A stretch of 64,000 bases of DNA from Methanothrix soehngenii GP6 (lineage in GTDB: Archaea; Halobacteriota; Methanosarcinia; Methanotrichales; Methanotrichaceae): NCBI RefSeq assembly GCF_000204415.1, contig NC_015416.1, positions 2,790,001 through 2,854,000 on the forward strand. Reading direction: 5' to 3'. A program made the position numbers and the translations under genes. Positions 1 to 64,000 of the stretch are shown here, piece by piece. Every line of letters starts with the position of its first letter. Positions within the stretch are counted from its first letter, which is position 1. The notes under the pieces were generated by a model, which saw nothing but the letters and a program-made list of their open reading frames with translations, ran no database searches and was not told the origin of the DNA.

Positions 1-228
1 GCCCTGGTGCCCAGCGGAGAGAACCTGGAGCCTTTTATGCAGTTCTACCAGGAGAATGGCCTAAAGGCAGAGGAAAGGGAGATTCAGATATGGGTGACCA
101 ACATGGAGAAGGGCAGCATAGATCCCTTTGTGGGTTATACCATGGACCTGGACATCTACAATCAATTCGAAAATCCGCGCCTGGCGGAGATGGTGAGAAA
201 CAACTGGAGCCGGAGAAAGCAATTCTAA
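1..228 (+). CDS. 3' end of an unidentified gene
   Basis: An open frame runs in from the left edge and stops at 226-228, giving the last 75 residues. The tail is charged and aromatic and ends NNWSRRKQF. I see no recognisable motif, signal peptide or membrane segment. A GTG lies at position 7, but the frame is open upstream of it, so this is most likely the C-terminus of a longer protein. Function unknown. Confidence 0.5.
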   Translation, partial: ALVPSGENLEPFMQFYQENGLKAEEREIQIWVTNMEKGSIDPFVGYTMDLDIYNQFENPRLAEMVRNNWSRRKQF

Positions 229-363
229 TTCGATTAAATTGAATGACTGAATATTATTATAAACTGATCGATTCTGGTACTCGCTTCTAAAGCAAGTATT
301 AAATAGAATAAAGGCGCTAAATCTGCAAACAACAGATCAAAAGTTGATCGGGAGTGGGGTACA

Positions 364-2124
364 ATGAAGGGAATAGTAAGGCATTTTCTATTGGCAACAA
401 TGGCGGTGTTCTTGATCACTACGGGCATCTCCTTTGCTCTTGTAGGCGATGTGGATGAATCTGATCTTTACATGCAGTCGGACCAAGGCCTGTCAGGCAC
501 CGCCTCAGAGAATAGCGTTGGGCGATCGGCAAGCATAGAAGAAACTGGCCCGGTTGGAGCTTATATTCCTTATCAAGGGAGTTCATCAACCCAGGCGCCA
601 TACCAGAAAGGCTATGCTGAAGGATTTGCAGAGCTATCGGAGTCTTCATCCGTTCCTGTTACTTCATCGCAAGGATCGTTATATCAAGCGCCATGGATAA
701 GCGGGCCGGTCGAGGATCAGATGACAGCCGAATCGCTCGGATTATCTATCCCCAAGGCGGAGAGCTTTTCGCCTGATGAAAGCCTGAACTTCGTATCACA
801 TCCAATTCCCACGATGACTGCAGGTGAAGCATATGGTCAGGATGGTTCAGCTATGCTGGGCTTCGAGGCCGGCTCAGGGATCAGCAAGGCTACCAGCTCC
901 AAGGTGGGCTCGACCGGGTGGTACTATCCGGGCCTGGTCACATCTTCAAACCGGTTCTATGTTCAGACCGCTTCCGGTCTGGCAACAGTGGCTGGTTGCA
1001 GCTACAGAGGATATCTACCCCTGTGGGCAGAGATCAAGTCGAAGGGTTATTTCTTCGTATACGAATGGTATCCGAAGACGTCCACCCCACTGGTCAGATT
1101 GTGGGGCTGGTCAGTTCCGGGCTGTAAGAAGGGCTGGTTTACCGGCGATGTTCCCGGCTGGCATGTAATAAGCTACTACTGCGGTGCCTGGTCCAACTAT
1201 ATCTATATCTATGTCTATCCTTCAATGTACAGCTCAATCCCGTCTTCATCATCATCCGGCTATCTGGCAGGCGAAGGATCTGCCATTCAGCCCACGATAC
1301 CATCTGCAATGCAATCTACGATACCGTCTGCCATTTCGGCCACGATGCCATCTGCCCTGCCATCTGCCGGGCAGTCATCCGTCCAGCCATCCATGCAGCC
1401 CTCATTGCCTGCTGGAGCGCCAACACCGCCTGACATCTATTCCGAGAATATTGCCCTTCCCAATTACAGCTTGTATCGGCCGGCCACCGGTCAGACGGGA
1501 AGCATGAGCTACTATGATGGATCGGCTCCAAAGAGCACCATTCCCGCAGCGGCCGCGATGTATCCAGTACCGGGAAGCTATCCCCAAGGATTGGATGGAA
1601 AGACTCTTGCCACGCCCACCGCTGGTGGCAGCACATCTGCCCAGACCACAACCTCCTTCACCACATCTACTCTGATAACCGAAGGAGTCTACGGAAACTG
1701 TCCTTATGTGGACGATAGCGGCCGTTGCCAGGATGATATGATCTCAAAAGTCCCCGTGGGGCCGAGCAATTATGCCTCCCATAGCAGCAAAGCAGTATTT
1801 CCAAAGCCATCTAAATGCAGATGCAATGAGTATTATGTCCTGGATTGCAATGACGATATAGATACCGTCGCGGGCGTATATTGCGGTGACTGGCTCCCCC
1901 TCTGGTCCAAGATAAGCCGTCATGGAGAGTACTGGTCGTATGAATGGAAGATCTGCCATACTGGTGGCAAGGGGTGCAATCCCGAGGTCAAAAACTTTGG
2001 CTACAAGACGTCTGGCTGGTACCAGACCTGGTTTAAGGGAAGCGAGCCAGGCTGGCATATACTGAGCTACTACTGCAATGATTGGTCCAATTACATCTAC
2101 GTCTATGTCTGGCCGGCAAATTAG
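364..2124 (+). CDS. Secreted protein with duplicated PGWH/WSNYIY domain
   Basis: Predicted exported protein of 586 residues. The N-terminus (MKGIVRHFLLATMAVFLITT) is a signal peptide ending near ALVG. Two copies of a domain of about 100 residues occur, near residues 185-290 and 485-586. Each is rich in Trp, Tyr and Cys and contains LPLW...I, a YEW strand, GW(F/Y), then PGWH-x2-SYYC-x2-WSNYIY-x-YV-x-P. The linker of roughly 190 residues is low complexity (repeated PSA/IPSAM plus Ser/Thr/Pro), as in extracellular spacers. I do not recognise the domain family. By context it could be a cell-surface or sheath-associated protein, which is inference. It stands alone on this strand; an AT-rich stretch with TATA-like elements precedes it. 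Confidence 0.75.
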   Translation: MKGIVRHFLLATMAVFLITTGISFALVGDVDESDLYMQSDQGLSGTASENSVGRSASIEETGPVGAYIPYQGSSSTQAPYQKGYAEGFAELSESSSVPVTSSQGSLYQAPWISGPVEDQMTAESLGLSIPKAESFSPDESLNFVSHPIPTMTAGEAYGQDGSAMLGFEAGSGISKATSSKVGSTGWYYPGLVTSSNRFYVQTASGLATVAGCSYRGYLPLWAEIKSKGYFFVYEWYPKTSTPLVRLWGWSVPGCKKGWFTGDVPGWHVISYYCGAWSNYIYIYVYPSMYSSIPSSSSSGYLAGEGSAIQPTIPSAMQSTIPSAISATMPSALPSAGQSSVQPSMQPSLPAGAPTPPDIYSENIALPNYSLYRPATGQTGSMSYYDGSAPKSTIPAAAAMYPVPGSYPQGLDGKTLATPTAGGSTSAQTTTSFTTSTLITEGVYGNCPYVDDSGRCQDDMISKVPVGPSNYASHSSKAVFPKPSKCRCNEYYVLDCNDDIDTVAGVYCGDWLPLWSKISRHGEYWSYEWKICHTGGKGCNPEVKNFGYKTSGWYQTWFKGSEPGWHILSYYCNDWSNYIYVYVWPAN

Positions 2125-2210
2125 TCTTTCATTGCTCTATCGGGCTGGCCGGCAACCCTTTGCCAGGCCGGCTCGAAATGGCATTTGAATAAGGTGACTT
2201 CCTCCCTGGC

Positions 2211-2653
2211 CTAAATACCAGGGCTTCCTACTTCACTGACCGGCTGGTTATTTGCCGCATCTCTGTAGGCTCTTCCCCTCAGTCCGAGGGTGCGGATATT
2301 GATGCTGGCATTGAGATCCCTATCCATCTCTAGCCCACATTTAGGGCAAAGATGAACTCGGTCTGCCAGCGTTTTAGGGACCATTATGCCACATTGGGAG
2401 CACTTCTGAGAAGTACATCTCGCGTCTACCAGTTCTACTACTTTGCCAGCCTTCGCAGCTTTGCCTTGAGTGAACTGAATTAGTTTGCCCCATGCATGGT
2501 CTTGGATATGCTTTGCTAGATGATGGTTCTTGAGCATTCCATTGATGTTCAAGTTTTCAAATACGATTATGTCAGCAGAATCTACCAGTTTCCGGGATAC
2601 TTGGTGTAGGAATTCATCTCGAAGATTCTGAATTCTCTTACTGATCTTAGGGC
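2211..2653 (-). pseudogene. tnpB: tnpB C-terminal fragment
   Basis: This is the C-terminal part of a TnpB (OrfB) RNA-guided nuclease. It reads VFENLNINGM (the catalytic Glu region), then the zinc ribbon C-SQ-C-G...C-PK-C-G, then DRDLNASINI, which carries the last catalytic Asp. The segment is separated from the rest of tnpB by the ISAzo13-type element at 2654-3951. Across that insertion the protein resumes at ISKRIQNLRDEFLHQ, the helix expected after the KAKAKVAKL end of the upstream fragment. Confidence 0.85.
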
Positions 2654-3951
2654 TTGACGCTAAATAATATATTCAATTTCTCGCTATTTTGATGTAGTTA
2701 GACGTGGTTCTATTGAATAGTTCCACATGGGATATAATTCATGTACACTAATTTTCAATCGCGCCATATCCTCGTCCAATATCTTTATTCCCGTTTCATA
2801 ATCTCGGTCATCTAATCGAGCCTCTATCCTTAGCCCCTTCTTTGTCTTAGTTGATCCGATTAGCTTGATAATGGTTTCATAGCTGGATAAAGGCTTTCCT
2901 CGCCAATTCATGCTTATAAATGAGAACATGCAATGCTCGATCTTATTCCACTTGCTCGTCCCAGGTGGAAAATGACTAACCGTAATGGTTATTCCAATTT
3001 CATCAGCCAATTGCTGCAAAAAGAACTTCCATCCCCTGTTTCGGCTTCCGTTGCTCCCACCACCATCCGCGCAAATGAGCAAATTTTTGCATCCTGCATA
3101 GCGATATTTTCCAACTAAATTCCACCATTGTCTGATGCTCTCAACGGCAAATTCTGCGGTATTGTGGCTCTTTCCGATATTAACGACCCCTTCGTTTCTT
3201 TTAGGATCATAAACCCCATAAGGGATAGCGGCTCCAATCGCTTTGGATGGGAAATCATACACATTAACCAGTTCTGGTTGTCCTTTTTGCCTCCAAGTCC
3301 TGCCTGAATTCTTGTAGTTGCCGACGAGTTCCTTTTTCTTTGCATCTACAGAAATTACAGGATCACCTGCATCAATGAATTTGGCGGCTTGACTACTGAC
3401 ATAGCGGAATTGAGTATCTCTCTCTGGACCGGACTTACCTTCTAGGTTTTTTCGATTGGCTTGAAGCGAGTAGCCGCTTTCCTTCAATAGCCGTCTCACT
3501 GTATCATGACTTACTTTATGACCTCTCGATTGCAGTTCTTCGGCGATGGCATAGGTTGATTTATATGTCCATTTGAGAAGACTCATTGGGTCGCCTGCTG
3601 TACTCTCTTCCATTATTTTTTCTAGGTCGTTCAATAGGTTTGGCTCTCTATCTGCAACTCGTTTTCGACCACCACCCGGCTTGCGAAGCCTTTCGGGTGG
3701 CTTCAGATCTTCGTTGCTCTCAAGCTCTTGAATGCCCTTATTGATAGTAGTACGCGAAAATCCAGTTATGGCAGAGACTTTTGAGACACCGCCCCATCCA
3801 AGTTCAAGAGCCTTCGCAGCCGCAAAACGCCTTGCCTGGATCGGATCTGCACCTGACAAGGCTTTTAGGAATGGTTCATAGTCTACTTCGCTTTCCATAA
3901 TATATAAACGATGTTCTACAATATAAAGTTGTCTATTTTATTTTGCGTCAA
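2654..3951 (-). mobile_element. ISAzo13-type insertion sequence
   Basis: About 1.3 kb inserted in tnpB. The ends share an inverted motif: TTGACGC at 2654-2660 and GCGTCAA at 3945-3951, followed inward by similar A/T-rich sequence. One transposase gene fills the element. The exact ends and target duplication are uncertain; CTTAG occurs just outside both ends but not at the same distance. Confidence 0.7.
2684..3898 (-). CDS. ISAzo13-family transposase
   Basis: A DDE transposase of 404 residues. The N-terminal part (about 1-80) has a helix-turn-helix pattern (GVSKVSAITGFSRTTINKGI) and a basic GGGRKR linker. The catalytic domain shows ISVDAKKKE (first Asp), LLICADGGGSNGSRNRGWK (second Asp) and HFPPGTSKWNKIEH (Glu), the hallmarks of the ISAzo13 family. 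The frame is intact and of usual length, so the enzyme may be functional. It is transcribed in the same direction as the tnpB it interrupts. Confidence 0.85.
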   Translation of the reverse strand: MESEVDYEPFLKALSGADPIQARRFAAAKALELGWGGVSKVSAITGFSRTTINKGIQELESNEDLKPPERLRKPGGGRKRVADREPNLLNDLEKIMEESTAGDPMSLLKWTYKSTYAIAEELQSRGHKVSHDTVRRLLKESGYSLQANRKNLEGKSGPERDTQFRYVSSQAAKFIDAGDPVISVDAKKKELVGNYKNSGRTWRQKGQPELVNVYDFPSKAIGAAIPYGVYDPKRNEGVVNIGKSHNTAEFAVESIRQWWNLVGKYRYAGCKNLLICADGGGSNGSRNRGWKFFLQQLADEIGITITVSHFPPGTSKWNKIEHCMFSFISMNWRGKPLSSYETIIKLIGSTKTKKGLRIEARLDDRDYETGIKILDEDMARLKISVHELYPMWNYSIEPRLTTSK

Positions 3952-4669
3952 CAACTTAGCTACTTTTGCTTTAGCTTTCCGCCTGTTGGCCGAGCCCCTT
4001 TTCTTTCTGGAAAGAGATCGTTGGGCAGCAGCCAGCTTCTCTTCTAACTGGATGTAGTATCGAGGGTATTGGATCGACTTACCGGCAGACGTGGTTATTA
4101 GGCTCTTCAGGCCAACGTCTACCCCTATTGTGGTTGTTGGCTCAACGGCAGGGGCATCCTCGATTTCCGCCACTAAGACGGCGTACCAATGGCCCAGGAG
4201 ATCCTTCTTGATGGTGCAAGTCTTGATCTTTCCTTCGACTTCCCGATGCTTAAATATCCTGATGGTTCCGATCTTTGCAAAGAGTTAGCTTTGAGCCTTC
4301 CATCTTGTATCCTGTCTCGGAGTCTGGATATGTGAAGGACTTATACCAACCCCTGCCCTTGAATCTGGGATATCCTGGGTTTTCTCCGGCCTTGACTCGC
4401 CGGAAGAATGCTTTGAAGGACTTATCCAGCCTGCGAAGGACATCCTGAAGACAGTGGGCATATATCCCGAGGAAATTGCCGTTCTTTCGCTCGACAGTGA
4501 GCATAGCAGCCTGATCTTCGTATGATCTGCTAATGCCTTCAGTCTCATAGGCGTTCTTTCTGTCTGCTAATGCCGTATTATACAGGTGCCTGCAAGTTTC
4601 GAGAGTAAGGTCTAATTGGGCCTCTTGTAGCCTATTAGGGTACATCCTGAACTTGTAGGCGGTCTTCAT
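3952..4669 (-). pseudogene. tnpB: tnpB N-terminal and middle fragment, frameshifted
   Basis: tnpB starts at the ATG at 4669 (MKTAYKFRMYPN), overlapping the tnpA stop as ATGA. The N-terminal frame runs through the CRHLYNTALADR helix and the YPRFKGRGWYKSFTYP motif to about 4270, where one base is gained or lost. The normal frame continues as AKIGTIRIFKHREVEGKIKT, then GVDVGLKSLITTSAGK (first catalytic Asp), and ends at KAKAKVAKL, where the ISAzo13-type element begins. Non-functional as it stands. Confidence 0.85.
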
Positions 4670-5214
4670 CTGGATTTCTGCTCCTCGATATACTTCTTGA
4701 TGGTCTCTGCTGTCACGGTCCCAGCAGTGCCGACATAATACGAATTGGTCCACTTGATAGCGGTTTCGTTATACCAATAATTGTACATCCTGGCGCTGAT
4801 TCCTTTGAACCAATTGATTAGCAAAGACGGGGCATTTTGAGGAGGAGATGAGATGAAAAGATGGATGTGGTCCGGCATTATCTCCAGACTCAATATCTCT
4901 ACCCCCTTCTTCTCTGCTATGGTATGGAATATGTGGCTCTTCGCTGAATTATGTGGGTGAGTTAAGGCAGAGAATATGGCCTTTTGTTCCTCTGCGCCTC
5001 TGTGGTTGGGTCAGAGCATCGCGGTTCACCACAGAGGCGAAAAGATACAGAGAGTTTCCGATTCAATTTCACCCATGCAAAATAGCGAGGAGCCGAATAT
5101 GTCTTTGAGATGGTCTGCTACATCGCCAGTAAGTACAGGACGCTGGTATTTGGGTATCCATACCAAATGGTAATTTATATTATACTTACTATGCCTAGTA
5201 GACCGCACTTCCAT
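4666..5214 (-). pseudogene. tnpA: tnpA (IS200/IS605 Y1 transposase) split by a MITE
   Basis: The N-terminal half (5214-5103) starts MEVRSTRHSKYNINYHLVW and reaches DHLKDIF. After the 160-bp insert at 4935-5094 the frame resumes as HTIAEKKGVEILSLEIMP, then DHIHLF (the HUH metal site), and ends with AETIKKYIEEQ carrying the nucleophilic Tyr. Deleting the insert and one copy of GAATATGT restores an uninterrupted TnpA of about 130 residues. It would process single-stranded IS ends; here it is inactive. Confidence 0.88.
4935..5094. repeat. Palindromic MITE-like element, copy A
   Basis: A 160-bp non-coding element with imperfect terminal inverted repeats: GGCTCTTCGCTGAATTATG on the left against GGCTCCTCGCTATTTTGCAT on the right, read inward. 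It is flanked by a perfect 8-bp duplication, GAATATGT at 4927-4934 and 5095-5102. The centre holds a long hairpin with CCTCTGTGG and CCACAGAGG arms. GGCTCTTCGC ends with 8-bp duplications are typical of ISL3-family elements, so I read this as a non-autonomous ISL3 derivative. Other copies are at 12358, 18086 and 49527. Confidence 0.88.
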
Positions 5215-5260
5215 GACCGTTTATACGTGCGCATACTATAAATAGAGTACTTACGGGCTT

Positions 5261-5282
5261 ACTCCGGCCCGAAGACCGGAGT
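5261..5282. terminator. Hairpin between ADH synthase and the IS605 remnant
   Basis: A perfect 7-bp stem (ACTCCGG / CCGGAGT) with an 8-base loop lies 20 bases after the stop of the ADH synthase gene. It closely resembles the right-end hairpin of the tnpB element near 10872-10894. It may therefore be a leftover IS605 right end rather than a host terminator. No long T run follows it. Confidence 0.45.
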
Positions 5283-5302
5283 TTGCGCCCTGCTCGTTTC
5301 TA

Positions 5303-6106
5303 TCATTTCAGGATCTTTATGGCCTCATCAGCGTTCTTGCCTTTGTTTACTATGGCCGCTATGGCACGGGTCATCTTCACCGGATCTTTATGCTGGAAGA
5401 CGTTCCTGCCTATGGCCACCCCGCGCGCACCAGCCTGTAGCGCTCCTTCGATCATCTTCAAGAACTCCATGTCCGTCTCGGTCTTAGGACCGCCTGCTAT
5501 GACCACTGGCACTGGGCAGCCCTTGACCACCTTACGGAAGCTGTCAGGATCGCCAGTGTAGTTGGTCTTGATTATGTCCGCTCCCAGCTCCGCTCCCGCC
5601 CGGGCAGCGTGGGCTACCACTTCCACATCATTGGGATTGGCGATGTTCTTGCCCCGGGGGTACATCATGGCCACCAGCGGCATGCCCCAGAAGTCGCAGC
5701 GCTCGCTGACGCACCCCATGATGCTCAGCTGATCGGACTCGGTCTCAGAGCCGATATTGATATGAATGGATACAGCATCAGCGCCCATCTTTAGGCACTC
5801 TTCCACCAGGCAAACCTGGACTTTGTTGTTGGGGTCTGGACCTAAAGAGGTGGATGCGCTCATGTGCACGATCAGTCCCACATCCTGGCCATAGCCGCGA
5901 TGACCATGCCTGACCATTCCCTTCTGCTGCAGCACGGCATTGGCTCCGCCCTTGGCCACCTTGTTTACCATCTCCGGGAGGTCGGCCAGGCCCTGGATGG
6001 GGCCGACTGATATGCCATGGTCCAGTGGAATTATGACTGTGTTCCCGCTGTCTCTATCCATTATCCTCTCAATTCTGACTCTCTTGCCAATCTCACTCAA
6101 ATCCAA
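5303..6106 (-). CDS. aroA': 2-amino-3,7-dideoxy-D-threo-hept-6-ulosonate synthase
   Basis: A class I aldolase-type (beta/alpha)8 enzyme of 267 residues, cytosolic. In methanogens it makes the first intermediate of the archaeal 3-dehydroquinate route to aromatic amino acids, from 6-deoxy-5-ketofructose phosphate and aspartate semialdehyde. Family features are visible: [14 protein letters not shown] near the N-terminus, HRGYG, HINIGSE, and [10 protein letters not shown] with the Schiff-base Lys, followed by IAGGPK and a [13 protein letters not shown] phosphate-binding end. The start [16 protein letters not shown] is the usual one. The aroB' partner is not in the window. A TATA-like stretch (acatataacatatataag) lies just upstream at 6138-6157. 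Confidence 0.92.
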
Positions 6107-6201
6107 TCACCTAATCATGCTAACATGTAGCATGCTAACATATAACATATATAAGGATTGCGATTGGACTAAAAAAAAGGGACTTTTGAGTCGAAGCCGA
6201 A

Positions 6202-6807
6202 TTATGCCAAATCTGAAGATATTGAATCGAAAATCTCTTTCGTTGTTTCCCAAGGAAGATCAGATCCAATTACACATACAACACTACCTTCACCATCTTT
6301 CTGATCAAGACACCATCCGAGTACGTAAAGGGGATCATTTGATTCGATCAATCCAAGTGCACTAAGGGGATCATCTGAATCGATCTCTATGGTCGCTAAA
6401 ACGCCATCATGGCCATCAACTTCATATTCCTTCATGGTCATTTCTCGGCTGCCGTGAATCATATCCGATTTCTGAATGCAATGCTCAATGCCTGTTGATT
6501 GATCCCTTTCTGAGATAGGTTCATCCATCGGCTCCGCGGTACTCATTTGATGGACTTCCAGTATAATTTGGCCTAATTTATCATCGATAATTATGTTTGC
6601 AGGTGTGATCTCATATTGAAATCGGATATCTTTTTCCTCATGATCCATTGAGATGACACTCTCCTTCTCTATCGTATATGAACCAATATTTTCCAGGTCC
6701 AATGAGATGGTGGCTGGACCCAATGCGATCGTCTCCCCCGACGCAATAGCTATTGCTGGTGTTGCGGCGATCAGGAATAGCATGACAAGCAAATTAACTA
6801 TCTTCAT
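6202..6807 (-). CDS. Exported protein of unknown function
   Basis: A protein of 201 residues with a clear signal peptide (MKIVNLLVMLFLIAATPAIAIA, cleavage probably after ASG). The mature part is acidic and beta-rich, with two Cys near residues 110 and 166 and a third near 178, and no transmembrane anchor. I do not recognise the family. It is transcribed away from the GyrI-like gene and lies upstream of the ADH synthase gene on the same strand, about 95 bases away. Confidence 0.65.
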   Translation of the reverse strand: MKIVNLLVMLFLIAATPAIAIASGETIALGPATISLDLENIGSYTIEKESVISMDHEEKDIRFQYEITPANIIIDDKLGQIILEVHQMSTAEPMDEPISERDQSTGIEHCIQKSDMIHGSREMTMKEYEVDGHDGVLATIEIDSDDPLSALGLIESNDPLYVLGWCLDQKDGEGSVVCVIGSDLPWETTKEIFDSISSDLA

Positions 6808-6933
6808 TTATGTGCCTAGTGTGAATTTTAATTAGATTCTGATTGTCAAATATTTATAGACATGGTACAGACTCTGAAAGAGAATGCTCCAAAGAGGACA
6901 GCTCGAAAGATATATCCGAAATAAAATCAGATA

Positions 6934-7386
6934 ATGATACGTGATAGCATGGCGGAAATTACCGTGATAGACGAGAAGCCTCAACTGGTTGCAGGTATGA
7001 GACGGAAGGGGCATTATAGGGAGATCGCAGAAATGCTTGCCTCTCTATTTGAATATGCCATGAGCTGCAAAGCCATAATTGTCGGGCATCCCCTTTTTTT
7101 ATATCACGAAAAGAGCGTTGAGGAGGCAAAGAGAGCAGATGAGGCAGGCAATGCCGACATAGAGGTCTGCGTTCCGATTTTAAAGAACATCCCGGAGAAT
7201 GATATGATCAGATGCTATGAGCTTGCTGGAGGAAAGATGGCCAAGACAGTTCACAAAGGACCTTACCAGGAATGCGAATCGACTTATATGGAGCTCTTTG
7301 ACTGGCTGCAAAAGAACAACCACAAGATCATCGGACCAATAAGAGAGGGCTATGTCAATGATCCTAGTACAGCCGGGCTTAAATGA
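6934..7386 (+). CDS. GyrI-like (AraC effector-binding-like) protein, C-terminus replaced by IS
   Basis: A small-molecule-binding SOUL/GyrI-like domain of about 150 residues: AEITVIDEKPQLVAGMRRKG at the start, a central DIEVCVPI strand, and MAKTVHKGPYQECESTYMEL followed by GPIREGYVNDP. The family normally continues for 10-20 residues after NDP (a tail resembling EELLTEIQAPI). Here the IS630-type element begins right after NDP at 7367, so the last residues (STAGLK) and the stop are element sequence. The start could be 6934 or the in-frame ATG at 6949. Probably a damaged gene; the effect on folding is unknown. Confidence 0.75.
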   Translation: MIRDSMAEITVIDEKPQLVAGMRRKGHYREIAEMLASLFEYAMSCKAIIVGHPLFLYHEKSVEEAKRADEAGNADIEVCVPILKNIPENDMIRCYELAGGKMAKTVHKGPYQECESTYMELFDWLQKNNHKIIGPIREGYVNDPSTAGLK

Positions 7387-7394
7387 GCCCAATT

Positions 7395-8129
7395 TTAGAT
7401 AGTAAGTGCCTTCCCTCGATATGTCCATTTGAATGGCTTTGCCATTGTCTTGTTGAAGTACTCGACAAACGCCAGAACCTTGGCGTTCAGATCATTGATA
7501 GAAGCAAAGCTGGCCCGCCTGAGCAGCTTCCTGACCAAAATACTAAACCATATTTCGACCTGGTTCATCCAAGAAGCGTGTATCGGCGTGTAGTGAAAGA
7601 CAATTGAGTGAGATGGATCGGCCAAGAATGATTCGCGAGTTTCGATTGACTTCAGAATACCATCTCTGCCTTTGATTCCTAAGTCGATGTCCAAGTCGGA
7701 TACATCTGCCACATACCTCACAAGAGACTCTGATTTATGGATATTTAGATTGTCGGCGACAAAGTGCCAGCGGGATGTGGATAAGGATCTTTCTACCACT
7801 TCCTTGATATGGGATACGAAGTCATCTTCATTGCGCGTATCGCCGCAAGAAATGGTGTCAACCTTTCCGTTGGCTACCGCAAAGCTCACGATGAATGATT
7901 GAGTTCCATGCCTGATGTATTCAAACTCCCTGCGTTCCACTTTTCCTGGTGCCATTGGCAATCCAGGGTGTTTGCGTTCGAGAGCTTGTACCCCAGTCAT
8001 TTCATCGATGCTCATTACGACTTCACCTTTTTGAGCCAAATTAATGGCTTGTTGATACAGTGAATTGATGTCGTCTACCTTTTCGTCGAATTGATCGTCC
8101 GGAGCAGGTGTTAGCCAGTAACGAATCAA
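7395..8129 (-). CDS. IS630 transposase, catalytic part (ORF B)
   Basis: The DDE domain: [12 protein letters not shown] with the first Asp, [11 protein letters not shown] with the second Asp, and [20 protein letters not shown] with the catalytic Glu. The ATG at 8129 is probably not the true start. A -1 shift on the run of eight A (minus strand, 8146-8153) joins ORF A directly to this frame through [14 protein letters not shown], the usual IS630 junction. Confidence 0.88.
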
Positions 8130-8605
8130 GTGCGGTTGGAGGTCATTTTTTTTAGAATCCTGGCAGAATGACGAGCTGAAATCGTATCTACAATGCCCCG
8201 CTTCATTACTTCTGCTGCAATCTCACGGCTTGTCCATTGGCTAATTGGACGTCCCGATTCTTCAGGTTTCTCACAAGCCAGCTGTTGGATCTGACAAATC
8301 TGGTTTGCAGTTAAACGAGGTGGTACTCCTGGTCTTGGCAGGTCATCCAAGCGTTCTTCAATACTCAGATCATCCAAAGAAATCGGCTGCAAGTCCAGCC
8401 ATCGTCGTCGCCATAATCGAGCAGTGTCCAAGGAAACCTCTAATTCATTAGCGATTTCACGATTGTTCTTACCCATCGCAGCCAGCAAAACAATCCGTGC
8501 TCGGATAACTTTTTGCTGCCCTGTAGTATACCGACGAACAAGCAATTCCAGCTCTTGGCGCTCGACGTCGTTCAAGTTGATTGCTGTTGGTTTCGGACCC
8601 GGCAT
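8126..8605 (-). CDS. IS630 transposase, DNA-binding part (ORF A)
   Basis: 159 residues carrying the helix-turn-helix domains that bind the element ends: [38 protein letters not shown] and a second HTH with [12 protein letters not shown]. It ends at [11 protein letters not shown] after the A8 run. Production of full-length transposase by -1 frameshifting on A8 is the likely mechanism and is known for IS630 elements. Confidence 0.88.
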
Positions 8606-8687
8606 TGATACTCCCCTGTTATAGAGTATCTGTCAATGATTATATATAAAACCTTATCGTTAGGTTCATCTCAGCCCGGCTGTACTA

Positions 8688-8893
8688 GGATCTTTGCTTT
8701 CAGAGAGAAAGACGAAGAAGTCAGCGTGACTCTTCTTAGATCGAGACAACGAATCAAGTTGGTTCTAGGCGACTATCAGCGAACCAGACTCAAGGATTCT
8801 AAACCGACAAGCACAACGCTTTGTAAGAAAGGATCTGAATACTATATCAACATCCAGGTTAAAAGCGAAGGTAGCGTGCCATATCTGCTGTAA
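8688..8893 (+). pseudogene. tnpB: tnpB fragment (second IS605-type remnant, 5' part)
   Basis: The frame reads REKDEEVSVTLLRSRQRIKL, then LVLGDYQR and KKGSEYYINIQVKSE, the beta-strand region that precedes the RuvC-like core in TnpB. The first 130 or so residues are missing. The left boundary coincides with the IS630-type insertion, and removing that element joins this frame to the GyrI-like gene (NDP-RIFAF), so the junction predates the IS630 insertion. The right boundary is the IS256-type element. Confidence 0.7.
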
Positions 8894-8902
8894 TTTCACA
8901 GT

Positions 8903-10096
8903 GGCCCTGTATCCTGATTCCACTCTACTCTTCCAATGATAAATACCTTTTACCTGTTATCCAATCCTCGTTAATGTCCATCATGATGCAAACCGCCACC
9001 CTCAGAAGCGACTGATCATTTGAATAGGCTCCAGCCACACGACTTCTTCGTTTCAGCTCCTTGTTGATTCTCTCCAGGACGTTAGTTGTTCGGATCCTTT
9101 TCCAGTGCGATCTGGGAAACGATTTATAGTTCCAAAGGTCAAATCGGAAGCTATCAATCGTATCCGCCGACTTTTTGAATCCTTTATCATCAAGAATGAC
9201 AGCCAGCTCCTGCATCTTGAACTCATCTTCAATAGCATCCTTCAGCATGTAGGCGACCTCCTTTTTCTCTTTCTTAGGTATGTTCTTGAGCACAGCACGC
9301 ATAAAGTGAACATTACACATTTGCCAAGATGCTCCAAGAAATGACTTCTGGACGGCTGCTTGTATCCCTTTATGCGCATCAGATATCACCAATTTGACTC
9401 CTTTAAGTCCTCGAGCCTTCAAGCTTTCAAAACAGTTTTCCCAACAGGATTCATCTTCGCTATCATCCACCGTGGCACTGAGGATCTCGCGATATCCATC
9501 ATCATGAATGGCAACGACAACGAGCAATGCCTTATTTACGTATCTGCCATCTGTTCGGACCTTGAAGTAGCTTGCATCCACGAATATGTAGGGGATTGAT
9601 CCTTCGATGGGCCTGTTCAAGAAATCTTTGACCAATTTATCCAGCTTTTTAGCAATTCTTGAGACTTCAGATGCAGATATGTTCTTTAATCCAAACTTCG
9701 AGAATACTTTCTCGACTTTTCTGGTTGATACTCCCTCAAAATAAGATTCTGCTACAGCAACTCTTAATGAGTCTTCCACACGAGAAAATCTCTCGAATAC
9801 TGCGGTTTCGAATGGGAATTCTCGGATTTGAGGTTTATCAAGCTCTATCTCGCCGTAGATGGTCTTTAGTTTTCGCGATCTCGTTCCGTTGCGGTGTGCT
9901 CGTCTCTTGCCAGTCCGTTCATAGGGACGGGCCTGGATTTGATTTTCAGCCTCAAGCTGCATTACCTCATTCAGAAAACCCGCGGTCAGCTTCTTCATGC
10001 CCTCTTTTCGATCGATAAGATAATCATCTGCTATGTCGGATATATTCATGGCTCTGTGTCCCTCCCAAAGTTTCGACGACTTGGGGATACAGGGCC
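8903..10096 (-). mobile_element. IS256-family insertion sequence
   Basis: About 1.2 kb bounded by 12-bp inverted repeats (GGCCCTGTATCC at 8903-8914, GGATACAGGGCC at 10085-10096). It separates two pieces of a tnpB gene. I could not find a convincing target duplication, which may mean that sequence was lost at one side. Confidence 0.8.
8925..10049 (-). CDS. IS256-family (mutator-type) transposase
   Basis: An intact DDE transposase of about 374 residues. The start at 10049 (MNISDIADDYLIDRK) has a GGGAGGG-type ribosome site 10 bases upstream; an ATG at 10112 would lie outside the element. Features: RPYERTGKRRAHRNGTRSR in the N-terminal binding region, IPYIFVDASYFKVR with the first Asp, KLVISDAHKGIQAAV with the second, the CNVHFMRAVLKNIPK C/H signature of the family, and RTTNVLERINKELKRRSR with the catalytic Glu. 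Confidence 0.9.
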   Translation of the reverse strand: MNISDIADDYLIDRKEGMKKLTAGFLNEVMQLEAENQIQARPYERTGKRRAHRNGTRSRKLKTIYGEIELDKPQIREFPFETAVFERFSRVEDSLRVAVAESYFEGVSTRKVEKVFSKFGLKNISASEVSRIAKKLDKLVKDFLNRPIEGSIPYIFVDASYFKVRTDGRYVNKALLVVVAIHDDGYREILSATVDDSEDESCWENCFESLKARGLKGVKLVISDAHKGIQAAVQKSFLGASWQMCNVHFMRAVLKNIPKKEKKEVAYMLKDAIEDEFKMQELAVILDDKGFKKSADTIDSFRFDLWNYKSFPRSHWKRIRTTNVLERINKELKRRSRVAGAYSNDQSLLRVAVCIMMDINEDWITGKRYLSLEE

Positions 10097-10895
10097 AATT
10101 ATAATATCTCATGAAGAAATAACTTGCTGTTATCTCGTGAAGAGCAAGTCAGTTCTTGTTACTGATATTTCTGCAAATTTTACAGCAAAAATGATACGCT
10201 ACCAAAGCGAAGCACCGGAGCAGATACATGTTGATACAGTTCTAGGTGTCGATCTTGGTATAACTGATATAGCTGTGACCTCCGAAGGCCAGAAGTTTGG
10301 CGGAAAGACTATCAAGCTAATCAAGAATCATTATGCGTCTATGCGTGCTGTTCTTCAACAGAAAGCCGTGAAAGGTACAAGGAGTTCAAGGCGAAGATGC
10401 CGAGAGCTTCAGCAACGACTATCAGGCAAAGAAGCACGCTACCAACGGCAGATCAACCACGAAATCAGCAAAGCCATTGTGACCAGAGCCCAGGAGATTC
10501 CTGCAAAGATAGCTCTGGAAGATCTAACCGGAATTAGAGAAGGCGTCAACCAGAAAGCAGGAAAAAACCATAGACGAAGAGTCAATGGTTGGGCCTTCTA
10601 CCAGCTTAAGGAGTTCCTTAGCTATAAGGCTCTCGCGGCGGGTGTTCCTCTGGTTCAGGTGGACCCCGCATGCACCAGCCAGACGTGCCATCAGTGCGGT
10701 GAGCATGGAATCAGGAATGGCAAGAGCTTCAAGTGTCCTGTGTGTGGTTGGTCTGGCGATGCTGATTTCAATGGTGCTAAGAATATAGCTTTCTTGGGCC
10801 GCTATGTAGACCGGCCTGGAGGCTCGGAAGGACTTCCAAGCATCAAGGCAGTCCTTTCAGGGCTACTGAAAGCTCCGGTCTTTAGGCCGGAGTAG
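10097..10895 (+). pseudogene. tnpB: tnpB C-terminal two thirds (second IS605-type remnant)
   Basis: Begins right after the IS256-type element with VLVTDISANFTAKMIRY, then TVLGVDLGITDIAVTSEGQK (first catalytic Asp), LEDLTGIREG (Glu), a C-x2-C...C-x2-C zinc ribbon and GDADFNGAKNI (last Asp). The catalytic set is present, but the N-terminus is lost. A stem-loop (CTCCGG / CCGGAG near 10873-10891) at the stop marks the right end of the element. It overlaps the end of the convergent beta-helix gene. Confidence 0.85.
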
Positions 10896-12198
10896 TTTGC
10901 TCTTCCACGCATTCAACTTCGAGGAATGCAGCACCCGCCTGCAAAACTACCTTTTTTCCAGACCAGACGCAATTCTCTGCGATGATGGTGCTCTGAACGG
11001 GATTTGGATCGGTCGTGCAGAAGCACCCACCAGGTGCTACTAGTCGGCAGTTCTTTGCCTCTACATGGGACCGCCCGACAGCATGGATTCCAAAAAATCC
11101 TTCCAGTTGGCAATCATCGAATAATACCCGGGAGGACTCATAGATATACGTCGCTCCTCCGGTCGAATCGGTCTTTGCCTTGTCATTTTTCAGGACTGAT
11201 CTTCTCACCTGTCCGGTTCCGTCTCTGACCACGAGGCCATAGGCATCAGTCGCTGGTGTGCAATCCATATTTATTTCGCTGAGTGTGAAGTCGTTCACCT
11301 GCCAGACGGTTATCTGGCTATCGGTTTGGAACTTGGTTGCTGAGACCTGATCCTTTGATCTACTCTTCCAGTCGTTATTTCCATGCAGGCACAGCCCCTC
11401 TCTGCAATGCCAGGCTGCACAATCCAAAACATGGCTATTATGGCAGGTATCCAGCATGAAGCCTTCCGCTCCGCAGTTTTGGGCTACCACACTGAAAACC
11501 ACCGCATCCCTCTCTCTGCCTGATCCATTATTTCCCAAATAGATACCTGAGCCATGCGAATTCACTAACTTGAGGCGATAGTATTTTCCATTGCTTCGCT
11601 TAGAGCCCGCCAAGATTAGGGCCTCTCCATCTTGTGGTTGGTCATCTTTTTGTTGCGCCCGGTTGCCGTCCAAAGTCAAATTGGCAACTGTAAAATCGCT
11701 ATAACCTGGGGAAAGTGGCCCACTCCCCCTGATGATCATCATGGCAACGAGCCGCGAAAGATTGCGTTGATTCGGGGCTAGCTGGATGATAGTCTCATCC
11801 ACTCCCGCGCCGTAGATGTGCATGGATTTGTCAATTACAGGGATGCAGCAATAGAGAATGTTGCTTCCATTGGGATATAGCGGGACGGCATAGGGCGCAG
11901 ATAGGACGTAAAGGCCCTTGCCAATGTTCAAGCTGCCGCCATCAGGGACGGCATCGATGGCTGCTTTAAATAGACCCGATGCATCGGATTTGATGGAGGA
12001 AGTGGCTATCTGCCTGCCGTCGGCAGTTTCGGCGATGATGGATTGGCCTTGCTGGAAAACATATACATCTGAATTCTCAGTTTCTGGAAATTCAATAACG
12101 GGCATTCGACTGTCCAGCGTTTCGTTATACCGGAAATCCAGTCCCGAAGCACTATTGACCAGTGCAGCGAAAAGGATTAATCCAATTATTCGCTCCAT
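10882..12198 (-). CDS. Secreted right-handed beta-helix protein, 3' end altered by IS
   Basis: A predicted exported protein of about 438 residues. The start at 12198 (MERIIGLILFAALVNSASGL) gives a signal peptide and has a GGGATGG ribosome site; the longer reading from 12264 adds a charged leader. The body has beta-helix rungs (FTVANLTLDGNRAQQ, LKLVNSHGSGIYLGNNGSG, CGAEGFMLDTCHNSHVLDCA, YIYESSRVLFDDCQLEG) as in pectate lyase-like and surface adhesin proteins. The last residues (TTPA) and the stop come from the tnpB element end, so the native C-terminus has been cut off. Substrate unknown. Confidence 0.75.
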   Translation of the reverse strand: MERIIGLILFAALVNSASGLDFRYNETLDSRMPVIEFPETENSDVYVFQQGQSIIAETADGRQIATSSIKSDASGLFKAAIDAVPDGGSLNIGKGLYVLSAPYAVPLYPNGSNILYCCIPVIDKSMHIYGAGVDETIIQLAPNQRNLSRLVAMMIIRGSGPLSPGYSDFTVANLTLDGNRAQQKDDQPQDGEALILAGSKRSNGKYYRLKLVNSHGSGIYLGNNGSGRERDAVVFSVVAQNCGAEGFMLDTCHNSHVLDCAAWHCREGLCLHGNNDWKSRSKDQVSATKFQTDSQITVWQVNDFTLSEINMDCTPATDAYGLVVRDGTGQVRRSVLKNDKAKTDSTGGATYIYESSRVLFDDCQLEGFFGIHAVGRSHVEAKNCRLVAPGGCFCTTDPNPVQSTIIAENCVWSGKKVVLQAGAAFLEVECVEEQTTPA

Positions 12199-12285
12199 TT
12201 CTAATCCATCCCGTTGCTTCTTTGGTTCGAGCCATGGCTCGCGAGATAGACTAGCAGGACACACTAGTTATAAATATTGTTATTC

Positions 12286-13039
12286 GGGACGTTGTTGTTA
12301 TAGTCAAGAGAGAAGGCGAGAGATGGTTTGCCATAGTCCAGGCCAATCAAGAACCATAATTCTCAGTGTCTTTTGTGCCTTCTGTGGTGAACCGCTATGC
12401 TCTGACCCAACCACAGAGGCACAGAGGAACAAAAGGCCATATTCTCTGCCTGGACTCACCCACATAATTCAGCGAAGAGCCAATAATTATAAGTCCCTCA
12501 AGGATAAAATCGCTAAGCTACATAAGAGAATCAACTGCCAACGAGATGATTTCCTGTATAAGTTATCTCGGACCTATGTCAATAAATTTTATATCATCTG
12601 TGTTGAGGATCTTGATATCAAAGGTCTAAAAGAGAAAGGCCATAATAATGGCATGCATCGCAGCATCCATGATGCATCCTGGTCAAAGTTCATATTTATG
12701 CTTTTCTCCTGGACTTCGTCCAGGGGAGCAGCTGACGGAGTCCGCTGCACGTACAAGGCTCAAAGTGCTGATCGAAAGTTGATAAAAGTAGATCACAGAG
12801 ATACAACTCAAAGGTGTTCTGCTTGTGGAAGCATCGTAAAGAAAGATCTGTCGGTACGAGTGCATGAGTGCCCCTATTGCGGATTCTCATGTGATCGAGA
12901 CTACGATGCTTCCAGGAACATACTCATCACAGGGATGGAACAGCCCCTAGCGCCCATAGAGCCAAAACCGCTACATCACATATCAGTGATGCAAGTTTTG
13001 GCGATGACGTGGGAAGCCGCGCCCTTCAGGACGCGGTAG
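12286..13039 (+). pseudogene. tnpB: Third tnpB remnant, split by MITE copy B
   Basis: Upstream piece DVVVIVKREGERWFAIVQAN is the strand region before the RuvC-like core. A palindromic element (12358-12481) follows. Then NNYKSLKDKIAKLHKRINCQ, ICVEDLDIKGL (catalytic Glu region), a C-x2-C...C-x2-C zinc ribbon and CDRDYDASRNI (last Asp). The GVD core segment is missing. An odd stretch (FSWTSSRGAADGVRCTYK, from about 12702) interrupts the conserved helix before the zinc ribbon and is made of small palindromes. A hairpin (CCGCG / CGCGG near 13017-13036) marks the right end. Confidence 0.8.
12358..12481. repeat. Palindromic MITE-like element, copy B (one end lost)
   Basis: Inverted relative to copy A. 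The complete end, GGCTCTTCGCTGAATTATG on the minus strand, is at 12463-12481, identical to copy A over 19 bases. The central hairpin and its loop (TTGGGTCAGAGCAT.GCGGTTCA) are conserved. The other terminus is missing. It sits inside a tnpB remnant, like copy A inside tnpA. Confidence 0.82.
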
Positions 13040-13057
13040 TTCACTATTTATTTTCGG

Positions 13058-13285
13058 TTAGACCTTATGGCCGATGGCAAATCGCCTCATCACCTTATCG
13101 ATCTGGATCCGGGCGTCGTCGCCTACTTTGGTGTCGGCCACGAAGATCACAAATCCCTCCACCCTGGCAATGCCGTCGCCTTCGCGAGCAATGTCCTCAA
13201 TATGGACATCATACTCTCCCCCAACCTCTACTGGGGCTGGTGCGCTCAAAGAGGACCTATCTGTATCATAACCTGTCAATTGCAT
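13058..13285 (-). CDS. Single-domain TRAM protein (copy 1)
   Basis: A small basic RNA-binding protein of 75 residues made of one TRAM domain: VGGEYDVHIEDIAREGDGIARVEGFVIFV then KVGDDARIQIDKVMRRFA. In archaea stand-alone TRAM proteins act as nucleic-acid chaperones (for example in cold response). The start at 13285 is chosen because AGGAT lies just upstream; GTG and TTG codons directly before it are alternatives. It forms a tandem pair with the next TRAM gene on the same strand, 24 bases away. Confidence 0.88.
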   Translation of the reverse strand: MQLTGYDTDRSSLSAPAPVEVGGEYDVHIEDIAREGDGIARVEGFVIFVADTKVGDDARIQIDKVMRRFAIGHKV

Positions 13286-13309
13286 CACCAATCCTACTAG
13301 AAAAGCAAT

Positions 13310-13597
13310 TCAGACCTTATGTCCGATGGCAAATCGCCTCATCACCTTATCGATCTGGACCCGGGCATCGTCGCCGACATTGGTATCAGCCACGAAGATC
13401 ACAAATCCATCTACTCTGGCAATGCCGTCGCCCTCACGGGCAATGTCCTCGATCTTGACATCGTACTCTCCTCCCACTGCAACCGGTACAGCTGGAGCGG
13501 ATCCGCCATTGGAAGATCCCGTTTCACCTCTGAACAAGCTTTCACCGTCCTTCGCGAAAACCAGAAAACAGTTTTGCGCTGGTCTTGGCCTCGACAT
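13310..13597 (-). CDS. Single-domain TRAM protein (copy 2)
   Basis: 95 residues. A variable N-terminal tail of about 40 residues (MSRPRPAQNCFLVFAK...) precedes a TRAM domain (VGGEYDVKIEDIAREGDGIARVDGF...KVMRRFAIGHKV) nearly identical to copy 1. The DNA is also alike over the domain, so this is a tandem duplication. It is upstream of copy 1 on the same strand and probably co-transcribed. Role inferred as RNA chaperone. Confidence 0.88.
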   Translation of the reverse strand: MSRPRPAQNCFLVFAKDGESLFRGETGSSNGGSAPAVPVAVGGEYDVKIEDIAREGDGIARVDGFVIFVADTNVGDDARVQIDKVMRRFAIGHKV

Positions 13598-13665
13598 CTG
13601 ACTATTAAATTCTTTTGCTCAATTAGGCCAATTTATTTCTGCTAGAATGCTAGTCTTTCTGAAAT

Positions 13666-14571
13666 ATGGAATGGCTGGAGAGATACAGGGATTTGATACC
13701 GGACTTCGATGGTTTCCGGGCGGTGCAGAGCCAGGCGCTTCCCAGCTCCTGCCGGATCAATACCCTGAAGATCGAGAGATGTGCCCTGCTGGACAGATTT
13801 GCTGAGAATGGGATCGATTATCAGAGCTTCAACTGGTATCCTCTGGGCCTGAAGCTGGATATGGAGAGCCCGGGAAAGCTTGTCGAGAACCTCTCGGGCT
13901 TCATCCATATTCAAGAGGAGTTATCCATGGTCCCGCCCCTGGTTCTCGATCCCCAGCCAGGCGAGCTGGTCCTTGACCTGTGCGCCTCTCCCGGCAGCAA
14001 GACCTGCCAGATCTCTCAGATGATGAAAAACCTTGGAAGGGTGATCGCCAACGAGCCATCGCTGGCCAGAATCGCTCCATTGCGCTCGAACTGCGAACGG
14101 CTGGGGGTCATGAACGTCGCTATCACCCGTTATGATGGCCGCAGATTTCCCTCTCGCCCCGTTCAATTTGACCGGGTCCTGGTGGATGCCCCTTGTTCCA
14201 GCGAGGGCCGGGAGAGGAGAGGGCCGGGGGTCTTGTGCAAGAGCAGCAGCAAGAGGTCGATGGACCTGCACAGGCTCCAGGCCGACCTACTCCGGAACGC
14301 CATCAGGCTGACCAAGCCTGGAGGCATAGTGGTCTACTCCACCTGCACCTATGCTCCGGAGGAGAACGAGCTAGTGATAGAAAGCGTCCTCGAAACGGCC
14401 AGGTTGGAGAGGATATCGATTCCGGGTTTATTGGCCTGCCCGGGAATAACTGAATGGGGCGGCATTAACTTGAACCATGAGGTCGAGAAGACAGCCCGTT
14501 ATTACCCCCATCTCAATGATACAGGAGGATTCTTTGTCGCCAAGCTCATCAAGAGCCAGGAATATATTTGA
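13666..14571 (+). CDS. NOL1/NOP2/Sun-family tRNA or rRNA m5C methyltransferase
   Basis: A Rossmann-fold methyltransferase of 301 residues. DLCASPGSKTCQISQMM is the SAM-binding motif I. VDAPCSSEG holds the release Cys of motif IV and VYSTCTYAPEENE the catalytic Cys of motif VI. The N-terminal part (about 1-90) matches the RNA-binding region of archaeal members. It forms C5-methylcytosine in tRNA or rRNA; the exact target cannot be read from sequence. The next gene overlaps its end by 38 bases and encodes a likely RNA-binding partner. Confidence 0.9.
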   Translation: MEWLERYRDLIPDFDGFRAVQSQALPSSCRINTLKIERCALLDRFAENGIDYQSFNWYPLGLKLDMESPGKLVENLSGFIHIQEELSMVPPLVLDPQPGELVLDLCASPGSKTCQISQMMKNLGRVIANEPSLARIAPLRSNCERLGVMNVAITRYDGRRFPSRPVQFDRVLVDAPCSSEGRERRGPGVLCKSSSKRSMDLHRLQADLLRNAIRLTKPGGIVVYSTCTYAPEENELVIESVLETARLERISIPGLLACPGITEWGGINLNHEVEKTARYYPHLNDTGGFFVAKLIKSQEYI

Positions 14572-15070
14572 GCCCCTGGATACGTCATTCGTGGCGGACC
14601 TTTGGGGGGAACGGTTTGGTATCCCCCCATCTGCCTTCGCGGGCTTTATCTTTTTTCGAAAGGCGAATAGCGTCTGGGCGGCCAACGAGGCCATCCTCCC
14701 CAGGCTCAGTTATGAGGCCATCGGAATGCGCATCATGAACCTGAAAGACCGGCCCTGGAAGCCGACTACCAGCGCCCTGCAGGTCTTCGGCCGGCATGCC
14801 ACAAGGAACCTCATCCACCTGGATTCAGCGAATTCCAGAAGCTTCATGGAGGGCAAGACCCTGGCCATTGAATCGGACTCGGAATCCGGCTATGTGGTAG
14901 TATTTTATAGAGGAGAGGTGCTTGGATGCGGTCTGTACTCGCATGGAAAGCTGGTATCTCAGATTCCAAAAGAGCGGAGGATGGCGAGCTCTAAGAATGG
15001 CGCAGAAGAGAGCGCGGATCAGAACGCAAAAGATGAAGTGGCCAGTGAGATGCCGATCGATATGCGATAA
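14534..15070 (+). CDS. PUA-like RNA-binding protein, partner of the methyltransferase
   Basis: About 178 residues. The first 115 (FVADLWGERFGIPPSAFAGF then RNLIHLDSANSRSFMEGKTL and VVVFYRGEVLGCGLYSHGKL) resemble the small PUA-like domain found at the C-terminus of RsmF/NOP2-type enzymes or beside them in archaea. The tail is charged and probably disordered. I choose the TTG at 14534: AGGAGG at 14523-14528 lies five bases before it, inside the preceding gene. An ATG at 14516 is an alternative without a ribosome site. Likely helps the methyltransferase bind RNA; this is inferred from context. Confidence 0.7.
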   Translation: MSPSSSRARNIFEPLDTSFVADLWGERFGIPPSAFAGFIFFRKANSVWAANEAILPRLSYEAIGMRIMNLKDRPWKPTTSALQVFGRHATRNLIHLDSANSRSFMEGKTLAIESDSESGYVVVFYRGEVLGCGLYSHGKLVSQIPKERRMASSKNGAEESADQNAKDEVASEMPIDMR

Positions 15071-15131
15071 TTCCATATAGATCGCCATGCAGTTCCGTAC
15101 TGATATTAACACCAGGGAAGTGTGAGAATCG

Positions 15132-16193
15132 TTGACCGTCTCAGATCTCTCGGAGATGGAAAGAGCCTGCCTCTCTCCAAAAAGCCCCAGCAATGATCAT
15201 GATCTGCTGATGAGGCTCTGGTTCGAGCCTCTTAAGCTTTACCGCCTGGCCAATCTATTGCGTCAGAAGAGCGGCAAGGACGAGGTCACTTTTATAATAA
15301 ACCGGAACATCAACTTCACTAACTATTGCATAGGAAGCTGCAAATTCTGCTCTTTTAAGCATAGCAAGAGATACCGCCTTTCAACTGAGGAGATCCTCAG
15401 CCGGGCGAGGGAGGCAGAGGAGCGGGGAGCTACAGAGATCTGCCTGCAGGGAGGACTCTCGCCCGGCATGCTCCTGGAGGACTACTGCGGCATCCTGGAG
15501 ATCATCCACCGCAGCCATCCCCGGTTGCATCTTCATGCCTACTCTCCCATGGAGGTGCTGCATATGTCTCGCAACTCCAATGTGCCGGTGAAAGACTGCC
15601 TGAAGGAGCTGAAGAGGAGTGGTCTGGGGTCAATGCCCGGTACCGCAGCTGAGATCCTGGTCGATTCCGTTCGCCAGAAGATCTGCCCAGAGAAGCTGAA
15701 TGCAGGGCAGTGGAAGGAGATCATAGTGGCCGCTCATCATCTTAAGATCCCCTCCACCTCCACCATTCTCTTCGGCCATGTGGAGAGCATGGAAGATCGG
15801 CTGGAGCACCTGGAGATACTGAAAGGAATTCAAAATGAGACAGGAGGGTTCACTGAGCTGGTCCTTCTCCCTTTCATCCCGGAGAATAATCTGCTGGGAA
15901 GGACTGTTGCCGGGCCAGATCTCCTCGATCGGCTGAAGATGCATGCCCTGGCCAGGGTCGCCCTCTATCCCGCCGTCACCAACATCCAGGCTAGCTGGAC
16001 CAAACTGGGGCGGGATGCGGCAAAAGCTGCCATCATGTGGGGGGCAAACGACCTGGGGGGAACGCTTATGGACGAGAGAATCGCCCGCAACTCCAAGGAG
16101 GAGCCAGGAATCTCGGCGGAGGAGATCAAAGAGCTGATCGAGAGCTGTGGACGAAAAGCTGTGCAGAGGACCACTCTGTATGAGCTGATTTGA
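15132..16193 (+). CDS. cofH: CofH, FO synthase subunit 2 (coenzyme F420)
   Basis: A radical SAM enzyme of 353 residues. It joins tyrosine-derived 4-hydroxybenzyl to 5-amino-6-ribitylaminouracil on the way to FO, the F420 chromophore. FTNYCIGSCKFCSF carries the C-x3-C-x2-C cluster ligands. CofH-type motifs are LHAYSPMEV, GLGSMPGTAAEILVD and NIQASWTKLG. The start is a TTG (15132) behind AGGGAAG. cofG is not in the window. F420 is essential to methanogens, which supports the organism assignment. Confidence 0.93.
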   Translation: MTVSDLSEMERACLSPKSPSNDHDLLMRLWFEPLKLYRLANLLRQKSGKDEVTFIINRNINFTNYCIGSCKFCSFKHSKRYRLSTEEILSRAREAEERGATEICLQGGLSPGMLLEDYCGILEIIHRSHPRLHLHAYSPMEVLHMSRNSNVPVKDCLKELKRSGLGSMPGTAAEILVDSVRQKICPEKLNAGQWKEIIVAAHHLKIPSTSTILFGHVESMEDRLEHLEILKGIQNETGGFTELVLLPFIPENNLLGRTVAGPDLLDRLKMHALARVALYPAVTNIQASWTKLGRDAAKAAIMWGANDLGGTLMDERIARNSKEEPGISAEEIKELIESCGRKAVQRTTLYELI

Positions 16194-16244
16194 CATCCGA
16201 TAAAGCTGGCAGGCTTCGAATGGTGGTGGAGAAAAAACGCTCCA

Positions 16245-17090
16245 TCAATCTGCCCGACTCCTGGCCGCCTTCTGCACGCTCTGGTCGGGATCTGTGGCCA
16301 ATCTCTCGAGCGTCTCAGCCAGTGTATTGGGATTTTTTGCCACCGCTTCCCTCACCATCCAGGACCAGTGGCTCGCGAGCTCATCCAGGAGCTTTCCATC
16401 AAGCTTGGGATTGCGGGCTGTTGCCTCTCTGATCTCCCAGCTCCTGTCCCTGGCAAGAGTGACCAGCGACTCTGCGGGAGTGCGGGGATTGAGGGCGGCA
16501 GTCGCTCTCACGTCTATGATCCTGTCCAAAGCTAGGTAGGCCAGTAGCTCTTCTGGTGTGGAAGGATTTCGGGCGATATTGTTTCTCACCAGCCAGCTCA
16601 CATCCTTGACCATCCTCTTCATCAGCTCAGCCGTGAGCAGAGGATTGGATGCCGCGCAAGCCCGGACATGCTCATCAGAGTCGCGGGCGAGGAATTCCAG
16701 GGTCTGGGGGTTGATATTGGGGCTTTTTGCCACTGCCTCCTTTACAAGATAGCGATTCTTCTGCAGAGTGGAGTCGTAGTCGGTCATCTCGTCACCGGCC
16801 AGAGACTCCAGCATCTCGCTTGTGGCCTGGCGGTTCAGGGCCACAGCCGCTCTCACAAATCCCGAGCTGTCCTCTGCCAGCTGGGCCAGGTTCGAGGACG
16901 GGGTGCAGGCATTGCCCGCTACTGCCTCTCTCACCCACTGGACCTGGTCCCGGGCGAGATAGCTCAGGATATCCTCAGAGGTATCGGAATTCCAGGCCAG
17001 CTTTCGTCTCACATGCCAGTCCCAGGAGCGAGAGAGCTCTTCTGGATCTTCTTTTAGATCTAGATTGTTTTCGTCTTTCTCAGATAGCAT
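16245..17090 (-). CDS. Leucine-rich repeat variant (LRV) protein
   Basis: 281 residues, nearly all tandem helical repeats of 24 residues: a pattern like LARD-x4-VR-x-AVA-x-NP-x-TP-x-E-x-L. At least nine repeats can be counted from about residue 30 to the end. LRV or HEAT-like arrays are scaffolds for protein binding; no catalytic motif is present. It starts inside the last codons of the Vms1-like gene (11-base overlap), so the two are translated from one transcript, and a role with that factor is plausible but not shown. Confidence 0.82.
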   Translation of the reverse strand: MLSEKDENNLDLKEDPEELSRSWDWHVRRKLAWNSDTSEDILSYLARDQVQWVREAVAGNACTPSSNLAQLAEDSSGFVRAAVALNRQATSEMLESLAGDEMTDYDSTLQKNRYLVKEAVAKSPNINPQTLEFLARDSDEHVRACAASNPLLTAELMKRMVKDVSWLVRNNIARNPSTPEELLAYLALDRIIDVRATAALNPRTPAESLVTLARDRSWEIREATARNPKLDGKLLDELASHWSWMVREAVAKNPNTLAETLERLATDPDQSVQKAARSRAD

Positions 17091-18057
17091 TGCTCCTCTC
17101 TGCCTCTATCACATTTATATCAATTCGATAACATTTGAAGCCGTAAACCTCTCTTAAAAGCGAATCCGGATCCTTTTCGTCATGCCGCTTCAGCCTCCTT
17201 TCCACCAGAGGCAGGCTTATTGAGGGCGCTATCTGTCTGATGAGCCCCTCCTCACCGCCCAGGACTGCATATTTCACTATGCTTCCGTATTTGCTCTGAA
17301 GACCGGCGAGCTTCTCCTGGACGGCATCGAGGTGGTTTTTTATGTCCTCCTCGCGCAACCTCTCAAACCTCTTCTGGCTCCATCCTCCCTTGGAATGCTT
17401 CTCCTTCACCTGGCTTTCTACCTTTTCATTTACTGCGAAGCCTTCCCTGCTCAAGGCCACTCCCAGGAAGGTGCTTCCCGCGTGTGCTGATACAACCAGG
17501 GCAGGAGTGTTCATCATCTCTTCAATCCAAGAGAGCTGAAATGAACTTCCTTCCCACGATATTCTCTCTTTGATGGGAAAGGGAGGAATGAACTGCAGGG
17601 CAAAAAGCTGGGGGCAATATATGATTATGCCGCCCCTCTGGGATTTGATCTCCATCGCTACTCTTCTGATCTGCGGCGGAATATCCGCGTCCTTGGGCAG
17701 AGAGCCAGGAAAAGCGTAAACCAGCAGATCTTCCCTGGGTGATAGGAATCCCTGGAGCCTCTGAATCAATAGGTCCAGTTCCCTATTGTCCGGCATCCAG
17801 GCTTCAGGGAGCCTTGCTTTGGGTCTTTCCGTCTCCGTCTTCTCTGGGGACGAAGCCACCATTGTGGCTGTTTTCTGCTCCATGGCCTTTAGAGCCAGGT
17901 TTGCCTCCTGGTTGGCGCTGGTAAGCCTCTTTATCTTCTCCTCGCGCTTCTGGAGAGTGCGCACCAGCTCTTCCTTCTCTCGCTCTTGAACCGCTATGGC
18001 TTCTTCCAGCTCGCTTATGCGATCTTCCAGCTTCTTCTTGCCGAAAAGGTCAACCAA
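17080..18057 (-). CDS. Vms1/VLRF1-like peptidyl-tRNA release factor
   Basis: 325 residues. A coiled coil at 1-70 (EDRISELEEAIAVQEREKEE) is followed by a linker and a release-factor-like domain at about 90-325. The conserved catalytic loop is visible as HSKGGWSQKRFERLREEDIK, where the GG-x-SQ-x-RF pattern matches Vms1/ANKZF1 and related VLRF1 proteins that free nascent chains from peptidyl-tRNA on split ribosomes. Archaeal members are poorly studied. A palindromic repeat begins 29 bases before the start codon. Co-transcribed with the LRV gene. Confidence 0.78.
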   Translation of the reverse strand: MVDLFGKKKLEDRISELEEAIAVQEREKEELVRTLQKREEKIKRLTSANQEANLALKAMEQKTATMVASSPEKTETERPKARLPEAWMPDNRELDLLIQRLQGFLSPREDLLVYAFPGSLPKDADIPPQIRRVAMEIKSQRGGIIIYCPQLFALQFIPPFPIKERISWEGSSFQLSWIEEMMNTPALVVSAHAGSTFLGVALSREGFAVNEKVESQVKEKHSKGGWSQKRFERLREEDIKNHLDAVQEKLAGLQSKYGSIVKYAVLGGEEGLIRQIAPSISLPLVERRLKRHDEKDPDSLLREVYGFKCYRIDINVIEAERSNAI

Positions 18058-18085
18058 CTCACGCCCTCCAAGCTAATTTTTAGTT

Positions 18086-18244
18086 GGCTCCTCGCTATTT
18101 GGTATGGATGAACTCTAATCGTATATTCTCTGTGCCTCCGCGCCTCTGTGGTGAACCGCGATGCATTGACCCAACCACAGAGACGCTGAGGAACAGAGGC
18201 CATATTCTTTGCCTGAACTCACCCACATAATTCATTGAAGAGCC
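18086..18244. repeat. Palindromic MITE-like element, copy C
   Basis: 159 bp, inverted relative to copy A, with both ends present: GGCTCCTCGCTATTT at 18086 and the complement of GGCTCTTCAATGAATTATG at 18244. Flanks TTTTAGTT (18078-18085) and TTTTATTT (18245-18252) match at 7 of 8 positions, an eroded 8-bp target duplication. The central hairpin has a 17-bp arm pair with two mismatches. It lies between the Vms1-like gene and tRNA-Arg, close enough to affect the promoter of the former. Confidence 0.87.
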
Positions 18245-18334
18245 TTTTATTTCTTATCTGGTCATTTCGTCTCAACTTCCTCTTTAAAAATCCTTTTACA
18301 AAAAGAGTCTGTCGCCAATTCAAAGCAGAAATAA

Positions 18335-18424
18335 CGGACTCGCTGGGACTCGAACCCAGGTCAGCGGGTATCTTCGACAAATAGCCACCGAAGCCCGCTA
18401 GGATATCCACTACCCTACGAGCCC
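18335..18424 (-). tRNA. tRNA-Arg(UCG) with 18-nt intron
   Basis: The acceptor stem is GGGCTCG with CGAGTCC (two G-U pairs). The T arm is CTGGG-TTCGAGT-CCCAG and the anticodon stem GCGGG / CCCGC. Between the stem arms are 25 bases, 18 too many. They fold as CTTC-GGT-GGC-TATTT-GTC-GAAG-ATA: a 4-bp central helix between two 3-base bulges, the classic bulge-helix-bulge cut by the archaeal splicing endonuclease. Removing 18370-18387 gives the loop CTTCGGA with anticodon UCG after position 37/38 splicing. CCA is not encoded. Confidence 0.88.
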
Positions 18425-18508
18425 ATCAAATGAGGTAGTCACTGCTTCTAGGCTATTAAGCTTTCCCGCTAAGGTCGACTGTAAGGGCAAGATCCATGTT
18501 AAATAAAA

Positions 18509-18928
18509 TTGAACAAAGCCAGGGAAAAAGCTAACATCTCAAAGCACGAATATACCATACAGTCATCTCAATTCAGCTTTCGGAATGGTGAACTGCAATT
18601 GTCTGCCCTTAATAAAGCCTGCCCTTTTGTGGATAGGGAATGCCTCGACGGGGGCTGCATGGCCTGGAGGCAGGGAGACTGCCGGCTGATTTCGAAATCT
18701 GGGATCTTGAGCCCCTTTGAACTGAAGCTCCAGGACGCTGCTCCTCTGATGTACCGATCTTTACTCGATCTGGTCAGAATCCTGGAGGAATCGTCTAAAG
18801 ACTGCGGCAAATGCGGCCCCGATCTATGGAACTATGCCCAGCAGATCCGGGCAGGCCTTTTAAACGAGCTGATCCGAGCGGAGCTTGCCGGTGCAGGCAT
18901 CAGGGCTGAGGATAGAGATGCTGAATAG
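18509..18928 (+). CDS. Conserved-looking Cys-rich hypothetical protein
   Basis: 139 residues from a TTG start (uncertain; the frame has no ATG near the beginning). It contains LNKACPFVDRECLDGGCMAW then GDCRLI and later CGKCGPDLW, seven Cys in all, which could bind zinc or an iron-sulfur cluster. The C-terminal half is helical. No family recognised. It sits upstream of a zinc-ribbon mini-gene and a DUF504 gene on the same strand. Confidence 0.6.
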   Translation: MNKAREKANISKHEYTIQSSQFSFRNGELQLSALNKACPFVDRECLDGGCMAWRQGDCRLISKSGILSPFELKLQDAAPLMYRSLLDLVRILEESSKDCGKCGPDLWNYAQQIRAGLLNELIRAELAGAGIRAEDRDAE

Positions 18929-19004
18929 AAAGAGAATCGTGCAGAATAAGCGTTGGTTGTAGATGCCAGATAGTGCTGAAAAAGAATAAGCCAAGGAGGA
19001 TCTG

Positions 19005-19166
19005 ATGCCAGGAACTCATTTTCTCACCAACTGCCCCAGATGTGGATATGTGGCGAACGCCCAGAGCATAGATGGACTGACGGTAAAGGTCTGCTGCAAG
19101 ATGTGCGGCTATGAAGGCACGATCCCCCATCCTGATCTGAAGGATGGAGCCTGGCGGACAGGATAG
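19005..19166 (+). CDS. 53-residue zinc-ribbon protein
   Basis: A short gene with a strong ribosome site (AAGGAGGA at 18993-19000, four bases before the ATG). It encodes MPGTHFLTNCPRCGYVANAQ, then VKVCCKMCGYEG. The C-x2-C and C-C-x2-C pairs form a two-knuckle zinc ribbon. Such mini-ribbons are common in archaea, and the partner or nucleic acid bound is unknown. It lies between the Cys-rich gene and the DUF504 gene, probably in one transcript. Confidence 0.75.
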   Translation: MPGTHFLTNCPRCGYVANAQSIDGLTVKVCCKMCGYEGTIPHPDLKDGAWRTG

Positions 19167-19231
19167 CAAGCGGGCCAGCATAGATGACGCAGAAGGTAGC
19201 AGAAGGCATGCGAAGCAGATAGTGGATTGAG

Positions 19232-19540
19232 ATGAGGACCAGTTACGCCCTTCTGCTCCGCCTCATTCATGATCCTGGGTATGATCTGTCCAAAGCCAGT
19301 ATAGAGTATCTGGATCGGGGTGCTTCGGGAGACATATCCCTGGTCAAGGGGGAGGATATCATCAGCCTGGAGTCGGGGATCATGGAGATCAGGTCGGATC
19401 TGAAAACGAAATTCATACCCATTCACCGCATCAGGCGCATCTCTTATCAGGGAGAGCCGTTATGGGAGAAAAGGGATGCAGAAAATTTTGGGGCCAAAGA
19501 GAAGACCGCAAAGGCAAATGCTGACCTATTGACCCAATGA
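19232..19540 (+). CDS. DUF504 / UPF0248 protein
   Basis: 102 residues. IEYLDRGASGDISLVKGEDI and FIPIHRIRRISYQGEPLWEK are the signature segments of the archaeal DUF504 family, which is roughly 80 residues and of unknown function, often proposed to act in RNA metabolism. The C-terminal 20 residues are an extra charged tail. It is nine bases upstream of the metallo-beta-lactamase gene and likely co-transcribed with it. Confidence 0.8.
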   Translation: MRTSYALLLRLIHDPGYDLSKASIEYLDRGASGDISLVKGEDIISLESGIMEIRSDLKTKFIPIHRIRRISYQGEPLWEKRDAENFGAKEKTAKANADLLTQ

Positions 19541-19549
19541 GGCAGATAG

Positions 19550-20290
19550 ATGGAGATAATCTTTCTAGGAACAAACGGCTGGTATGACAGCGACACCGGG
19601 AACACCATATGTACCCTGATCAACTCCGAAAAGTATCACATAATCCTTGATGCGGGGAACGGCATCAGCAAGGCAGACCAGTACATCGATGACGATCTTC
19701 CTGTCTATCTCTTCTTGAGCCACTTTCACCTGGATCACATTGAGGGGCTGCATATATTAAACAAGTTTCACTTCTCTCAGGGGCTGAAGATATTCGGCCA
19801 GAAGGGCACCAGGGAGGTTCTGAACACTATAGTCAATGACCCTTTCACCGTTCCTCTGGAAAAGCTCCCTTATCCGGTTGAAGTTGGCGAGCTTCTGCCC
19901 GGGCCCTATAAGATGCCTTTCGCCCTGGAGTGTGAGTTTCTGCTTCATGCCTCTCCCACCCTCGGCTATCGCTTCGATCTGGAGGGAAAGATCATCGCCT
20001 ACTGTCCAGATACGGGCATCTGCGAGGGCGCAGTTCATCTGGCAGGTGATTCAGACCTATTGATAGCTGAATGCTCCCATAAGCCTGGAGAGTCAAGTCC
20101 TGCCTGGCCACATCTCAATCCCCAGGATGCAGCCGATATCGCCCGGCGGGCAGGAGCCAAAAGGTTGGCCTTAACCCATTTCGATGCAGGCAGGTACAGA
20201 AGCATTCAGGAGCGTATGGATGCCGTGGCATCGGTAAAGGACTATCAGGACATAATCGTGGGAACGGATGGCTTGAATCTGCAAATTTGA
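19550..20290 (+). CDS. Metallo-beta-lactamase fold hydrolase (RNase Z-like)
   Basis: 246 residues. LFLSHFHLDHIEG is the H-x-H-x-D-H metal motif. IAYCPDTGICEGAVHLAG supplies the bridging Asp, LLIAECSH the strand after it, and LALTHFDAGRY the last His. The N-terminal EIIFLGTNGWYDSDTGNT is RNase Z-like. Length fits a stand-alone MBL-fold phosphodiesterase rather than tRNase Z, which has an exosite arm not seen here. Substrate unknown. Confidence 0.85.
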   Translation: MEIIFLGTNGWYDSDTGNTICTLINSEKYHIILDAGNGISKADQYIDDDLPVYLFLSHFHLDHIEGLHILNKFHFSQGLKIFGQKGTREVLNTIVNDPFTVPLEKLPYPVEVGELLPGPYKMPFALECEFLLHASPTLGYRFDLEGKIIAYCPDTGICEGAVHLAGDSDLLIAECSHKPGESSPAWPHLNPQDAADIARRAGAKRLALTHFDAGRYRSIQERMDAVASVKDYQDIIVGTDGLNLQI

Positions 20291-20392
20291 AGATATCAAA
20301 AAATTCGAAAAAACTTTCTAAAAATTTGCCTTGCAGGGCTTAAAAAATAACCCCGCTTATACAGCAATCCCCAAAAGGGATGATTTCCCAGT

Positions 20393-20578
20393 TCAGTATC
20401 TTCTGGGTGGTCTGGCTGGTCTATGCTTCTGGTAGCAGTCGCTGCAATAAACTGGCCTGGAGCCATCGGGCTTGAAGGGAACCTGACATGCCTTTCCGCA
20501 CTCTGCGCAAGTGGCATCGTGCATCTCTCTCGGGCCGCTGCTGTAGCCGCCTCTGCTTCCGCTTCCATATCTTTCCAT
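20393..20578 (-). CDS. Small CxxC zinc-binding protein
   Basis: 61 residues: a Gly/Ser/Arg-rich start (MERYGSGSRGGYSSG) and then MHDATCAECGKACQVPFKPD followed by RPVYCSDCYQKHR. The C-x2-C...C-x2-C core with VPF and PVYC is a widespread archaeal zinc-ribbon mini-protein. A longer frame on the same strand (20296-20601) lacks any such signal and is a shadow. It is convergent with the MBL gene. Confidence 0.78.
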   Translation of the reverse strand: MERYGSGSRGGYSSGPREMHDATCAECGKACQVPFKPDGSRPVYCSDCYQKHRPARPPRRY

Positions 20579-20722
20579 TTAAACTCACTTACCTTTGGCA
20601 TCGATTCCGTGAATCGATCCTACATACTACAAAACATCCCATCAAACTCAATTGAAGCGACGCTTATGCAGCATCATCAGAGTGGTTTAATTGCCTTATA
20701 TACTTGTTGGTTAACACTAATC

Positions 20723-23011
20723 TCATCCCTTGTACTCAACTCCCACCAGCTCCCGGATGCGCTCAGCGATCTTAGGCCCGACCATGTCCACCTCTTGCAG
20801 CTCTTCTTTGCTGGCAGCGATCACTTTTTCAATTGACCCAAAGTGGCGGAGGAGTTTTCTTGCCACCGACGGCCCCACGCTGGGAATGGCGGATATGAGG
20901 TACTCCTGCTGCTCTTTTAGCGTTCTGGCGGTCTTGTGGCCATGCAGCTTGGGCTCATGCCCTGCCCTTCTTTCCCGAGCGGCGAGCATGGTGATGACAG
21001 ATGCCGTATCCTCCTGGTCCTCCGTGGGAATGATGGGCACCCCATAATCAACAGCCACCGAAGTCAATGCTCCCTGAATGGAGCTTGCGCTCACCTGGCG
21101 GGAATACAGGTCCCTTCCCTCCAGGATCAAGACCGGCCGCTCGTAGCTCCGGGCAAGATCTGCTATTTGGCGGAAGAGGTTTCTCTCCGGATCGATGATC
21201 GAGGCCACGAAATCCTGGGCGGTCTTGCGTTCGATCGCCACTCGATCGCTTACCACATAGTCGCCCACCTCCAGGTTTTTCAGGGTGACCTCCAATCCTC
21301 TCCCCTCCAGAAGCCTGGCCATTCCACGCTCTCTGGGGTCGACATAGATCTTGTCCCGTTCCTCATATGCCTCTGTCCAATCCACCAGGCTCTCCTGCCC
21401 TTTCCTGTTCTGCCTTTCTGGATTATCTTCGGTTATCTCCAGCTGGCGGGGAAGGAAATCCTTGGAGCTGCTCGAGGGTGACTGGGAAGCCTGGCCGCTC
21501 AGAGTTCGCATCTGCTTGTTCATTGTCTTCTCTTTTCGGTCGCTAATCCAGTAGTAGGCTTCATCCCGAGTGCCCCTGGCCATCAGGACCACCACCCTTC
21601 CGCTCCTCGCCCTCCCCGTCCTGCCCTTGCGCTGAATGCTGCGAATCTCCGAAGGAACCGGCTCGTAGAAGAGGACCATATCAGTGGCCGGAATATCGAT
21701 TCCCTCTTCTCCCACCGAGGTGGCGATGAGGACATTGTACTCCCCTGCCCTGAACCTTTGCAGGATCTCAGCCTGCTTCTTCTGGCTCAGGCCCTCATCA
21801 TCTGCCCGGCTGGACTGGCCCACAAAGCGAACGGCCTTGATCTTGGGATCCTCTTTTAAAAATCGGATGAGGGCAGAGGCGGTGTCCCTGTAATTGGTGA
21901 ATACCATGATCCGGGACTCGGGCTTGGCCTCGATCTGCTCGGTCAGTATCTTCCTGACCATGGCAGGCTTGGGATGCTCCACCTGCAGATCTTCCAGGGC
22001 TTGCATGGCCTGGCGGAACTTGGAATCCTCCATAATCCGGCGAGAGGCCTTCGAGCCGCTGCGGGAGATGGCCTCACCCTGCAGCCGCTGGAAGTACTTG
22101 AGCAGAGCTTCTGTGCCCTGGGTCTCAGCCAGCTCTATGGCATGATAGAGCTTGAGAACTTCTGCCAGGATGGATATGCCCTTGAATGTGGCCTGATTGG
22201 CCTGTCTTTTAGCTGAGGACATGAGCATGGCCTGAAGGCCGAGGAGCTCCTTTTTTGTGGCTCTGGGGTCGATCTTCACCGGGCTGATCCCCAGGCGGTT
22301 TAGGTCATCTATTCGATCTCTCAGCACCTCCTCTATCGCCGTTCTGATATCAAGTAGCTCCTTGGGAACGGTCAGCTTCACCCATTCGATCTGCTTGGAG
22401 TGAACAAAAGGCGCTACATCAGAGTCCTTCTCCGAACGGGTCTGGATATTTTCTATAGAGAGGTTGGTGCAGATCTCGGCGATCTTCTCCTTCTCGCTGC
22501 CTGGGCTGGCGGTGATCCCCAGGACCAGAGGATTGGTCCCCTCTCGAGCATAGCGTTCTGCAATATAGACATAAGCATAGTTTCCCACCGCCCGGTGGGC
22601 CTCATCGAAGATTATCAGGGAGATATCCTCTAGATCGATCCTGCGGGAGAGAAGATCGTTCTCTATCACCTGGGGAGTGGATACTGTAATTCGCGCAGCT
22701 TCCCAGGCTGCTTTCCTCTTCTCTGGCATCATCTCGCCGGTCATCATAGTCACCTCACCTTCATCCTTGAGCACACGGCGTAAGAAGGCTGCATGCTGCT
22801 CCACCAGAGGCTTGGTGGGGGCAAGAAAGAGGACCCGTCCCTTGTCCAGCCGGGCGAGAAGAACCATGAGCGCGATGACCGTTTTGCCCAGACCCGTGGG
22901 AACCACTATCAAGCTGGAGGACTTAAGGGCGGAGGCAGCCAGGTCCATCTGGAAGAGCCTCTTTTCTACTGTATGCGGCTTCAGGAGTGGATGCTCCAGA
23001 TAGGTGGACAT
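20723..23011 (-). CDS. hef: Hef-type helicase/nuclease (XPF/Mph1 family)
   Basis: About 762 residues. The N-terminal SF2 helicase has VVPTGLGKTVIALM (Walker A), LIIFDEAHRAVG (DEAH) and QRKGRTGRARSGRVV (motif VI). The XPF nuclease domain reads VDPRERGMARLL then VAIERKTAQDFVASI (ERK-x3-D catalytic motif), followed by tandem helix-hairpin-helix (ISAIPSVGPSVARKLLRHFG, VDMVGPKIAERI). Hef processes stalled forks and branched DNA in euryarchaea. The full domain set is present. The start is 23011 or the ATG 21 bases upstream. Single-gene transcript by spacing. Confidence 0.93.
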   Translation of the reverse strand: MSTYLEHPLLKPHTVEKRLFQMDLAASALKSSSLIVVPTGLGKTVIALMVLLARLDKGRVLFLAPTKPLVEQHAAFLRRVLKDEGEVTMMTGEMMPEKRKAAWEAARITVSTPQVIENDLLSRRIDLEDISLIIFDEAHRAVGNYAYVYIAERYAREGTNPLVLGITASPGSEKEKIAEICTNLSIENIQTRSEKDSDVAPFVHSKQIEWVKLTVPKELLDIRTAIEEVLRDRIDDLNRLGISPVKIDPRATKKELLGLQAMLMSSAKRQANQATFKGISILAEVLKLYHAIELAETQGTEALLKYFQRLQGEAISRSGSKASRRIMEDSKFRQAMQALEDLQVEHPKPAMVRKILTEQIEAKPESRIMVFTNYRDTASALIRFLKEDPKIKAVRFVGQSSRADDEGLSQKKQAEILQRFRAGEYNVLIATSVGEEGIDIPATDMVLFYEPVPSEIRSIQRKGRTGRARSGRVVVLMARGTRDEAYYWISDRKEKTMNKQMRTLSGQASQSPSSSSKDFLPRQLEITEDNPERQNRKGQESLVDWTEAYEERDKIYVDPRERGMARLLEGRGLEVTLKNLEVGDYVVSDRVAIERKTAQDFVASIIDPERNLFRQIADLARSYERPVLILEGRDLYSRQVSASSIQGALTSVAVDYGVPIIPTEDQEDTASVITMLAARERRAGHEPKLHGHKTARTLKEQQEYLISAIPSVGPSVARKLLRHFGSIEKVIAASKEELQEVDMVGPKIAERIRELVGVEYKG

Positions 23012-23322
23012 AATAGATCTTTTAATGGTCATTGTATTAGATATTGTTGTATTGGATATTATTATATTAGATATGATTATTAGATATGATTATATTTAAT
23101 TTTTTTAAAGATAGGTGGTAGACTAAATGGAGCAAGCCACTGAGATCATCAACTCATACAATTGTGCTTTGATCGTGTATCAAGTGCTTGCTTGGTTAGC
23201 CATAAAGTTCAAAGGTTAAATTTATATAATATAAAAGTTAGATACTTGAATTAAGCCAAATTAAACTATTTGGCTAAATAAGCTCAAAATAAAAGATTCA
23301 AGAATAGGGGGCGAAAAAAGAA

Positions 23323-24123
23323 ATGAAGGGAGTAGTAATAGTAGCATTGGTGTTAGCAATTGCCCTTGCGGGTTGCGGCACGGTGCTTGCTAATCCTCCA
23401 CTGGTACCACCAGTGCAGTATGAACAGTTCTGTGAGAGTCAAAAGGTCTCCGGATCGGGCATAATCGACGTCAGCACGTCAATAATTGATAAGAAAATAG
23501 CCCTGGAATACTACAATACCATGGCTGGAGATGGTGATCTGGAGCTTGATTCAGAGCATGCTTACTCACAAAATGCAGAGAAGCTGAAGAGAAATGTCTC
23601 CTCGGTCAACGGCGGCAACGCGTCAGCTTTCAATCTATTTGAGACCACAAAGATGACCTATCAAGGTGCCACTCCTCTTACCGGAGGCAAATATATTAAC
23701 TCCAAGGCTTTCTACGGCGGCATTGGAGCTGATGTCCAGGAGATGTTCTCGGTAAATGAGATGGAGAAGGACGAGACAAGCTTCTTCGTCTCCACTACGC
23801 CTTATCAGCCCAAGGATAATGTCAGCCCAGAGGATCTGATCAAAAAGCTCAAGGCAGCAGGGAGAAACACTTCTGAGGTAGAAGCCCTCATGACCTCTGC
23901 TAGCGGCATATACGATCCGGCCCATCTGATCGGACTGGAGACCAAGAACAGCTTCAACGGCACATGGGGAACGGATGCCACATGGCACAGGATATTCTAC
24001 AAGGACATAAAGGCCCACGAGATGTTCACAGGAACATTCGAGGCCGAGAAGCTCATCAAGTTCCATGAGAATCCCGTGCCCGAAAGGGACAGACATCCGC
24101 CTTGCGACGGCATAGACTGCTAG
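23323..24123 (+). CDS. Exported lipoprotein-like protein
   Basis: 266 residues. The signal peptide MKGVVIVALVLAIALAGCGT has a lipobox-like LAGC, although cleavage at VLA is also possible. The mature part has several N-glycosylation sequons and ends CDGIDC. No enzyme motif or known domain is recognised. A strong TATA-like stretch (tttatataatataaaag, 23221-23237) lies about 90 bases upstream, and a T8-9 run follows the stop near 24149, so it is probably a single-gene transcript. Confidence 0.7.
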   Translation: MKGVVIVALVLAIALAGCGTVLANPPLVPPVQYEQFCESQKVSGSGIIDVSTSIIDKKIALEYYNTMAGDGDLELDSEHAYSQNAEKLKRNVSSVNGGNASAFNLFETTKMTYQGATPLTGGKYINSKAFYGGIGADVQEMFSVNEMEKDETSFFVSTTPYQPKDNVSPEDLIKKLKAAGRNTSEVEALMTSASGIYDPAHLIGLETKNSFNGTWGTDATWHRIFYKDIKAHEMFTGTFEAEKLIKFHENPVPERDRHPPCDGIDC

Positions 24124-24416
24124 ATAAGATCCAGCAGTCTTTATATTTTTTTTTCAGTATCTAGTCATCGGACAGGATTTCATATTTTCTCTTTCCGTCA
24201 TTTCCCTATAATAGTCTCATTTTCCAATTAGTATCGTCATTCTTAATTTTATATAATTATCATATTATGATTTATATTAGTGTTGTGTAACGGCAGCATA
24301 CTGATAATGGATTAGAGGAGTGCAGCCTCTTATTGAATAGGCAAAAAGAATAAATGGTAAAAGCCCATGTACGAGAAATCATAGGGTATACACCCTTTCT
24401 GAAAGGAGGTTCATAA

Positions 24417-24827
24417 ATGAAGTCAATTCTCACAATCTTCGCTGCCAGCGCTTTCCTATTGGGCATTATGGCCGCTGCCAGCGCTGCGGATGTCATCGAA
24501 TTGAGTACATTAGGCAAAAAACCCCAGGTAGATGCTATCTCTCTGCCCCAGCTCTCTCCCACCATGCCCACGATTGCGCCTGCTGCTCTGGGAAGCGATA
24601 TAACAAGCAATGTAATGGATCTCAGCACCCTTGGGAAGAAGGCGGTGTCCACGGTGCCCGCAACTGCCTTAATGGGCGCAACGCCTATCACCATCACGCC
24701 CATGTTCGCTGTTAGGAATACCAATACAAGCAATGTAGCAGGAAGCACTGTGTTCACTCTCCCCCAGGCAGTCTCATCCGGTAATTCCGTCTACACCCCT
24801 CCAATAGCCATATTCGGTGGAGCCTGA
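24417..24827 (+). CDS. Small secreted protein with repeated LSTLGKK motif
   Basis: 136 residues with a signal peptide (MKSILTIFAASAFLLGIMAA, cleavage near ASA). The mature protein carries two copies of a short block: DVIELSTLGKK at about residue 24 and NVMDLSTLGKK at about 65, each followed by a Pro/Thr-rich segment. It has no Cys and no membrane anchor. AAAGGAGG (24401-24408) gives a strong ribosome site. Family unknown; its position after another exported protein suggests an envelope role. Confidence 0.7.
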   Translation: MKSILTIFAASAFLLGIMAAASAADVIELSTLGKKPQVDAISLPQLSPTMPTIAPAALGSDITSNVMDLSTLGKKAVSTVPATALMGATPITITPMFAVRNTNTSNVAGSTVFTLPQAVSSGNSVYTPPIAIFGGA

Positions 24828-24905
24828 AAGATATAATTCTTATTGATATAATCTAACATCAAATAAAATTCAAAGGCTGAAGAAAGTCTAAGGAATGCGA
24901 TTGAG

Positions 24906-25058
24906 ATGACTGTAGAGCTGAAGGTGGACGGCAAAGAGATTCCATTGAGCGAGTTCCCTCAAGAGATCATAGGCAATACAGCAGCTGCCATGGCCCAGTC
25001 TCTGCGAGGAGTAGATGAGAACTGGAAGGTAATCGAGATCCGTATATCGCAGGATTGA
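24906..25058 (+). CDS. 50-residue conserved-type small protein
   Basis: A short frame starting ATG at 24906 and stopping at 25056-25058. It encodes MTVELKVDGKEIPLSEFPQE, then IIGNTAAAMAQSLRGVDENW and ends KVIEIRISQD. The pattern strand-turn-helix-strand and balanced charge look like a real folded mini-protein. No close ribosome site is obvious. Convergent with the zinc-ribbon gene of the arv-like operon. Function unknown. Confidence 0.6.
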   Translation: MTVELKVDGKEIPLSEFPQEIIGNTAAAMAQSLRGVDENWKVIEIRISQD

Positions 25059-25075
25059 CCTGCAAAGATCATCTC

Positions 25076-25492
25076 TCAATCCTTTTTACTTTTTCTGAAT
25101 ACAGATGTAAGATCGATAAAATAAGTTCCTTCCTTGACTGCCATGATAAGCTCCTCCCTCTCGAATAGGGATGGCAGATTCAACTCATAGGTTCCTGGCG
25201 CTGTTATCTTTATGCTCTCTAGCTTTTCACCCTCCAGTTTTTCCCCGTCGCCAAACTCCCTTATCGATGGCTCATCCCTATCTATGGCCAGGGGCTTCTC
25301 TCTTTTTTTGGGAGGCATCCTTACCCCCATCGCCCTGGATATTATCCGATCCTGAGAGACGGAAGATATGTCCCCGCCCTGCGGCATCTTGCGCACGAAC
25401 ATGAACTTCTTCCAGCCGCAGGATGGGCAGCCTTTGAGGATATCCTCACCCGATTCGAATACGCTATTGCATCGGGTGCAGATGTGAGGCAT
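25076..25492 (-). CDS. arvC: OapC/ArvC-family zinc-ribbon protein
   Basis: 138 residues. The N-terminal zinc ribbon reads MPHICTRCNSVFESG then GCPSCGWKKF. A charged linker leads to a C-terminal domain (APGTYELNLPSLFEREELIM then EGTYFIDLTSVF). It is the third gene of a three-gene set GTPase-DUF2073-zinc ribbon conserved in euryarchaea. In haloarchaea the GTPase (ArvA) is linked to extracellular vesicle formation. The function of this member is unknown. Confidence 0.72.
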   Translation of the reverse strand: MPHICTRCNSVFESGEDILKGCPSCGWKKFMFVRKMPQGGDISSVSQDRIISRAMGVRMPPKKREKPLAIDRDEPSIREFGDGEKLEGEKLESIKITAPGTYELNLPSLFEREELIMAVKEGTYFIDLTSVFRKSKKD

Positions 25493-25861
25493 TCAATCCC
25501 CCACAGAGACCTTTGTTCTGATCTGAAACTCATCCTTCTCAATGGTATGGATCTGATTTGCCGGGCCGATAACTGTCATCCTCCCCTTGAGGCCCTTTCC
25601 AAAGATCCGATCTAAAAACGATCCTCCCTTCTTGGATGGGTAGCTCTCTATCTCTATTCCTGAAAACTCATCCACCCTGATCTCAGTCATGGTCATCTCG
25701 ATGAGTCGCACCTCCTCATCTGGAGTCAGGCCGCTCTCAAGGACCACGATCTTTCCCGTTTTGACCTTGTCCAGGATGAGCCTGATCTTCTCCATAGATG
25801 TCATATTCTCCAGTTTCTCCTCGGAGATTAGGTCCATATGCACTTCTCTCATCAAGATCAC
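25493..25861 (-). CDS. arvB: OapB/ArvB-family protein (DUF2073)
   Basis: 122 residues: [40 protein letters not shown] and [11 protein letters not shown], typical of the archaeal DUF2073 family. The start overlaps the stop of the GTPase gene (ATGA at 25858-25861), and its own stop abuts the arvC start, so translation of the three is probably coupled. No catalytic motif is visible. Partner of the GTPase by context. Confidence 0.75.
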
Positions 25862-26496
25862 CCAAAGTGAGTCGCGATTGCCTGATAAAGGTCATCTATA
25901 TTCGATCCCTCTAAAGCAGAGATTGGGACGATGGAATGCTGGGGAAAGGCAGCGCTGATTCTGGAGGGGGAAGCATTGGGCAGGTCCATCTTATTGGCCA
26001 CAATAAGAAGAGGCAACTTTCTCGCTTCCATATTGCCTATCACTGTCACATTGACCTGGGTGTAGGGGTCTTCGGTCGAGTCCATAACCAACAATACACC
26101 ATCCAGGTCGTCTAACCATTTGATGGCCTCTATAACCCCTTCCGTGGCCTCCTTGGCTCTTTTCTTGGATTCAGTCTCTGAGAGCCCAAAGGCCATAAAC
26201 TCCTTAAAATCGATCTTTGTCGCCATCCCCGGCGTATCAACTATATCCAGCTCGATGCTAGATCCATTGGCATTGATGACAAGCCCTTCTCTCCTCATCG
26301 CCCTGCGGGTCTCGTGAGGAATCGGAGAGACCGTTCCAATAGCATCTCCTGTGCTCCAATCCTTTAGTATTCGATTGGCCAGAGTGGTCTTTCCGGCATT
26401 AGGCGGGCCATACAATCCGATCCTGGCCCTCTTCTTCTTGAAGATCTTTCTTATCCAGCCTCCAAGGTTCTCCCTGAAGCTGCTCATGAAACCCAT
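25858..26496 (-). CDS. arvA: Era-like small GTPase (ArvA-like)
   Basis: 212 residues. G1 is [20 protein letters not shown]3 [10 protein letters not shown] and G4 VANKMDLPN, with PISALEG as G5. The switch region has [14 protein letters not shown]. The N-terminal basic stretch ([13 protein letters not shown]) could touch membrane lipids. The haloarchaeal relative ArvA is a Ras-like GTPase associated with vesicle formation; the same three-gene order is seen here. Role in this organism is inferred. Confidence 0.8.
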
Positions 26497-26548
26497 ATAC
26501 TACCTCAGATCAGACTAGGACATATCTGTACTAATAATTTTCCATGTC

Positions 26549-27670
26549 TTATCTATATTTTTTGTCTGATGGAGAGATAGCATGGATGCCCTGGGCCGGA
26601 CAGCAGGATACAAAGCCATCGAACTGGCCGCTGCTGCGCAACCTCTTCCAGGCGTCCTTAAGCGATACCTCGCGTATATCGTCATAGCTATCCTGCATGT
26701 ATGGACAGGCCCTGACCCTGCCGTCAACTGCCACATGCATCCATCTCCTTCCCGCCATGCACCCCAGCATCTGGCCTTCGAAATAGGTATTTGCAAAAAG
26801 ACGGGGACCACCTGGTGTGGAATTGATCTTGCGGTAGATGTTTATGATCTTCTCCCTCTCGATCTGGGTGAGAGCCTGCTCAGGGCTTTTTGGCATGCCC
26901 TCCCAAACGGAGAGCTCCTGGACCCCCAGCTCTGTGGCCAGCTCATAAAGCTCCATTATCCTGTCCACCTGGCCGGAGAGAATGTGGCAGGACATGGTTA
27001 CCAACAGGCCGGTATCAAGAGCAATGCGAATCGCCTCCAGTGCTTTGGCATGAGCGCCTGCAACGCCCCTCACTCGATCGTGCTCCTCAGGATTGATGCT
27101 GTAGACCCCGATTATCAGATTATAGAGCCCTGCCTCTCGGAGTTTGACTGCCTTTTCCACTGTCATCTCCAGGCCTGGGGTGAACAGATTAACCACTGCC
27201 TTCTCCGGGTCCACATGCCTTATCAACTCAAAGATGTCCTCTCTGAGGAGAGGATCTCCCTCGGTAAAGGTTATGATACATGTTCCCATATCCAGGGCCT
27301 GGTCGATGACCCTCTTGATCTCTTCCGAGCTCAGTTCACCCTCGCCCTCTTTTATCAGACAGTGGTCGCATTTGGCGCCGCAGCTCCTGGTGACCTCAAT
27401 GGAGACGGTCTGGGGTACAGGTCTTCCTATTGCGGTCTTGGCCTCATTTACCAGCAGCCTCTTGAATGGGCCGCTGGGAATGGGTGGAAGCCAGGTGCTG
27501 GCAACCAGATCCTTCAGCCTGACCTGGGCAGGCTTCTCCTCTTCTAGCCTCTGGTTTACCATATTCAAAACCGGCTGGATCATTCGCGCCAGGGCGCCCT
27601 GGGCTTGCAGGGCCCGAGCGTCCCTATCAAAGTCCACACAAAGAGCGGGCGTCTTGATAAGCTGGGTCAT
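26549..27670 (-). CDS. Radical SAM protein with SPASM-like C-terminus
   Basis: About 373 residues. EVTRSCGAKCDHCLIKEG carries the C-x3-C-x2-C cluster motif. The barrel continues with IITFTEGDPLLREDIFELI, and a C-terminal Cys set (GCMAGRRWMHVAVDGRVRAC, then SCCPAQG) suggests an auxiliary cluster. The start at 27670 (MTQLIKTPALCVDFDRD) follows AAGGGGT; the frame extends further upstream without a better site. An N-terminal region of about 110 residues precedes the radical SAM domain. Substrate unknown; heme- or peptide-modifying relatives are possible. Confidence 0.8.
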   Translation of the reverse strand: MTQLIKTPALCVDFDRDARALQAQGALARMIQPVLNMVNQRLEEEKPAQVRLKDLVASTWLPPIPSGPFKRLLVNEAKTAIGRPVPQTVSIEVTRSCGAKCDHCLIKEGEGELSSEEIKRVIDQALDMGTCIITFTEGDPLLREDIFELIRHVDPEKAVVNLFTPGLEMTVEKAVKLREAGLYNLIIGVYSINPEEHDRVRGVAGAHAKALEAIRIALDTGLLVTMSCHILSGQVDRIMELYELATELGVQELSVWEGMPKSPEQALTQIEREKIINIYRKINSTPGGPRLFANTYFEGQMLGCMAGRRWMHVAVDGRVRACPYMQDSYDDIREVSLKDAWKRLRSSGQFDGFVSCCPAQGIHAISPSDKKYR

Positions 27671-27810
27671 TGGAACCCCTTTTCTCAGTGCAGTTATAGA
27701 GTTATCGCCCAGAGGAAGGGCCTGGATGAAGCTATTTAGAGAGCCGGCTGGAATTATAAGAGATAAGATTAAATCGATCCATCCTCCTATACCAAAATGG
27801 TGTTGACAAA

Positions 27811-28986
27811 GTGTCTGAAGTTGTACTGGCCTATTCCGGTGGCCTGGATACATCGGTTTGCATTCCTCTCCTCCGGGAGCGCTACGGATTTGATAAAATA
27901 GTTACCGTTCTGGTGGACGTCGGCCAACCAAGGTCGGATATAGAACGAGGGAACCTGAGGGCAAAGCAGCTGGCAGATGAGCATTATACTATAGATGCCA
28001 GGGAGGAGTTCGTGGAGAAATGCCTCTTCCCCCTGATCAAGGCCAACGGCTCATATGAGGGATACGTTCTAGGAACGGCCATTGCTCGTCCCCTCATCGC
28101 CAGCAAATCGGCGGAGATTGCTGATAAGCTGGGGATAAAGAACCTGGCCCACGGATGCACCGGCCGCGGCAACGATCAGCTCCGCTTCGAGGCCATATTC
28201 AGGGCCACGGATTGTCGGGTGATAGCTCCCATGAGAGAGCTGGACCTGGCTCGCGAGTGGGAGATAGACTATGCGCGCGAGCACGGCATCGATGTGCCTG
28301 TGACCAAAGATAAGCCCTGGTCTATCGATGAGAACATCTGGTCTCGGTCGATTGAAGGGGGAAAGCTCGAGGATCCCTACTTCGAGCCGCCGGAGGAGAT
28401 CTATGGCTGGACGAAGACCCCTAGCTCTGACCGGTCCGCCCAGATAGTTGAGATCGGATTCAAAGAGGGCGTGCCCGTCTCATTGGATGGAAAGCAGATG
28501 AACGGCATGGAGCTGATCGAGAAGCTCAATCAGATCGGCGGCGAGCACGGCGTGGGCAGGACGGACATGATCGAGGACCGGGTTATGGGGCTGAAGGCGC
28601 GAGAGAATTATGAGCATCCTGCGGCCACCATCCTCCTGACGGCCCATAAGGATCTGGAGCGCCTGGTATTATCTCGCAATGAGCTCCGCTTCAAGGTCAT
28701 GGTGGACGAATTCTGGTCTGAGCTGGCTTATATGGGCCTGGTGGAGGATCCCCTCTATGCCGACCTGAATGCCTTCGTTGACCAGTCCCAAAAGAGGGTG
28801 AACGGCTCGGTAAAGATAAAGCTCTTCTGCGGCAGCGCCATTTCAGTAGGCCGCCAGTCTCCGGATGCCCTTTATTCCCAGGATATGGTCTCCTTCGATT
28901 CCCAAACTTTAAGCCAAAAGGATGCAGAGGGCTTTGCCAAGTATCATGGCTTCCAAGCCAGGCTATTGAAGAGGAAGGGAAGGTAA
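27811..28986 (+). CDS. argG: Argininosuccinate synthase
   Basis: 391 residues, usual length. It ligates citrulline and aspartate with ATP in arginine synthesis. [18 protein letters not shown] is the PP-motif and [16 protein letters not shown] the second ATP-binding signature, with [20 protein letters not shown] and [16 protein letters not shown] also typical. The start codon is GTG. The DUF2111 and GNAT genes follow closely on the same strand, so they probably share its transcript. Confidence 0.95.
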
Positions 28987-29000
28987 AGGAGAGCATTTAT

Positions 29001-29417
29001 TTGATATCGCCTCCATACAATACCGATATGTCCAAACTGGTGATATCTGAAGAGGCCAGATATGAGGATCTGGCAGATCTCGCAATAGCCCTCAATGAGA
29101 TCGTTCGGCTTCCTGTAACCATGAGAGGATTGAAATATCCAGGCGTTCGGGTGGAGAACGGCAAGGTCGTGGATGGGAACTATACCGGCCCCATCCTGGA
29201 AGAGGTCATAAGAACCGGGAAGGCCATTCGAACCATTCCAAAGAGCGGTGCCTTTAAGGGCGTTCCAGTATCAGTTGCACCCATAGTGGTGGAGGGACGG
29301 ACTGTTGCCGCCATCGGCATAGTGGATGTGATTGGAACGATCGATATCCCAGAAGTCTTCGGGGCCTATGCTGATGTAGTAGCTCAGGTTAGAGGGAAGG
29401 CTCCTGAGAAAAAATGA
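29001..29417 (+). CDS. DUF2111 protein
   Basis: 138 residues from a TTG at 29001 behind AAAGGAG, or 129 from the ATG at 29028, which matches the usual family start (MSKLVISEEARYEDLADLAI) but lacks a ribosome site. LPVTMRGLKYPGVRVENGKV and PVSVAPIVVEGRTVAAIGIV are typical of DUF2111, a methanogen-enriched family of unknown role with a roadblock/PAS-like strand order. The stop overlaps the next start (ATGA). Confidence 0.78.
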   Translation: MISPPYNTDMSKLVISEEARYEDLADLAIALNEIVRLPVTMRGLKYPGVRVENGKVVDGNYTGPILEEVIRTGKAIRTIPKSGAFKGVPVSVAPIVVEGRTVAAIGIVDVIGTIDIPEVFGAYADVVAQVRGKAPEKK

Positions 29418-29884
29418 GGATTCGAAAAGCAGAGCCAAAGGATCTGCCACAGATGGTGCAGATCGAATCGCTCTGCTTTCCGGATGATACAGCCTTTCCG
29501 CCGGGGATGTTTGCCTACCTGATCCGTTATGCAGTGGCGATAGTCGCCTGTGAGCCTGAGGATCAGATATTGGGATTCATAATCGGATATAACAGCGGGA
29601 ATGCAGGAGCGGTCTACACTCTGGATGTCCATACCGGCTACCGAAGGAGGGGAATTGGCAAAGAGCTATTGCTGTCCCTGGAGAAGAGGCTCGCTATGAT
29701 GGGTGCCAGGGCTATTCGCCTGGAGGCCTCCCTGGAGAAGCCAGAGGCTATCGAGCTCTACCGCAAGGCAGGGTACAGGGAAAGGGAGATTGTCCGGAAC
29801 TACTACGGCCGGGGATGCCATGCTGTGCGGATGTGGAAGATCCTGCAGCCTTTAAGCTCGCTGCCTGGAATTGATAGTGCATGA
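29414..29884 (+). CDS. GNAT N-acetyltransferase (RimI-like)
   Basis: 156 residues. MRIRKAEPKDLPQMVQIESL opens the fold; LDVHTGYRRRGIGKELLLSLE is the acetyl-CoA binding motif A (R-x2-G-x-G/A); LEASLEKPEAIELYRKAGY is the B-region typical of RimI/Ard1-type N-terminal acetyltransferases, with FPPGMFAY in the substrate loop. Likely acetylates protein N-termini or a small amine. Third gene of the argG cluster by overlap. Confidence 0.85.
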   Translation: MRIRKAEPKDLPQMVQIESLCFPDDTAFPPGMFAYLIRYAVAIVACEPEDQILGFIIGYNSGNAGAVYTLDVHTGYRRRGIGKELLLSLEKRLAMMGARAIRLEASLEKPEAIELYRKAGYREREIVRNYYGRGCHAVRMWKILQPLSSLPGIDSA

Positions 29885-30114
29885 CTTTTATCTCAAATGC
29901 CGCTTATTCTTTCTCTGGTGGGCTTAGCCCTAAATCTGAGACTCTATTAGTTTAATGGTAGTGCTTGCTGGCCTGGATTACCGATAAACTGGGTATCAGG
30001 ATTCAGATCTGCTATTGAATCGTTTATATAGGTTCTTGAAAAGTATAGACATCGGAGAGAGCGAAAATTAGATATAAATGAGATTGAGAGCAAAAGAAGT
30101 TCGGGGTGTGAAGT

Positions 30115-32157
30115 GTGATAAAAGAATATACTAAAGGCAAGCTTTGCCAATATCTAATAACATTCATTCTCTGTGGGCTGCTGATTCCCAGTAGCGTCTC
30201 GGCCCAGTGCGGAGACTGTGACGACAGAAATCCCTGTACCAAGGACTTCTGCAATGGAACGAAATGCGAGCATACTCCTCAGAGCTGCTTTGAGGACTCA
30301 TTCATGGAATATGATGATTCCGGCGAGACTTTCAATGGCAGCATGGGTAGGAATGCAAGTGGCTACAATGCCACCATGGGAGTGCAGTTCCAGGGGACCG
30401 GCGAGGTTCAGACTCCTGCTCCCATAATCTGCGAGGACTACAATCTCTGTACCATCGATTATAGCGGCCCTGCAGGCTGCACACATGATCCTGTGAGCTG
30501 CGACGATGGCAATCCCCTAACCACCGATTACTGCACAGCAACAGGTTGCATTAACGATCCAGTAAACTGTGATGATGGCAATCCCTGCACAAGCGATTAC
30601 TCGAGTCTGGCGGGCTGCATGCACGATCCTGTAAGCTGCGACGACTCCAATCCATGCACTACCGATAGTTGTGGGGCAATGGGCTGCGTTAACGATCCGG
30701 TGAACTGTGATGATGCCAGTGAGGATGTTCGCTCATACTGCGGTTGCCCCTCTCAGCCGGACAGGTTTGATGCCGGCTTTCTAACGCCTCAGAATGAAAC
30801 CCTTTCTGCCATTCAGCCGAATTTGGAGAATTATGCAGATGGCAATGCCACCCAAGAGGAGAATTTCACCCAAGAAGGGAATGAGAGTGGTAGCTTAGAG
30901 ATGGATGTCAACACCAAGGATGAGGGCAATGAAACCGAGATCATCTCCCTGTCCCCAATATGCGACTGCATCAATGACAGCGCTCAGGAATGCTGCAGTA
31001 GTGTTGGCTCAAATGGGAATGAAACCTCTGAGAATTCCAGCGCAGCCGATGGGCATCTGATGGTGGCTTCCAACTACACCCAAGCTTCAGACTGCGATGA
31101 TGGCGATCCATGCACCGATGACCATTTCGTCAATGGCAAGTGCATGCATTATACGAAGACCTGTAACGACAATATACCCTCAAACTTCGATTATTGCTAT
31201 CAGGGGGATTGCGTTCATTCTCCGATAAACTGCGATGACGGAGACAAATGCACCATCGATTCCTATAACGGGACGGCATGCGTGCATAGCCCAAGGAACT
31301 GCGACGATGGCAATCCCTGCACCGAGGACTCCTGCAATAAGCTCGCAGGATGCCAGAATATGGAGATAAATCATGATAACAACTACTGCACAGTGGAATG
31401 CGAAAATGGCAATCCGGTCTTCAAGCCGCTGATATGCGATGATGGCAATCCCTGGACCAAGGACTACTGCGATAAGTCCCGCGGTTGTGTTCATGTGCCG
31501 ATATGCGGTCCATACCGCCATTACTGCAACCCATATAGCCACCATCTGCCTGCAGACTACCACTATCCCTACCTCGATTTCTATTATCCCGTCAACTACT
31601 ATCCGTACAGGGTTGCACCTATCGTATCAGCACCAAAAGTTGCTGTACCGAGCGCGGCAATATCAAAAGCCGCGGCAACTAGTGCTGCCACTCCTCAGAC
31701 AAAATCCTATAACATAAGCGCCGGGACGGTAATTACTCTCCCCTGGAATCATACAGTCACTGCCCTTGATGCACTGCAGGTAGAGAATGGTGTCGCCCTC
31801 TCAAGCGGATCGGGCATCCGGTTCTCAAGACAGATGGGCATGAGCAAGGTCTACCAGCTTCCGGACAGCCAGAATATCTTCGATCGGGCGGAGATGGTAG
31901 GTCTCTCCTGGCCTGCGAACAGCAGCCCATTCACTTTAACTCTAATTCAGCCCAATGGGACCACTCTATCTGTTCAGGATGGCGACGAGAATGCACTGCA
32001 TCTCACCGGCTCCAACTACAACTACTACTTCCTGAGAAATCCGGCCGAGGGATACTGGACAGTTGTGGTCACGCCCACTCAAACCGCTCCCAATGGGACA
32101 GGATTTTCCCTGATCAGCGGGCTGGTGAAGGGAATAGTCCCTCCAAACAAGTCGTGA
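30115..32157 (+). CDS. Secreted Cys-rich CDDGNPCT-repeat protein
   Basis: 680 residues from a GTG start, with a signal peptide (LITFILCGLLIPSSVSAQ). The mature part holds about ten copies of a 20-25-residue Cys module, CDDGNPCT-x-D-x-C-x-GC-x-H-x-P, in two blocks (about 35-205 and 320-470). An Asn/Glu-rich spacer with many glycosylation sequons separates them. Then come an aromatic YHYPYLDFYYPVNYYPYR segment and a C-terminal beta-sandwich-like domain of about 130 residues. The Asp-rich Cys modules could bind calcium. I see no C-terminal anchor. Probably a surface or adhesion protein. Confidence 0.75.
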   Translation: MIKEYTKGKLCQYLITFILCGLLIPSSVSAQCGDCDDRNPCTKDFCNGTKCEHTPQSCFEDSFMEYDDSGETFNGSMGRNASGYNATMGVQFQGTGEVQTPAPIICEDYNLCTIDYSGPAGCTHDPVSCDDGNPLTTDYCTATGCINDPVNCDDGNPCTSDYSSLAGCMHDPVSCDDSNPCTTDSCGAMGCVNDPVNCDDASEDVRSYCGCPSQPDRFDAGFLTPQNETLSAIQPNLENYADGNATQEENFTQEGNESGSLEMDVNTKDEGNETEIISLSPICDCINDSAQECCSSVGSNGNETSENSSAADGHLMVASNYTQASDCDDGDPCTDDHFVNGKCMHYTKTCNDNIPSNFDYCYQGDCVHSPINCDDGDKCTIDSYNGTACVHSPRNCDDGNPCTEDSCNKLAGCQNMEINHDNNYCTVECENGNPVFKPLICDDGNPWTKDYCDKSRGCVHVPICGPYRHYCNPYSHHLPADYHYPYLDFYYPVNYYPYRVAPIVSAPKVAVPSAAISKAAATSAATPQTKSYNISAGTVITLPWNHTVTALDALQVENGVALSSGSGIRFSRQMGMSKVYQLPDSQNIFDRAEMVGLSWPANSSPFTLTLIQPNGTTLSVQDGDENALHLTGSNYNYYFLRNPAEGYWTVVVTPTQTAPNGTGFSLISGLVKGIVPPNKS

Positions 32158-32573
32158 ATAGCAGGCGAATACTATCGAGCGATGAAATAGAAGCTGGGTC
32201 ATGATCTGGCCCAGTCGGTCTTTTTTCTCTTCCTTAAGGGGCTCTGCGGGCATCAATTCTCCTCTTGGAATCGCCGTATGCATATAGGCCGGCAAAGAGC
32301 AATCTTGGACCGGCGAAGAAGACCGCCGATCAGGCCATCCCTGCAATAAGAATACGCATCCTGTAGCCGATACGACTCTCATGTCGGAAGGAGAGGGATC
32401 GGTCCACATCTCCGTTTTATAATTATAGTATGCAAGACATGGGCATCAATGATCCGGACTAATCTTTTTATACTTCCAGATCTCTATTAAATCCTGGTTT
32501 ATAGCAATGGGGGAAATGGAAAATTTTTGAAGAATGTGTTGCGCATGGAAGCGCACGAACGCGGTGATGGTCT
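32158..32573. other. Intergenic region upstream of herA
   Basis: 416 bases with no convincing gene. It contains a T-rich stretch after the surface-protein gene (ggtcttttttctctt near 32217), which could end that transcript. TATA-like sequences lie near 32418 (ttttataattatag) and 32464 (tctttttatacttcc), fitting promoters for the HerA gene that starts at 32574. Overlapping short frames are shadows. Confidence 0.5.
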
Positions 32574-34181
32574 TTGAGGTCGATAGTCAAGGGATCTGTG
32601 GGCACAATCGTTGGTGAGACCACACCTACTGCATTTAAGTTTCTCATAAGTAAAGAGGTTGGACGGGGCACATACATAAAAGCCAAAGGAGATGGCAGGG
32701 AGTGGATCTTAGCCCAGATTGAGGACATAAAAAGGTCTAACACTGCTTATACCGTAAACCAGCTCAATGATGCAGCCAGGAACTACGACTCCAGAGAGAT
32801 GATGATCGCTGAGTCGAGGGTGATTGGCGTGGAAAGCAATGGCAAGCTGCGCCTCCCCACCAGCCCAGCCCGCCCTGGAGAGTCGGTATTCTTGGCCGAT
32901 GAGAAGCTGATCAAGGCAACCCTCGGCCTATCTAAAGGCGACATGTACATAGGCATGCTGAAAGGCTACGATATCCGGGTGGAGATGGATGCCAATACCC
33001 TGGTGCAAAAGCACTGTAGCGTTCTGGCAAAGACCGGTTCGGGAAAATCCTATACAGCAGCTGTGATACTTGAAGAGCTCCTGGACAGGAAGGTGGCACT
33101 GCTGGTGATCGATCCTCATGGGGAGTACGCCTCCATGAAAGAGCCGAACAACGTGGGCGATTTCAGCAAATATAAGGTCAAGCCCCGGGGATATGATATC
33201 ACTGTCTATACTCCAGGGGAGATGGCCATGAATCCCAGGGCGGACAGGCCATTTCGCTTCAATTCATTGAACCTCTCGGCAAGAGAGGTGGCGAAGATGA
33301 TTCCCAATGAGAGCAGCAGCAGCGGCCAGCTGGGACTGCTCTATGAGGCCATCAGCGCCTTGAGAGCGGAGACGGATGCCTACACCCTGGAGGATATCAT
33401 AGAGCAGGTGGTGAGGAGCAACTCCAAGGTGAAGTGGAATCTGGTGGGCCAGCTGGAGTCTCTCCTGGAGCTGGGGCTCTTCTCCGGTACGGCGACGCCA
33501 TGCGACGAGTTGCTCAGGCCTGGGAGGGCGGCAGTTATCGATATGACTGGGATCATACCTGAGCTTCAGGCCATGATCGTCGCCCGTCTGCTGACCGATA
33601 TCTTCGAGGCCCGAAAGCGCAGGCTGATCTCTCCTGGAATGGTGGTGGTGGAAGAGGCGCATAACTATATTCCCGAGCGGGGGACAGGAAATGCGGCATC
33701 CACCAATATCGTCCGCACCATTGCCGCTGAAGGGCGCAAGTTCGGCCTGGGACTGATGATCATCAGCCAGAGGCCGGCCAGGGTGGACAAGAACGTCATA
33801 TCTCAGTGCAACACCCAGATCATTATGAGGGTAACCAATCCCAATGACCTCAAGGCGTTAAGCAAGGGCCTGGAGGGCATGACCACTGACCTGGAGGAAG
33901 AGATCAAGAGGTTGCCCGCTGGTGTGGCTATGCTGGTGAGCAATGAGATAGAAAGGCCGATCACTGTCAACATTCGACCGAGAAAATCGAGGCACGGCGG
34001 GGTCAGCACCGAGATAGTATCCCGGGAGAAGGCGAAAGCCTCCTCCGTCCAGCCAGCAAGAGCTCTGGAGAAGCGATCAAGGCCTCAATCCCCGGAAAGC
34101 TCTGGGAACGAGAAGCCAGTTCGAAGCAAGAAGAGCCAGAGCAGCGGCGGGCTGCTGAAAAAGGTCTTCGGCAGGGCTTGA
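32574..34181 (+). CDS. herA: HerA-like bipolar DNA translocase/helicase
   Basis: 535 residues from a TTG start (GGTGATGG just upstream). A HAS-barrel at about 1-95 (IVKGSVGTIVGETTPTAFKF) is followed by the FtsK/HerA ATPase. VLAKTGSGKSYTAAVILEEL is Walker A, MVVVEEAHNYIPERG Walker B with the Glu, and FGLGLMIISQRPARVDKNVI the sensor/arginine region. The tail from about 465 is Lys/Ser-rich. HerA works with NurA and Mre11-Rad50 in DNA end resection. nurA is not next to it here. Confidence 0.9.
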   Translation: MRSIVKGSVGTIVGETTPTAFKFLISKEVGRGTYIKAKGDGREWILAQIEDIKRSNTAYTVNQLNDAARNYDSREMMIAESRVIGVESNGKLRLPTSPARPGESVFLADEKLIKATLGLSKGDMYIGMLKGYDIRVEMDANTLVQKHCSVLAKTGSGKSYTAAVILEELLDRKVALLVIDPHGEYASMKEPNNVGDFSKYKVKPRGYDITVYTPGEMAMNPRADRPFRFNSLNLSAREVAKMIPNESSSSGQLGLLYEAISALRAETDAYTLEDIIEQVVRSNSKVKWNLVGQLESLLELGLFSGTATPCDELLRPGRAAVIDMTGIIPELQAMIVARLLTDIFEARKRRLISPGMVVVEEAHNYIPERGTGNAASTNIVRTIAAEGRKFGLGLMIISQRPARVDKNVISQCNTQIIMRVTNPNDLKALSKGLEGMTTDLEEEIKRLPAGVAMLVSNEIERPITVNIRPRKSRHGGVSTEIVSREKAKASSVQPARALEKRSRPQSPESSGNEKPVRSKKSQSSGGLLKKVFGRA

Positions 34182-34214
34182 GTCAATCAGTTCAATTGAC
34201 AGACCTGGCCGGAT

Positions 34215-34442
34215 CTAATCGCTCTCTCCCTCGTACTTGAACGAGAGGCAGACCTTCGCCCTGTACTCGGCGATCTTCCCATTATCCAGCCTGACGTCCA
34301 GCTCCTTGACCTCAGCAATGCGAAGGTCTCTGAGGGTCTTGGTTGCCCTGTCGACTACTGTCTTGACGGCATCTTCCCAGCTGGTAGTCGAGGTCCCAAC
34401 TAGCTCAATTACTTTGTATACGTCTCCGGTCATATCCTTCAC
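34215..34442 (-). CDS. Dodecin
   Basis: 75 residues (72 from the second ATG at 34433). VYKVIELVGTSTTSWEDAVK and VKELDVRLDNGKIAEYRAKV match dodecin, a dodecameric flavin-storage protein with strand-helix-strand-strand fold. The flavin-stacking Trp is present in SWEDAV. Convergent with herA. Confidence 0.9.
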   Translation of the reverse strand: MKDMTGDVYKVIELVGTSTTSWEDAVKTVVDRATKTLRDLRIAEVKELDVRLDNGKIAEYRAKVCLSFKYEGESD

Positions 34443-34567
34443 TCCTTAAATTTTAATCAATTATTGGTTCTTTTAGTTGATATATTTTCCTGATCTTTTT
34501 CGATTAATAGCAGCAAAAGCCTGAAATAATATCCTTCCAACCTCTGGCTAAAAGGAGAGAGGCTATA

Positions 34568-35965
34568 GTGACCGGTATTTTTGGCAATTCTTCGAAAAGC
34601 GCTTCAATTTCAGGCAATTCTCCATTCAAGGAGGCGGTGGGAATTGACGACCTGGCAGTCTATATTCCCCAGCTTTACCTTCCTTTAGAGGGGGAGTTCT
34701 CCCGCCGGCGAGAGATCGATCCAGGCAAGCTCACCCGAGGAATCGGAATAGAGAGGATGGCCATTCCCGATGCCCATGAGGACGCAGCCACCATGGCCGC
34801 CATGTCACTTCTCGAACTGATGCGCCGCTGCGACCTATTGCCCGAGGATATTGGAAAAATTCATATTGGCACGGAGTCTGCGGTCGACGAGGCCAAAGCG
34901 ATTGGAACCTATGTCATCGGCATGCTGGAGAAGGTATATGGCCCTGGCTCATTTCAGCACTGCTCCACGGTGGAGTTCAAGTCGGCCTGCATCGGCACAA
35001 CTCTGGCTCTGGAGAGCATCAGCTACTGGGTGGCTGCCGATGAGGGCGAAAGGGTCGGGGTGGTCATAGCCTCTGATGTGGCCAAATACCCACTGGGCTC
35101 CTCTGGAGAATACACTCAGGGGGCAGGAAGCGTCTCATTGCTGGTCAAGAAAAATCCGAGGATTGCCGCTTTAGAGCAGATCTATGGCTGCTTTACTCGG
35201 GATGAAAACGACTTCTTCCGCCCGACAGGCTGCACAATGGCCACGGTCAATGGCAAGCATAGCAACCAGTGTTACCTCGATGCCATGCAGGGAGCATTTG
35301 CATCATTTGCTGCCAAAGCTGCTCGCAAGGGCATAATCAGTCCAAAGAATGGGGAGTGCACCACCGACTGGATCGACCACCTTCTCTTCCATATCCCTTA
35401 TCCCAGAATGATCGAGTATGCATCTGCCGCTATATTCCGGCAAGACTGGAAGAACAGCAGCCGGTGGAGTGATGTTGAGGCGGAGATCGGACCGGAGCCC
35501 GAGGCTGGAAATTATGATGATCTCGAGAGGTATCGGCTCGACCTGGCCCGCTATGCCCGGAGCTTTGCTCGGTCCAGGCAGTTTCTGGAGGCTTATAATG
35601 CCAGGGTTATAGATTCGGCAGCTCTCTCTCGTTCCATTGGGAATATCTATACCGGTTCGATCTATCTGGGCCTGGCCAGCCTCCTGGAGTTGCAGAAGCT
35701 TCGAGCGCATGAGAGGCTTTGCTTTGGGGCTTACGGAAGCGGATGTTCAGCCCTGGTCTTCTCGGCGCGGGTCAGCTCGGAGTTCTCTTCTGTACCGTCA
35801 AGGGACCTGTTTGAGAGGCTGGAGAAGAGAAGGGAAATATCCCTGGAGGAGTATGAATTGCTGCATGAGGGAGTGAGAAAGGAGAGCCTGATCCAGCCTT
35901 CAGGGGAGTTCGCTCTGGCCCAGATCGACCACCAGGGATACCGGCATTACGAGTATATGAGTTGA
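34568..35965 (+). CDS. mvaS: Hydroxymethylglutaryl-CoA synthase
   Basis: 465 residues from a GTG behind AAAAGGAGAG. It condenses acetyl-CoA and acetoacetyl-CoA to HMG-CoA, feeding mevalonate and archaeal lipid synthesis. Catalytic residues are visible: Glu in IPDAHEDAATMAAM, Cys in VEFKSACIGTT and His in DHLLFHIPYPRMIEYASA. It is about 110 residues longer than the usual archaeal HMGS (about 350) and carries the C-terminal half typical of bacterial and eukaryal MvaS (GSIYLGLASLLELQ, FGAYGSGCSALVFS). It stands alone, without an acetoacetyl-CoA thiolase neighbour. Confidence 0.85.
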   Translation: MTGIFGNSSKSASISGNSPFKEAVGIDDLAVYIPQLYLPLEGEFSRRREIDPGKLTRGIGIERMAIPDAHEDAATMAAMSLLELMRRCDLLPEDIGKIHIGTESAVDEAKAIGTYVIGMLEKVYGPGSFQHCSTVEFKSACIGTTLALESISYWVAADEGERVGVVIASDVAKYPLGSSGEYTQGAGSVSLLVKKNPRIAALEQIYGCFTRDENDFFRPTGCTMATVNGKHSNQCYLDAMQGAFASFAAKAARKGIISPKNGECTTDWIDHLLFHIPYPRMIEYASAAIFRQDWKNSSRWSDVEAEIGPEPEAGNYDDLERYRLDLARYARSFARSRQFLEAYNARVIDSAALSRSIGNIYTGSIYLGLASLLELQKLRAHERLCFGAYGSGCSALVFSARVSSEFSSVPSRDLFERLEKRREISLEEYELLHEGVRKESLIQPSGEFALAQIDHQGYRHYEYMS

Positions 35966-36200
35966 GGCTGAAATCGTAGGCTGCAGTCGGAGAACTGCAC
36001 TTTTTTTTTAATGGGATCAGCTGATTCAAATTCCCGTGATGCTCGGGATCTTCCTTCTTCTGAAAAATCAGATCTTTATTAACTCAATGCTTCCATCATC
36101 TTTCCCTTGAATATGTGAGAATGCAACCGAAAGCTATAATATATACTAATAATATTTGCAAAATTAATACTAATTAACACTAAATGTCTAATGTGATGGC

Positions 36201-37532
36201 ATGAGAAGACATTGGAGAAGCATACTGTGCATACTGATATCCCTAGTTGCATCCTTCAGTGCGACCTCGGGCGATCGGGATGATGAGAGACCCGCATTAG
36301 GAGTCTTTGGTAACGCCAACCTGGATGACAGGATAGATGAAAAAGACATTGCATACACTCAGGAGGTCATCGCTGGTAGAATGACGTCTAACAACCTAAC
36401 CGATGCCAATTATGATGGCAAGATCGATGAAGATGACATAACTCAGATCGAGAAGATAATAAGAGGGGAAGAGGAGGAGCTTACAGTCGTCTCGGAGAGC
36501 AACTGGGATGAATATAATGCAGTGACGATTAAAAAACCGGTTAAAACCGTCTTGACCCGGTTTTTTGACTCTGCTGAAGTTCTTCGCATATTTGATTCAA
36601 CCGATATGATACTTGCCGTGGGATGCAAAAATTTTCAGGAGAATTCACTTTTCTTTCCTGAGCTGAGCCGTCTGCCCTACGTCGCAGATACACGCACCAG
36701 TGAGCTTGATAACGAGTATATCCTAAGCATGAATCCCGACATCTTTCTGGGATGGTACAAAGAGGATCGCGAGAAGCTACCGGGAATCAATCTGATCCAT
36801 TCAAAGCTCTGGGGCCTCAACTCCTCCCGTGATATCAGAAAGCTCGGTTATATCTTGGACAAGGAGAATGAGGCAGAGGAATATATAAAATGGCATGATA
36901 ATTGCATAAACAAGATCAAGGAGGAGGTCGATGAGATACCCCTTGATGATAGACCTCGCGTCCTCGTTGCCCTTCCCAAGCCCGGCGGCGTATTTGGCGT
37001 ATACAGAGGAGAGGGAGGCACAACCGGAATGGATGATCTGATGACACTGATACCCGTAAACTCCATCGGTCAGCTGTTGCCGACGAAAGATTATGAGGAG
37101 GTAGATACGGAATGGGTGATAGAGCAGAATCCCGATATCATCATCATTGCATCCAATCTGATAGAGGCGAAAGGGGGAGGCTCATTTGCCGGTTATGATC
37201 TGGACGATCCATCTCAGATGGCAAGAGAGAGGGAGGACTTTTTAAGCCGACCAGAGTTGGCAGAGGTCAATGCGGTTAAGAACGGCCGGGTCTATATGAT
37301 GGAGTACAAGCTATTCTCCTACAGCCAGTCTATGATAGTAGGGGCGGCATATCTAGCAAAGTGGATCTATCCCGATCTGGACTTGAATCCAGAAAAGATT
37401 CATCAGGAGTACCTCAGCAGGTTCCAGCATCTGGATTATGACCTAAATGAGCATGGAGTATTTGCTTATCCGCCTATTGAGATCGAAGGCGGCTTGGCTG
37501 GGATACCAGATAGATTTGCGGGCCAGATTTGA
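36201..37532 (+). CDS. Dockerin plus metal-chelate ABC substrate-binding fusion
   Basis: 443 residues with a signal peptide (SILCILISLVASFSATSG). Residues about 30-90 hold two EF-hand dockerin repeats (NANLDDRIDEKDI, DANYDGKIDEDDI). The rest is a BtuF/FepB-like solute-binding protein: ILAVGCKNFQENSLFFPEL, NPDIFLGWYKEDREKL, RVLVALPKPGGVFGVYRG and NPDIIIIASNLIEA. Such proteins bind iron-siderophore, heme or cobamide for an ABC importer, but no permease or ATPase is adjacent. The dockerin might dock it to a cohesin-bearing surface protein. The combination is unusual. Confidence 0.82.
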   Translation: MRRHWRSILCILISLVASFSATSGDRDDERPALGVFGNANLDDRIDEKDIAYTQEVIAGRMTSNNLTDANYDGKIDEDDITQIEKIIRGEEEELTVVSESNWDEYNAVTIKKPVKTVLTRFFDSAEVLRIFDSTDMILAVGCKNFQENSLFFPELSRLPYVADTRTSELDNEYILSMNPDIFLGWYKEDREKLPGINLIHSKLWGLNSSRDIRKLGYILDKENEAEEYIKWHDNCINKIKEEVDEIPLDDRPRVLVALPKPGGVFGVYRGEGGTTGMDDLMTLIPVNSIGQLLPTKDYEEVDTEWVIEQNPDIIIIASNLIEAKGGGSFAGYDLDDPSQMAREREDFLSRPELAEVNAVKNGRVYMMEYKLFSYSQSMIVGAAYLAKWIYPDLDLNPEKIHQEYLSRFQHLDYDLNEHGVFAYPPIEIEGGLAGIPDRFAGQI

Positions 37533-37771
37533 GACCTCAGAGAATGCGCTGGTGTTCCCTGAAATCTCATAATTTTTTGCAGTACTCCTGCGCCTAGTAG
37601 AGGGACCTCGATCGTTGTGCTTGGCAAATCCTTGAAATCGCTTCATTTCGGTCAACGGCGCATTAAATAAAGTGTGATGTATCTTATTCACACGTTCTAT
37701 TATGTAAAAATGGTTTATAGATATTGTTTTTCGGCAAAAGTACTTAATCTTATACGTAGCAGTTGTTCTCC

Positions 37772-38023
37772 ATGGAAGCACTGTCATCCATCATGGAAAA
37801 GCTGGCCCGCCCCCAGAAATATCTCGTCGGCAGCAATTCCCGCCAAGCAGACCATGCGGCTCTGGAGCTGGAGACGGCAAAGGAGATCCTGGCTGAGGTC
37901 TTCAGGATCAGGACGTCGGAGGTGGATGAGATGATTCTGGGCCGTTTAGAAGAGGCTCTAATCATCCCTGATCGCTCGAAGGGAGATGGTCTTTGGCCGC
38001 GGGAGTTCCGGCTGGATGGCTGA
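37772..38023 (+). CDS. Small hypothetical protein
   Basis: 83 residues starting MEALSSIMEKLARPQKYLVG; a TTG nine bases upstream is an alternative start. The middle (ADHAALELETAKEILAEVFR) is a long helix, and the end (LGRLEEALIIPDRSKGDGLW) is short and charged. Codon use fits the neighbours. No family recognised. Convergent with the flavoprotein gene. Confidence 0.55.
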   Translation: MEALSSIMEKLARPQKYLVGSNSRQADHAALELETAKEILAEVFRIRTSEVDEMILGRLEEALIIPDRSKGDGLWPREFRLDG

Positions 38024-38052
38024 GCGCTCTTTTTGCAGATTTATGTCACTCT

Positions 38053-38940
38053 TCAGTCCTTTTCCAGCTCCCTCTCCTTTTTCCGGATCACTTCTTCCAT
38101 CCTGCAGCTGTGCAGCTCAGTCACTCCGTGAGCCTCCAGGGCCTGCACCTCCTCTTCCTGGAAGGACTGCAGCCTTTCCATGAGCAGATCGAAGTTCACT
38201 TTGTGGCCGTCGAACTCCGGGCCCTCCACACAGGCCAGCCTCATCTGGCCGTCAACCTCCACCCGGCAGCTGCCGCACATTCCCGTGCCGTCGATCATGA
38301 TGGGGTTCAGGCTAACTATGGTCTTGATCCCGAGGGGCTTGGTGATCTCGCTAACCCTCTTCATCATGGGCACCGGTCCGATAGCCACCACCACATCCGG
38401 AGTCTCCCTATCCAGCACCTCCATCAATAGGTCAGTGACCAGAGCATTACGTTCAATGGTGCCGGTATCTGTGCAGACCAGCAGCTCATCGGAGACTGTT
38501 TCCATCTCTCGTCTCAGGATGATCAGCTCCTCATTTCTTGCTCCGATGATGCTAATCACCCTGCTTCCTCTGCTTTTGAGCTTCCTGGCAATAGGATAGA
38601 GAACGGCAACGCCCGTGCCCCCGCCAACGCATATCGCCGTCCCCACCGCCTCCATCTCAGTAGGTCGGCCCAGGGGTCCAACCACATTCTGATAGGAGTC
38701 TCCCACCTGAAGGGTCTTGAAAAGGGCTGTGGACCAGCCCACAACGGAGAATATGATGGTAATGGTCCCAATCTCCGGATTGGCATCCGAGATCGTCATC
38801 GGCACCCTCTCCCCTAATTCATTTGCCCTGAGCATCACAAACTGCCCGGGCTGGGCGGTGCGGGCGATCTTTGGCGCCTCAATCTCATTGAGCACCATCC
38901 TCCCCCCTGCCATCTCCTCTCGCCGAACTATCCTGTTCAT
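38053..38940 (-). CDS. SudB/NfnA-like FAD and [2Fe-2S] oxidoreductase subunit
   Basis: 295 residues of the ferredoxin-NADP reductase type. N-terminal FAD domain (GQFVMLRANELGERVPMTIS), NAD(P)-binding domain (AICVGGGTGVAVLYPIARKL), then a C-terminal [2Fe-2S] site in GTGMCGSCRVEVDGQMRLAC with four Cys. This is the small subunit of sulfide dehydrogenase/NADH-dependent ferredoxin:NADP oxidoreductase (SudB, NfnA). The large GltA-like partner usually follows directly, but none does here, so it may pair in trans. Confidence 0.83.
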   Translation of the reverse strand: MNRIVRREEMAGGRMVLNEIEAPKIARTAQPGQFVMLRANELGERVPMTISDANPEIGTITIIFSVVGWSTALFKTLQVGDSYQNVVGPLGRPTEMEAVGTAICVGGGTGVAVLYPIARKLKSRGSRVISIIGARNEELIILRREMETVSDELLVCTDTGTIERNALVTDLLMEVLDRETPDVVVAIGPVPMMKRVSEITKPLGIKTIVSLNPIMIDGTGMCGSCRVEVDGQMRLACVEGPEFDGHKVNFDLLMERLQSFQEEEVQALEAHGVTELHSCRMEEVIRKKERELEKD

Positions 38941-39242
38941 CCCGCCTCCTGGCGATTTGCCAGTCTAATGCCATTCTGTTTTTGCAGATAAATGAAATTG
39001 ATTCGATTATTGAGAAGTAGTGTATCTCGTTATGAGATATAACAATTGGCTTATCATTCCAGACAGAAGTAAGTAGCGTGAGGATCTTACAGTGAAATTT
39101 GCAGGATATTATTGTTTGCGGGAAATATTTGCGCCCCTAAATCTTCAAAGCCTTGAGCATAAATGATGAAGAGGAAAGAAAGAGAGATGGGCCACCGAGG
39201 GCTTAAAAAAATTGAGGAGCAAAAGAGCGTCCACCCCCCCGC
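38941..39242. other. Intergenic region
   Basis: 302 bases between two leftward genes. It is AT-rich around 38990-39060 (gagaagtagtgtatctcgttatgagatataacaa, with partial dyad symmetry gtatctcg...cgttatgagata), a plausible promoter zone for the flavoprotein gene. Nothing gene-like is seen. Confidence 0.4.
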
Positions 39243-40952
39243 TCAGGCCGTCTTCATCTCCGCCGCCTCCTCCAGACCCAGCTCCTTGATCGAATCCTCT
39301 CTCATCTTGTACTTCTGAATCTTTCCGCTGACCGTCATGGGGAAATCGTCCACGAACTTGATATATCTGGGAATCTTGAAGTGCGCGATTCTGCCCTTGC
39401 AGAAGGCTTTGATCTCCTCTTGGTTGGCAGATGCGCCATTCTTAAGCTTGATCCAGGCCATCAGCTCCTCGCCATACTTCTTGTCCGGAACGCCGATCAC
39501 CTGCACATCGCTGATGGCGGGGTGAGTATAGAGGAACTCCTCGATCTCTCGGGGATAGATGTTCTCTCCTCCTCGAATCACCATGTCCTTGAGCCTGCCG
39601 GTTATCTTGCAGTAATCGTTCTCGTCCAGCGTCCCCAGGTCTCCGGTATGCAGCCAGCCTTCTTCGTCTATGCACTGCTCCGTAGCCACGGGATTGTTAT
39701 AGTATTCCCTCATGATCATATAGCCTCGGGCACAGATCTCGCCCGTCTCCCCACGGGGAACGATCTTTCCCGTCTTCGGATCCACGATCTTCATCTCTGT
39801 ATGGGGCATGGGCTTTCCCACAGTCGAGACCCTCAGGTCCAGGGAGTCATCGGTGGATGACATGGTGATCCCTGGGGAGGACTCGGTCTGGCCGTAGGTT
39901 ATCACCACTTCACGCATGTTCATCAGGGTGCTCACCTTTTTCATGAACTCAATGGGACAGGGCGATCCGGCCATGATTCCCGTGCGCAGGCTGCTAAGAT
40001 CGAACTTGCTGAAATCGGGGTGCTCAAGCTCAGCCACGAACATGGTGGGAACTCCATGCACCGCGGTACAGCGCTCCTTTTCTACCGCGGAAAGGGTGGA
40101 TACGGGGTCGAAGTGCTCTGCCGGCAGGACCATGGCGGTCCCGTGAGTCACAGAGGCCATATTGGAGAGAACCATGCCAAAGCAATGATAGAATGGGACC
40201 GGTATACATAGCCGGTCTTCTTCCGTGAATTTCATGCACTCTCCGATGAAGTAGCCGTTGTTCAGTATGTTATGGTGGGTCAGGACCACGCCCTTGGGAA
40301 ATCCTGTCGTGCCCGATGTATACTGAATGTTGATGGGATCGTCGAAGTCAAGGCTCGCCTGCCTCTCCGCCAGAACCTCATCTGGAATCTCCTCTCCCAT
40401 GCGGAGCACTTCCTCCCAGGTGTACATGCTGGATTGCTTCTCTCCCCTGATCAGGACAGCTGTTCTCAGGAAGGGCAGCTTCTCGGAGTGGATCTCTCCC
40501 GGTTTGCTGGTTTGGGCCTCAGGGCATACCTCATAGAACATCTTGACGTAATCCGAGCTCTTGAACCGGTCCATGAGGAGGAGGACCTGAGCCTCGGACT
40601 GGCGGAGGGAATACTCCAGCTCATGGGTCCTGTAGGCGGGGTTGATGTTCACCATAATGATTCCCGCTTTGGCAGTGGCATACTGGGTGATGATCCATTC
40701 TGCTATGTTCGTCGCCCATATGGCCAGGCGGTCGCCCTTCTTCAGCCCCAGAGCTATGAATCCCTTTGCCGTCCGGTTTAGCTCCTTTTGCAGCTCGCGA
40801 TAGGTGTATCTCTTTCCCTGGTGAATGGAGACAAGTGCATCATTATCCGGATATTTCTCAGCAATCTCGTCGAACATATCCCCAATGGTCTTTCCAATAA
40901 GCGGTTTTTCTGAGCCGCGAAATGCATAGCTGTGGGAGATTTTGCCTGGCAT
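39243..40952 (-). CDS. Acyl-CoA synthetase (AMP-forming, medium-chain type)
   Basis: 569 residues. INIQYTSGTTGFPKGVVLTH is the AMP-binding P-loop (motif I). VITYGQTESSPG is motif II. EGWLHTGDLGTLDENDYCKI, then GRLKDMVIRGGENIYPREIE, form the hinge and A8 region. TVSGKIQKYKMRE carries the catalytic Lys. It activates a carboxylic acid to acyl-CoA. FadD-like spacing and length fit medium-chain or aromatic acids rather than acetate (Acs is about 650). It stands alone. Confidence 0.88.
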   Translation of the reverse strand: MPGKISHSYAFRGSEKPLIGKTIGDMFDEIAEKYPDNDALVSIHQGKRYTYRELQKELNRTAKGFIALGLKKGDRLAIWATNIAEWIITQYATAKAGIIMVNINPAYRTHELEYSLRQSEAQVLLLMDRFKSSDYVKMFYEVCPEAQTSKPGEIHSEKLPFLRTAVLIRGEKQSSMYTWEEVLRMGEEIPDEVLAERQASLDFDDPINIQYTSGTTGFPKGVVLTHHNILNNGYFIGECMKFTEEDRLCIPVPFYHCFGMVLSNMASVTHGTAMVLPAEHFDPVSTLSAVEKERCTAVHGVPTMFVAELEHPDFSKFDLSSLRTGIMAGSPCPIEFMKKVSTLMNMREVVITYGQTESSPGITMSSTDDSLDLRVSTVGKPMPHTEMKIVDPKTGKIVPRGETGEICARGYMIMREYYNNPVATEQCIDEEGWLHTGDLGTLDENDYCKITGRLKDMVIRGGENIYPREIEEFLYTHPAISDVQVIGVPDKKYGEELMAWIKLKNGASANQEEIKAFCKGRIAHFKIPRYIKFVDDFPMTVSGKIQKYKMREDSIKELGLEEAAEMKTA

Positions 40953-41208
40953 GGAGCTTTTCTCAATCCCTCAGGGAATATAATTGTATCTGCTCTTTTT
41001 CGCTTTTTTCATTTATGAGTCCAGTCCGCTAGCATATGCTCATCCCCGCCCTCGTTATCCCCGTGCCTTTGATTTCTCGGGCATCTTACATATACCAATT
41101 TTTTATTATGATGTTTTACGAAATATTCATAAGATTTATGATATGAATAATTATGATCAATTCTCAAAAATAACTAAGTAAAGGCCAGAGAGAGATTTGC
41201 TCAGGTGA

Positions 41209-41340
41209 ATGGATCATGAGAGCAAGAGGCTGGACCACATGGGCAGGTTATTCGCCAAAAGCAAGCGCAATGATGAATACGAATATTTTCAGGCTGTGCA
41301 TGAAGCCCTGGGATCTGATTTTGCCGGAAGAGGGAATTGA
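41209..41340 (+). CDS. Possible 43-residue protein
   Basis: The ATG at 41209 follows CAGGTGA. The frame reads MDHESKRLDHMGRLFAKSKR then NDEYEYFQAVHEALGSDFAG RGN. Charged and helical, with host-like codon use. A longer overlapping frame (41216-41470) is Cys-poor, odd in composition and lacks a ribosome site; I prefer the shorter one but cannot exclude either. Function unknown. Confidence 0.35.
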   Translation: MDHESKRLDHMGRLFAKSKRNDEYEYFQAVHEALGSDFAGRGN

Positions 41341-41542
41341 TGAGAGGCTGAGGAGCCCGGAGCCCTTCTGGAGGCTTCATGAGATGCATCTATCTGAGAA
41401 AGATGCAGCAAATAACAGCTTGCTGCCAGTGAGATCCAGAATAGAAAGGCCGGATAAAGTGTTTGTTTGAGCGCCAATAAATTTTATTTTTTTTAATGAA
41501 TAAGCCAAGCAGTCTGCATATTTATAATCAGAGGTATCAAGG

Positions 41543-43150
41543 ATGAATCTAAGAAGACCGAATGCCAATGAAGCAACAGGAACATTCAACCGATCAAGAA
41601 ATGTGGTGCCGATGTCAGGAATCTGCACCAGATGCATAGATGGCTGCAAAGGTGGCTGCGAGACCTGGCTGGCCTCTTTCAGGGGAAGAGAGGTGCTGTA
41701 TCCAGGACCATTCGGAGATATGACCGCTGGAGCGGACAAGAACTACCCCCTCGACTATTCCCACCTCAACATCCAGGGTTATGCCGTGGGAGCCTTCGGC
41801 CTTCCCGAGGGGGTGGAACCGGGACCGGACACGTCCATCTTTCCCAATGTGGATGTCTCCACCGAATATGGCTGGTCTGACAAGGTTTCGATGAAGCTTC
41901 CCATATTCACCGGTGCTCTGGGGTCTACGGATATCGCCCGGAAGAACTGGGAGCACTTCGCCATCGGTGCCGCTATATCCGGCATCACCATCGTCTGCGG
42001 GGAGAACGTCTGCGGAGTGGACCCCGAGCTGGTGCTGGATGGTCATGGTCAGGTGCAGAGGTCTCCGGAGATGGACCGGAGGATCGAGACCTACAGGCGC
42101 TTCCATGAGGGCTGGGGAGAGATCCTGGTGCAGATGAATGTAGAGGACACCCGCCTGGGGGTGGCAGAGTATGTCTCTTCCCGGCACGGCCTGGAGACAA
42201 TAGAGCTGAAGTGGGGCCAGGGAGCTAAGTGCATCGGCGGGGAGATCAAGGTGGACCGCCTGGAAAGAGCCCTGGAACTGAAGTCCAGGGGTTATATGGT
42301 TCAGCCCGATCCAGGGAACCTGGAGGTGCAGATGGCCTACAAGTCCGGAGCGATAAAGGAGTTCGAGAGGCACTCTCGCCTGGGCTTCGTCTCCAGGGAT
42401 GGCTTTTTCGATGAGGTTGACCGGCTTCGCGGCCTGGGATTCAAGCGCATCACCCTGAAGACAGGGGCCTACAGCATGGCTGAGCTGGCCATGGCCATCC
42501 GTTATGGAGCTGAGGCCAAGATCGACCTTCTCACCATCGATGGTGCCCCTGGAGGTACGGGCATGAGCCCCTGGCCGATGATGAACGAATGGGGCATTCC
42601 CACCTTCTACCTGCAGGCGCTGGTCTATGAGTTTGCCACCAAGCTATCCCGTCGGGGGAAGAAGGTGCCAGATATCGCTATGGCCGGCGGCTTTTCCACT
42701 GAGGATGGTGTCTTCAAGTCCATTGCCATGGGCGCGCCCTTCGTAAAAGCGATATGCATGGGCCGGGCGCTGATGATTCCGGGAATGGTAGGAAAGAACA
42801 TCGGCAAATGGCTCGAGAAAGGAGAGCTGCCGGCCAGCGTCTCCAAGTACGGCAGCCGGCCGGAGGAGATATTCGTCTCCTACGAGGATCTTCATGCCAA
42901 GTATGGCAATGATATGAAGGATATCCCCTGTGGAGCAGTGGCCCTTTACACCTATTGCCAGAAGTTCAAGACGGGAATGCAGCAGCTTATGGCCGGATCG
43001 AGGAACTTCCGTCTCTCTACCGTCTCCCGAAAGGATCTGATGGCGCTCACTGAGGAGGCGGCCCGGGTCTCAGGAATAGATTATGTGATGAATGCCTACC
43101 GCGACGAGGCAGAGGCAATCCTCGACGCCTGGATAACGATAAGCGAATGA
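41543..43150 (+). CDS. FMN-binding glutamate synthase domain protein
   Basis: 535 residues. A short Cys motif (SGICTRCIDGCKGGCE) near the start is followed by the glutamate synthase FMN barrel: FTGALGSTDIARKN, VQMNVEDTRLGVAEYV, KWGQGAKCIGGEIK, LTIDGAPGGTGMSPWPMMNE and DIAMAGGFSTEDGVFKSIAM. This is the archaeal stand-alone type lacking the glutaminase domain; it may make glutamate from glutamine-derived ammonia with separate subunits. No gltD-like or glutaminase gene is next to it. Confidence 0.86.
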   Translation: MNLRRPNANEATGTFNRSRNVVPMSGICTRCIDGCKGGCETWLASFRGREVLYPGPFGDMTAGADKNYPLDYSHLNIQGYAVGAFGLPEGVEPGPDTSIFPNVDVSTEYGWSDKVSMKLPIFTGALGSTDIARKNWEHFAIGAAISGITIVCGENVCGVDPELVLDGHGQVQRSPEMDRRIETYRRFHEGWGEILVQMNVEDTRLGVAEYVSSRHGLETIELKWGQGAKCIGGEIKVDRLERALELKSRGYMVQPDPGNLEVQMAYKSGAIKEFERHSRLGFVSRDGFFDEVDRLRGLGFKRITLKTGAYSMAELAMAIRYGAEAKIDLLTIDGAPGGTGMSPWPMMNEWGIPTFYLQALVYEFATKLSRRGKKVPDIAMAGGFSTEDGVFKSIAMGAPFVKAICMGRALMIPGMVGKNIGKWLEKGELPASVSKYGSRPEEIFVSYEDLHAKYGNDMKDIPCGAVALYTYCQKFKTGMQQLMAGSRNFRLSTVSRKDLMALTEEAARVSGIDYVMNAYRDEAEAILDAWITISE

Positions 43151-43276
43151 GGTGGGATTCATGATCTATGCTGTGATTGCAGTTCGATGAAGGAGGTTGC
43201 CACGGATGGCTCTCCTTTATCTATCCTCCTTTTCGGACTGCGGGATAGAGGGAACCTGGGGCCGGGCTAACCCTCT

Positions 43277-44836
43277 TCACTCTGTCAATGCCTTCTTCCT
43301 AAGCAATCTGTTATAGGCGATGGCAAACCTGTGGGCTTCATCCCTGATCTCCTGGAGATAGAGTGATGCTTTTTCATTCTTCTTTATATCCAGTGGCCCG
43401 TCCAGCCCTGGAACATAGATCTCCTCCTCTCTTTTGGCCAAAGATATGATGGGGACCTTAACCCTCATCTCCCGCAGCTCCTTTAAGGCTGAGCTGAGCT
43501 GGCCTGCGCCACCGTCGATGACAATCAGGTCCGGAAGCTCCTTATTCTCCTTCTTCAGCCGGGAGTAGCGCCTGCGCACCACCTCGGCGATGGAGGCGAA
43601 GTCGTCTCCACCCTGAACATCTCTGATCTTAAAGCGGCGGTAGTTGCTTTTGTCCGGCTTACCGCTCCGGAACTGGACCATCGAGCCCACGGCAAATGAG
43701 CCGGCCAGGTGGGAGATATCAAAGCACTCTATGACCTCGGGCTTTTTGGGCAGGTGCAGTGCCTCTTGCAGAGCTACTAGCTTTGCCCGATCGCCGAAGA
43801 CGCTGATCTCCAGGTTCTTTTGGGCGAGCAAGAGAAGCTCTTTTTTCTCCCCCTGCTTGGGGACGGTGACCCGAACCTTCTTACCCTTCAGGTGAGCTAG
43901 GAATTCCTCCAGAGAATCATCGAATGGCTCCGGTGCGATCAGCTCCTCTGGAGGCTCGTTTTCCGAGTAGTACTGCACAACGAACTCCTCCAGAAAGTCC
44001 TCGCTGGAGGGAAACTGGTACTCCTCCTTTCCCGCCAGTGTGCCCCGATAGACTTTGAAGAGCATGAGATAGACGATTTCTTTATCCATCAAGTAGCTGA
44101 TGATGTCCTGGTCATACTTGCGGTTCTGTTCAACCCTCTGCCGCTCCTGAAGCCGATCAAGTGCATTGATCTCATCCCTCAGTTCTATGGCCCGCTCGAA
44201 ATCCTGCCGATTGGCCCGGCCCGTCATCTCCTCTTTCATAGAGCTGATCAGCTCAGCCGTCCTGCCGCTCAGGGCTGATTTAGCTCTCTGGACCCTTGCC
44301 TGGTAGTCCTTCTTCGTTATCTTGCCTATGCAGGGGCCTGAGCAGTGGCAGAGATGATAGCGAAGACACGCCCTCTTGGGAAGGCGCTTGCAGGTGCGCA
44401 GGCCAAAGGCTTTGCGAACTATCTGGTAGACGAATCCCCTCTCTTTGGCCGATACAAAGGGACCATAAAATGAGCCCGGGCCCTGGGCTTTGCGGGAGAT
44501 TCTGATCCGGGGGAACTCTTCATCGGTCAGATGAATTGAGGCATAGCGGGAGGAGTCCTTGAGCTTGATATTATAGCGGGGCTGGTGCTTTTTAATGAGG
44601 GTGTTCTCCAAGAGAAGCGCCTCGACCTCAGTATTTGTGACTATGAAGTCCACCCCTTTTATGGCTGCCACCAGGGCCGCCGTCCTTGGGCTGTGGTTCT
44701 GCTTCTGAAAATAATTGGAAATCCTTTTTTTGAGGTCTCTGGCTTTGCCCACATATATGATATTGCCCCATTCTTCAGGGCTGTCCCGGAAAAGGTAGCA
44801 TCCGGGAAGATGAGGAAGAGAATCTAAGGATATCAT
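43277..44836 (-). CDS. uvrC: UvrC excinuclease subunit, short form
   Basis: 519 residues. The N-terminal GIY-YIG nuclease (PGCYLFRDSPEEWGNIIYVG, KARDLKKRI) makes the 3' incision. The Cys-rich YHLCHCSGPCIGKI region and UVR motif (FERAIELRDEINAL) follow. An RNase H-like domain (IECFDISHLAGSFAVGSMV, VIDGGAGQL, RDEAHRFAI) makes the 5' incision. Bacterial UvrC is about 600 residues; the C-terminal helix-hairpin-helix pair is missing here. uvrA and uvrB are not in the window. Confidence 0.93.
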   Translation of the reverse strand: MISLDSLPHLPGCYLFRDSPEEWGNIIYVGKARDLKKRISNYFQKQNHSPRTAALVAAIKGVDFIVTNTEVEALLLENTLIKKHQPRYNIKLKDSSRYASIHLTDEEFPRIRISRKAQGPGSFYGPFVSAKERGFVYQIVRKAFGLRTCKRLPKRACLRYHLCHCSGPCIGKITKKDYQARVQRAKSALSGRTAELISSMKEEMTGRANRQDFERAIELRDEINALDRLQERQRVEQNRKYDQDIISYLMDKEIVYLMLFKVYRGTLAGKEEYQFPSSEDFLEEFVVQYYSENEPPEELIAPEPFDDSLEEFLAHLKGKKVRVTVPKQGEKKELLLLAQKNLEISVFGDRAKLVALQEALHLPKKPEVIECFDISHLAGSFAVGSMVQFRSGKPDKSNYRRFKIRDVQGGDDFASIAEVVRRRYSRLKKENKELPDLIVIDGGAGQLSSALKELREMRVKVPIISLAKREEEIYVPGLDGPLDIKKNEKASLYLQEIRDEAHRFAIAYNRLLRKKALTE

Positions 44837-44942
44837 GATTTTGCCGTTGGATGCAATTGATCTGCCTGGGATTCGGGATGCCTATTGCTTAGCCGCTCTC
44901 ACTCTGCTATGCTCTTCACAGTCGAATGGGGCGATGGATCGC

Positions 44943-45542
44943 TCAAAACAGATCCTGGAACCTCTTGATCTGGGCGCTCACATCATCGCTTTCAACGACA
45001 CAGGATATAGCACACAGGCCGTCCGCTCCCGCCCCGATGACCTCCGGGGCGTTGGAGAGATTGATTCCTCCAATGGCTATCAGTGGTATGTCAATCTTCC
45101 GCCGGATCTCTTCGATGAGAGCAATCCCTGCGGGCTTTCCCGCGTCGGACTTCGTCGCCGTCTGAAATATCGGCGAAACACCAAGATAGTCGGCTCCATC
45201 TCTCTTTGCCACCAGAGCCTCGAACAAGCTGTGGACGGTCACCCCTATGATCATCTCCTCCCCCAGCATCTCGCGGGCAGTTTTGCAGGGCATGTCCGTC
45301 TGGCCCAGATGGACGCCATCTGCGCCCACGGCAAGAGCGATGTCTATTCGGTCGTTTATCAGGAAGGTTAGGTCCCGGCAGATCTCTCTCAGGTGCAGGG
45401 CCTCCTCATACATCTCCCGGGTTTCAGCATTCTTATTCCTGTACTGCACTGCATCAACCTTGCAAGAAGCAGCCTCCATCACATCGCTGATGTTCCCCGC
45501 CCGGCTCAATCTCGAATCGGTAATGAAATAGTATCCCTTCAA
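44943..45542 (-). CDS. thiE: Thiamine-phosphate synthase
   Basis: 199 residues. It couples HMP-PP with thiazole phosphate to thiamine phosphate. YYFITDSRLSRAGN, VDAVQYRNKNAETREM, INDRIDIALAVGADGVHLGQ and VSPIFQTATKSDAG, then AIGGINLSNAPEVIGAGADG, are family motifs. The start overlaps the thiM stop by four bases, so the two are translationally coupled. Uses the salvage product of ThiM. Confidence 0.93.
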   Translation of the reverse strand: MKGYYFITDSRLSRAGNISDVMEAASCKVDAVQYRNKNAETREMYEEALHLREICRDLTFLINDRIDIALAVGADGVHLGQTDMPCKTAREMLGEEMIIGVTVHSLFEALVAKRDGADYLGVSPIFQTATKSDAGKPAGIALIEEIRRKIDIPLIAIGGINLSNAPEVIGAGADGLCAISCVVESDDVSAQIKRFQDLF

Positions 45543-46333
45543 TCTTCTATCCTCTGCATTCTCCTTATGGTCTCGGAATCCAGGTTGTAGACTGCATCAT
45601 ATAGGTTCTCCTTGAATGATCCCGGTCCAGCCGCAACCAGGGCCGCGATCTCTGCTGCCACCTCATAGCAGATCAGCCCGGAGACGGAAGCAACGACATG
45701 ATCAGTTTCGACGGCCGCAAATGCTCCAATCACCGATGTGGCCATGCACCCTGTGCCCACTACATTGGCCATCATGGGGTGGCCGTTATGCACCCATATC
45801 GCTCTCTTCATATCGGCCACGATATCATCCTTGCCGGTGATGACCACAGTGCAACCTCGCTCCCCGGCAAGAGAATGGGCCACCCCCAGCAGGTTTGATT
45901 CGATATCTGCGGCATCAACTCCCCTGGTTTTGACATCCTCTCCTGCGATGCGGGCGACCTCGGACGAGTTGCCTTTGATGATGCTTACTTCGACTGCATC
46001 TAAGATCTCCTGGCATTTTTCGTCCCGGAACCTCGTCGCTCCGGCGCCGCAGACATCAAGGACCACGGGTATCTTTTTTTCATTGGCGCTAATTCCGGCA
46101 AGCAGCATGGCCTCAACGAATTCCGTGGTGAGGGTGCCGATATTCAGGACCAGAGAAGAGGCTATCTTTGCCATATCGGCTACCTCTTCCCTGGCATGTG
46201 CCATTACCGGAGAAGCCCCAAAGACCTTGACGATATTGGCGCAATCGTAAATGGTGACGAAGTTCGTCAGGTGGCATACCAGGGGCTTATCCCTTCTCAC
46301 CCTCTCAAGAACCTCTGCTGCATCTAATATCAT
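45539..46333 (-). CDS. thiM: Hydroxyethylthiazole kinase
   Basis: 264 residues of the ribokinase-like ThiK fold. It phosphorylates the thiazole alcohol for ThiE. VCHLTNFVTIYDCANIVKVF and ASPVMAHAREEVADM at the start, DVCGAGATRFRDEKC, IIKGNSSEV and NVVGTGCMATSVIGAFAAVE (the anion-hole GTGC) are typical. Second in the serA-thiM-thiE run, 26 bases after serA. Confidence 0.93.
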   Translation of the reverse strand: MILDAAEVLERVRRDKPLVCHLTNFVTIYDCANIVKVFGASPVMAHAREEVADMAKIASSLVLNIGTLTTEFVEAMLLAGISANEKKIPVVLDVCGAGATRFRDEKCQEILDAVEVSIIKGNSSEVARIAGEDVKTRGVDAADIESNLLGVAHSLAGERGCTVVITGKDDIVADMKRAIWVHNGHPMMANVVGTGCMATSVIGAFAAVETDHVVASVSGLICYEVAAEIAALVAAGPGSFKENLYDAVYNLDSETIRRMQRIED

Positions 46334-46359
46334 CCGACATCTCCTTGCTTTCGTCGGCT

Positions 46360-47937
46360 TTACAGCTCCACCATCTTGGCGCTCTTCACCCCTGGAACCT
46401 GCAATAGCCTTTTCATCAAATCATCGGGTACCATCTGGTCGACGCTCAGTACCATGAGCTGAGGCTGACCCTCGTCCATACGCCCTACATGCATTGAGCC
46501 GATGTTGATATTGCCCTCACCCAAAACCACGCAGCAGGGCCCAATGATATTCGGCTTGTCATCTATGACTGCTATCACCATGTCACCCTCTGTGGGAATA
46601 TAGGTCCGGTAGAGATCAAGCTGCACAATGCGCTTCTCCTTGTTTCCTGAGACCGTGCCCTGAACCATGTTGATCACGCCGTTCTTGGTGAGCTTCATGG
46701 TTATGGCATTGCTGTATCCATTTATCGACTCGGTCTTGCTTTCCAGAAGTTTCACGCCCATCTCTTTGAGCGTCGTGGTGGCATTGACAAAGTTGATGCT
46801 GTCTTTTCCCATCAGGCAGCCCAAAAGACCCCTGATGGCTGATATGGTCACGGGTCTCGTATCCTTCTCGGCAATGGTTCCGCTATAGATCAACTCCAAG
46901 CTCTCAAAACCGCTGCCAACCATCTGTCCGAGCAGCGATCCCATCCTCTCGGCCAGCATCATATAGGGCTCCATGACCGCCAGCGTTTCCGGTGATATGG
47001 CAGGCATGTTGATGGCATTGGTGGGCAGTCCGCCTTTAGCTATGGCCAGGATCTGGTCTGCCACTGCTAAGGCGACATTGACCTGGGCCTCGGCGGTAGA
47101 AGCTCCCAAATGGGGAGTGGTTATGATCCTCTCCTGCCCGAGCAGGGGGTTTCCGGTGGGAGGTTCCTTGGTGAAGACATCGACCGCCGCTCCTGCAACC
47201 TTTCCTTCGGCCACAGCTTTGGCAAGAGCGGCCTCGTTGATGATACCGCCTCGAGCGCAGTTCACAATGCGAACCCCGTCCTTCATGATCTTGAACTCGT
47301 CATCGTCGATCAGGTTGCGGGTCTCATTGGTAAGGGGAGTATGGACGGTGATGAAGTCGCCCTCACGCAGAACGGTCTCCAGGTTCGCCAGGGTCAGCCC
47401 CATCTGCTGGGCCTTTTCTTCAGTCACAAAGGGGTCATAGGCTAAGATTCGCATGCCAAAGGACTTCATGCGGGTGGCAACCTCTGCTCCCACCCGGCCC
47501 AGACCGACGACGCCCAGGGTCTTGTTGAAGAACTCGACACCTGTGTACTTCTTGCGATTCCATTCGCCCTGGTGCAGGGCGGAGTTTGCCTGGGGTATGT
47601 TCCTGGCCAGGGCCAGCATCATGGCGATGGTGTGCTCGGCTGCGGAGATGGTATTTCCGCCGGGGGTATTGAGAACGATGATCCCCTTTTTGGTCGCGGC
47701 CTCTACATCCACATTGTCTATGCCCACACCGGCTCTGCCTATTACCTTGAGCCTTTTCGCGGCATTGATGACATCAGCCGTTACCTTGGTTCCGCTACGG
47801 ATTACCAGGGCATCGTAGTCTGGGATCTTCTGGATGAGCTCCTCTGGAGAGAGGTTGGTGATAACATCGACATCAGCACCCGACTGCAGTCTCTTCACGC
47901 CGTCCTCTGCTAATGAATCACTGACAAGAACCTTCAT
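46360..47937 (-). CDS. serA: D-3-phosphoglycerate dehydrogenase
   Basis: 525 residues, first step of serine synthesis. MKVLVSDSLAEDGVKRL start at 47937 behind GAAGGT; a longer frame to 47997 has no good site. TLGVVGLGRVGAEVATRMKS is the NAD-binding motif. The catalytic Arg, Glu and His lie in VNCARGGIINEAAL and TTPHLGASTAEAQVN. An intervening ASB domain and a C-terminal ACT domain (NINIGSMHVGRMDEGQPQLM) allow serine feedback, as in long archaeal and actinobacterial SerA. Confidence 0.94.
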   Translation of the reverse strand: MKVLVSDSLAEDGVKRLQSGADVDVITNLSPEELIQKIPDYDALVIRSGTKVTADVINAAKRLKVIGRAGVGIDNVDVEAATKKGIIVLNTPGGNTISAAEHTIAMMLALARNIPQANSALHQGEWNRKKYTGVEFFNKTLGVVGLGRVGAEVATRMKSFGMRILAYDPFVTEEKAQQMGLTLANLETVLREGDFITVHTPLTNETRNLIDDDEFKIMKDGVRIVNCARGGIINEAALAKAVAEGKVAGAAVDVFTKEPPTGNPLLGQERIITTPHLGASTAEAQVNVALAVADQILAIAKGGLPTNAINMPAISPETLAVMEPYMMLAERMGSLLGQMVGSGFESLELIYSGTIAEKDTRPVTISAIRGLLGCLMGKDSINFVNATTTLKEMGVKLLESKTESINGYSNAITMKLTKNGVINMVQGTVSGNKEKRIVQLDLYRTYIPTEGDMVIAVIDDKPNIIGPCCVVLGEGNINIGSMHVGRMDEGQPQLMVLSVDQMVPDDLMKRLLQVPGVKSAKMVEL

Positions 47938-48019
47938 GATCATACCTTCTTCCTCGGGGGCTAAAGACGTACAAGGATTTGATCCTTTCGAGAGCACACT
48001 TCAGAAGGGTATTAGCAAT

Positions 48020-48712
48020 CTATTGGCTGGTCCTCATCTGTTCGATCATCTCTTGAGCAGCTCTGTAGTAAGCATCCCTGGGCATCAGCTCTCTGCTCAC
48101 CGCCTTCTCCATATCCTCTGAGATCCTGCCGTCTTTTATCAGCTGGTGGCCAGCCTGCTTTGCTGCCTTGAAGATGCCTTCGATCAGTGCTGTCTCACCG
48201 GCTTTTATCATTTCATTCATGCCCTCTGCCATGGGCCTGAGAAGCGCGCCGGCAAACTCGCAGCCATCTTGTGGGTTGTCGTAGATGGCCTTCATCTGCA
48301 CAAGAAGCGGATCGAACATGGAAATCTCCCAGGCGGAGCAGGTGGAGACGAGAACCGCTTTTTGCATCTTTGATCTGGGTTGGCCCATCACATAGGCCGG
48401 TAGCTGTCTGTCCATCAGAGTCTTAAGAGGGCCGGTAATTCCCGAATAATAGACCGGACTGGCCCAGACGATGACATCTGCATTTTTGATCTTTGGGAGG
48501 ATGGTCTTCATGTCATCGTCTTTGGCGCAGGTGCCGGGATTCACAAACCAGCAGCTCATGTCTCCGCTGCAGGGCTCTATGTTCAGCTTCCAGGAATAGA
48601 TCAGCTCAACATTTGCTCCCGCTTCCTTCAAGCCTTCCAGGAATGGATTCAAGATCTTCGCCGTATTTCCCTCGTTCATGTGAGGGCTTCCGTTTATGGC
48701 CAGGATGTCCAT
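48020..48712 (-). CDS. Flavodoxin-like NAD(P)H-dependent FMN reductase
   Basis: 230 residues. MDILAINGSPHMNEGNTAKI is the FMN phosphate loop; IVWASPVYYSGITGPLKTLMDR is the second flavin-binding segment. Two or three Cys (PCSGDMSCWFVNPGTC) lie where iron-sulfur flavoproteins bind a cluster, but the exact C-x2-C-x2-C-x5-C spacing of ISF is not present. Likely a redox protein of the methanogen flavodoxin family; partner unknown. Confidence 0.82.
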   Translation of the reverse strand: MDILAINGSPHMNEGNTAKILNPFLEGLKEAGANVELIYSWKLNIEPCSGDMSCWFVNPGTCAKDDDMKTILPKIKNADVIVWASPVYYSGITGPLKTLMDRQLPAYVMGQPRSKMQKAVLVSTCSAWEISMFDPLLVQMKAIYDNPQDGCEFAGALLRPMAEGMNEMIKAGETALIEGIFKAAKQAGHQLIKDGRISEDMEKAVSRELMPRDAYYRAAQEMIEQMRTSQ

Positions 48713-48825
48713 TTTATATCACACTGATATTTGTATTGGCCAATTGCTTATGTACATATCTTTTCACATAAATGGAATTTGGCTCTCTATCCAGACATCA
48801 GAGCAAATCATACTGCTCGATTCCT

Positions 48826-49392
48826 CTATCGAGCCACCAGATCTATCAGATCCTGATCGATGGGAGTTCTCTCGTCCACTGCGGACAGGAGCTCATCGTG
48901 AATAGAGCTCTCTGAGTAAAATAGGGTCACCAGGACGCCTGCATCCTTTGCCGCCTCGATGGCGGGGAGAAAATCGCTGTCCCCAGTGACGATAACCGCT
49001 TTTCCGATCATCCGCCCGCAGCTCAGCCGGACCAGGTCCGCGGCCAGGGCGATGTCCACCCTCTTTTGCACAAACTCTCCTCCCACCCGGCCCAGCCGCC
49101 CCAGCTTAACCTCGAATCTGGGGAGCTTTCGCAGAGTATAGACGAACTTGTCCATGGAGGCAAACCTGCGGCTCTCCTCGTCAGTGGAGGGACAGCTCTG
49201 GTAAGGCATGCAATTATAATAATAGGTCCGAAGACGCTCATAGTTGCCACAAAGAATGTCAGAAAAACGGGCGAGGTCGATCTTCGGCTTCCCGAAATCA
49301 ACATCCAAAATCTTAGTCAGATACGCACCATCGATGAAGACTGCTGCACGATCAGCCAAACTGTTCACATCCAAGTCCATAATTACTGCCAT
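48826..49392 (-). CDS. NYN-domain (PIN-like) nuclease, LabA/DUF88 type
   Basis: About 189 residues from 49392 (MAVIMDLDVNSLADRAAVFI); an upstream ATG at 49494 adds a basic leader. Acidic catalytic motifs are AVFIDGAYL, VQKRVDIALAADLV and AVIVTGDSDFLPAIEAAKD. NYN proteins are PIN-like ribonucleases; LabA-type members act on RNA. A MITE-like element lies 135 bases upstream. Confidence 0.85.
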   Translation of the reverse strand: MAVIMDLDVNSLADRAAVFIDGAYLTKILDVDFGKPKIDLARFSDILCGNYERLRTYYYNCMPYQSCPSTDEESRRFASMDKFVYTLRKLPRFEVKLGRLGRVGGEFVQKRVDIALAADLVRLSCGRMIGKAVIVTGDSDFLPAIEAAKDAGVLVTLFYSESSIHDELLSAVDERTPIDQDLIDLVAR

Positions 49393-49526
49393 CCTGGAAG
49401 AACGGCAGTGATCATTATCTCTGCTTGCTAACTCATTCCAACGTATATCTAATTTGCGTTTAGGGACAGCCTTTTCCCTTTTGATCGTTGCCACTTTTTA
49501 CAATTTTGGTATAGTAACAGATTTTC

Positions 49527-49682
49527 GGCTCTTTGCTGAATTATGTGTGCTGGCCTGGCAGATATTGCAGCCTCTGTCTCTCTGCGCCTCTCAAGTTGGG
49601 TCAGAGGATCGCGGTTCACCTCATAAGCGCAGAGACAGAGAATTTGTGATTTAAGTTCACCAATAATAAATAGCGAGGAGCC
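49527..49682. repeat. Palindromic MITE-like element, copy D
   Basis: 156 bp in the same orientation as copy A. Ends GGCTCTTTGCTGAATTATGTG and, from the other side, GGCTCCTCGCTATTTATTATT. The loop TTGGGTCAGAGGATCGCGGT is conserved, while the stem has changed (arms TCTCTGCGC / GCGCAGAGA). No target duplication is recognisable. It ends five bases before the stop of the PGF-CTERM remnant. Confidence 0.83.
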
Positions 49683-49686
49683 AAAT

Positions 49687-49902
49687 CTATTTCCGTCTCC
49701 TCCGGGCACCTGCCATCCCCAGACTGATCATGGCTAGAACCAGCAGTGCTCCAAAGCCTGGAGTAGTCTGTGCTGCGGATTCTACCGCCTCTTGGAACTC
49801 GCTGATTTCCATCGCTGCCTCAGCCAACGCCTCTTCTACCGCAAATCCGCCGGTCCTTGTCCCTCTGGTTGCTATCCTCTCCTTTTCTTTGGGGAAATCG
49901 TG
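49687..49902 (-). pseudogene. C-terminal remnant of a PGF-CTERM surface protein
   Basis: An open frame without a start, closed upstream by TGA at 49903-49905. It reads EEALAEAAMEISEFQEAVES, then TTPGFGALLVLAMISLGMAG and ends ARRRRK. PGFG plus a hydrophobic helix plus a basic cluster is the PGF-CTERM sorting signal used by archaeosortase A to anchor S-layer-type proteins to lipid. The rest of the gene is missing, so I call it a remnant. Confidence 0.72.
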
Positions 49903-49985
49903 TCAGAATATGCAGTTGATTTCCAAAGTCCGATCTGTATTGTGGACGATATGACTGGAGAAGGCTGTTTTTCAGTGGCGTCGCG

Positions 49986-50005
49986 CGCGAAAAAAAACGC
50001 GCGGT
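49986..50005. terminator. CGCGCG-A8-CGCGCG hairpin
   Basis: A perfect 6-bp GC stem with a loop of eight A (eight T on the other strand), followed by GGTAGTGCC. Shape and sequence recall IS605-type right ends in this window (GACGCGGTAG near 13030), so it may be another IS end or a terminator for csa1, which stops at 50113. Between here and 50112 I see no gene. Confidence 0.4.
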
Positions 50006-50112
50006 AGTGCCCTGGCCCCCTCAACGCCGGGGTGGCTTGGATAACAACAATTGACGAGGTTAAACTACAAACCCATAGCCAGGACGAAGTGCCATAGTTG
50101 CTCTGTTTACTG

Positions 50113-51054
50113 CTAAAAGCAGAATTCTCTGTACCTGCAGCTTCCTGGATTTGGGCACCTTCCAGGATCGCGCTCATAAAATATAAGGTCTTGTTTGCTG
50201 TCCCTTTCCTCAATGAACCACTGACGGACCTCATCGCTGATGATGAAGAAATCCCTCTCGATATGAGGTGTGGGGTGATTTTTTGGGAAGCTCAGGTAGA
50301 CTGTGCAGCCGATGTTGATGGGAACCTCATAAAGGCTCTCGTAGACCAAGGCATAGCCGGTGGCAGAGAGCCGATGAAAGTCCCTCTTCTGCCCGGTCTT
50401 CAGATCGCATATCAGCATCCCGCCCATATTGATGGCATCAGCAGAGAGGTTGCGGCTTAAGCCCAAGTACTTACCATCGAGCTTGTGCTCTACAACAAAA
50501 GGCAGAGCATGATTGATCAGAGAATCATCGCTGAGGTATTTATATTTGGCAAGATAGGCAAAGATGGAAGAAACTATTCTGCTCACCTCGAATGACCAGA
50601 GCTTTCTCAGGTTATCGCTGACGCTTTGGCCGGCCTCTGCAGAGGGTGAGAATTTTGTTTGCGAGAGCTGCTCATTAGCTTCAACTATGGCGTCATCAAG
50701 CCGTTCCATCAAGATACCTGGCAGCTCGGCACAGATGCTCATGCCTTCTTTGTAGATGAGCCTCTTGGCAGTGGGATAAAGCTCTGCCATAGCCTGATGG
50801 TAGATGCGCCCTGCCACCATCTCCTCGCTGGCCGGGACGCTGACCTTCTGCACATGTCTCAGATAAGTGTCCCGACCGGTCTCGCAGTACCTGTCAGAGA
50901 CCTCCCAGACGGGCATCAGTATATCATGTGGCGGCGATAGCTCAGAGCAGTGCCAGTTCCAGCCCCTGAGGTCCTCTGCTATTCCTCTCTCTCGTGTGCT
51001 CGGAATAAGCTTTTTTAAGAGATATTTGCGTTCTTCTTCGGAAAAGAAATACAT
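50113..51054 (-). CDS. csa1: Csa1 (Cas4-like adaptation protein, type I-A)
   Basis: 313 residues. RecB-type nuclease motifs are FVVEHKLDGKYLGLSRNLSA then MLICDLKTGQKRDFHRLSAT (D-x-K). A C-terminal Cys set (GRCPNPGSCRYREFCF) plus a Cys near residue 36 could hold an Fe-S cluster. Csa1 is a Cas4-superfamily protein found with type I-A adaptation genes and helps spacer capture. Last gene of the leftward cas1-cas2-cas4-csa1 set, 32 bases after cas4. Confidence 0.83.
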   Translation of the reverse strand: MYFFSEEERKYLLKKLIPSTRERGIAEDLRGWNWHCSELSPPHDILMPVWEVSDRYCETGRDTYLRHVQKVSVPASEEMVAGRIYHQAMAELYPTAKRLIYKEGMSICAELPGILMERLDDAIVEANEQLSQTKFSPSAEAGQSVSDNLRKLWSFEVSRIVSSIFAYLAKYKYLSDDSLINHALPFVVEHKLDGKYLGLSRNLSADAINMGGMLICDLKTGQKRDFHRLSATGYALVYESLYEVPINIGCTVYLSFPKNHPTPHIERDFFIISDEVRQWFIEERDSKQDLIFYERDPGRCPNPGSCRYREFCF

Positions 51055-51086
51055 GCACCCTCCAATAATGTATTGGAATAATTATA

Positions 51087-51698
51087 TTATTTCTCTGTAT
51101 GTGGTTTGGGCAAAATATTTCCAACACAGTACTTTCTATATTCGCAGTCTATGCATCGAGCGGAATTCCTGGTTCCTGCTGGCTCAATCTCATCCTCAAT
51201 TATCTGAGCTATTTTTTCGATCATCTTCAGAGTGCGTCTGCGGATCTCATCGCCAAAGTCAATCTGCACATTTTTCTGATCCCTACTGTAATGGATGAAG
51301 CCCCGTCGGACGATGGTCTTAAAGCTCTCTTCTACCAGAAGGGCATAGGCGGCAAGCTGATACTTGTGGTTCAGGTGGATGCTTCCCTTATGGGATTGGC
51401 CGAACTTGTAGTCTACAGGTATGAATTCCCGGTTGGTTCTCACCAGGTAGTCTAAGACCCCTCTCAGGCCGAGGGTGCTGCTTTCCATTTCCACCCTGAA
51501 CATTTTCTCTGCCTGGTCCAGCTCCGGATCGTAGAAGATCGCTCCCTTGCGGCGCTTCTCTTTGGCGGTGATTGAATCGTGCATCTCTATGCCCGTTTGC
51601 AGCTTCTGGTCAGGAGGTTTGGGAATGTGAAGGACATGGTCGAAGTAGATTATCTTTGGACAGTAAAGGTACTGCTTCACGTCGCTTACTGTGATCAT
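51087..51698 (-). CDS. cas4: Cas4 exonuclease
   Basis: 203 residues. MITVSDVKQYLYCPKIIYFD supplies the first Cys. GLRGVLDYLVRTNREFIPVD then YKFGQSHKG form the G-x2-D and D-x-K motifs of the RecB fold, and HKYQLAAYALLVEE is the QhxxY motif. The end CIDCEYRKYC gives three more Cys for the 4Fe-4S cluster. Trims prespacers and selects PAM during adaptation with Cas1-Cas2. Confidence 0.92.
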   Translation of the reverse strand: MITVSDVKQYLYCPKIIYFDHVLHIPKPPDQKLQTGIEMHDSITAKEKRRKGAIFYDPELDQAEKMFRVEMESSTLGLRGVLDYLVRTNREFIPVDYKFGQSHKGSIHLNHKYQLAAYALLVEESFKTIVRRGFIHYSRDQKNVQIDFGDEIRRRTLKMIEKIAQIIEDEIEPAGTRNSARCIDCEYRKYCVGNILPKPHTEK

Positions 51699-51780
51699 CT
51701 CTCATATCCTTCCTTCACGATTCTTCACTTGCCATCACTTGCCTTCACTTGTCTCTGCTTGTCTTCGCTTTCTCTCATGG

Positions 51781-52059
51781 CTAAAAGACGGACACGTCCT
51801 CCTCCTCGACCTCATAGATCTCGCCGATGCTATCTTTGAGGGAGAAACATTTGCTGCACATCGGATAGAACTGAATGTTTCCCTCCTTTTCGTGCATCAT
51901 TCTCTCCAGCCGCAGGCGAAGCTTTTCTCTGGTGTTGTGGTTCATGATGCCCCAAAAGGCGCTCTTCTGGATGCGGATGCAGCCGAAGTCCAGCAGAACT
52001 TTGGCCACCCTGGCTCTCAGGCTGTTATCACTGATATCGTAGATGATTATGGTATCCAC
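51781..52059 (-). CDS. cas2: Cas2
   Basis: 92 residues starting at the GTG at 52059, which has GGGAGGT five bases upstream. VDTIIIYDISDNSLRARVAK is the Cas2 first strand and helix with the conserved Asp; CIRIQKSAFWGIM is the second. An ATG at 52149 would add an atypical leader and overlap cas1 by 59 bases. Bridges two Cas1 dimers in the integrase. Starts 31 bases after cas1 ends. Confidence 0.9.
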   Translation of the reverse strand: MDTIIIYDISDNSLRARVAKVLLDFGCIRIQKSAFWGIMNHNTREKLRLRLERMMHEKEGNIQFYPMCSKCFSLKDSIGEIYEVEEEDVSVF

Positions 52060-52090
52060 TGGCACCTCCCAGGAATCATCACGAACTCCA

Positions 52091-53104
52091 TCACCATCTT
52101 GGGGTGAATGGCTCGTAACATGGCCTCTCTCCGCGGAGGAAGGTAGCAACAGATGATGCCTGAGAACGGATGATGTTTCTCAGGATCTGGCTCTTCTCTC
52201 GGTAGGTTATTCTCTCGTCCAGTCGGCCATAGAATGCCTTGGAGGCAATCTTTATGCCGTCCTTAGTCATGCGGCAGTCATCCTGAAAGTGGCCTTGCCG
52301 CATCTCCCTGGCTAGGCTCACCACCACCCTGTCCACCACCAGGGGCCTGAACTCCTCCATCATGTCGTAGACCAGCTTTTCTTTGCCTGGCCGGTCGGCA
52401 TGAAGAAAGCCGGCGTAGGGGTCCAGTCCTGCATAAAGGATTGCTGCCCAGACCTCCTGCTCCAGGAGATAGTAGCCGAAGTTCAAGAGAGAGTTGATCT
52501 GGTCCCTGGCTGCAGGGTAGTCTCGGCCGGGGAAGCTCCAGTCATCTGGGATCAGCTTGGCCCAGGTCCTCCAGTAGATCTCCGCCCCTATTCCCTCCAC
52601 TCCCATGATCTCTCCCCGGACATCATCCACCTTCCCTTTTATGAGATTGAGCCTGGGGATGAGCTCCTCTATCTGATTAGAATTATTGCGGAACTCTCCC
52701 CAAAGGTCCTGCCTTTCGCCCTTCCACTTTTTTGCGAATGATTTTAAGAGGGAGGCCTGATTTTTCAATTTGCCGCGGACGAAGGATCTGGCCAGGTTGG
52801 TTCCGCGGGAGTCGTTATAGGCATTGTACTGCTCCCTTCTGGTCTTCACTGTTCCTCCCAGGCTTGCCGGGATGAGCCTGGCCATGGGCTTGCCATAGTA
52901 GCTGGCGAAGACCACCTCGACACCCAGCTCGTCTGCCATCTGAATGGCATCGGAGGAGACAGAGATTCCGCTGCCCAGCACCAATATCTGCTCCACTCCC
53001 CGAGCAGGCACGAGCACATCGGGCAGATCCTTTCTAGTGATGCGAAACTGCTCGCTGGATTTGCCCAAGAATGTCCCCCGGTCAGAGAGGATGATGCGAG
53101 ACAT
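52091..53104 (-). CDS. cas1: Cas1 integrase
   Basis: 337 residues from MSRIILSDRGTFLGKSSEQF at 53104 (an in-frame ATG at 53149 is possible). Metal ligands are visible: Glu in MGVEGIGAEIYWRTWAKL, His in DPYAGFLHADRPGKEKLVYD and the acidic residues in MMEEFRPLVVDRVV. The N-terminal beta domain and C-terminal helical domain are complete. Inserts new spacers next to the leader. First gene of the leftward operon, divergent from cas3. Confidence 0.94.
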   Translation of the reverse strand: MSRIILSDRGTFLGKSSEQFRITRKDLPDVLVPARGVEQILVLGSGISVSSDAIQMADELGVEVVFASYYGKPMARLIPASLGGTVKTRREQYNAYNDSRGTNLARSFVRGKLKNQASLLKSFAKKWKGERQDLWGEFRNNSNQIEELIPRLNLIKGKVDDVRGEIMGVEGIGAEIYWRTWAKLIPDDWSFPGRDYPAARDQINSLLNFGYYLLEQEVWAAILYAGLDPYAGFLHADRPGKEKLVYDMMEEFRPLVVDRVVVSLAREMRQGHFQDDCRMTKDGIKIASKAFYGRLDERITYREKSQILRNIIRSQASSVATFLRGERPCYEPFTPRW

Positions 53105-53200
53105 TTGAGAAATATTGGTTTCATAGGGGATATTACTTTCGGATGGCAAGGAAAAAGTTTAAAGTGCTATGGGTTCATTTGAGGCCAGGATTGGAGTGCA
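53105..53200. promoter_or_regulatory. Divergent cas1/cas3 intergenic region
   Basis: 96 bases shared by the two cas operons. For cas3, a BRE/TATA-like stretch (ggaaaaagtttaaag, 53150-53164) lies about 37-50 bases before the ATG, and GGAGTG is at 53193-53198. The cas1 side contains AT-rich sequence within the possible longer cas1 start. No inverted operator is obvious. Confidence 0.45.
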
Positions 53201-55603
53201 ATGCTGAAACCATCATTGATTGACGGATACGCTTCCTTCTTCAAGGAAATCACAAGTTATTGCCCATATCCATATCAAGAGAAGGTCTTCTCATTGCTTG
53301 ATCGTGGAAAATCCGTAGTTCTTCGAGCCCCCACTGGCTCAGGAAAAACTCTATCAGTTATTATGCCTTATCTATATCTCAGAAAAAATAATGAGAAAAT
53401 GGCGGATAGAATAATCTACGCTTTACCTATGCGTGCTTTGGCTTTTGACCTTTATAATTCGACAATACAGACAGCCGAAAAGGCCGGATTTTGTGTAGTA
53501 GAAGATCCTGAGAAAAGGAGCGGCGAAGACAGAGATTCGGAGATTTGCATAACAATACAGACGGGAGAACTCCAAAACGATCACTTTTTTGAAGGAGATA
53601 TAATTTTCACAACTATTGATCAACTGCTATCTGGTTATCTAACATTGCCCGTATCGCTTCCAGATAGACTCGGAAATATAAATATAGGTGCAATAATTGG
53701 GTCGTTAATTGTATTTGATGAAGTACATCTGATGGAGTTTCAAAGATCATTCTTAACTGCAACAGAGATGATGAATAGATTCGAGGGCTTGGCCCAGTTT
53801 TTTGTTATGACTGCCACTTTGACTGAGCCCACGCAGAAATGGCTGGCAAAGCAAATAAAGGCTGAACCCATAACCTGTAGCATAAATGAGTTAAAGAGCG
53901 TACCCGGCTATGAGAAAAGGAGCAGAGTTTATTCATTTGAAAATAGTCCGATATCCTCAGACACAGTAATCAAGAATCACAGACAAAAGACGTTGGTCAT
54001 ATGTAATAGAGTAGATAAAGCCCAACAAATCTATTCAGAGCTCAAGGAAAAGCTCATAAATGCAGATACGAAAATAGCTCTTCTGCACAGTCGCTTTTTT
54101 AAGAGGGATAGGAGCGAGATAGAGAAGAATCTGCAGCTTTGGTTTGGTAAAAGATCTGAGGATGTAAATGCAATACTGGTTTCAACCCAAGTTGTTGAAG
54201 CAGGAATTGATATTTCGTGCAATACGATGCATACCGAGTTAGCTCCCGCAAATTCTCTTATCCAGCGTGCTGGGCGATGTGCAAGGTATTCAGGAACGGG
54301 TAATGTATTCATTCATGAAATAGAGGATCCATCTAATCCACTTCCTTACCCTAAAAATGAAGTTGATGCTACCAGAAAAGAGATAAAGAATTTCAGAGAA
54401 AAAGAGCTTGATCCAGATTTTGAGAAGGATTTGGTTGAACGAGTTCATGCTCCTCTTGATGATTCAAGGCTAATTGATTCTCTTCAGAATCGTCGCGGTG
54501 AAGTGAATGAGGCAATGGATCACGGTCATTCTTCCAGCATTCAAAAGCTGATAAGAGAGGTGGACAGCGTTAATATTATTCTCACTCCAAATCCTCATAG
54601 CGAAAATTTGGAGATTTCATGGCCCGAGATGCTATCTGTTCCGAGATCAACATTATACAAGTTGAAAAAGAAGGGTGCAGATGATTGGATCTTCAAGATT
54701 CCTATCTTCAGCGATGATGAAGAGTTCAAAGGCGTAAAATGGGAAAAGGTGGAATCTGTCCGAGATATTTCCTGGCTGGTTGCATTGAATCCCAAATTTG
54801 CCAGGTATTCTCAGGAAGTTGGCCTGATATTTGGTGAAGAGGGGACGAGGTGCATTATCCTAAATAAAAAATCCCCGTATAAAAGCTATAAATATTCTTG
54901 CGAATCCTTCCAGGAACATACCCATCGCGTCATCGCAGAGGCAAGATCTTTAATTCCTCTCTCTGATAAAGGAATAATGAAACTCTCCAAAAAGATGAGG
55001 CTGGACAGAAATCATTCCATTGAGAAGATGATCCTTCTTGCTTGTGCTCTTCATGATACTGGAAAATTAAGCGTCAGGTGGCAGGGCGCTATGAACAGAT
55101 GGCAAGGAATTTCAAATCCAAATGCAGAGCAATTTATCAAAGGATTGCCCTTAGCCCATACGACTTACGATCCAGTCAAAGATTGGATAAGAATGCAGGA
55201 GCTGAAGATACAGAAAGGTCCGCATGCTGCAGAGGGAGCATATGCAGTTTTTACAATGATATTTAAAGGAAGTCAAACTATGCTTGGCGACGGCGACGAT
55301 ACACAAAATATGGCAATTGGCATCATGGCAGCTATAGCCAGGCATCATGGGCCTAGGACATCTAATCTTCAACCGTTTGAGCTGATTCCGCAAGCGAAAA
55401 ACGTATTAAATGATGCTATGAAGACGTTGGAGATTGACTTAGGGGATATGGAAATTAGCGAAACACCAAACAAGGATGTAATCGATTCATTCAGGCAGTA
55501 TTTAAAAATTAGCGAAATAGATAATGGAATTTTCCTATACTGGTTATCAGTAAGAATCATTCGATTAGCTGACCAAAGAGCAACATCTAAGATTGGAGCC
55601 TGA
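53201..55603 (+). CDS. cas3: Cas3 helicase with C-terminal HD nuclease
   Basis: 800 residues. The helicase comes first: VVLRAPTGSGKTLSVIMPYL (Walker A, about 43-50), SLIVFDEVHLMEFQ (DEVH) and LIQRAGRCARYSG (motif VI). Near residue 620 the HD domain follows: LACALHDTGKLSVRWQG (HD plus Lys), later IARHHGPR and IIRLADQRAT. Most Cas3 proteins have HD at the N-terminus, and type I-A splits the two; helicase-then-HD in one chain is the less common order. It degrades target DNA recruited by Cascade. Starts the rightward operon; cas8 begins one base after its stop codon. Confidence 0.92.
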   Translation: MLKPSLIDGYASFFKEITSYCPYPYQEKVFSLLDRGKSVVLRAPTGSGKTLSVIMPYLYLRKNNEKMADRIIYALPMRALAFDLYNSTIQTAEKAGFCVVEDPEKRSGEDRDSEICITIQTGELQNDHFFEGDIIFTTIDQLLSGYLTLPVSLPDRLGNINIGAIIGSLIVFDEVHLMEFQRSFLTATEMMNRFEGLAQFFVMTATLTEPTQKWLAKQIKAEPITCSINELKSVPGYEKRSRVYSFENSPISSDTVIKNHRQKTLVICNRVDKAQQIYSELKEKLINADTKIALLHSRFFKRDRSEIEKNLQLWFGKRSEDVNAILVSTQVVEAGIDISCNTMHTELAPANSLIQRAGRCARYSGTGNVFIHEIEDPSNPLPYPKNEVDATRKEIKNFREKELDPDFEKDLVERVHAPLDDSRLIDSLQNRRGEVNEAMDHGHSSSIQKLIREVDSVNIILTPNPHSENLEISWPEMLSVPRSTLYKLKKKGADDWIFKIPIFSDDEEFKGVKWEKVESVRDISWLVALNPKFARYSQEVGLIFGEEGTRCIILNKKSPYKSYKYSCESFQEHTHRVIAEARSLIPLSDKGIMKLSKKMRLDRNHSIEKMILLACALHDTGKLSVRWQGAMNRWQGISNPNAEQFIKGLPLAHTTYDPVKDWIRMQELKIQKGPHAAEGAYAVFTMIFKGSQTMLGDGDDTQNMAIGIMAAIARHHGPRTSNLQPFELIPQAKNVLNDAMKTLEIDLGDMEISETPNKDVIDSFRQYLKISEIDNGIFLYWLSVRIIRLADQRATSKIGA

Positions 55604-55604
55604 A

Positions 55605-57323
55605 ATGAGCCAGAGACTTTGTTTTAAAATCCCAAGGGAGACCAATACTTATGCCGATGTCCTTATGGCCTTGGGTACGGCGAGCCTACTGAATGAGATT
55701 TATGGAGATGAGGCCAGAACTACGATAGAGGATAGAGGTGATAATCTTTCCATCGAAGTCTCGAGCGATAAAGGTTTAGAGTTTTTAGATACTTTTACGC
55801 GACTTGACATAGGATATCCTTTTGTAAAACAAAAGAATGATGAGATAATACCTAACGGCGTAGACGATGTTTTTGATTATGAAAAGAATAAAGAAATTGA
55901 AGAGGCATATAATAAATTCATTAAGACATCTGGAAAAAGGAAAAATAAAATCAGCAATAAAATGATTGATTCTGGATTTGATAAGCCTTATGAACCCGAT
56001 CCTAATCTCAAGCTTCACAAAATTTTGGCATCTATGCGCAAAGGTTGGAAAAGCGACAAAGAGTTTCATGAGTACTTTATTAACAATAGAGAGAAGATAT
56101 CAAAATTAGCGATGATCAACCTTAGGCACCTGTCAGATCCATGCTTTGAGAAATGCAGTTCTGATGATCTTGACAAAATCGTATCTGGATCTCAGGTTCT
56201 TCTACCAATTGGCGGTAAAGGTGTCAATAGGTCAAAGCCAGATTCTACAGGCAAGTCTGGACTGCCGTCTGATTTCATCGATTGGTTTTCAGAATGGATG
56301 AAGTATCGTGGCATGTTTAAGTTCCTGCTTCCATATAGGAATGGAGATGATTTTAAGTTTTTAGTTATAGTTCCTAAGGATATCTCATATAATTCCGTGG
56401 TATCGATACATAATGATCTCTTTAAAATGAATTTATGGGGCGGAATAAAACTGGATATTCAGGCTACGCTCAGTCTTGCTAAAATTCTAGTCAATCATTC
56501 AGAAGAATACGATAAAGAAAAAGGTTCTTTCAAGATGCTAAATAGGCGTCCCAACCAGGTAATCGAAGGATTATATCAGGCCTATTTTAAAAGCATGGGA
56601 ACGGCTGCTTCACTGATGAACTATTCATTCATCGGGTTGCCTGGATGGTTCACAATCGATGATAATAAAACCGCGCATGAATTTATGGATATTTTAGATG
56701 AGCACGGAAAATGCATTGGTGCTCTTCAAGAAGAGATCTCCAGTGATATTCCCCTTCTCCAGGATTATCGTAATTTTCTATCCTCAGGAGATTATAGGCA
56801 TTTTCTGGAGTTTTTATCACTTTTTGGAACATATGTCATGCAGAGGAGAGAGAAAAACAAATGGGTAATGCAATTTACAGTTCAAAACCTAAGGAGGATT
56901 TTTATGGTCGATAAGGATTACTCTGAGATAATATCTGATGAAGGATTTTTGAATTTGGCATCCGCTATACGAAGAGCCACTGTTAATGCACAATATCGTA
57001 AAGCACAAGGCAGGCGAGATTGGGATATCAAGTATGGATTAGCCCAGGATTGGAAGCGAGTAGCAGAGCAGCCTGACAAGCTGGTTATTGCTATATCGGA
57101 ATTTGTCCAACAATATAACGCAGAAAATGCAAGACATGCAGAAGAGAATAAAGAAAGAAGAAAAAATATAACAACAAGAGATCTGGACCAAGTTCTAAAC
57201 TTAATCAAGAATTACGGCTCATTCCTGGTTGGAATGCTTCTCTTAGCCTACGGATATGCAAGAGATGTCAAAGAAACGGATGAATCAAATAGTACTGAAA
57301 TTAAAGAAGGTGAAATCAAATGA
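55605..57323 (+). CDS. cas8: Cas8-like large subunit
   Basis: 572 residues from the ATG at 55605 (GGAG seven bases upstream, inside the cas3 end). Assignment rests mainly on position between cas3 and cas7 and on length. RLCFKIPRETNTYADVLMAL at the start, NYSFIGLPGWFTIDD in the middle and a C-terminal helical part (about 470-570, DWKRVAEQPDKLVIAISEFV) that could replace a separate Csa5 small subunit. No nuclease motif is seen. It would recognise PAM and hold the R-loop. Exact Cas8 subtype not resolved (I-A or I-B like). Confidence 0.7.
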   Translation: MSQRLCFKIPRETNTYADVLMALGTASLLNEIYGDEARTTIEDRGDNLSIEVSSDKGLEFLDTFTRLDIGYPFVKQKNDEIIPNGVDDVFDYEKNKEIEEAYNKFIKTSGKRKNKISNKMIDSGFDKPYEPDPNLKLHKILASMRKGWKSDKEFHEYFINNREKISKLAMINLRHLSDPCFEKCSSDDLDKIVSGSQVLLPIGGKGVNRSKPDSTGKSGLPSDFIDWFSEWMKYRGMFKFLLPYRNGDDFKFLVIVPKDISYNSVVSIHNDLFKMNLWGGIKLDIQATLSLAKILVNHSEEYDKEKGSFKMLNRRPNQVIEGLYQAYFKSMGTAASLMNYSFIGLPGWFTIDDNKTAHEFMDILDEHGKCIGALQEEISSDIPLLQDYRNFLSSGDYRHFLEFLSLFGTYVMQRREKNKWVMQFTVQNLRRIFMVDKDYSEIISDEGFLNLASAIRRATVNAQYRKAQGRRDWDIKYGLAQDWKRVAEQPDKLVIAISEFVQQYNAENARHAEENKERRKNITTRDLDQVLNLIKNYGSFLVGMLLLAYGYARDVKETDESNSTEIKEGEIK

Positions 57324-57975
57324 AAATAAACTCTATAAGCATATCTGGACTATTAACCCTTAATATGCATGCATTAAATAATGAGGGCAGTGAAGGAAAC
57401 TATCTCCAGACAAGGATGGTTGAAATAGTAGATGAAAAAGGAATCGCTCATTCGGTGAATGCCATCTCGGGAGACATGTTTAAACATATTCAGGCCGATC
57501 ATCTATATTCCCTTGCACGTGAAGAAAACATATCCCTTTGCGATGGCTGCTCGAAGGACAATCCAAATAGAATAAATGTTGATAGTGGCTTTGTCCAAGG
57601 ATTTTCCGAAGGAGCAAAAGATGCAGAAATTCTTGATAAATTATTGGAAAAATGTGCAGGAGATGACATCGAGGGAATTCTCATCACGCAGGAGATAGGA
57701 AAGAAAAAAAGAGCCATCGGCAGGAAATCGATAATAGAGTTCGGTTGGGCGGTTGGTGAGCCGGAGAAAACAAAAACCGAGTCTTATTTTCATGTCAAGT
57801 TTGATCAGACCGAGAGAGCCAGTGGAAGAGGAGATGAGAGTACTGGCGCCAACATAGGGCAAAATATTTTTCACAGGCCCGCGTCAAGCGGCAGATATGC
57901 AATAATCTTAAATGCCGATTTATGTCGAATAGGTTTCCCATGGAAAACCAAAAAAAATCAAATGCAAGAGGCTAG

Positions 57976-59295
57976 CTATCCACCTCCATCAGATGACCTT
58001 TTCTGGTCGGGCTTGTTCACAGAAATATCTTCAAGCGCTCGCAAGAGAGCCTTCTTCCGGCTACTATCGCTCATTCCATAAAAGGCATCTACAATTGCAG
58101 CTACCTTATCCGTCAGATGCTCATCCTTCAAAGAAGGTTCATGGCAGGACTCATTTCGACCTTTTTTCCTCTTTCTGCAATCAACCTCTTGATAGAACTC
58201 CTGGTTGATCAGAAGATGATAAATCAGACAGATGAGTTTCCTGGCTACGGCAACGATTGCCACATTGTGCTCCTTCTTTTTGCTCAGCCTCTTGTAGAAT
58301 CTGGACAGCCCTGTATTTTTCATATTAGCTATTGTCTGGGCAGCCTCGACAAGTACAACTCGGATATACTTGGAACCGCGCTTTGTGATCCCGCATTTCC
58401 TCTTTTTGCCGGCAGATTCATTTTCTCCAGGATTGAGGCCACACCATTTCGCCAGCTGTTCAGGGGTCTGAAAATCTCTGTAATTTCCGATCTCTGACAG
58501 GATGACCGAACCTGAGATAAATGCGATTCCAGGAATGGACATAACGATAGCCAGATCCTTGCTCTTATTTTGAATCTTTTTCAGAATGTTTAGGCTTGTC
58601 TTCTCTATTTTGGATTCGACATTGTCCATGATTTCAAGAGAATCGCTGATCAGCATTCGATTTGTCTCGCTCAGTTCATTGGCAAGTGCTGATCTGATCT
58701 CGTCTTGCTTTTTCCTGATCTTTCCGGAGGGTATGCCTTTCAGGATCTCTTCGACGGGCTTGTCTTCAGCCAGACCTCTTATGATATGTGTTCCTGATTT
58801 GCAGAATATGTCGTCCATAGAAGAGCTGAGTTTAATGCCGTTTGATGAGAGATATTTGTGTATCCGATTCTTGAACTGAGTTCGTGTCTTGACATATCCT
58901 GACCTGGCTCGCGTTAGGTTCCTGAGCTCTCGGTCTTCATCGGAAAAAACCCGAGATCTCTTGATTTGATTATTCAAGCACAGAGTTGCAATACGCTTTG
59001 AATCTTTTGAATCTGATTTATCGTTTGGAATGGACTTTATCTGCAGCGGATTGGCAACAATGGTATCTATGGTTCGGCTCAGAACATCATAAATCGGGAT
59101 CCAATAGACTCCTGTAGCTTCAAATGCAACCTGTTCGCATTTGTTGTCTGCAAGCCAGTTTCTGAATCTATCAAGCTCGGATTTTGTTGTCCCAAAATTC
59201 TCTCGAATCGACGGCACTTCGTCGCCAGTTATTGTGGCAACGATCAGATCTTTATGGACATCTGCACCGCAAACTCTTTCTCTTCGTTTTTTCAT
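57976..59295 (-). CDS. IS110-family transposase (DEDD)
   Basis: 439 residues from the ATG at 59295 (KKRRERVCGADVHKDLIVAT; first Asp in GADVHKD). VAFEATGVYWIPIYDVL carries the Glu, and ANPLQIKSIPNDKSDSKDSK the two later Asp. The C-terminal Tnp20 domain has IPGIAFISGSVILSEIGNYR with the catalytic Ser and LAKWCGLNPGENESAGKKRK. The frame stays open to 59463, but that stretch overlaps the presumed non-coding end. Family members use a structured RNA to pick targets. Frame intact. Confidence 0.88.
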   Translation of the reverse strand: MKKRRERVCGADVHKDLIVATITGDEVPSIRENFGTTKSELDRFRNWLADNKCEQVAFEATGVYWIPIYDVLSRTIDTIVANPLQIKSIPNDKSDSKDSKRIATLCLNNQIKRSRVFSDEDRELRNLTRARSGYVKTRTQFKNRIHKYLSSNGIKLSSSMDDIFCKSGTHIIRGLAEDKPVEEILKGIPSGKIRKKQDEIRSALANELSETNRMLISDSLEIMDNVESKIEKTSLNILKKIQNKSKDLAIVMSIPGIAFISGSVILSEIGNYRDFQTPEQLAKWCGLNPGENESAGKKRKCGITKRGSKYIRVVLVEAAQTIANMKNTGLSRFYKRLSKKKEHNVAIVAVARKLICLIYHLLINQEFYQEVDCRKRKKGRNESCHEPSLKDEHLTDKVAAIVDAFYGMSDSSRKKALLRALEDISVNKPDQKRSSDGGG

Positions 59296-59526
59296 ATATG
59301 TCTCTGCCTGATATGGGCAGATGATCATTCCCTTATATGGGATAATTTCCCATACGCGTTCTATGACGCAGTCCCGTATTCGAGGGATATTGGCTGGTTT
59401 CAATCGCGGGATCAAGCGTCCCATAAACTTGTCAGCCTTCACTGCCCATATCAGACTTAACATGGACGGATTAAAATATCTGGTTTTCCATCCGTCACGT
59501 GTGAGCCCCTGCCTGGGCTCATGGGC
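59296..59526 (-). ncRNA. Candidate bridge-RNA region of the IS110 element
   Basis: The non-coding end upstream of the transposase, where IS110 elements encode their bridge RNA. It contains GGTTTCAAT at 59396-59404, identical to the nine bases of the rebuilt target site in cas7 that span the junction. It also has an 8-bp stem (GTGAGCCC / GGGCTCAT, 59501-59522) near the terminus. RNA ends and fold are not determined. Confidence 0.45.
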
Positions 59527-59845
59527 GTTTCAATGATATCACTTGCACCTACTCAATAGACACCGAAGAGCGCAAGAGAAGGACCGCAATTGCCCTTAAA
59601 AGCATACTTGCAGCCATCCTCAAGCCAGCTGGAGCGCACCGAAACACGCAAAATCCGCATATCGTCAATTTCCAGGGCTGCATTACTGCAAGCTCTTCGA
59701 TGCTTCCCGCTCCAACGGTGAGCGCCCTTAATGAGAATTACCTGGGAGAAATAGATGGCATATGCATTACATTGAATGAACTAAGCCCAAACTCAATAAC
59801 CAAATGGGATTTTAATAGCCTTAATGAATTCGGGTAGTCACCCCC

Positions 59846-60454
59846 TTATGCGTTGATACTTTCAGGAACCACTAGCAACATCATCATCTCGTCAATAGTC
59901 CAGATATGATCAGTTATGCCAGCTGCCATAGCTGGAGATCTGGGATCCCATTGTCTTTGATCGCTATTGGATTCTTCTCGCAAGGATTTGAGAGGTCTTC
60001 CATAGTTATAAACCATATCCTCCAAGGCACAAGAAGCCTTAAGCATCTCCTCTTCTTTTGAGAATGATAAGGTTTTTCGAACCATTCTTCCATTCATTTG
60101 TCTCGAAGTTAGATTGGTCCTTTCGACATATGCGGTATTCAATCCCAAAAAACTTGGTACCTCGTTAGGATCTCCATAGACTACTCTGTGAGTGATGCGA
60201 ATCAATCTTCCACCTGATCGATGCTTTGTAACCTGGAGACATCTCCATCCAGGCTGCGGTTGTTTTCGAGTTGGAGGTCTTCCCCTGCCAGCGTATTCAG
60301 GCGACTTCCCCCAGGTTTCAAGCATTGCTTCAGGATAACTATCATTTCCGTCGCTCGATATTGCAGGAGGTTCAATCGGATTGCAGCGATTCTTTATTTG
60401 CAGCATCATAGCCACTGCAACTTCCTCTTCATTCTTTCCTATCGCACGTCCCAC
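59846..60454 (-). CDS. IS1 transposase, catalytic part (ORF B)
   Basis: The frame is open upstream of its first ATG and reads PEEVDRGTFWRGTAIDVDTR with an active-site Asp, then GRAIGKNEEEVAVAMM, ISSDGNDSYPEAML (second Asp) and GLNTAYVERTNLTSRQMNGR with the catalytic Glu. Translation probably arrives by a -1 shift from ORF A at GGGGGAAAAAGC, so the ATG at 60454 is unlikely to be used. Confidence 0.85.
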   Translation of the reverse strand: MGRAIGKNEEEVAVAMMLQIKNRCNPIEPPAISSDGNDSYPEAMLETWGKSPEYAGRGRPPTRKQPQPGWRCLQVTKHRSGGRLIRITHRVVYGDPNEVPSFLGLNTAYVERTNLTSRQMNGRMVRKTLSFSKEEEMLKASCALEDMVYNYGRPLKSLREESNSDQRQWDPRSPAMAAGITDHIWTIDEMMMLLVVPESINA

Positions 60455-60474
60455 TCTCAGCCTGGTATCGACAT

Positions 60475-60954
60475 CTATCGCGGTACCTCGCCAGAATGTG
60501 CCTCGATCGACCTCTTCAGGATGGTTGCTTTTTCCCCCTTATGTCCTACATAGGTCCACATCGCATCGAGCTGAACTCGGGTCAGATGGTAGTTAGCCAG
60601 AAGCAAAGCCTCAATCTCTTCAACATGAGCCGATGCTTTGCGAAGCCAATCCACAATAGTCTCTTCCTTTATTCCTTTCACTCTATGGATGGCGGCAAGG
60701 CTATTTCTTTCCGCAAGCATAGCCAGACATTCGAGGATCTCTTTTGGGCTGTGATGCAGGCCATAAAAGATAGTCCCTTTATTTCCTACAAATACTCTGC
60801 CACATGTTTTGCATTTCAAACGTTGCGTGCCCTTGGAAGTGCGGCCGTATCGGACTATGTTTCCGTGATCCACTTTGCCATAGTCAGGACAGTCTTTATT
60901 CCAGCAAAACGAACCAGCAATTGCCAGTCTACCTGCCTTCATTGCATTCCCCAA
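60475..60954 (-). CDS. IS1 transposase, zinc-finger and HTH part (ORF A)
   Basis: 159 residues. A zinc finger (C-x4-C in SFCWNKDCPDY, then LKCKTCGRVFVGNKGT) is followed by a helix-turn-helix (NSLAAIHRVKGIKEETIVDW) and the start of the catalytic fold (VQLDAMWTYVGHKG, first Asp). After the G5A5 run it leaves the conserved frame and ends IEAHSGEVPR, as expected for an InsA-type product. Confidence 0.85.
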   Translation of the reverse strand: MGNAMKAGRLAIAGSFCWNKDCPDYGKVDHGNIVRYGRTSKGTQRLKCKTCGRVFVGNKGTIFYGLHHSPKEILECLAMLAERNSLAAIHRVKGIKEETIVDWLRKASAHVEEIEALLLANYHLTRVQLDAMWTYVGHKGEKATILKRSIEAHSGEVPR

Positions 60955-61046
60955 GCTAAATATGCAATGAAGGAATATAAACTTAATTAGGGGGGACTAC
61001 CTGAATTCGCATCAAAGATTAAAGAAATAATAGAATCAATTGAGAT

Positions 61047-61790
61047 ATGAGCATGACTCTGAGCAATCAAGAGTGGCTGGTCTTGGAATATTTGCCTACT
61101 AGCTTATTCACTCTTAAAATTTCAACGGCCACAAATAAAGGAGGGAAAACGCTTTTCGTTCCCACACCTTATTCAATTAAGCTATCATTCATAAATGCAG
61201 CTTTCCGTATCGGCGGAGAGGGCTTAGCCAGGGAGATATTCGGAGATATCAAGGGTTGTGATATTCGCTTATCTCCTCCAGAGAGGTTATATGTTCTTAA
61301 CACCTTTATAAAAATTCTTGATGAGAGCAGGGATAAAAATTCAGATCCCTATCAATCCACGATCGCCTACCGAGAGTTTTGCTATTTCCAGGGAATGCTT
61401 AATATAGCTTTATCTCTGACCAATTACCCTAACATAAATATTGAAAAAATAAAAGAATTAGCAGCTCATATAAATTATTTTGGAAAACGTGGAAGTTTTT
61501 TCCAATATACGAATAGTAGAACGATTCCAGATTTGCCACCTGGCTTCACAGTGAAATCAACAGATCCAGAAGGAAATATTAAGGGATATGAGATAGTTCA
61601 ACCGCTAGATGATATTGGGGAGACAGACTCAAAAGACTTATTTGATCATATAAATACATTTTCGAATAAGAAGATTGAAAGAGGCAAACATAGAATATTT
61701 GTCCTTACATATATACCCTATAAAATGGAGAAAAGCTCTAACAGATACACTGCATATGTGAATCCATACAGATGTCAAGATGCTGAATAG
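61047..61790 (+). CDS. cas5: Cas5-like Cascade subunit
   Basis: 247 residues. The start overlaps the cas7 stop (ATGA, 61047-61050) once the IS1 element is removed. GGKTLFVPTPYSIKLSFINA resembles the Cas5 strand-turn-helix that caps the crRNA 5' handle, followed by AAFRIGGEGLAREIFGDIKG and a C-terminal beta part (GKHRIFVLTYIPYKMEKSSN). Similarity is weak, so the name leans on the cas8-cas7-cas5 order. It is downstream of two insertions and may be poorly transcribed. Ends 104 bases before the first intact repeat. Confidence 0.68.
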   Translation: MSMTLSNQEWLVLEYLPTSLFTLKISTATNKGGKTLFVPTPYSIKLSFINAAFRIGGEGLAREIFGDIKGCDIRLSPPERLYVLNTFIKILDESRDKNSDPYQSTIAYREFCYFQGMLNIALSLTNYPNINIEKIKELAAHINYFGKRGSFFQYTNSRTIPDLPPGFTVKSTDPEGNIKGYEIVQPLDDIGETDSKDLFDHINTFSNKKIERGKHRIFVLTYIPYKMEKSSNRYTAYVNPYRCQDAE

Positions 61791-61819
61791 TCCCCAACTC
61801 AGCTGATGTCTTGCAAGAA

Positions 61820-62842
61820 GAAAGCAATCGGGAAAATGTAAACCAAGCCCTGCAATCAGTTTGTCTTTCGCCTATTATTGGATCATAATGCTTGGTTTCA
61901 ATTCCCTTTTCATCGGGATAGGCTCTGCAATTCGAAAATATCCCAATCGAGATGTGGAACGGCACCGAATGTTTCAATTCCCTTTTCATCGGGATAGGCT
62001 CTGCAATGAAGCGGAAGGTATCACCATTGGAGAAATCCAAGCGGGGTTTCAATTCCCTTTTCATCGGGATAGGCTCTGCAATACACAGAATATGCTGGCG
62101 GGGGCCTGGGTCACACTCACACGTTTCAATTCCCTTTTCATCGGGATAGGCTCTGCAATAGCTGATCAACGATTCTGCCAGCCAGGGCTTCAAAAAGGTT
62201 TCAATTCCCTTTTCATCGGGATAGGCTCTGCAATCGGCTCATACGGCATGGATGCCCTAACCAAGATGGTGTTTCAATTCCCTTTTCATCGGGATAGGCT
62301 CTGCAATCATATCATCAATCCTGAATTAGTATTATGCCCGCCCGGGTTTCAATTCCCTTTTCATCGGGATAGGCTCTGCAATGCTCTGGCCGCACCCCGG
62401 ACAATGGCCAAGAAGATGGCGGTGTTTCAATTCCCTTTTCATCGGGATAGGCTCTGCAATGTGGCTGCAGATCGTATATCTGATCATCTCAGAATAATGA
62501 GTTTCAATTCCCTTTTCATCGGGATAGGCTCTGCAATATCATGCATCTCTATGCGGGCCGTTCGGAGATCCTCGTGTTTCAATTCCCTTTTCATCGGGAT
62601 AGGCTCTGCAATATATTCCCTCGGTACATCTCATACCTTGCGGACGCTCCAAGTTTCAATTCCCTTTTCATCGGGATAGGCTCTGCAATCGGGAACCAAT
62701 AGTTCTTGGCGTCCTGGCAAATGCCGTCAGTTTCAATTCCCTTTTCATCGGGATAGGCTCTGCAATGAAGACCTACTATCAACATTAGATACAGAAATTA
62801 CAAGAGTTTCAATTCCCTTTTCATCGGGATAGGCTCTGCAAT
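61820..62842 (-). CRISPR. CRISPR array, 13 identical 37-bp repeats plus a degenerate distal repeat
   Basis: Repeats start at 61895, 61971, 62046, 62123, 62198, 62271, 62346, 62424, 62501, 62576, 62653, 62730 and 62806. On the plus strand each begins GTTTCAATTCCC and ends GGCTCTGCAAT, all identical. The twelve spacers between them are 36-41 nt. On the minus strand the repeat ends ATTGAAAC, the usual archaeal 8-nt crRNA handle, after a TCCC/GGGA stem, so transcription should run leftward. At 61845-61856 AAGCCCTGCAAT matches one repeat end at 10 of 12 positions, exactly 38 nt from repeat 1: a decayed distal repeat. The array lies beside cas5. Confidence 0.96.
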
Positions 62843-62941
62843 ATATTTGGAAAAATCCATAGCAGATCTAGCGTTGCGTTTGGAGTGAACCCCTCCGAGT
62901 GGACAAAAAGTTAAGCAATGCCGACTCATGGAGGGAAGTGC

Positions 62942-63271
62942 ATGAAGAAGACCAGGCGGCGTTACGACCGGGACTTCAAGATATCAGTATTAGCCGAACT
63001 TGAGGCAGGCAAGCCACTTGCTCAGATCGCCCGCGAATATGGCATCCATCCGAGTCTTCCTTGCCGATGGAAGGCAGAGCTGGCTGAAAATCCCGAAAAA
63101 GCATTCATGGGTAACGGAAACAAGTACAAAGATCAGGCGAAGATTGCAGAATTGGAGAGACTTCTGGGCCAGGCTCATGCTGAAATTGACCTTTTAAAAA
63201 AAGCCTTCGCCATGACCCAGAAGAAGGTCCGCGAGGAGAGACGAAAGCCGATGTTGAGGGACGACATATGA
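62942..63271 (+). CDS. IS3-family OrfA (HTH)
   Basis: 109 residues from the ATG at 62942, chosen for GGAGGGA six bases before it; the ATG at 62918 is an alternative. RRRYDRDFKISVLAELEAGK then LAQIAREYGIHPSLPCRWKA is the helix-turn-helix that binds the ends. A leucine zipper follows (IAELERLLGQAHAEIDLLKK). Ends at ATGA over orfB, where a -1 shift makes the OrfAB transposase in IS3 elements. Confidence 0.9.
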   Translation: MKKTRRRYDRDFKISVLAELEAGKPLAQIAREYGIHPSLPCRWKAELAENPEKAFMGNGNKYKDQAKIAELERLLGQAHAEIDLLKKAFAMTQKKVREERRKPMLRDDI

Positions 63272-64000
63272 TCATTCAGGAAGCTCAATCAGATGGCCTT
63301 CTGTTGCCAATATCTCACTCCTGCTTGGCGCTGGATGTGAGTCGCAGCGGTTACTACGAGTGGTTGAAGCGGTCCGAAAAGTTCACTGCGGAGAATAGCG
63401 AATCTTCGGATCTGGTTAACCAGATTCAAGAGATAGCTTTGGAGTTTCCTTATTACGGGTACAGGAGAATTACAGCAGAACTTCAAAATCGCGGCTATGC
63501 GGTCAACCATAAGCGCGTGCTGAGGCTCATGCGCCAGGAGAAGTTGCTTTGCTATAAGAAGAAGTTCAAGCCGGTAACAACCGATTCCACTCATGGTCTG
63601 CCGGTCTATCCTAACCTTCTAAAAGGCAGGGAAATCACGGGACTGAACCAGGCATGGGCTTCTGATATCACTTATGTCCAGCTGCAGCACGAGCATATCT
63701 TTCTCGCGGTTATCCTGGATCTCTACAGCAGAAAGTGCATCGGGTGGGAGCTGAGCAGGAGCATAAGAAGCGATCTGGCCATGAGTGCTCTGGCAAAGGC
63801 ATTGAAGAACCGTTCCAAGGAATCCCTTGAGGGTCTTATTCATCATTCTGATCAAGGCGTTCAGTATGCGTCCAAGGATTATGTAGACTGTCTTAAGGCG
63901 CATGACATCCAGATCAGCATGTCGAGAAAAGGAAATCCTTATGACAATGCTTTTGCTGAGAGTTTTATAAAAACACTGAAGGTCGAGGAGGTATATCTCA
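63268..64000 (+). CDS. IS3-family OrfB transposase (partial)
   Basis: At least 244 residues, open at the right edge. A HTH_21 segment (SGYYEWLKR then FPYYGYRRITAELQNRGYAV) precedes the rve integrase core: LNQAWASDITYVQLQHEHIF (first Asp), GLIHHSDQGVQYASKDYVDC (second Asp) and SRKGNPYDNAFAESFIKTLK with the catalytic Glu (D,D35E). The frame is intact as far as it can be seen. Confidence 0.92.
   Translation, partial: MIIQEAQSDGLLLPISHSCLALDVSRSGYYEWLKRSEKFTAENSESSDLVNQIQEIALEFPYYGYRRITAELQNRGYAVNHKRVLRLMRQEKLLCYKKKFKPVTTDSTHGLPVYPNLLKGREITGLNQAWASDITYVQLQHEHIFLAVILDLYSRKCIGWELSRSIRSDLAMSALAKALKNRSKESLEGLIHHSDQGVQYASKDYVDCLKAHDIQISMSRKGNPYDNAFAESFIKTLKVEEVYL

What the first reader, a model, noticed from the sequence alone, without database searches (positions are those of the whole stretch)
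57320..61050. cas7 of a type I CRISPR system split by two nested-in-one-gene insertions and fully reconstructable
Removing 57938-59531 (IS110 type, one GTTTC kept) and 59833-61009 (IS1 type plus one TGAATTCG) gives a continuous 319-codon Cas7 that starts ATGA on cas8 and ends ATGA on cas5. The pieces show no frameshift or stop of their own. So Cascade was probably disabled recently, in two independent events, while cas1, cas2, cas4, cas3 and cas5 stayed open. This is a snapshot of CRISPR immunity being lost, or silenced while adaptation could continue.
Basis: partly seen in the sequence, partly recalled or inferred. Interest (0 to 1): 0.8.

Follow-up and report, generated by a model that had tools for sequence, protein, structure and literature searches.

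The report
RNA-guided IS110 jumps into CRISPR repeats
In a methane-making archaeon a key immunity gene (cas7) really is cut in three by two jumping elements, and the more telling part is that one of them carries an RNA guide spelling AUUGAAAC, the short tag shared by most archaeal CRISPR repeats, so that it and its relatives also land inside CRISPR arrays.

Summary
Taking out 57938-59531 and 59833-61009 restores one 319-codon type I-A cas7 that matches DevR/Csa2 over its whole length. A related Methanothrix genome has the intact gene in a collinear operon (78% identity). The pieces show no decay, and the inserts belong to families of six and three identical full-length copies, so the loss is recent. 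IS insertion into cas genes is already published. The genome also keeps a second, uninterrupted type I-B system, so only I-A interference is lost.

The unexpected part is the IS110 element. All its copies sit at GTTTC|AAT (ATTGAAAC on the element's strand), the conserved crRNA tag of CRISPR repeats. The RNA region upstream of its transposase carries AUUGAAAC at the guide position, and in 15 relatives the guide changes together with the insertion site. Two copies sit inside the I-B array here. Relatives and 84-86 bp miniature derivatives sit inside arrays with other repeats in five more Methanothrix genomes, probably six. Thermus IS1000, an unrelated IS110, lands at the same repeat end in opposite orientation. 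The cas7 hit is best explained by a chance copy of this 8-mer. Nothing shows a preference for arrays beyond the 8-mer.

The parts
57320..57937 (+). cas7 (Csa2/DevR) piece 1, codons 1-206, including the GTTTC at the IS110 junction
   Evidence: DevR profile 1-198 in own genome; continuous with pieces 2 and 3 after excision
57938..59531 (-). IS110-family element, 1594 bp as cut here; transposase on the minus strand
   Evidence: 6 full-length copies and 1 truncated copy in the genome, ~100% identical; junctions GTTTC|CCATGG at the left and GGGCGTTTC|AAT at the right of the full copies
57976..59463 (-). IS110 transposase ORF, 495 aa as listed; homology to the family starts near residue 63, so the real start may be near 59295
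   Evidence: PF01548 and PF02371 over cut-off; NF033542 258.8 bits, cut-off 140
59306..59456 (-). putative bridge RNA (element positions 76-226) with a closing stem of at least 13 bp
   Evidence: single-sequence fold; consensus structure over 15 relatives with some compensatory pairs
59397..59404 (-). target guide AUUGAAAC in the bridge RNA
   Evidence: equals the target of all own copies; guide and target covary in relatives, shuffle p <= 5e-5
59341..59355 (-). putative donor guide region containing ATGGGAAA, matching the right-end junction CATGG|GAAAC
   Evidence: sequence match; inference, not tested by covariation
59532..59832 (+). cas7 piece 2; begins with AAT of the target and ends with the first copy of the IS1 target duplication
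   Evidence: DevR profile 200-267
59825..59832 (.). IS1 target duplication TGAATTCG, copy 1
59833..61001 (-). IS1-family element, 1169 bp, ends GGTAGTC..
   Evidence: 3 identical copies with 8-9 bp duplications; ORF 60475-60954 matches IS1 transposase below the curated cut-off; ORF 59846-60454 matches DDE_Tnp_IS1 weakly
61002..61009 (.). IS1 target duplication, copy 2
61010..61050 (+). cas7 piece 3 with stop codon overlapping the cas5 start
55593..57323 (+). cas8a, open
   Evidence: PADLOC Cas8a 2.9e-63
61047..61790 (+). cas5a, open
   Evidence: PADLOC Cas5a 6.3e-95
53201..55603 (+). cas3, helicase with C-terminal HD, open
50113..53149 (-). csa1/cas4, cas4, cas2, cas1, open
61892..62842 (-). 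distal 13 repeats of the I-A CRISPR array (78 repeats in all, continuing outside the window); each ends in ATTGAAAC on the transcribed strand
   Evidence: direction of transcription inferred from the repeat end and the position of the leader-like stretch

Best explanation
A type I-A cas7 was inactivated by two separate recent insertions. One is an IS1-family element, which leaves an 8-bp duplication and chose its site loosely. The other is an IS110-family element whose RNA guide reads AUUGAAAC. Any ATTGAAAC in the genome is a possible landing site, and most such sites are the conserved ends of CRISPR repeats; cas7 happened to hold one, created by a synonymous T in GGT-TTC-AAT. Without Cas7 the I-A surveillance complex should not assemble, so I-A interference is off, while its adaptation genes, Cas6, array and leader side, and a separate I-B system remain uninterrupted by comparison. 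Shown by sequence: the insertions, the guide/target match, and the insertions into CRISPR repeats. Inferred: RNA expression, RNA-guided transposition, and loss of I-A function.
For: The empty site gives full-length DevR/Csa2, and an intact collinear orthologue exists in G017. All own copies sit at GTTTC|AAT with no conserved flank beyond the 8-mer. The guide AUUGAAAC lies in a folded region upstream of the transposase. Guide and target covary in 15 relatives: 72 of 75 positions identical against 34 when shuffled. Two own copies are in the I-B array. Relatives or miniature derivatives lie inside arrays with several different repeats in G017, G024, G027, G029 (two) and G030, and probably G034. 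AUUGAAA(C/G) is the conserved repeat end and crRNA tag (PMC3783184, PMC4005679).
Against: No expression or transposition data. The second half-guide (right target) is not convincingly assigned. In this genome arrays are not hit more often per ATTGAAAC site than other sites (2 of 100 against 4 of 56, Fisher p 0.19). Six of 28 left ends in the genus are not preceded by ATT. Most relatives come from fragmented MAGs.
Confidence: 0.86

Rival explanations
1. Adaptive switch-off: cells lacking I-A interference were selected (self-targeting, useful plasmid), and the IS insertions were simply the available mutations.
For: IS knock-outs of cas genes are known and can be beneficial (PMC10359306). The I-A locus and its array hold four insertions in all: two in cas7, an IS3-type and an IS256-type element in the array.
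Against: The I-B cas genes are uninterrupted. The IS110 site is fully explained by its 8-mer, and the same element sits at unrelated sites. Nothing shows selection.
Confidence: 0.15
2. The IS110 targets arrays and cas7 only by coincidence: ATTGAAAC is just an 8-mer guide like any other, and CRISPR repeats dominate the available sites. (This concerns why the guide is what it is; it is compatible with the best explanation.)
For: Per-site hit rate is not higher in arrays. Most insertions across the genus are outside arrays.
Against: An unrelated IS110, Thermus IS1000, lands at the same repeat end in the opposite orientation at 8 of 10 loci examined, in three repeat types, which points to the repeats being good sites.
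Confidence: 0.5
3. The three cas7 pieces still give working Cas7 by trans-assembly or precise excision.
For: Both excisions would restore the frame exactly, and IS110 elements can excise precisely (known for the family).
Against: Two elements would have to leave. Piece 1 runs into IS sequence (253-aa frame). The stored sequence shows only the occupied allele.
Confidence: 0.04
4. Assembly artefact at repeated IS copies.
For: Both elements are multi-copy, and copies can be misplaced in assembly.
Against: Both have correct junctions with proper target sequence or duplication, and the flanking pieces join to an orthologue-supported gene.
Confidence: 0.03

Closest known systems
Natural IS insertions into cas genes (PMC10359306)
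   Same: An IS sits inside a cas gene, with a duplication, and removes interference; one of that paper's cases is cas7 hit by IS10.
   Different: Here the system is archaeal type I-A, two elements of different families hit one gene, and one of them is RNA-guided; the word IS110 does not occur in the main text of that paper.
IS621 / ISEc21 type IS110 elements with bridge RNA or seekRNA (PMC11208160, PMC11187229)
   Same: DEDD transposase, non-coding RNA region upstream of the gene, guide matching the target, and a repetitive genomic element as target (REP for IS621).
   Different: The guide here spells the CRISPR repeat tag; CRISPR repeats as an IS110 target were not found in the passages read from those two papers or in the searches made. 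The half-guide that pairs with the bottom strand lies on the 3' side of its loop, which needs checking against IS621.
Thermus IS1000A/B (PMC6352166)
   Same: IS110 element abutting a CRISPR repeat at GTTTC/GTCGC/GTTGC followed by AATCC; a GGATTGA that could pair with that side of the target lies in its upstream RNA region.
   Different: Orientation is opposite and transposases share only 27% over about 105 aa. The paper read the 32-bp match as IS pieces recruited into CRISPR, not as repeats serving as target.

Membership tests
Type I-A CRISPR-Cas | Cas8a, Cas5a and Csa2-type Cas7 | tested here: met
   PADLOC Cas8a, Cas5a, Cas7a; PF01905 on joined Cas7
Type I-A CRISPR-Cas | Open reading frame for Cas7 | tested here: not met
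   split into three pieces; no other DevR in the genome. It is a type I-A locus with a broken effector gene, not a working I-A system
Type I-A CRISPR-Cas | Small subunit Csa5 | not tested
   not searched for
IS110 family | DEDD N-terminal and Transposase_20 C-terminal domains | tested here: met
   PF01548 and PF02371 over cut-off; NF033542 over cut-off
IS110 family | Non-coding region upstream of the transposase with guide matching the target | tested here: met
   guide/target covariation, p <= 5e-5; consensus structure
IS110 family | Site-specific insertion without an ordinary target duplication | tested here: met
   same 8-mer at all copies
IS110 family | Circular intermediate and RNA-bound transposase | not testable with these tools
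   needs experiment
IS1 family | 8-9 bp target duplication and short terminal inverted repeats | tested here: met
   TGAATTCG at the window copy and its own duplication at each of the other two copies; both ends begin GGTAGTC
IS1 family | IS1 transposase over the curated score | tested here: inconclusive
   66.6 bits against cut-off 100 for the first ORF; 18.3 against 24.1 for the second

The most novel reading that the evidence does not exclude
CRISPR repeat ends are a recurrent, selected landing site for RNA-guided IS110 elements: at least two unrelated lineages (Methanothrix and Thermus IS1000) have guides tuned to the repeat end/crRNA tag, which gives them many dispensable sites in almost any host and lets them break up arrays and, occasionally, cas genes.
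Probability: 0.35. Interest if true: 0.8.

Novelty: new variant of a known kind. Interest (0 to 1): 0.6.

Why it matters
The split cas7 alone is one more case of an IS knocking out a cas gene. That an RNA-guided transposon carries the CRISPR repeat tag as its guide, has spread as full copies and miniature derivatives through one genus, and enters arrays with different repeats joins two RNA-guided systems in a way I did not find described. It makes a testable claim: IS110 guides can be read to predict which CRISPR arrays they will invade. It also offers a different reading of the Thermus IS1000/CRISPR match published in 2019.

Tried and rejected
Rfam gave no match for the element. The first array counter failed because of a wrong pattern and was redone. 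Preference of the element for arrays over other copies of the 8-mer was tested and not found in this genome. The idea that the two array insertions are one event copied by recombination was set aside because all four neighbouring spacers differ. The idea of a type III system using the I-A array was checked with the RAMP family and found no match. Spread outside the genus was tested in 238 genomes of the class: only Methanothrix. The empty-site check of the other own copies finished for only two of them.

Full report
The claim about cas7 holds. Joining 57320-57937, 59532-59832 and 61010-61050 gives 319 codons and a stop without interruption. The product matches DevR/Csa2 over profile positions 1-267 of 270 and the I-A Cas7 models. 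The neighbours are Cas8a and Cas5a with Csa1, Cas4, Cas2, Cas1 and Cas3, so the locus is type I-A. In a same-genus genome (G017) the operon is collinear and cas7 is intact: 328-aa open frame, 78% identical, aligned through both junctions. Thus IS-free alleles exist in relatives. pN/pS for the cas7 pieces is 0.19, like cas5 (0.195), cas8 (0.16) and cas3 (0.21), so there is no sign of drift since the break; synonymous sites are nearly saturated, so this test is coarse.

The two insertions are independent. The IS1-type element is 1169 bp with an 8-bp duplication (TGAATTCG), and two other identical copies have their own duplications. Its transposase scores fall below the curated cut-offs, so the family name rests on ends, size, duplication and partial domain matches. 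The IS110 element is 1594 bp, with five other full-length copies at ~100% and one truncated copy in the genome. The genome is 3,008,626 + 18,019 bp; from memory these are the sizes of Methanothrix soehngenii (concilii) GP6, which I could only check as a taxonomy name.

Every full IS110 copy is flanked by GTTTC on one side and GTTTCAAT on the other; the truncated copy keeps only the GTTTC side. Beyond these eight bases the flanks are unrelated. Read along the element, the target is ATTGAAAC. This is the conserved 3' end of CRISPR repeats and the 8-nt crRNA tag, AUUGAAA(C/G) (PMC3783184; PMC4005679). In this genome 100 of about 156 such sites are CRISPR repeats. Two copies are in fact inside the repeats of the I-B array at C1:2745.7-2750.5 kb, each next to different spacers.

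The mechanism is visible in the element. The stretch between its left end and the transposase folds into a closed structure and carries AUUGAAAC in one loop. When 15 related IS110 elements of this and other genomes are aligned, the same loop position changes from element to element and in each case follows the sequence flanking that element: 72 of 75 compared positions are identical, against 34 on average after shuffling pairs, p <= 5e-5. The guide/target pairs were read off the alignment by eye before scoring. This is the bridge RNA/seekRNA principle of IS110 (PMC11208160, PMC11187229), here shown by natural covariation and not by experiment. A second loop holds ATGGGAAA, which matches the element's own right-end junction and is a likely donor guide (inference).

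Relatives confirm entry into arrays. Left ends of this group were found 28 times in ten Methanothrix genomes; 22 are preceded by ATT, and 7 lie in arrays by a strict count, 8 with the G029 C16 case that the count missed because of a one-base indel. The arrays have different repeats (GTTTCAATCCTTGTTTT.., GTTTCAATGGGGCC.., GTTTCAATCCCTGTCGG..). A further diverged copy in G034 lies next to a two-repeat array. Many copies are miniature elements of 84-86 bp that keep both ends and no gene. A search of 238 genomes of the class found the group only in Methanothrix. The exact guide pattern occurs in only four other stored contigs, one labelled uncultured archaeon and the others Methanothrix.

An independent case is Thermus IS1000. 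In eight of ten plasmid loci examined its right end abuts AATCC of a CRISPR repeat, in three repeat types, and GGATTGA, which could pair with the right side of that target, lies in its upstream region. Several of these loci are orthologous plasmids, so the number of separate events is smaller than eight. Its orientation is opposite and its transposase only distantly similar. A 2019 paper noticed the 32-bp match but read it as IS pieces taken up by CRISPR (PMC6352166).

What remains of immunity: no second DevR Cas7, no RAMP family match, but an uninterrupted I-B cas locus with Cas6, Cas3, Cas5, Cas7/Csh2, Cas8b, Cas4 and Cas1. The I-A array has 78 repeats, an uninterrupted stretch on its leader side and a Cas6 gene beyond it, with an IS3-type and a mutator/IS256-type element inside it. 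So 'I-A interference off, the rest of CRISPR present' is the fair reading.

Limits: no RNA or transposition data; right-target guide not assigned; arrays not preferred per site in this genome; several MAG contigs end near the insertions. IS knock-out of cas genes itself is known (PMC10359306). Literature searches were confined to the open library and found no account of IS110 guides matching CRISPR repeats.

Noticed in passing
window 62860-64000 and L030 1-1170: An IS3-type element (rve integrase core) is inserted in a spacer region of the I-A array; the array resumes behind it.
   Followed up: partly
L030 2514-3850 (C1:2855.5-2856.9 kb): A mutator/IS256-type element lies inside a spacer of the I-A array, in one copy of a duplicated block of spacers whose other copy is in the window (about 62140-62345).
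   Followed up: partly
L024 7690-12461 (C1:2745.7-2750.5 kb): The I-B array has repeated spacer blocks around two IS110 copies, suggesting recombination within the array.
   Followed up: partly
L067-L084, L098, L099: 84-86 bp miniature IS110 derivatives (GAAACGCCCATGAGCCC...CAGTTTCCCATGG|GAAAC), some splitting CRISPR repeats in Methanothrix MAGs.
   Followed up: yes
L101 2900-4776 (NZ_AP024271.1): Thermus IS1000B exactly inside a CRISPR repeat, with a truncated second IS1000 also ending at a repeat.
   Followed up: yes
L025 7776-9370 (C1:1261776): Another identical IS110 copy interrupts a 432-codon open frame that joins up when the element is removed.
   Followed up: partly
window 59306-59456: The half-guide equal to the top strand of the target lies on the 3' side of its loop, with a GUUU on the 5' side; this order resembles the one reported for IS1111 more than ISEc21, although the RNA region is upstream of the gene.
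   Followed up: no
window 53201-55603: The Cas3 of this I-A locus is one protein with helicase first and HD domain last, and its best NCBIfam match is the type I-G Cas3g model (below cut-off).
   Followed up: no
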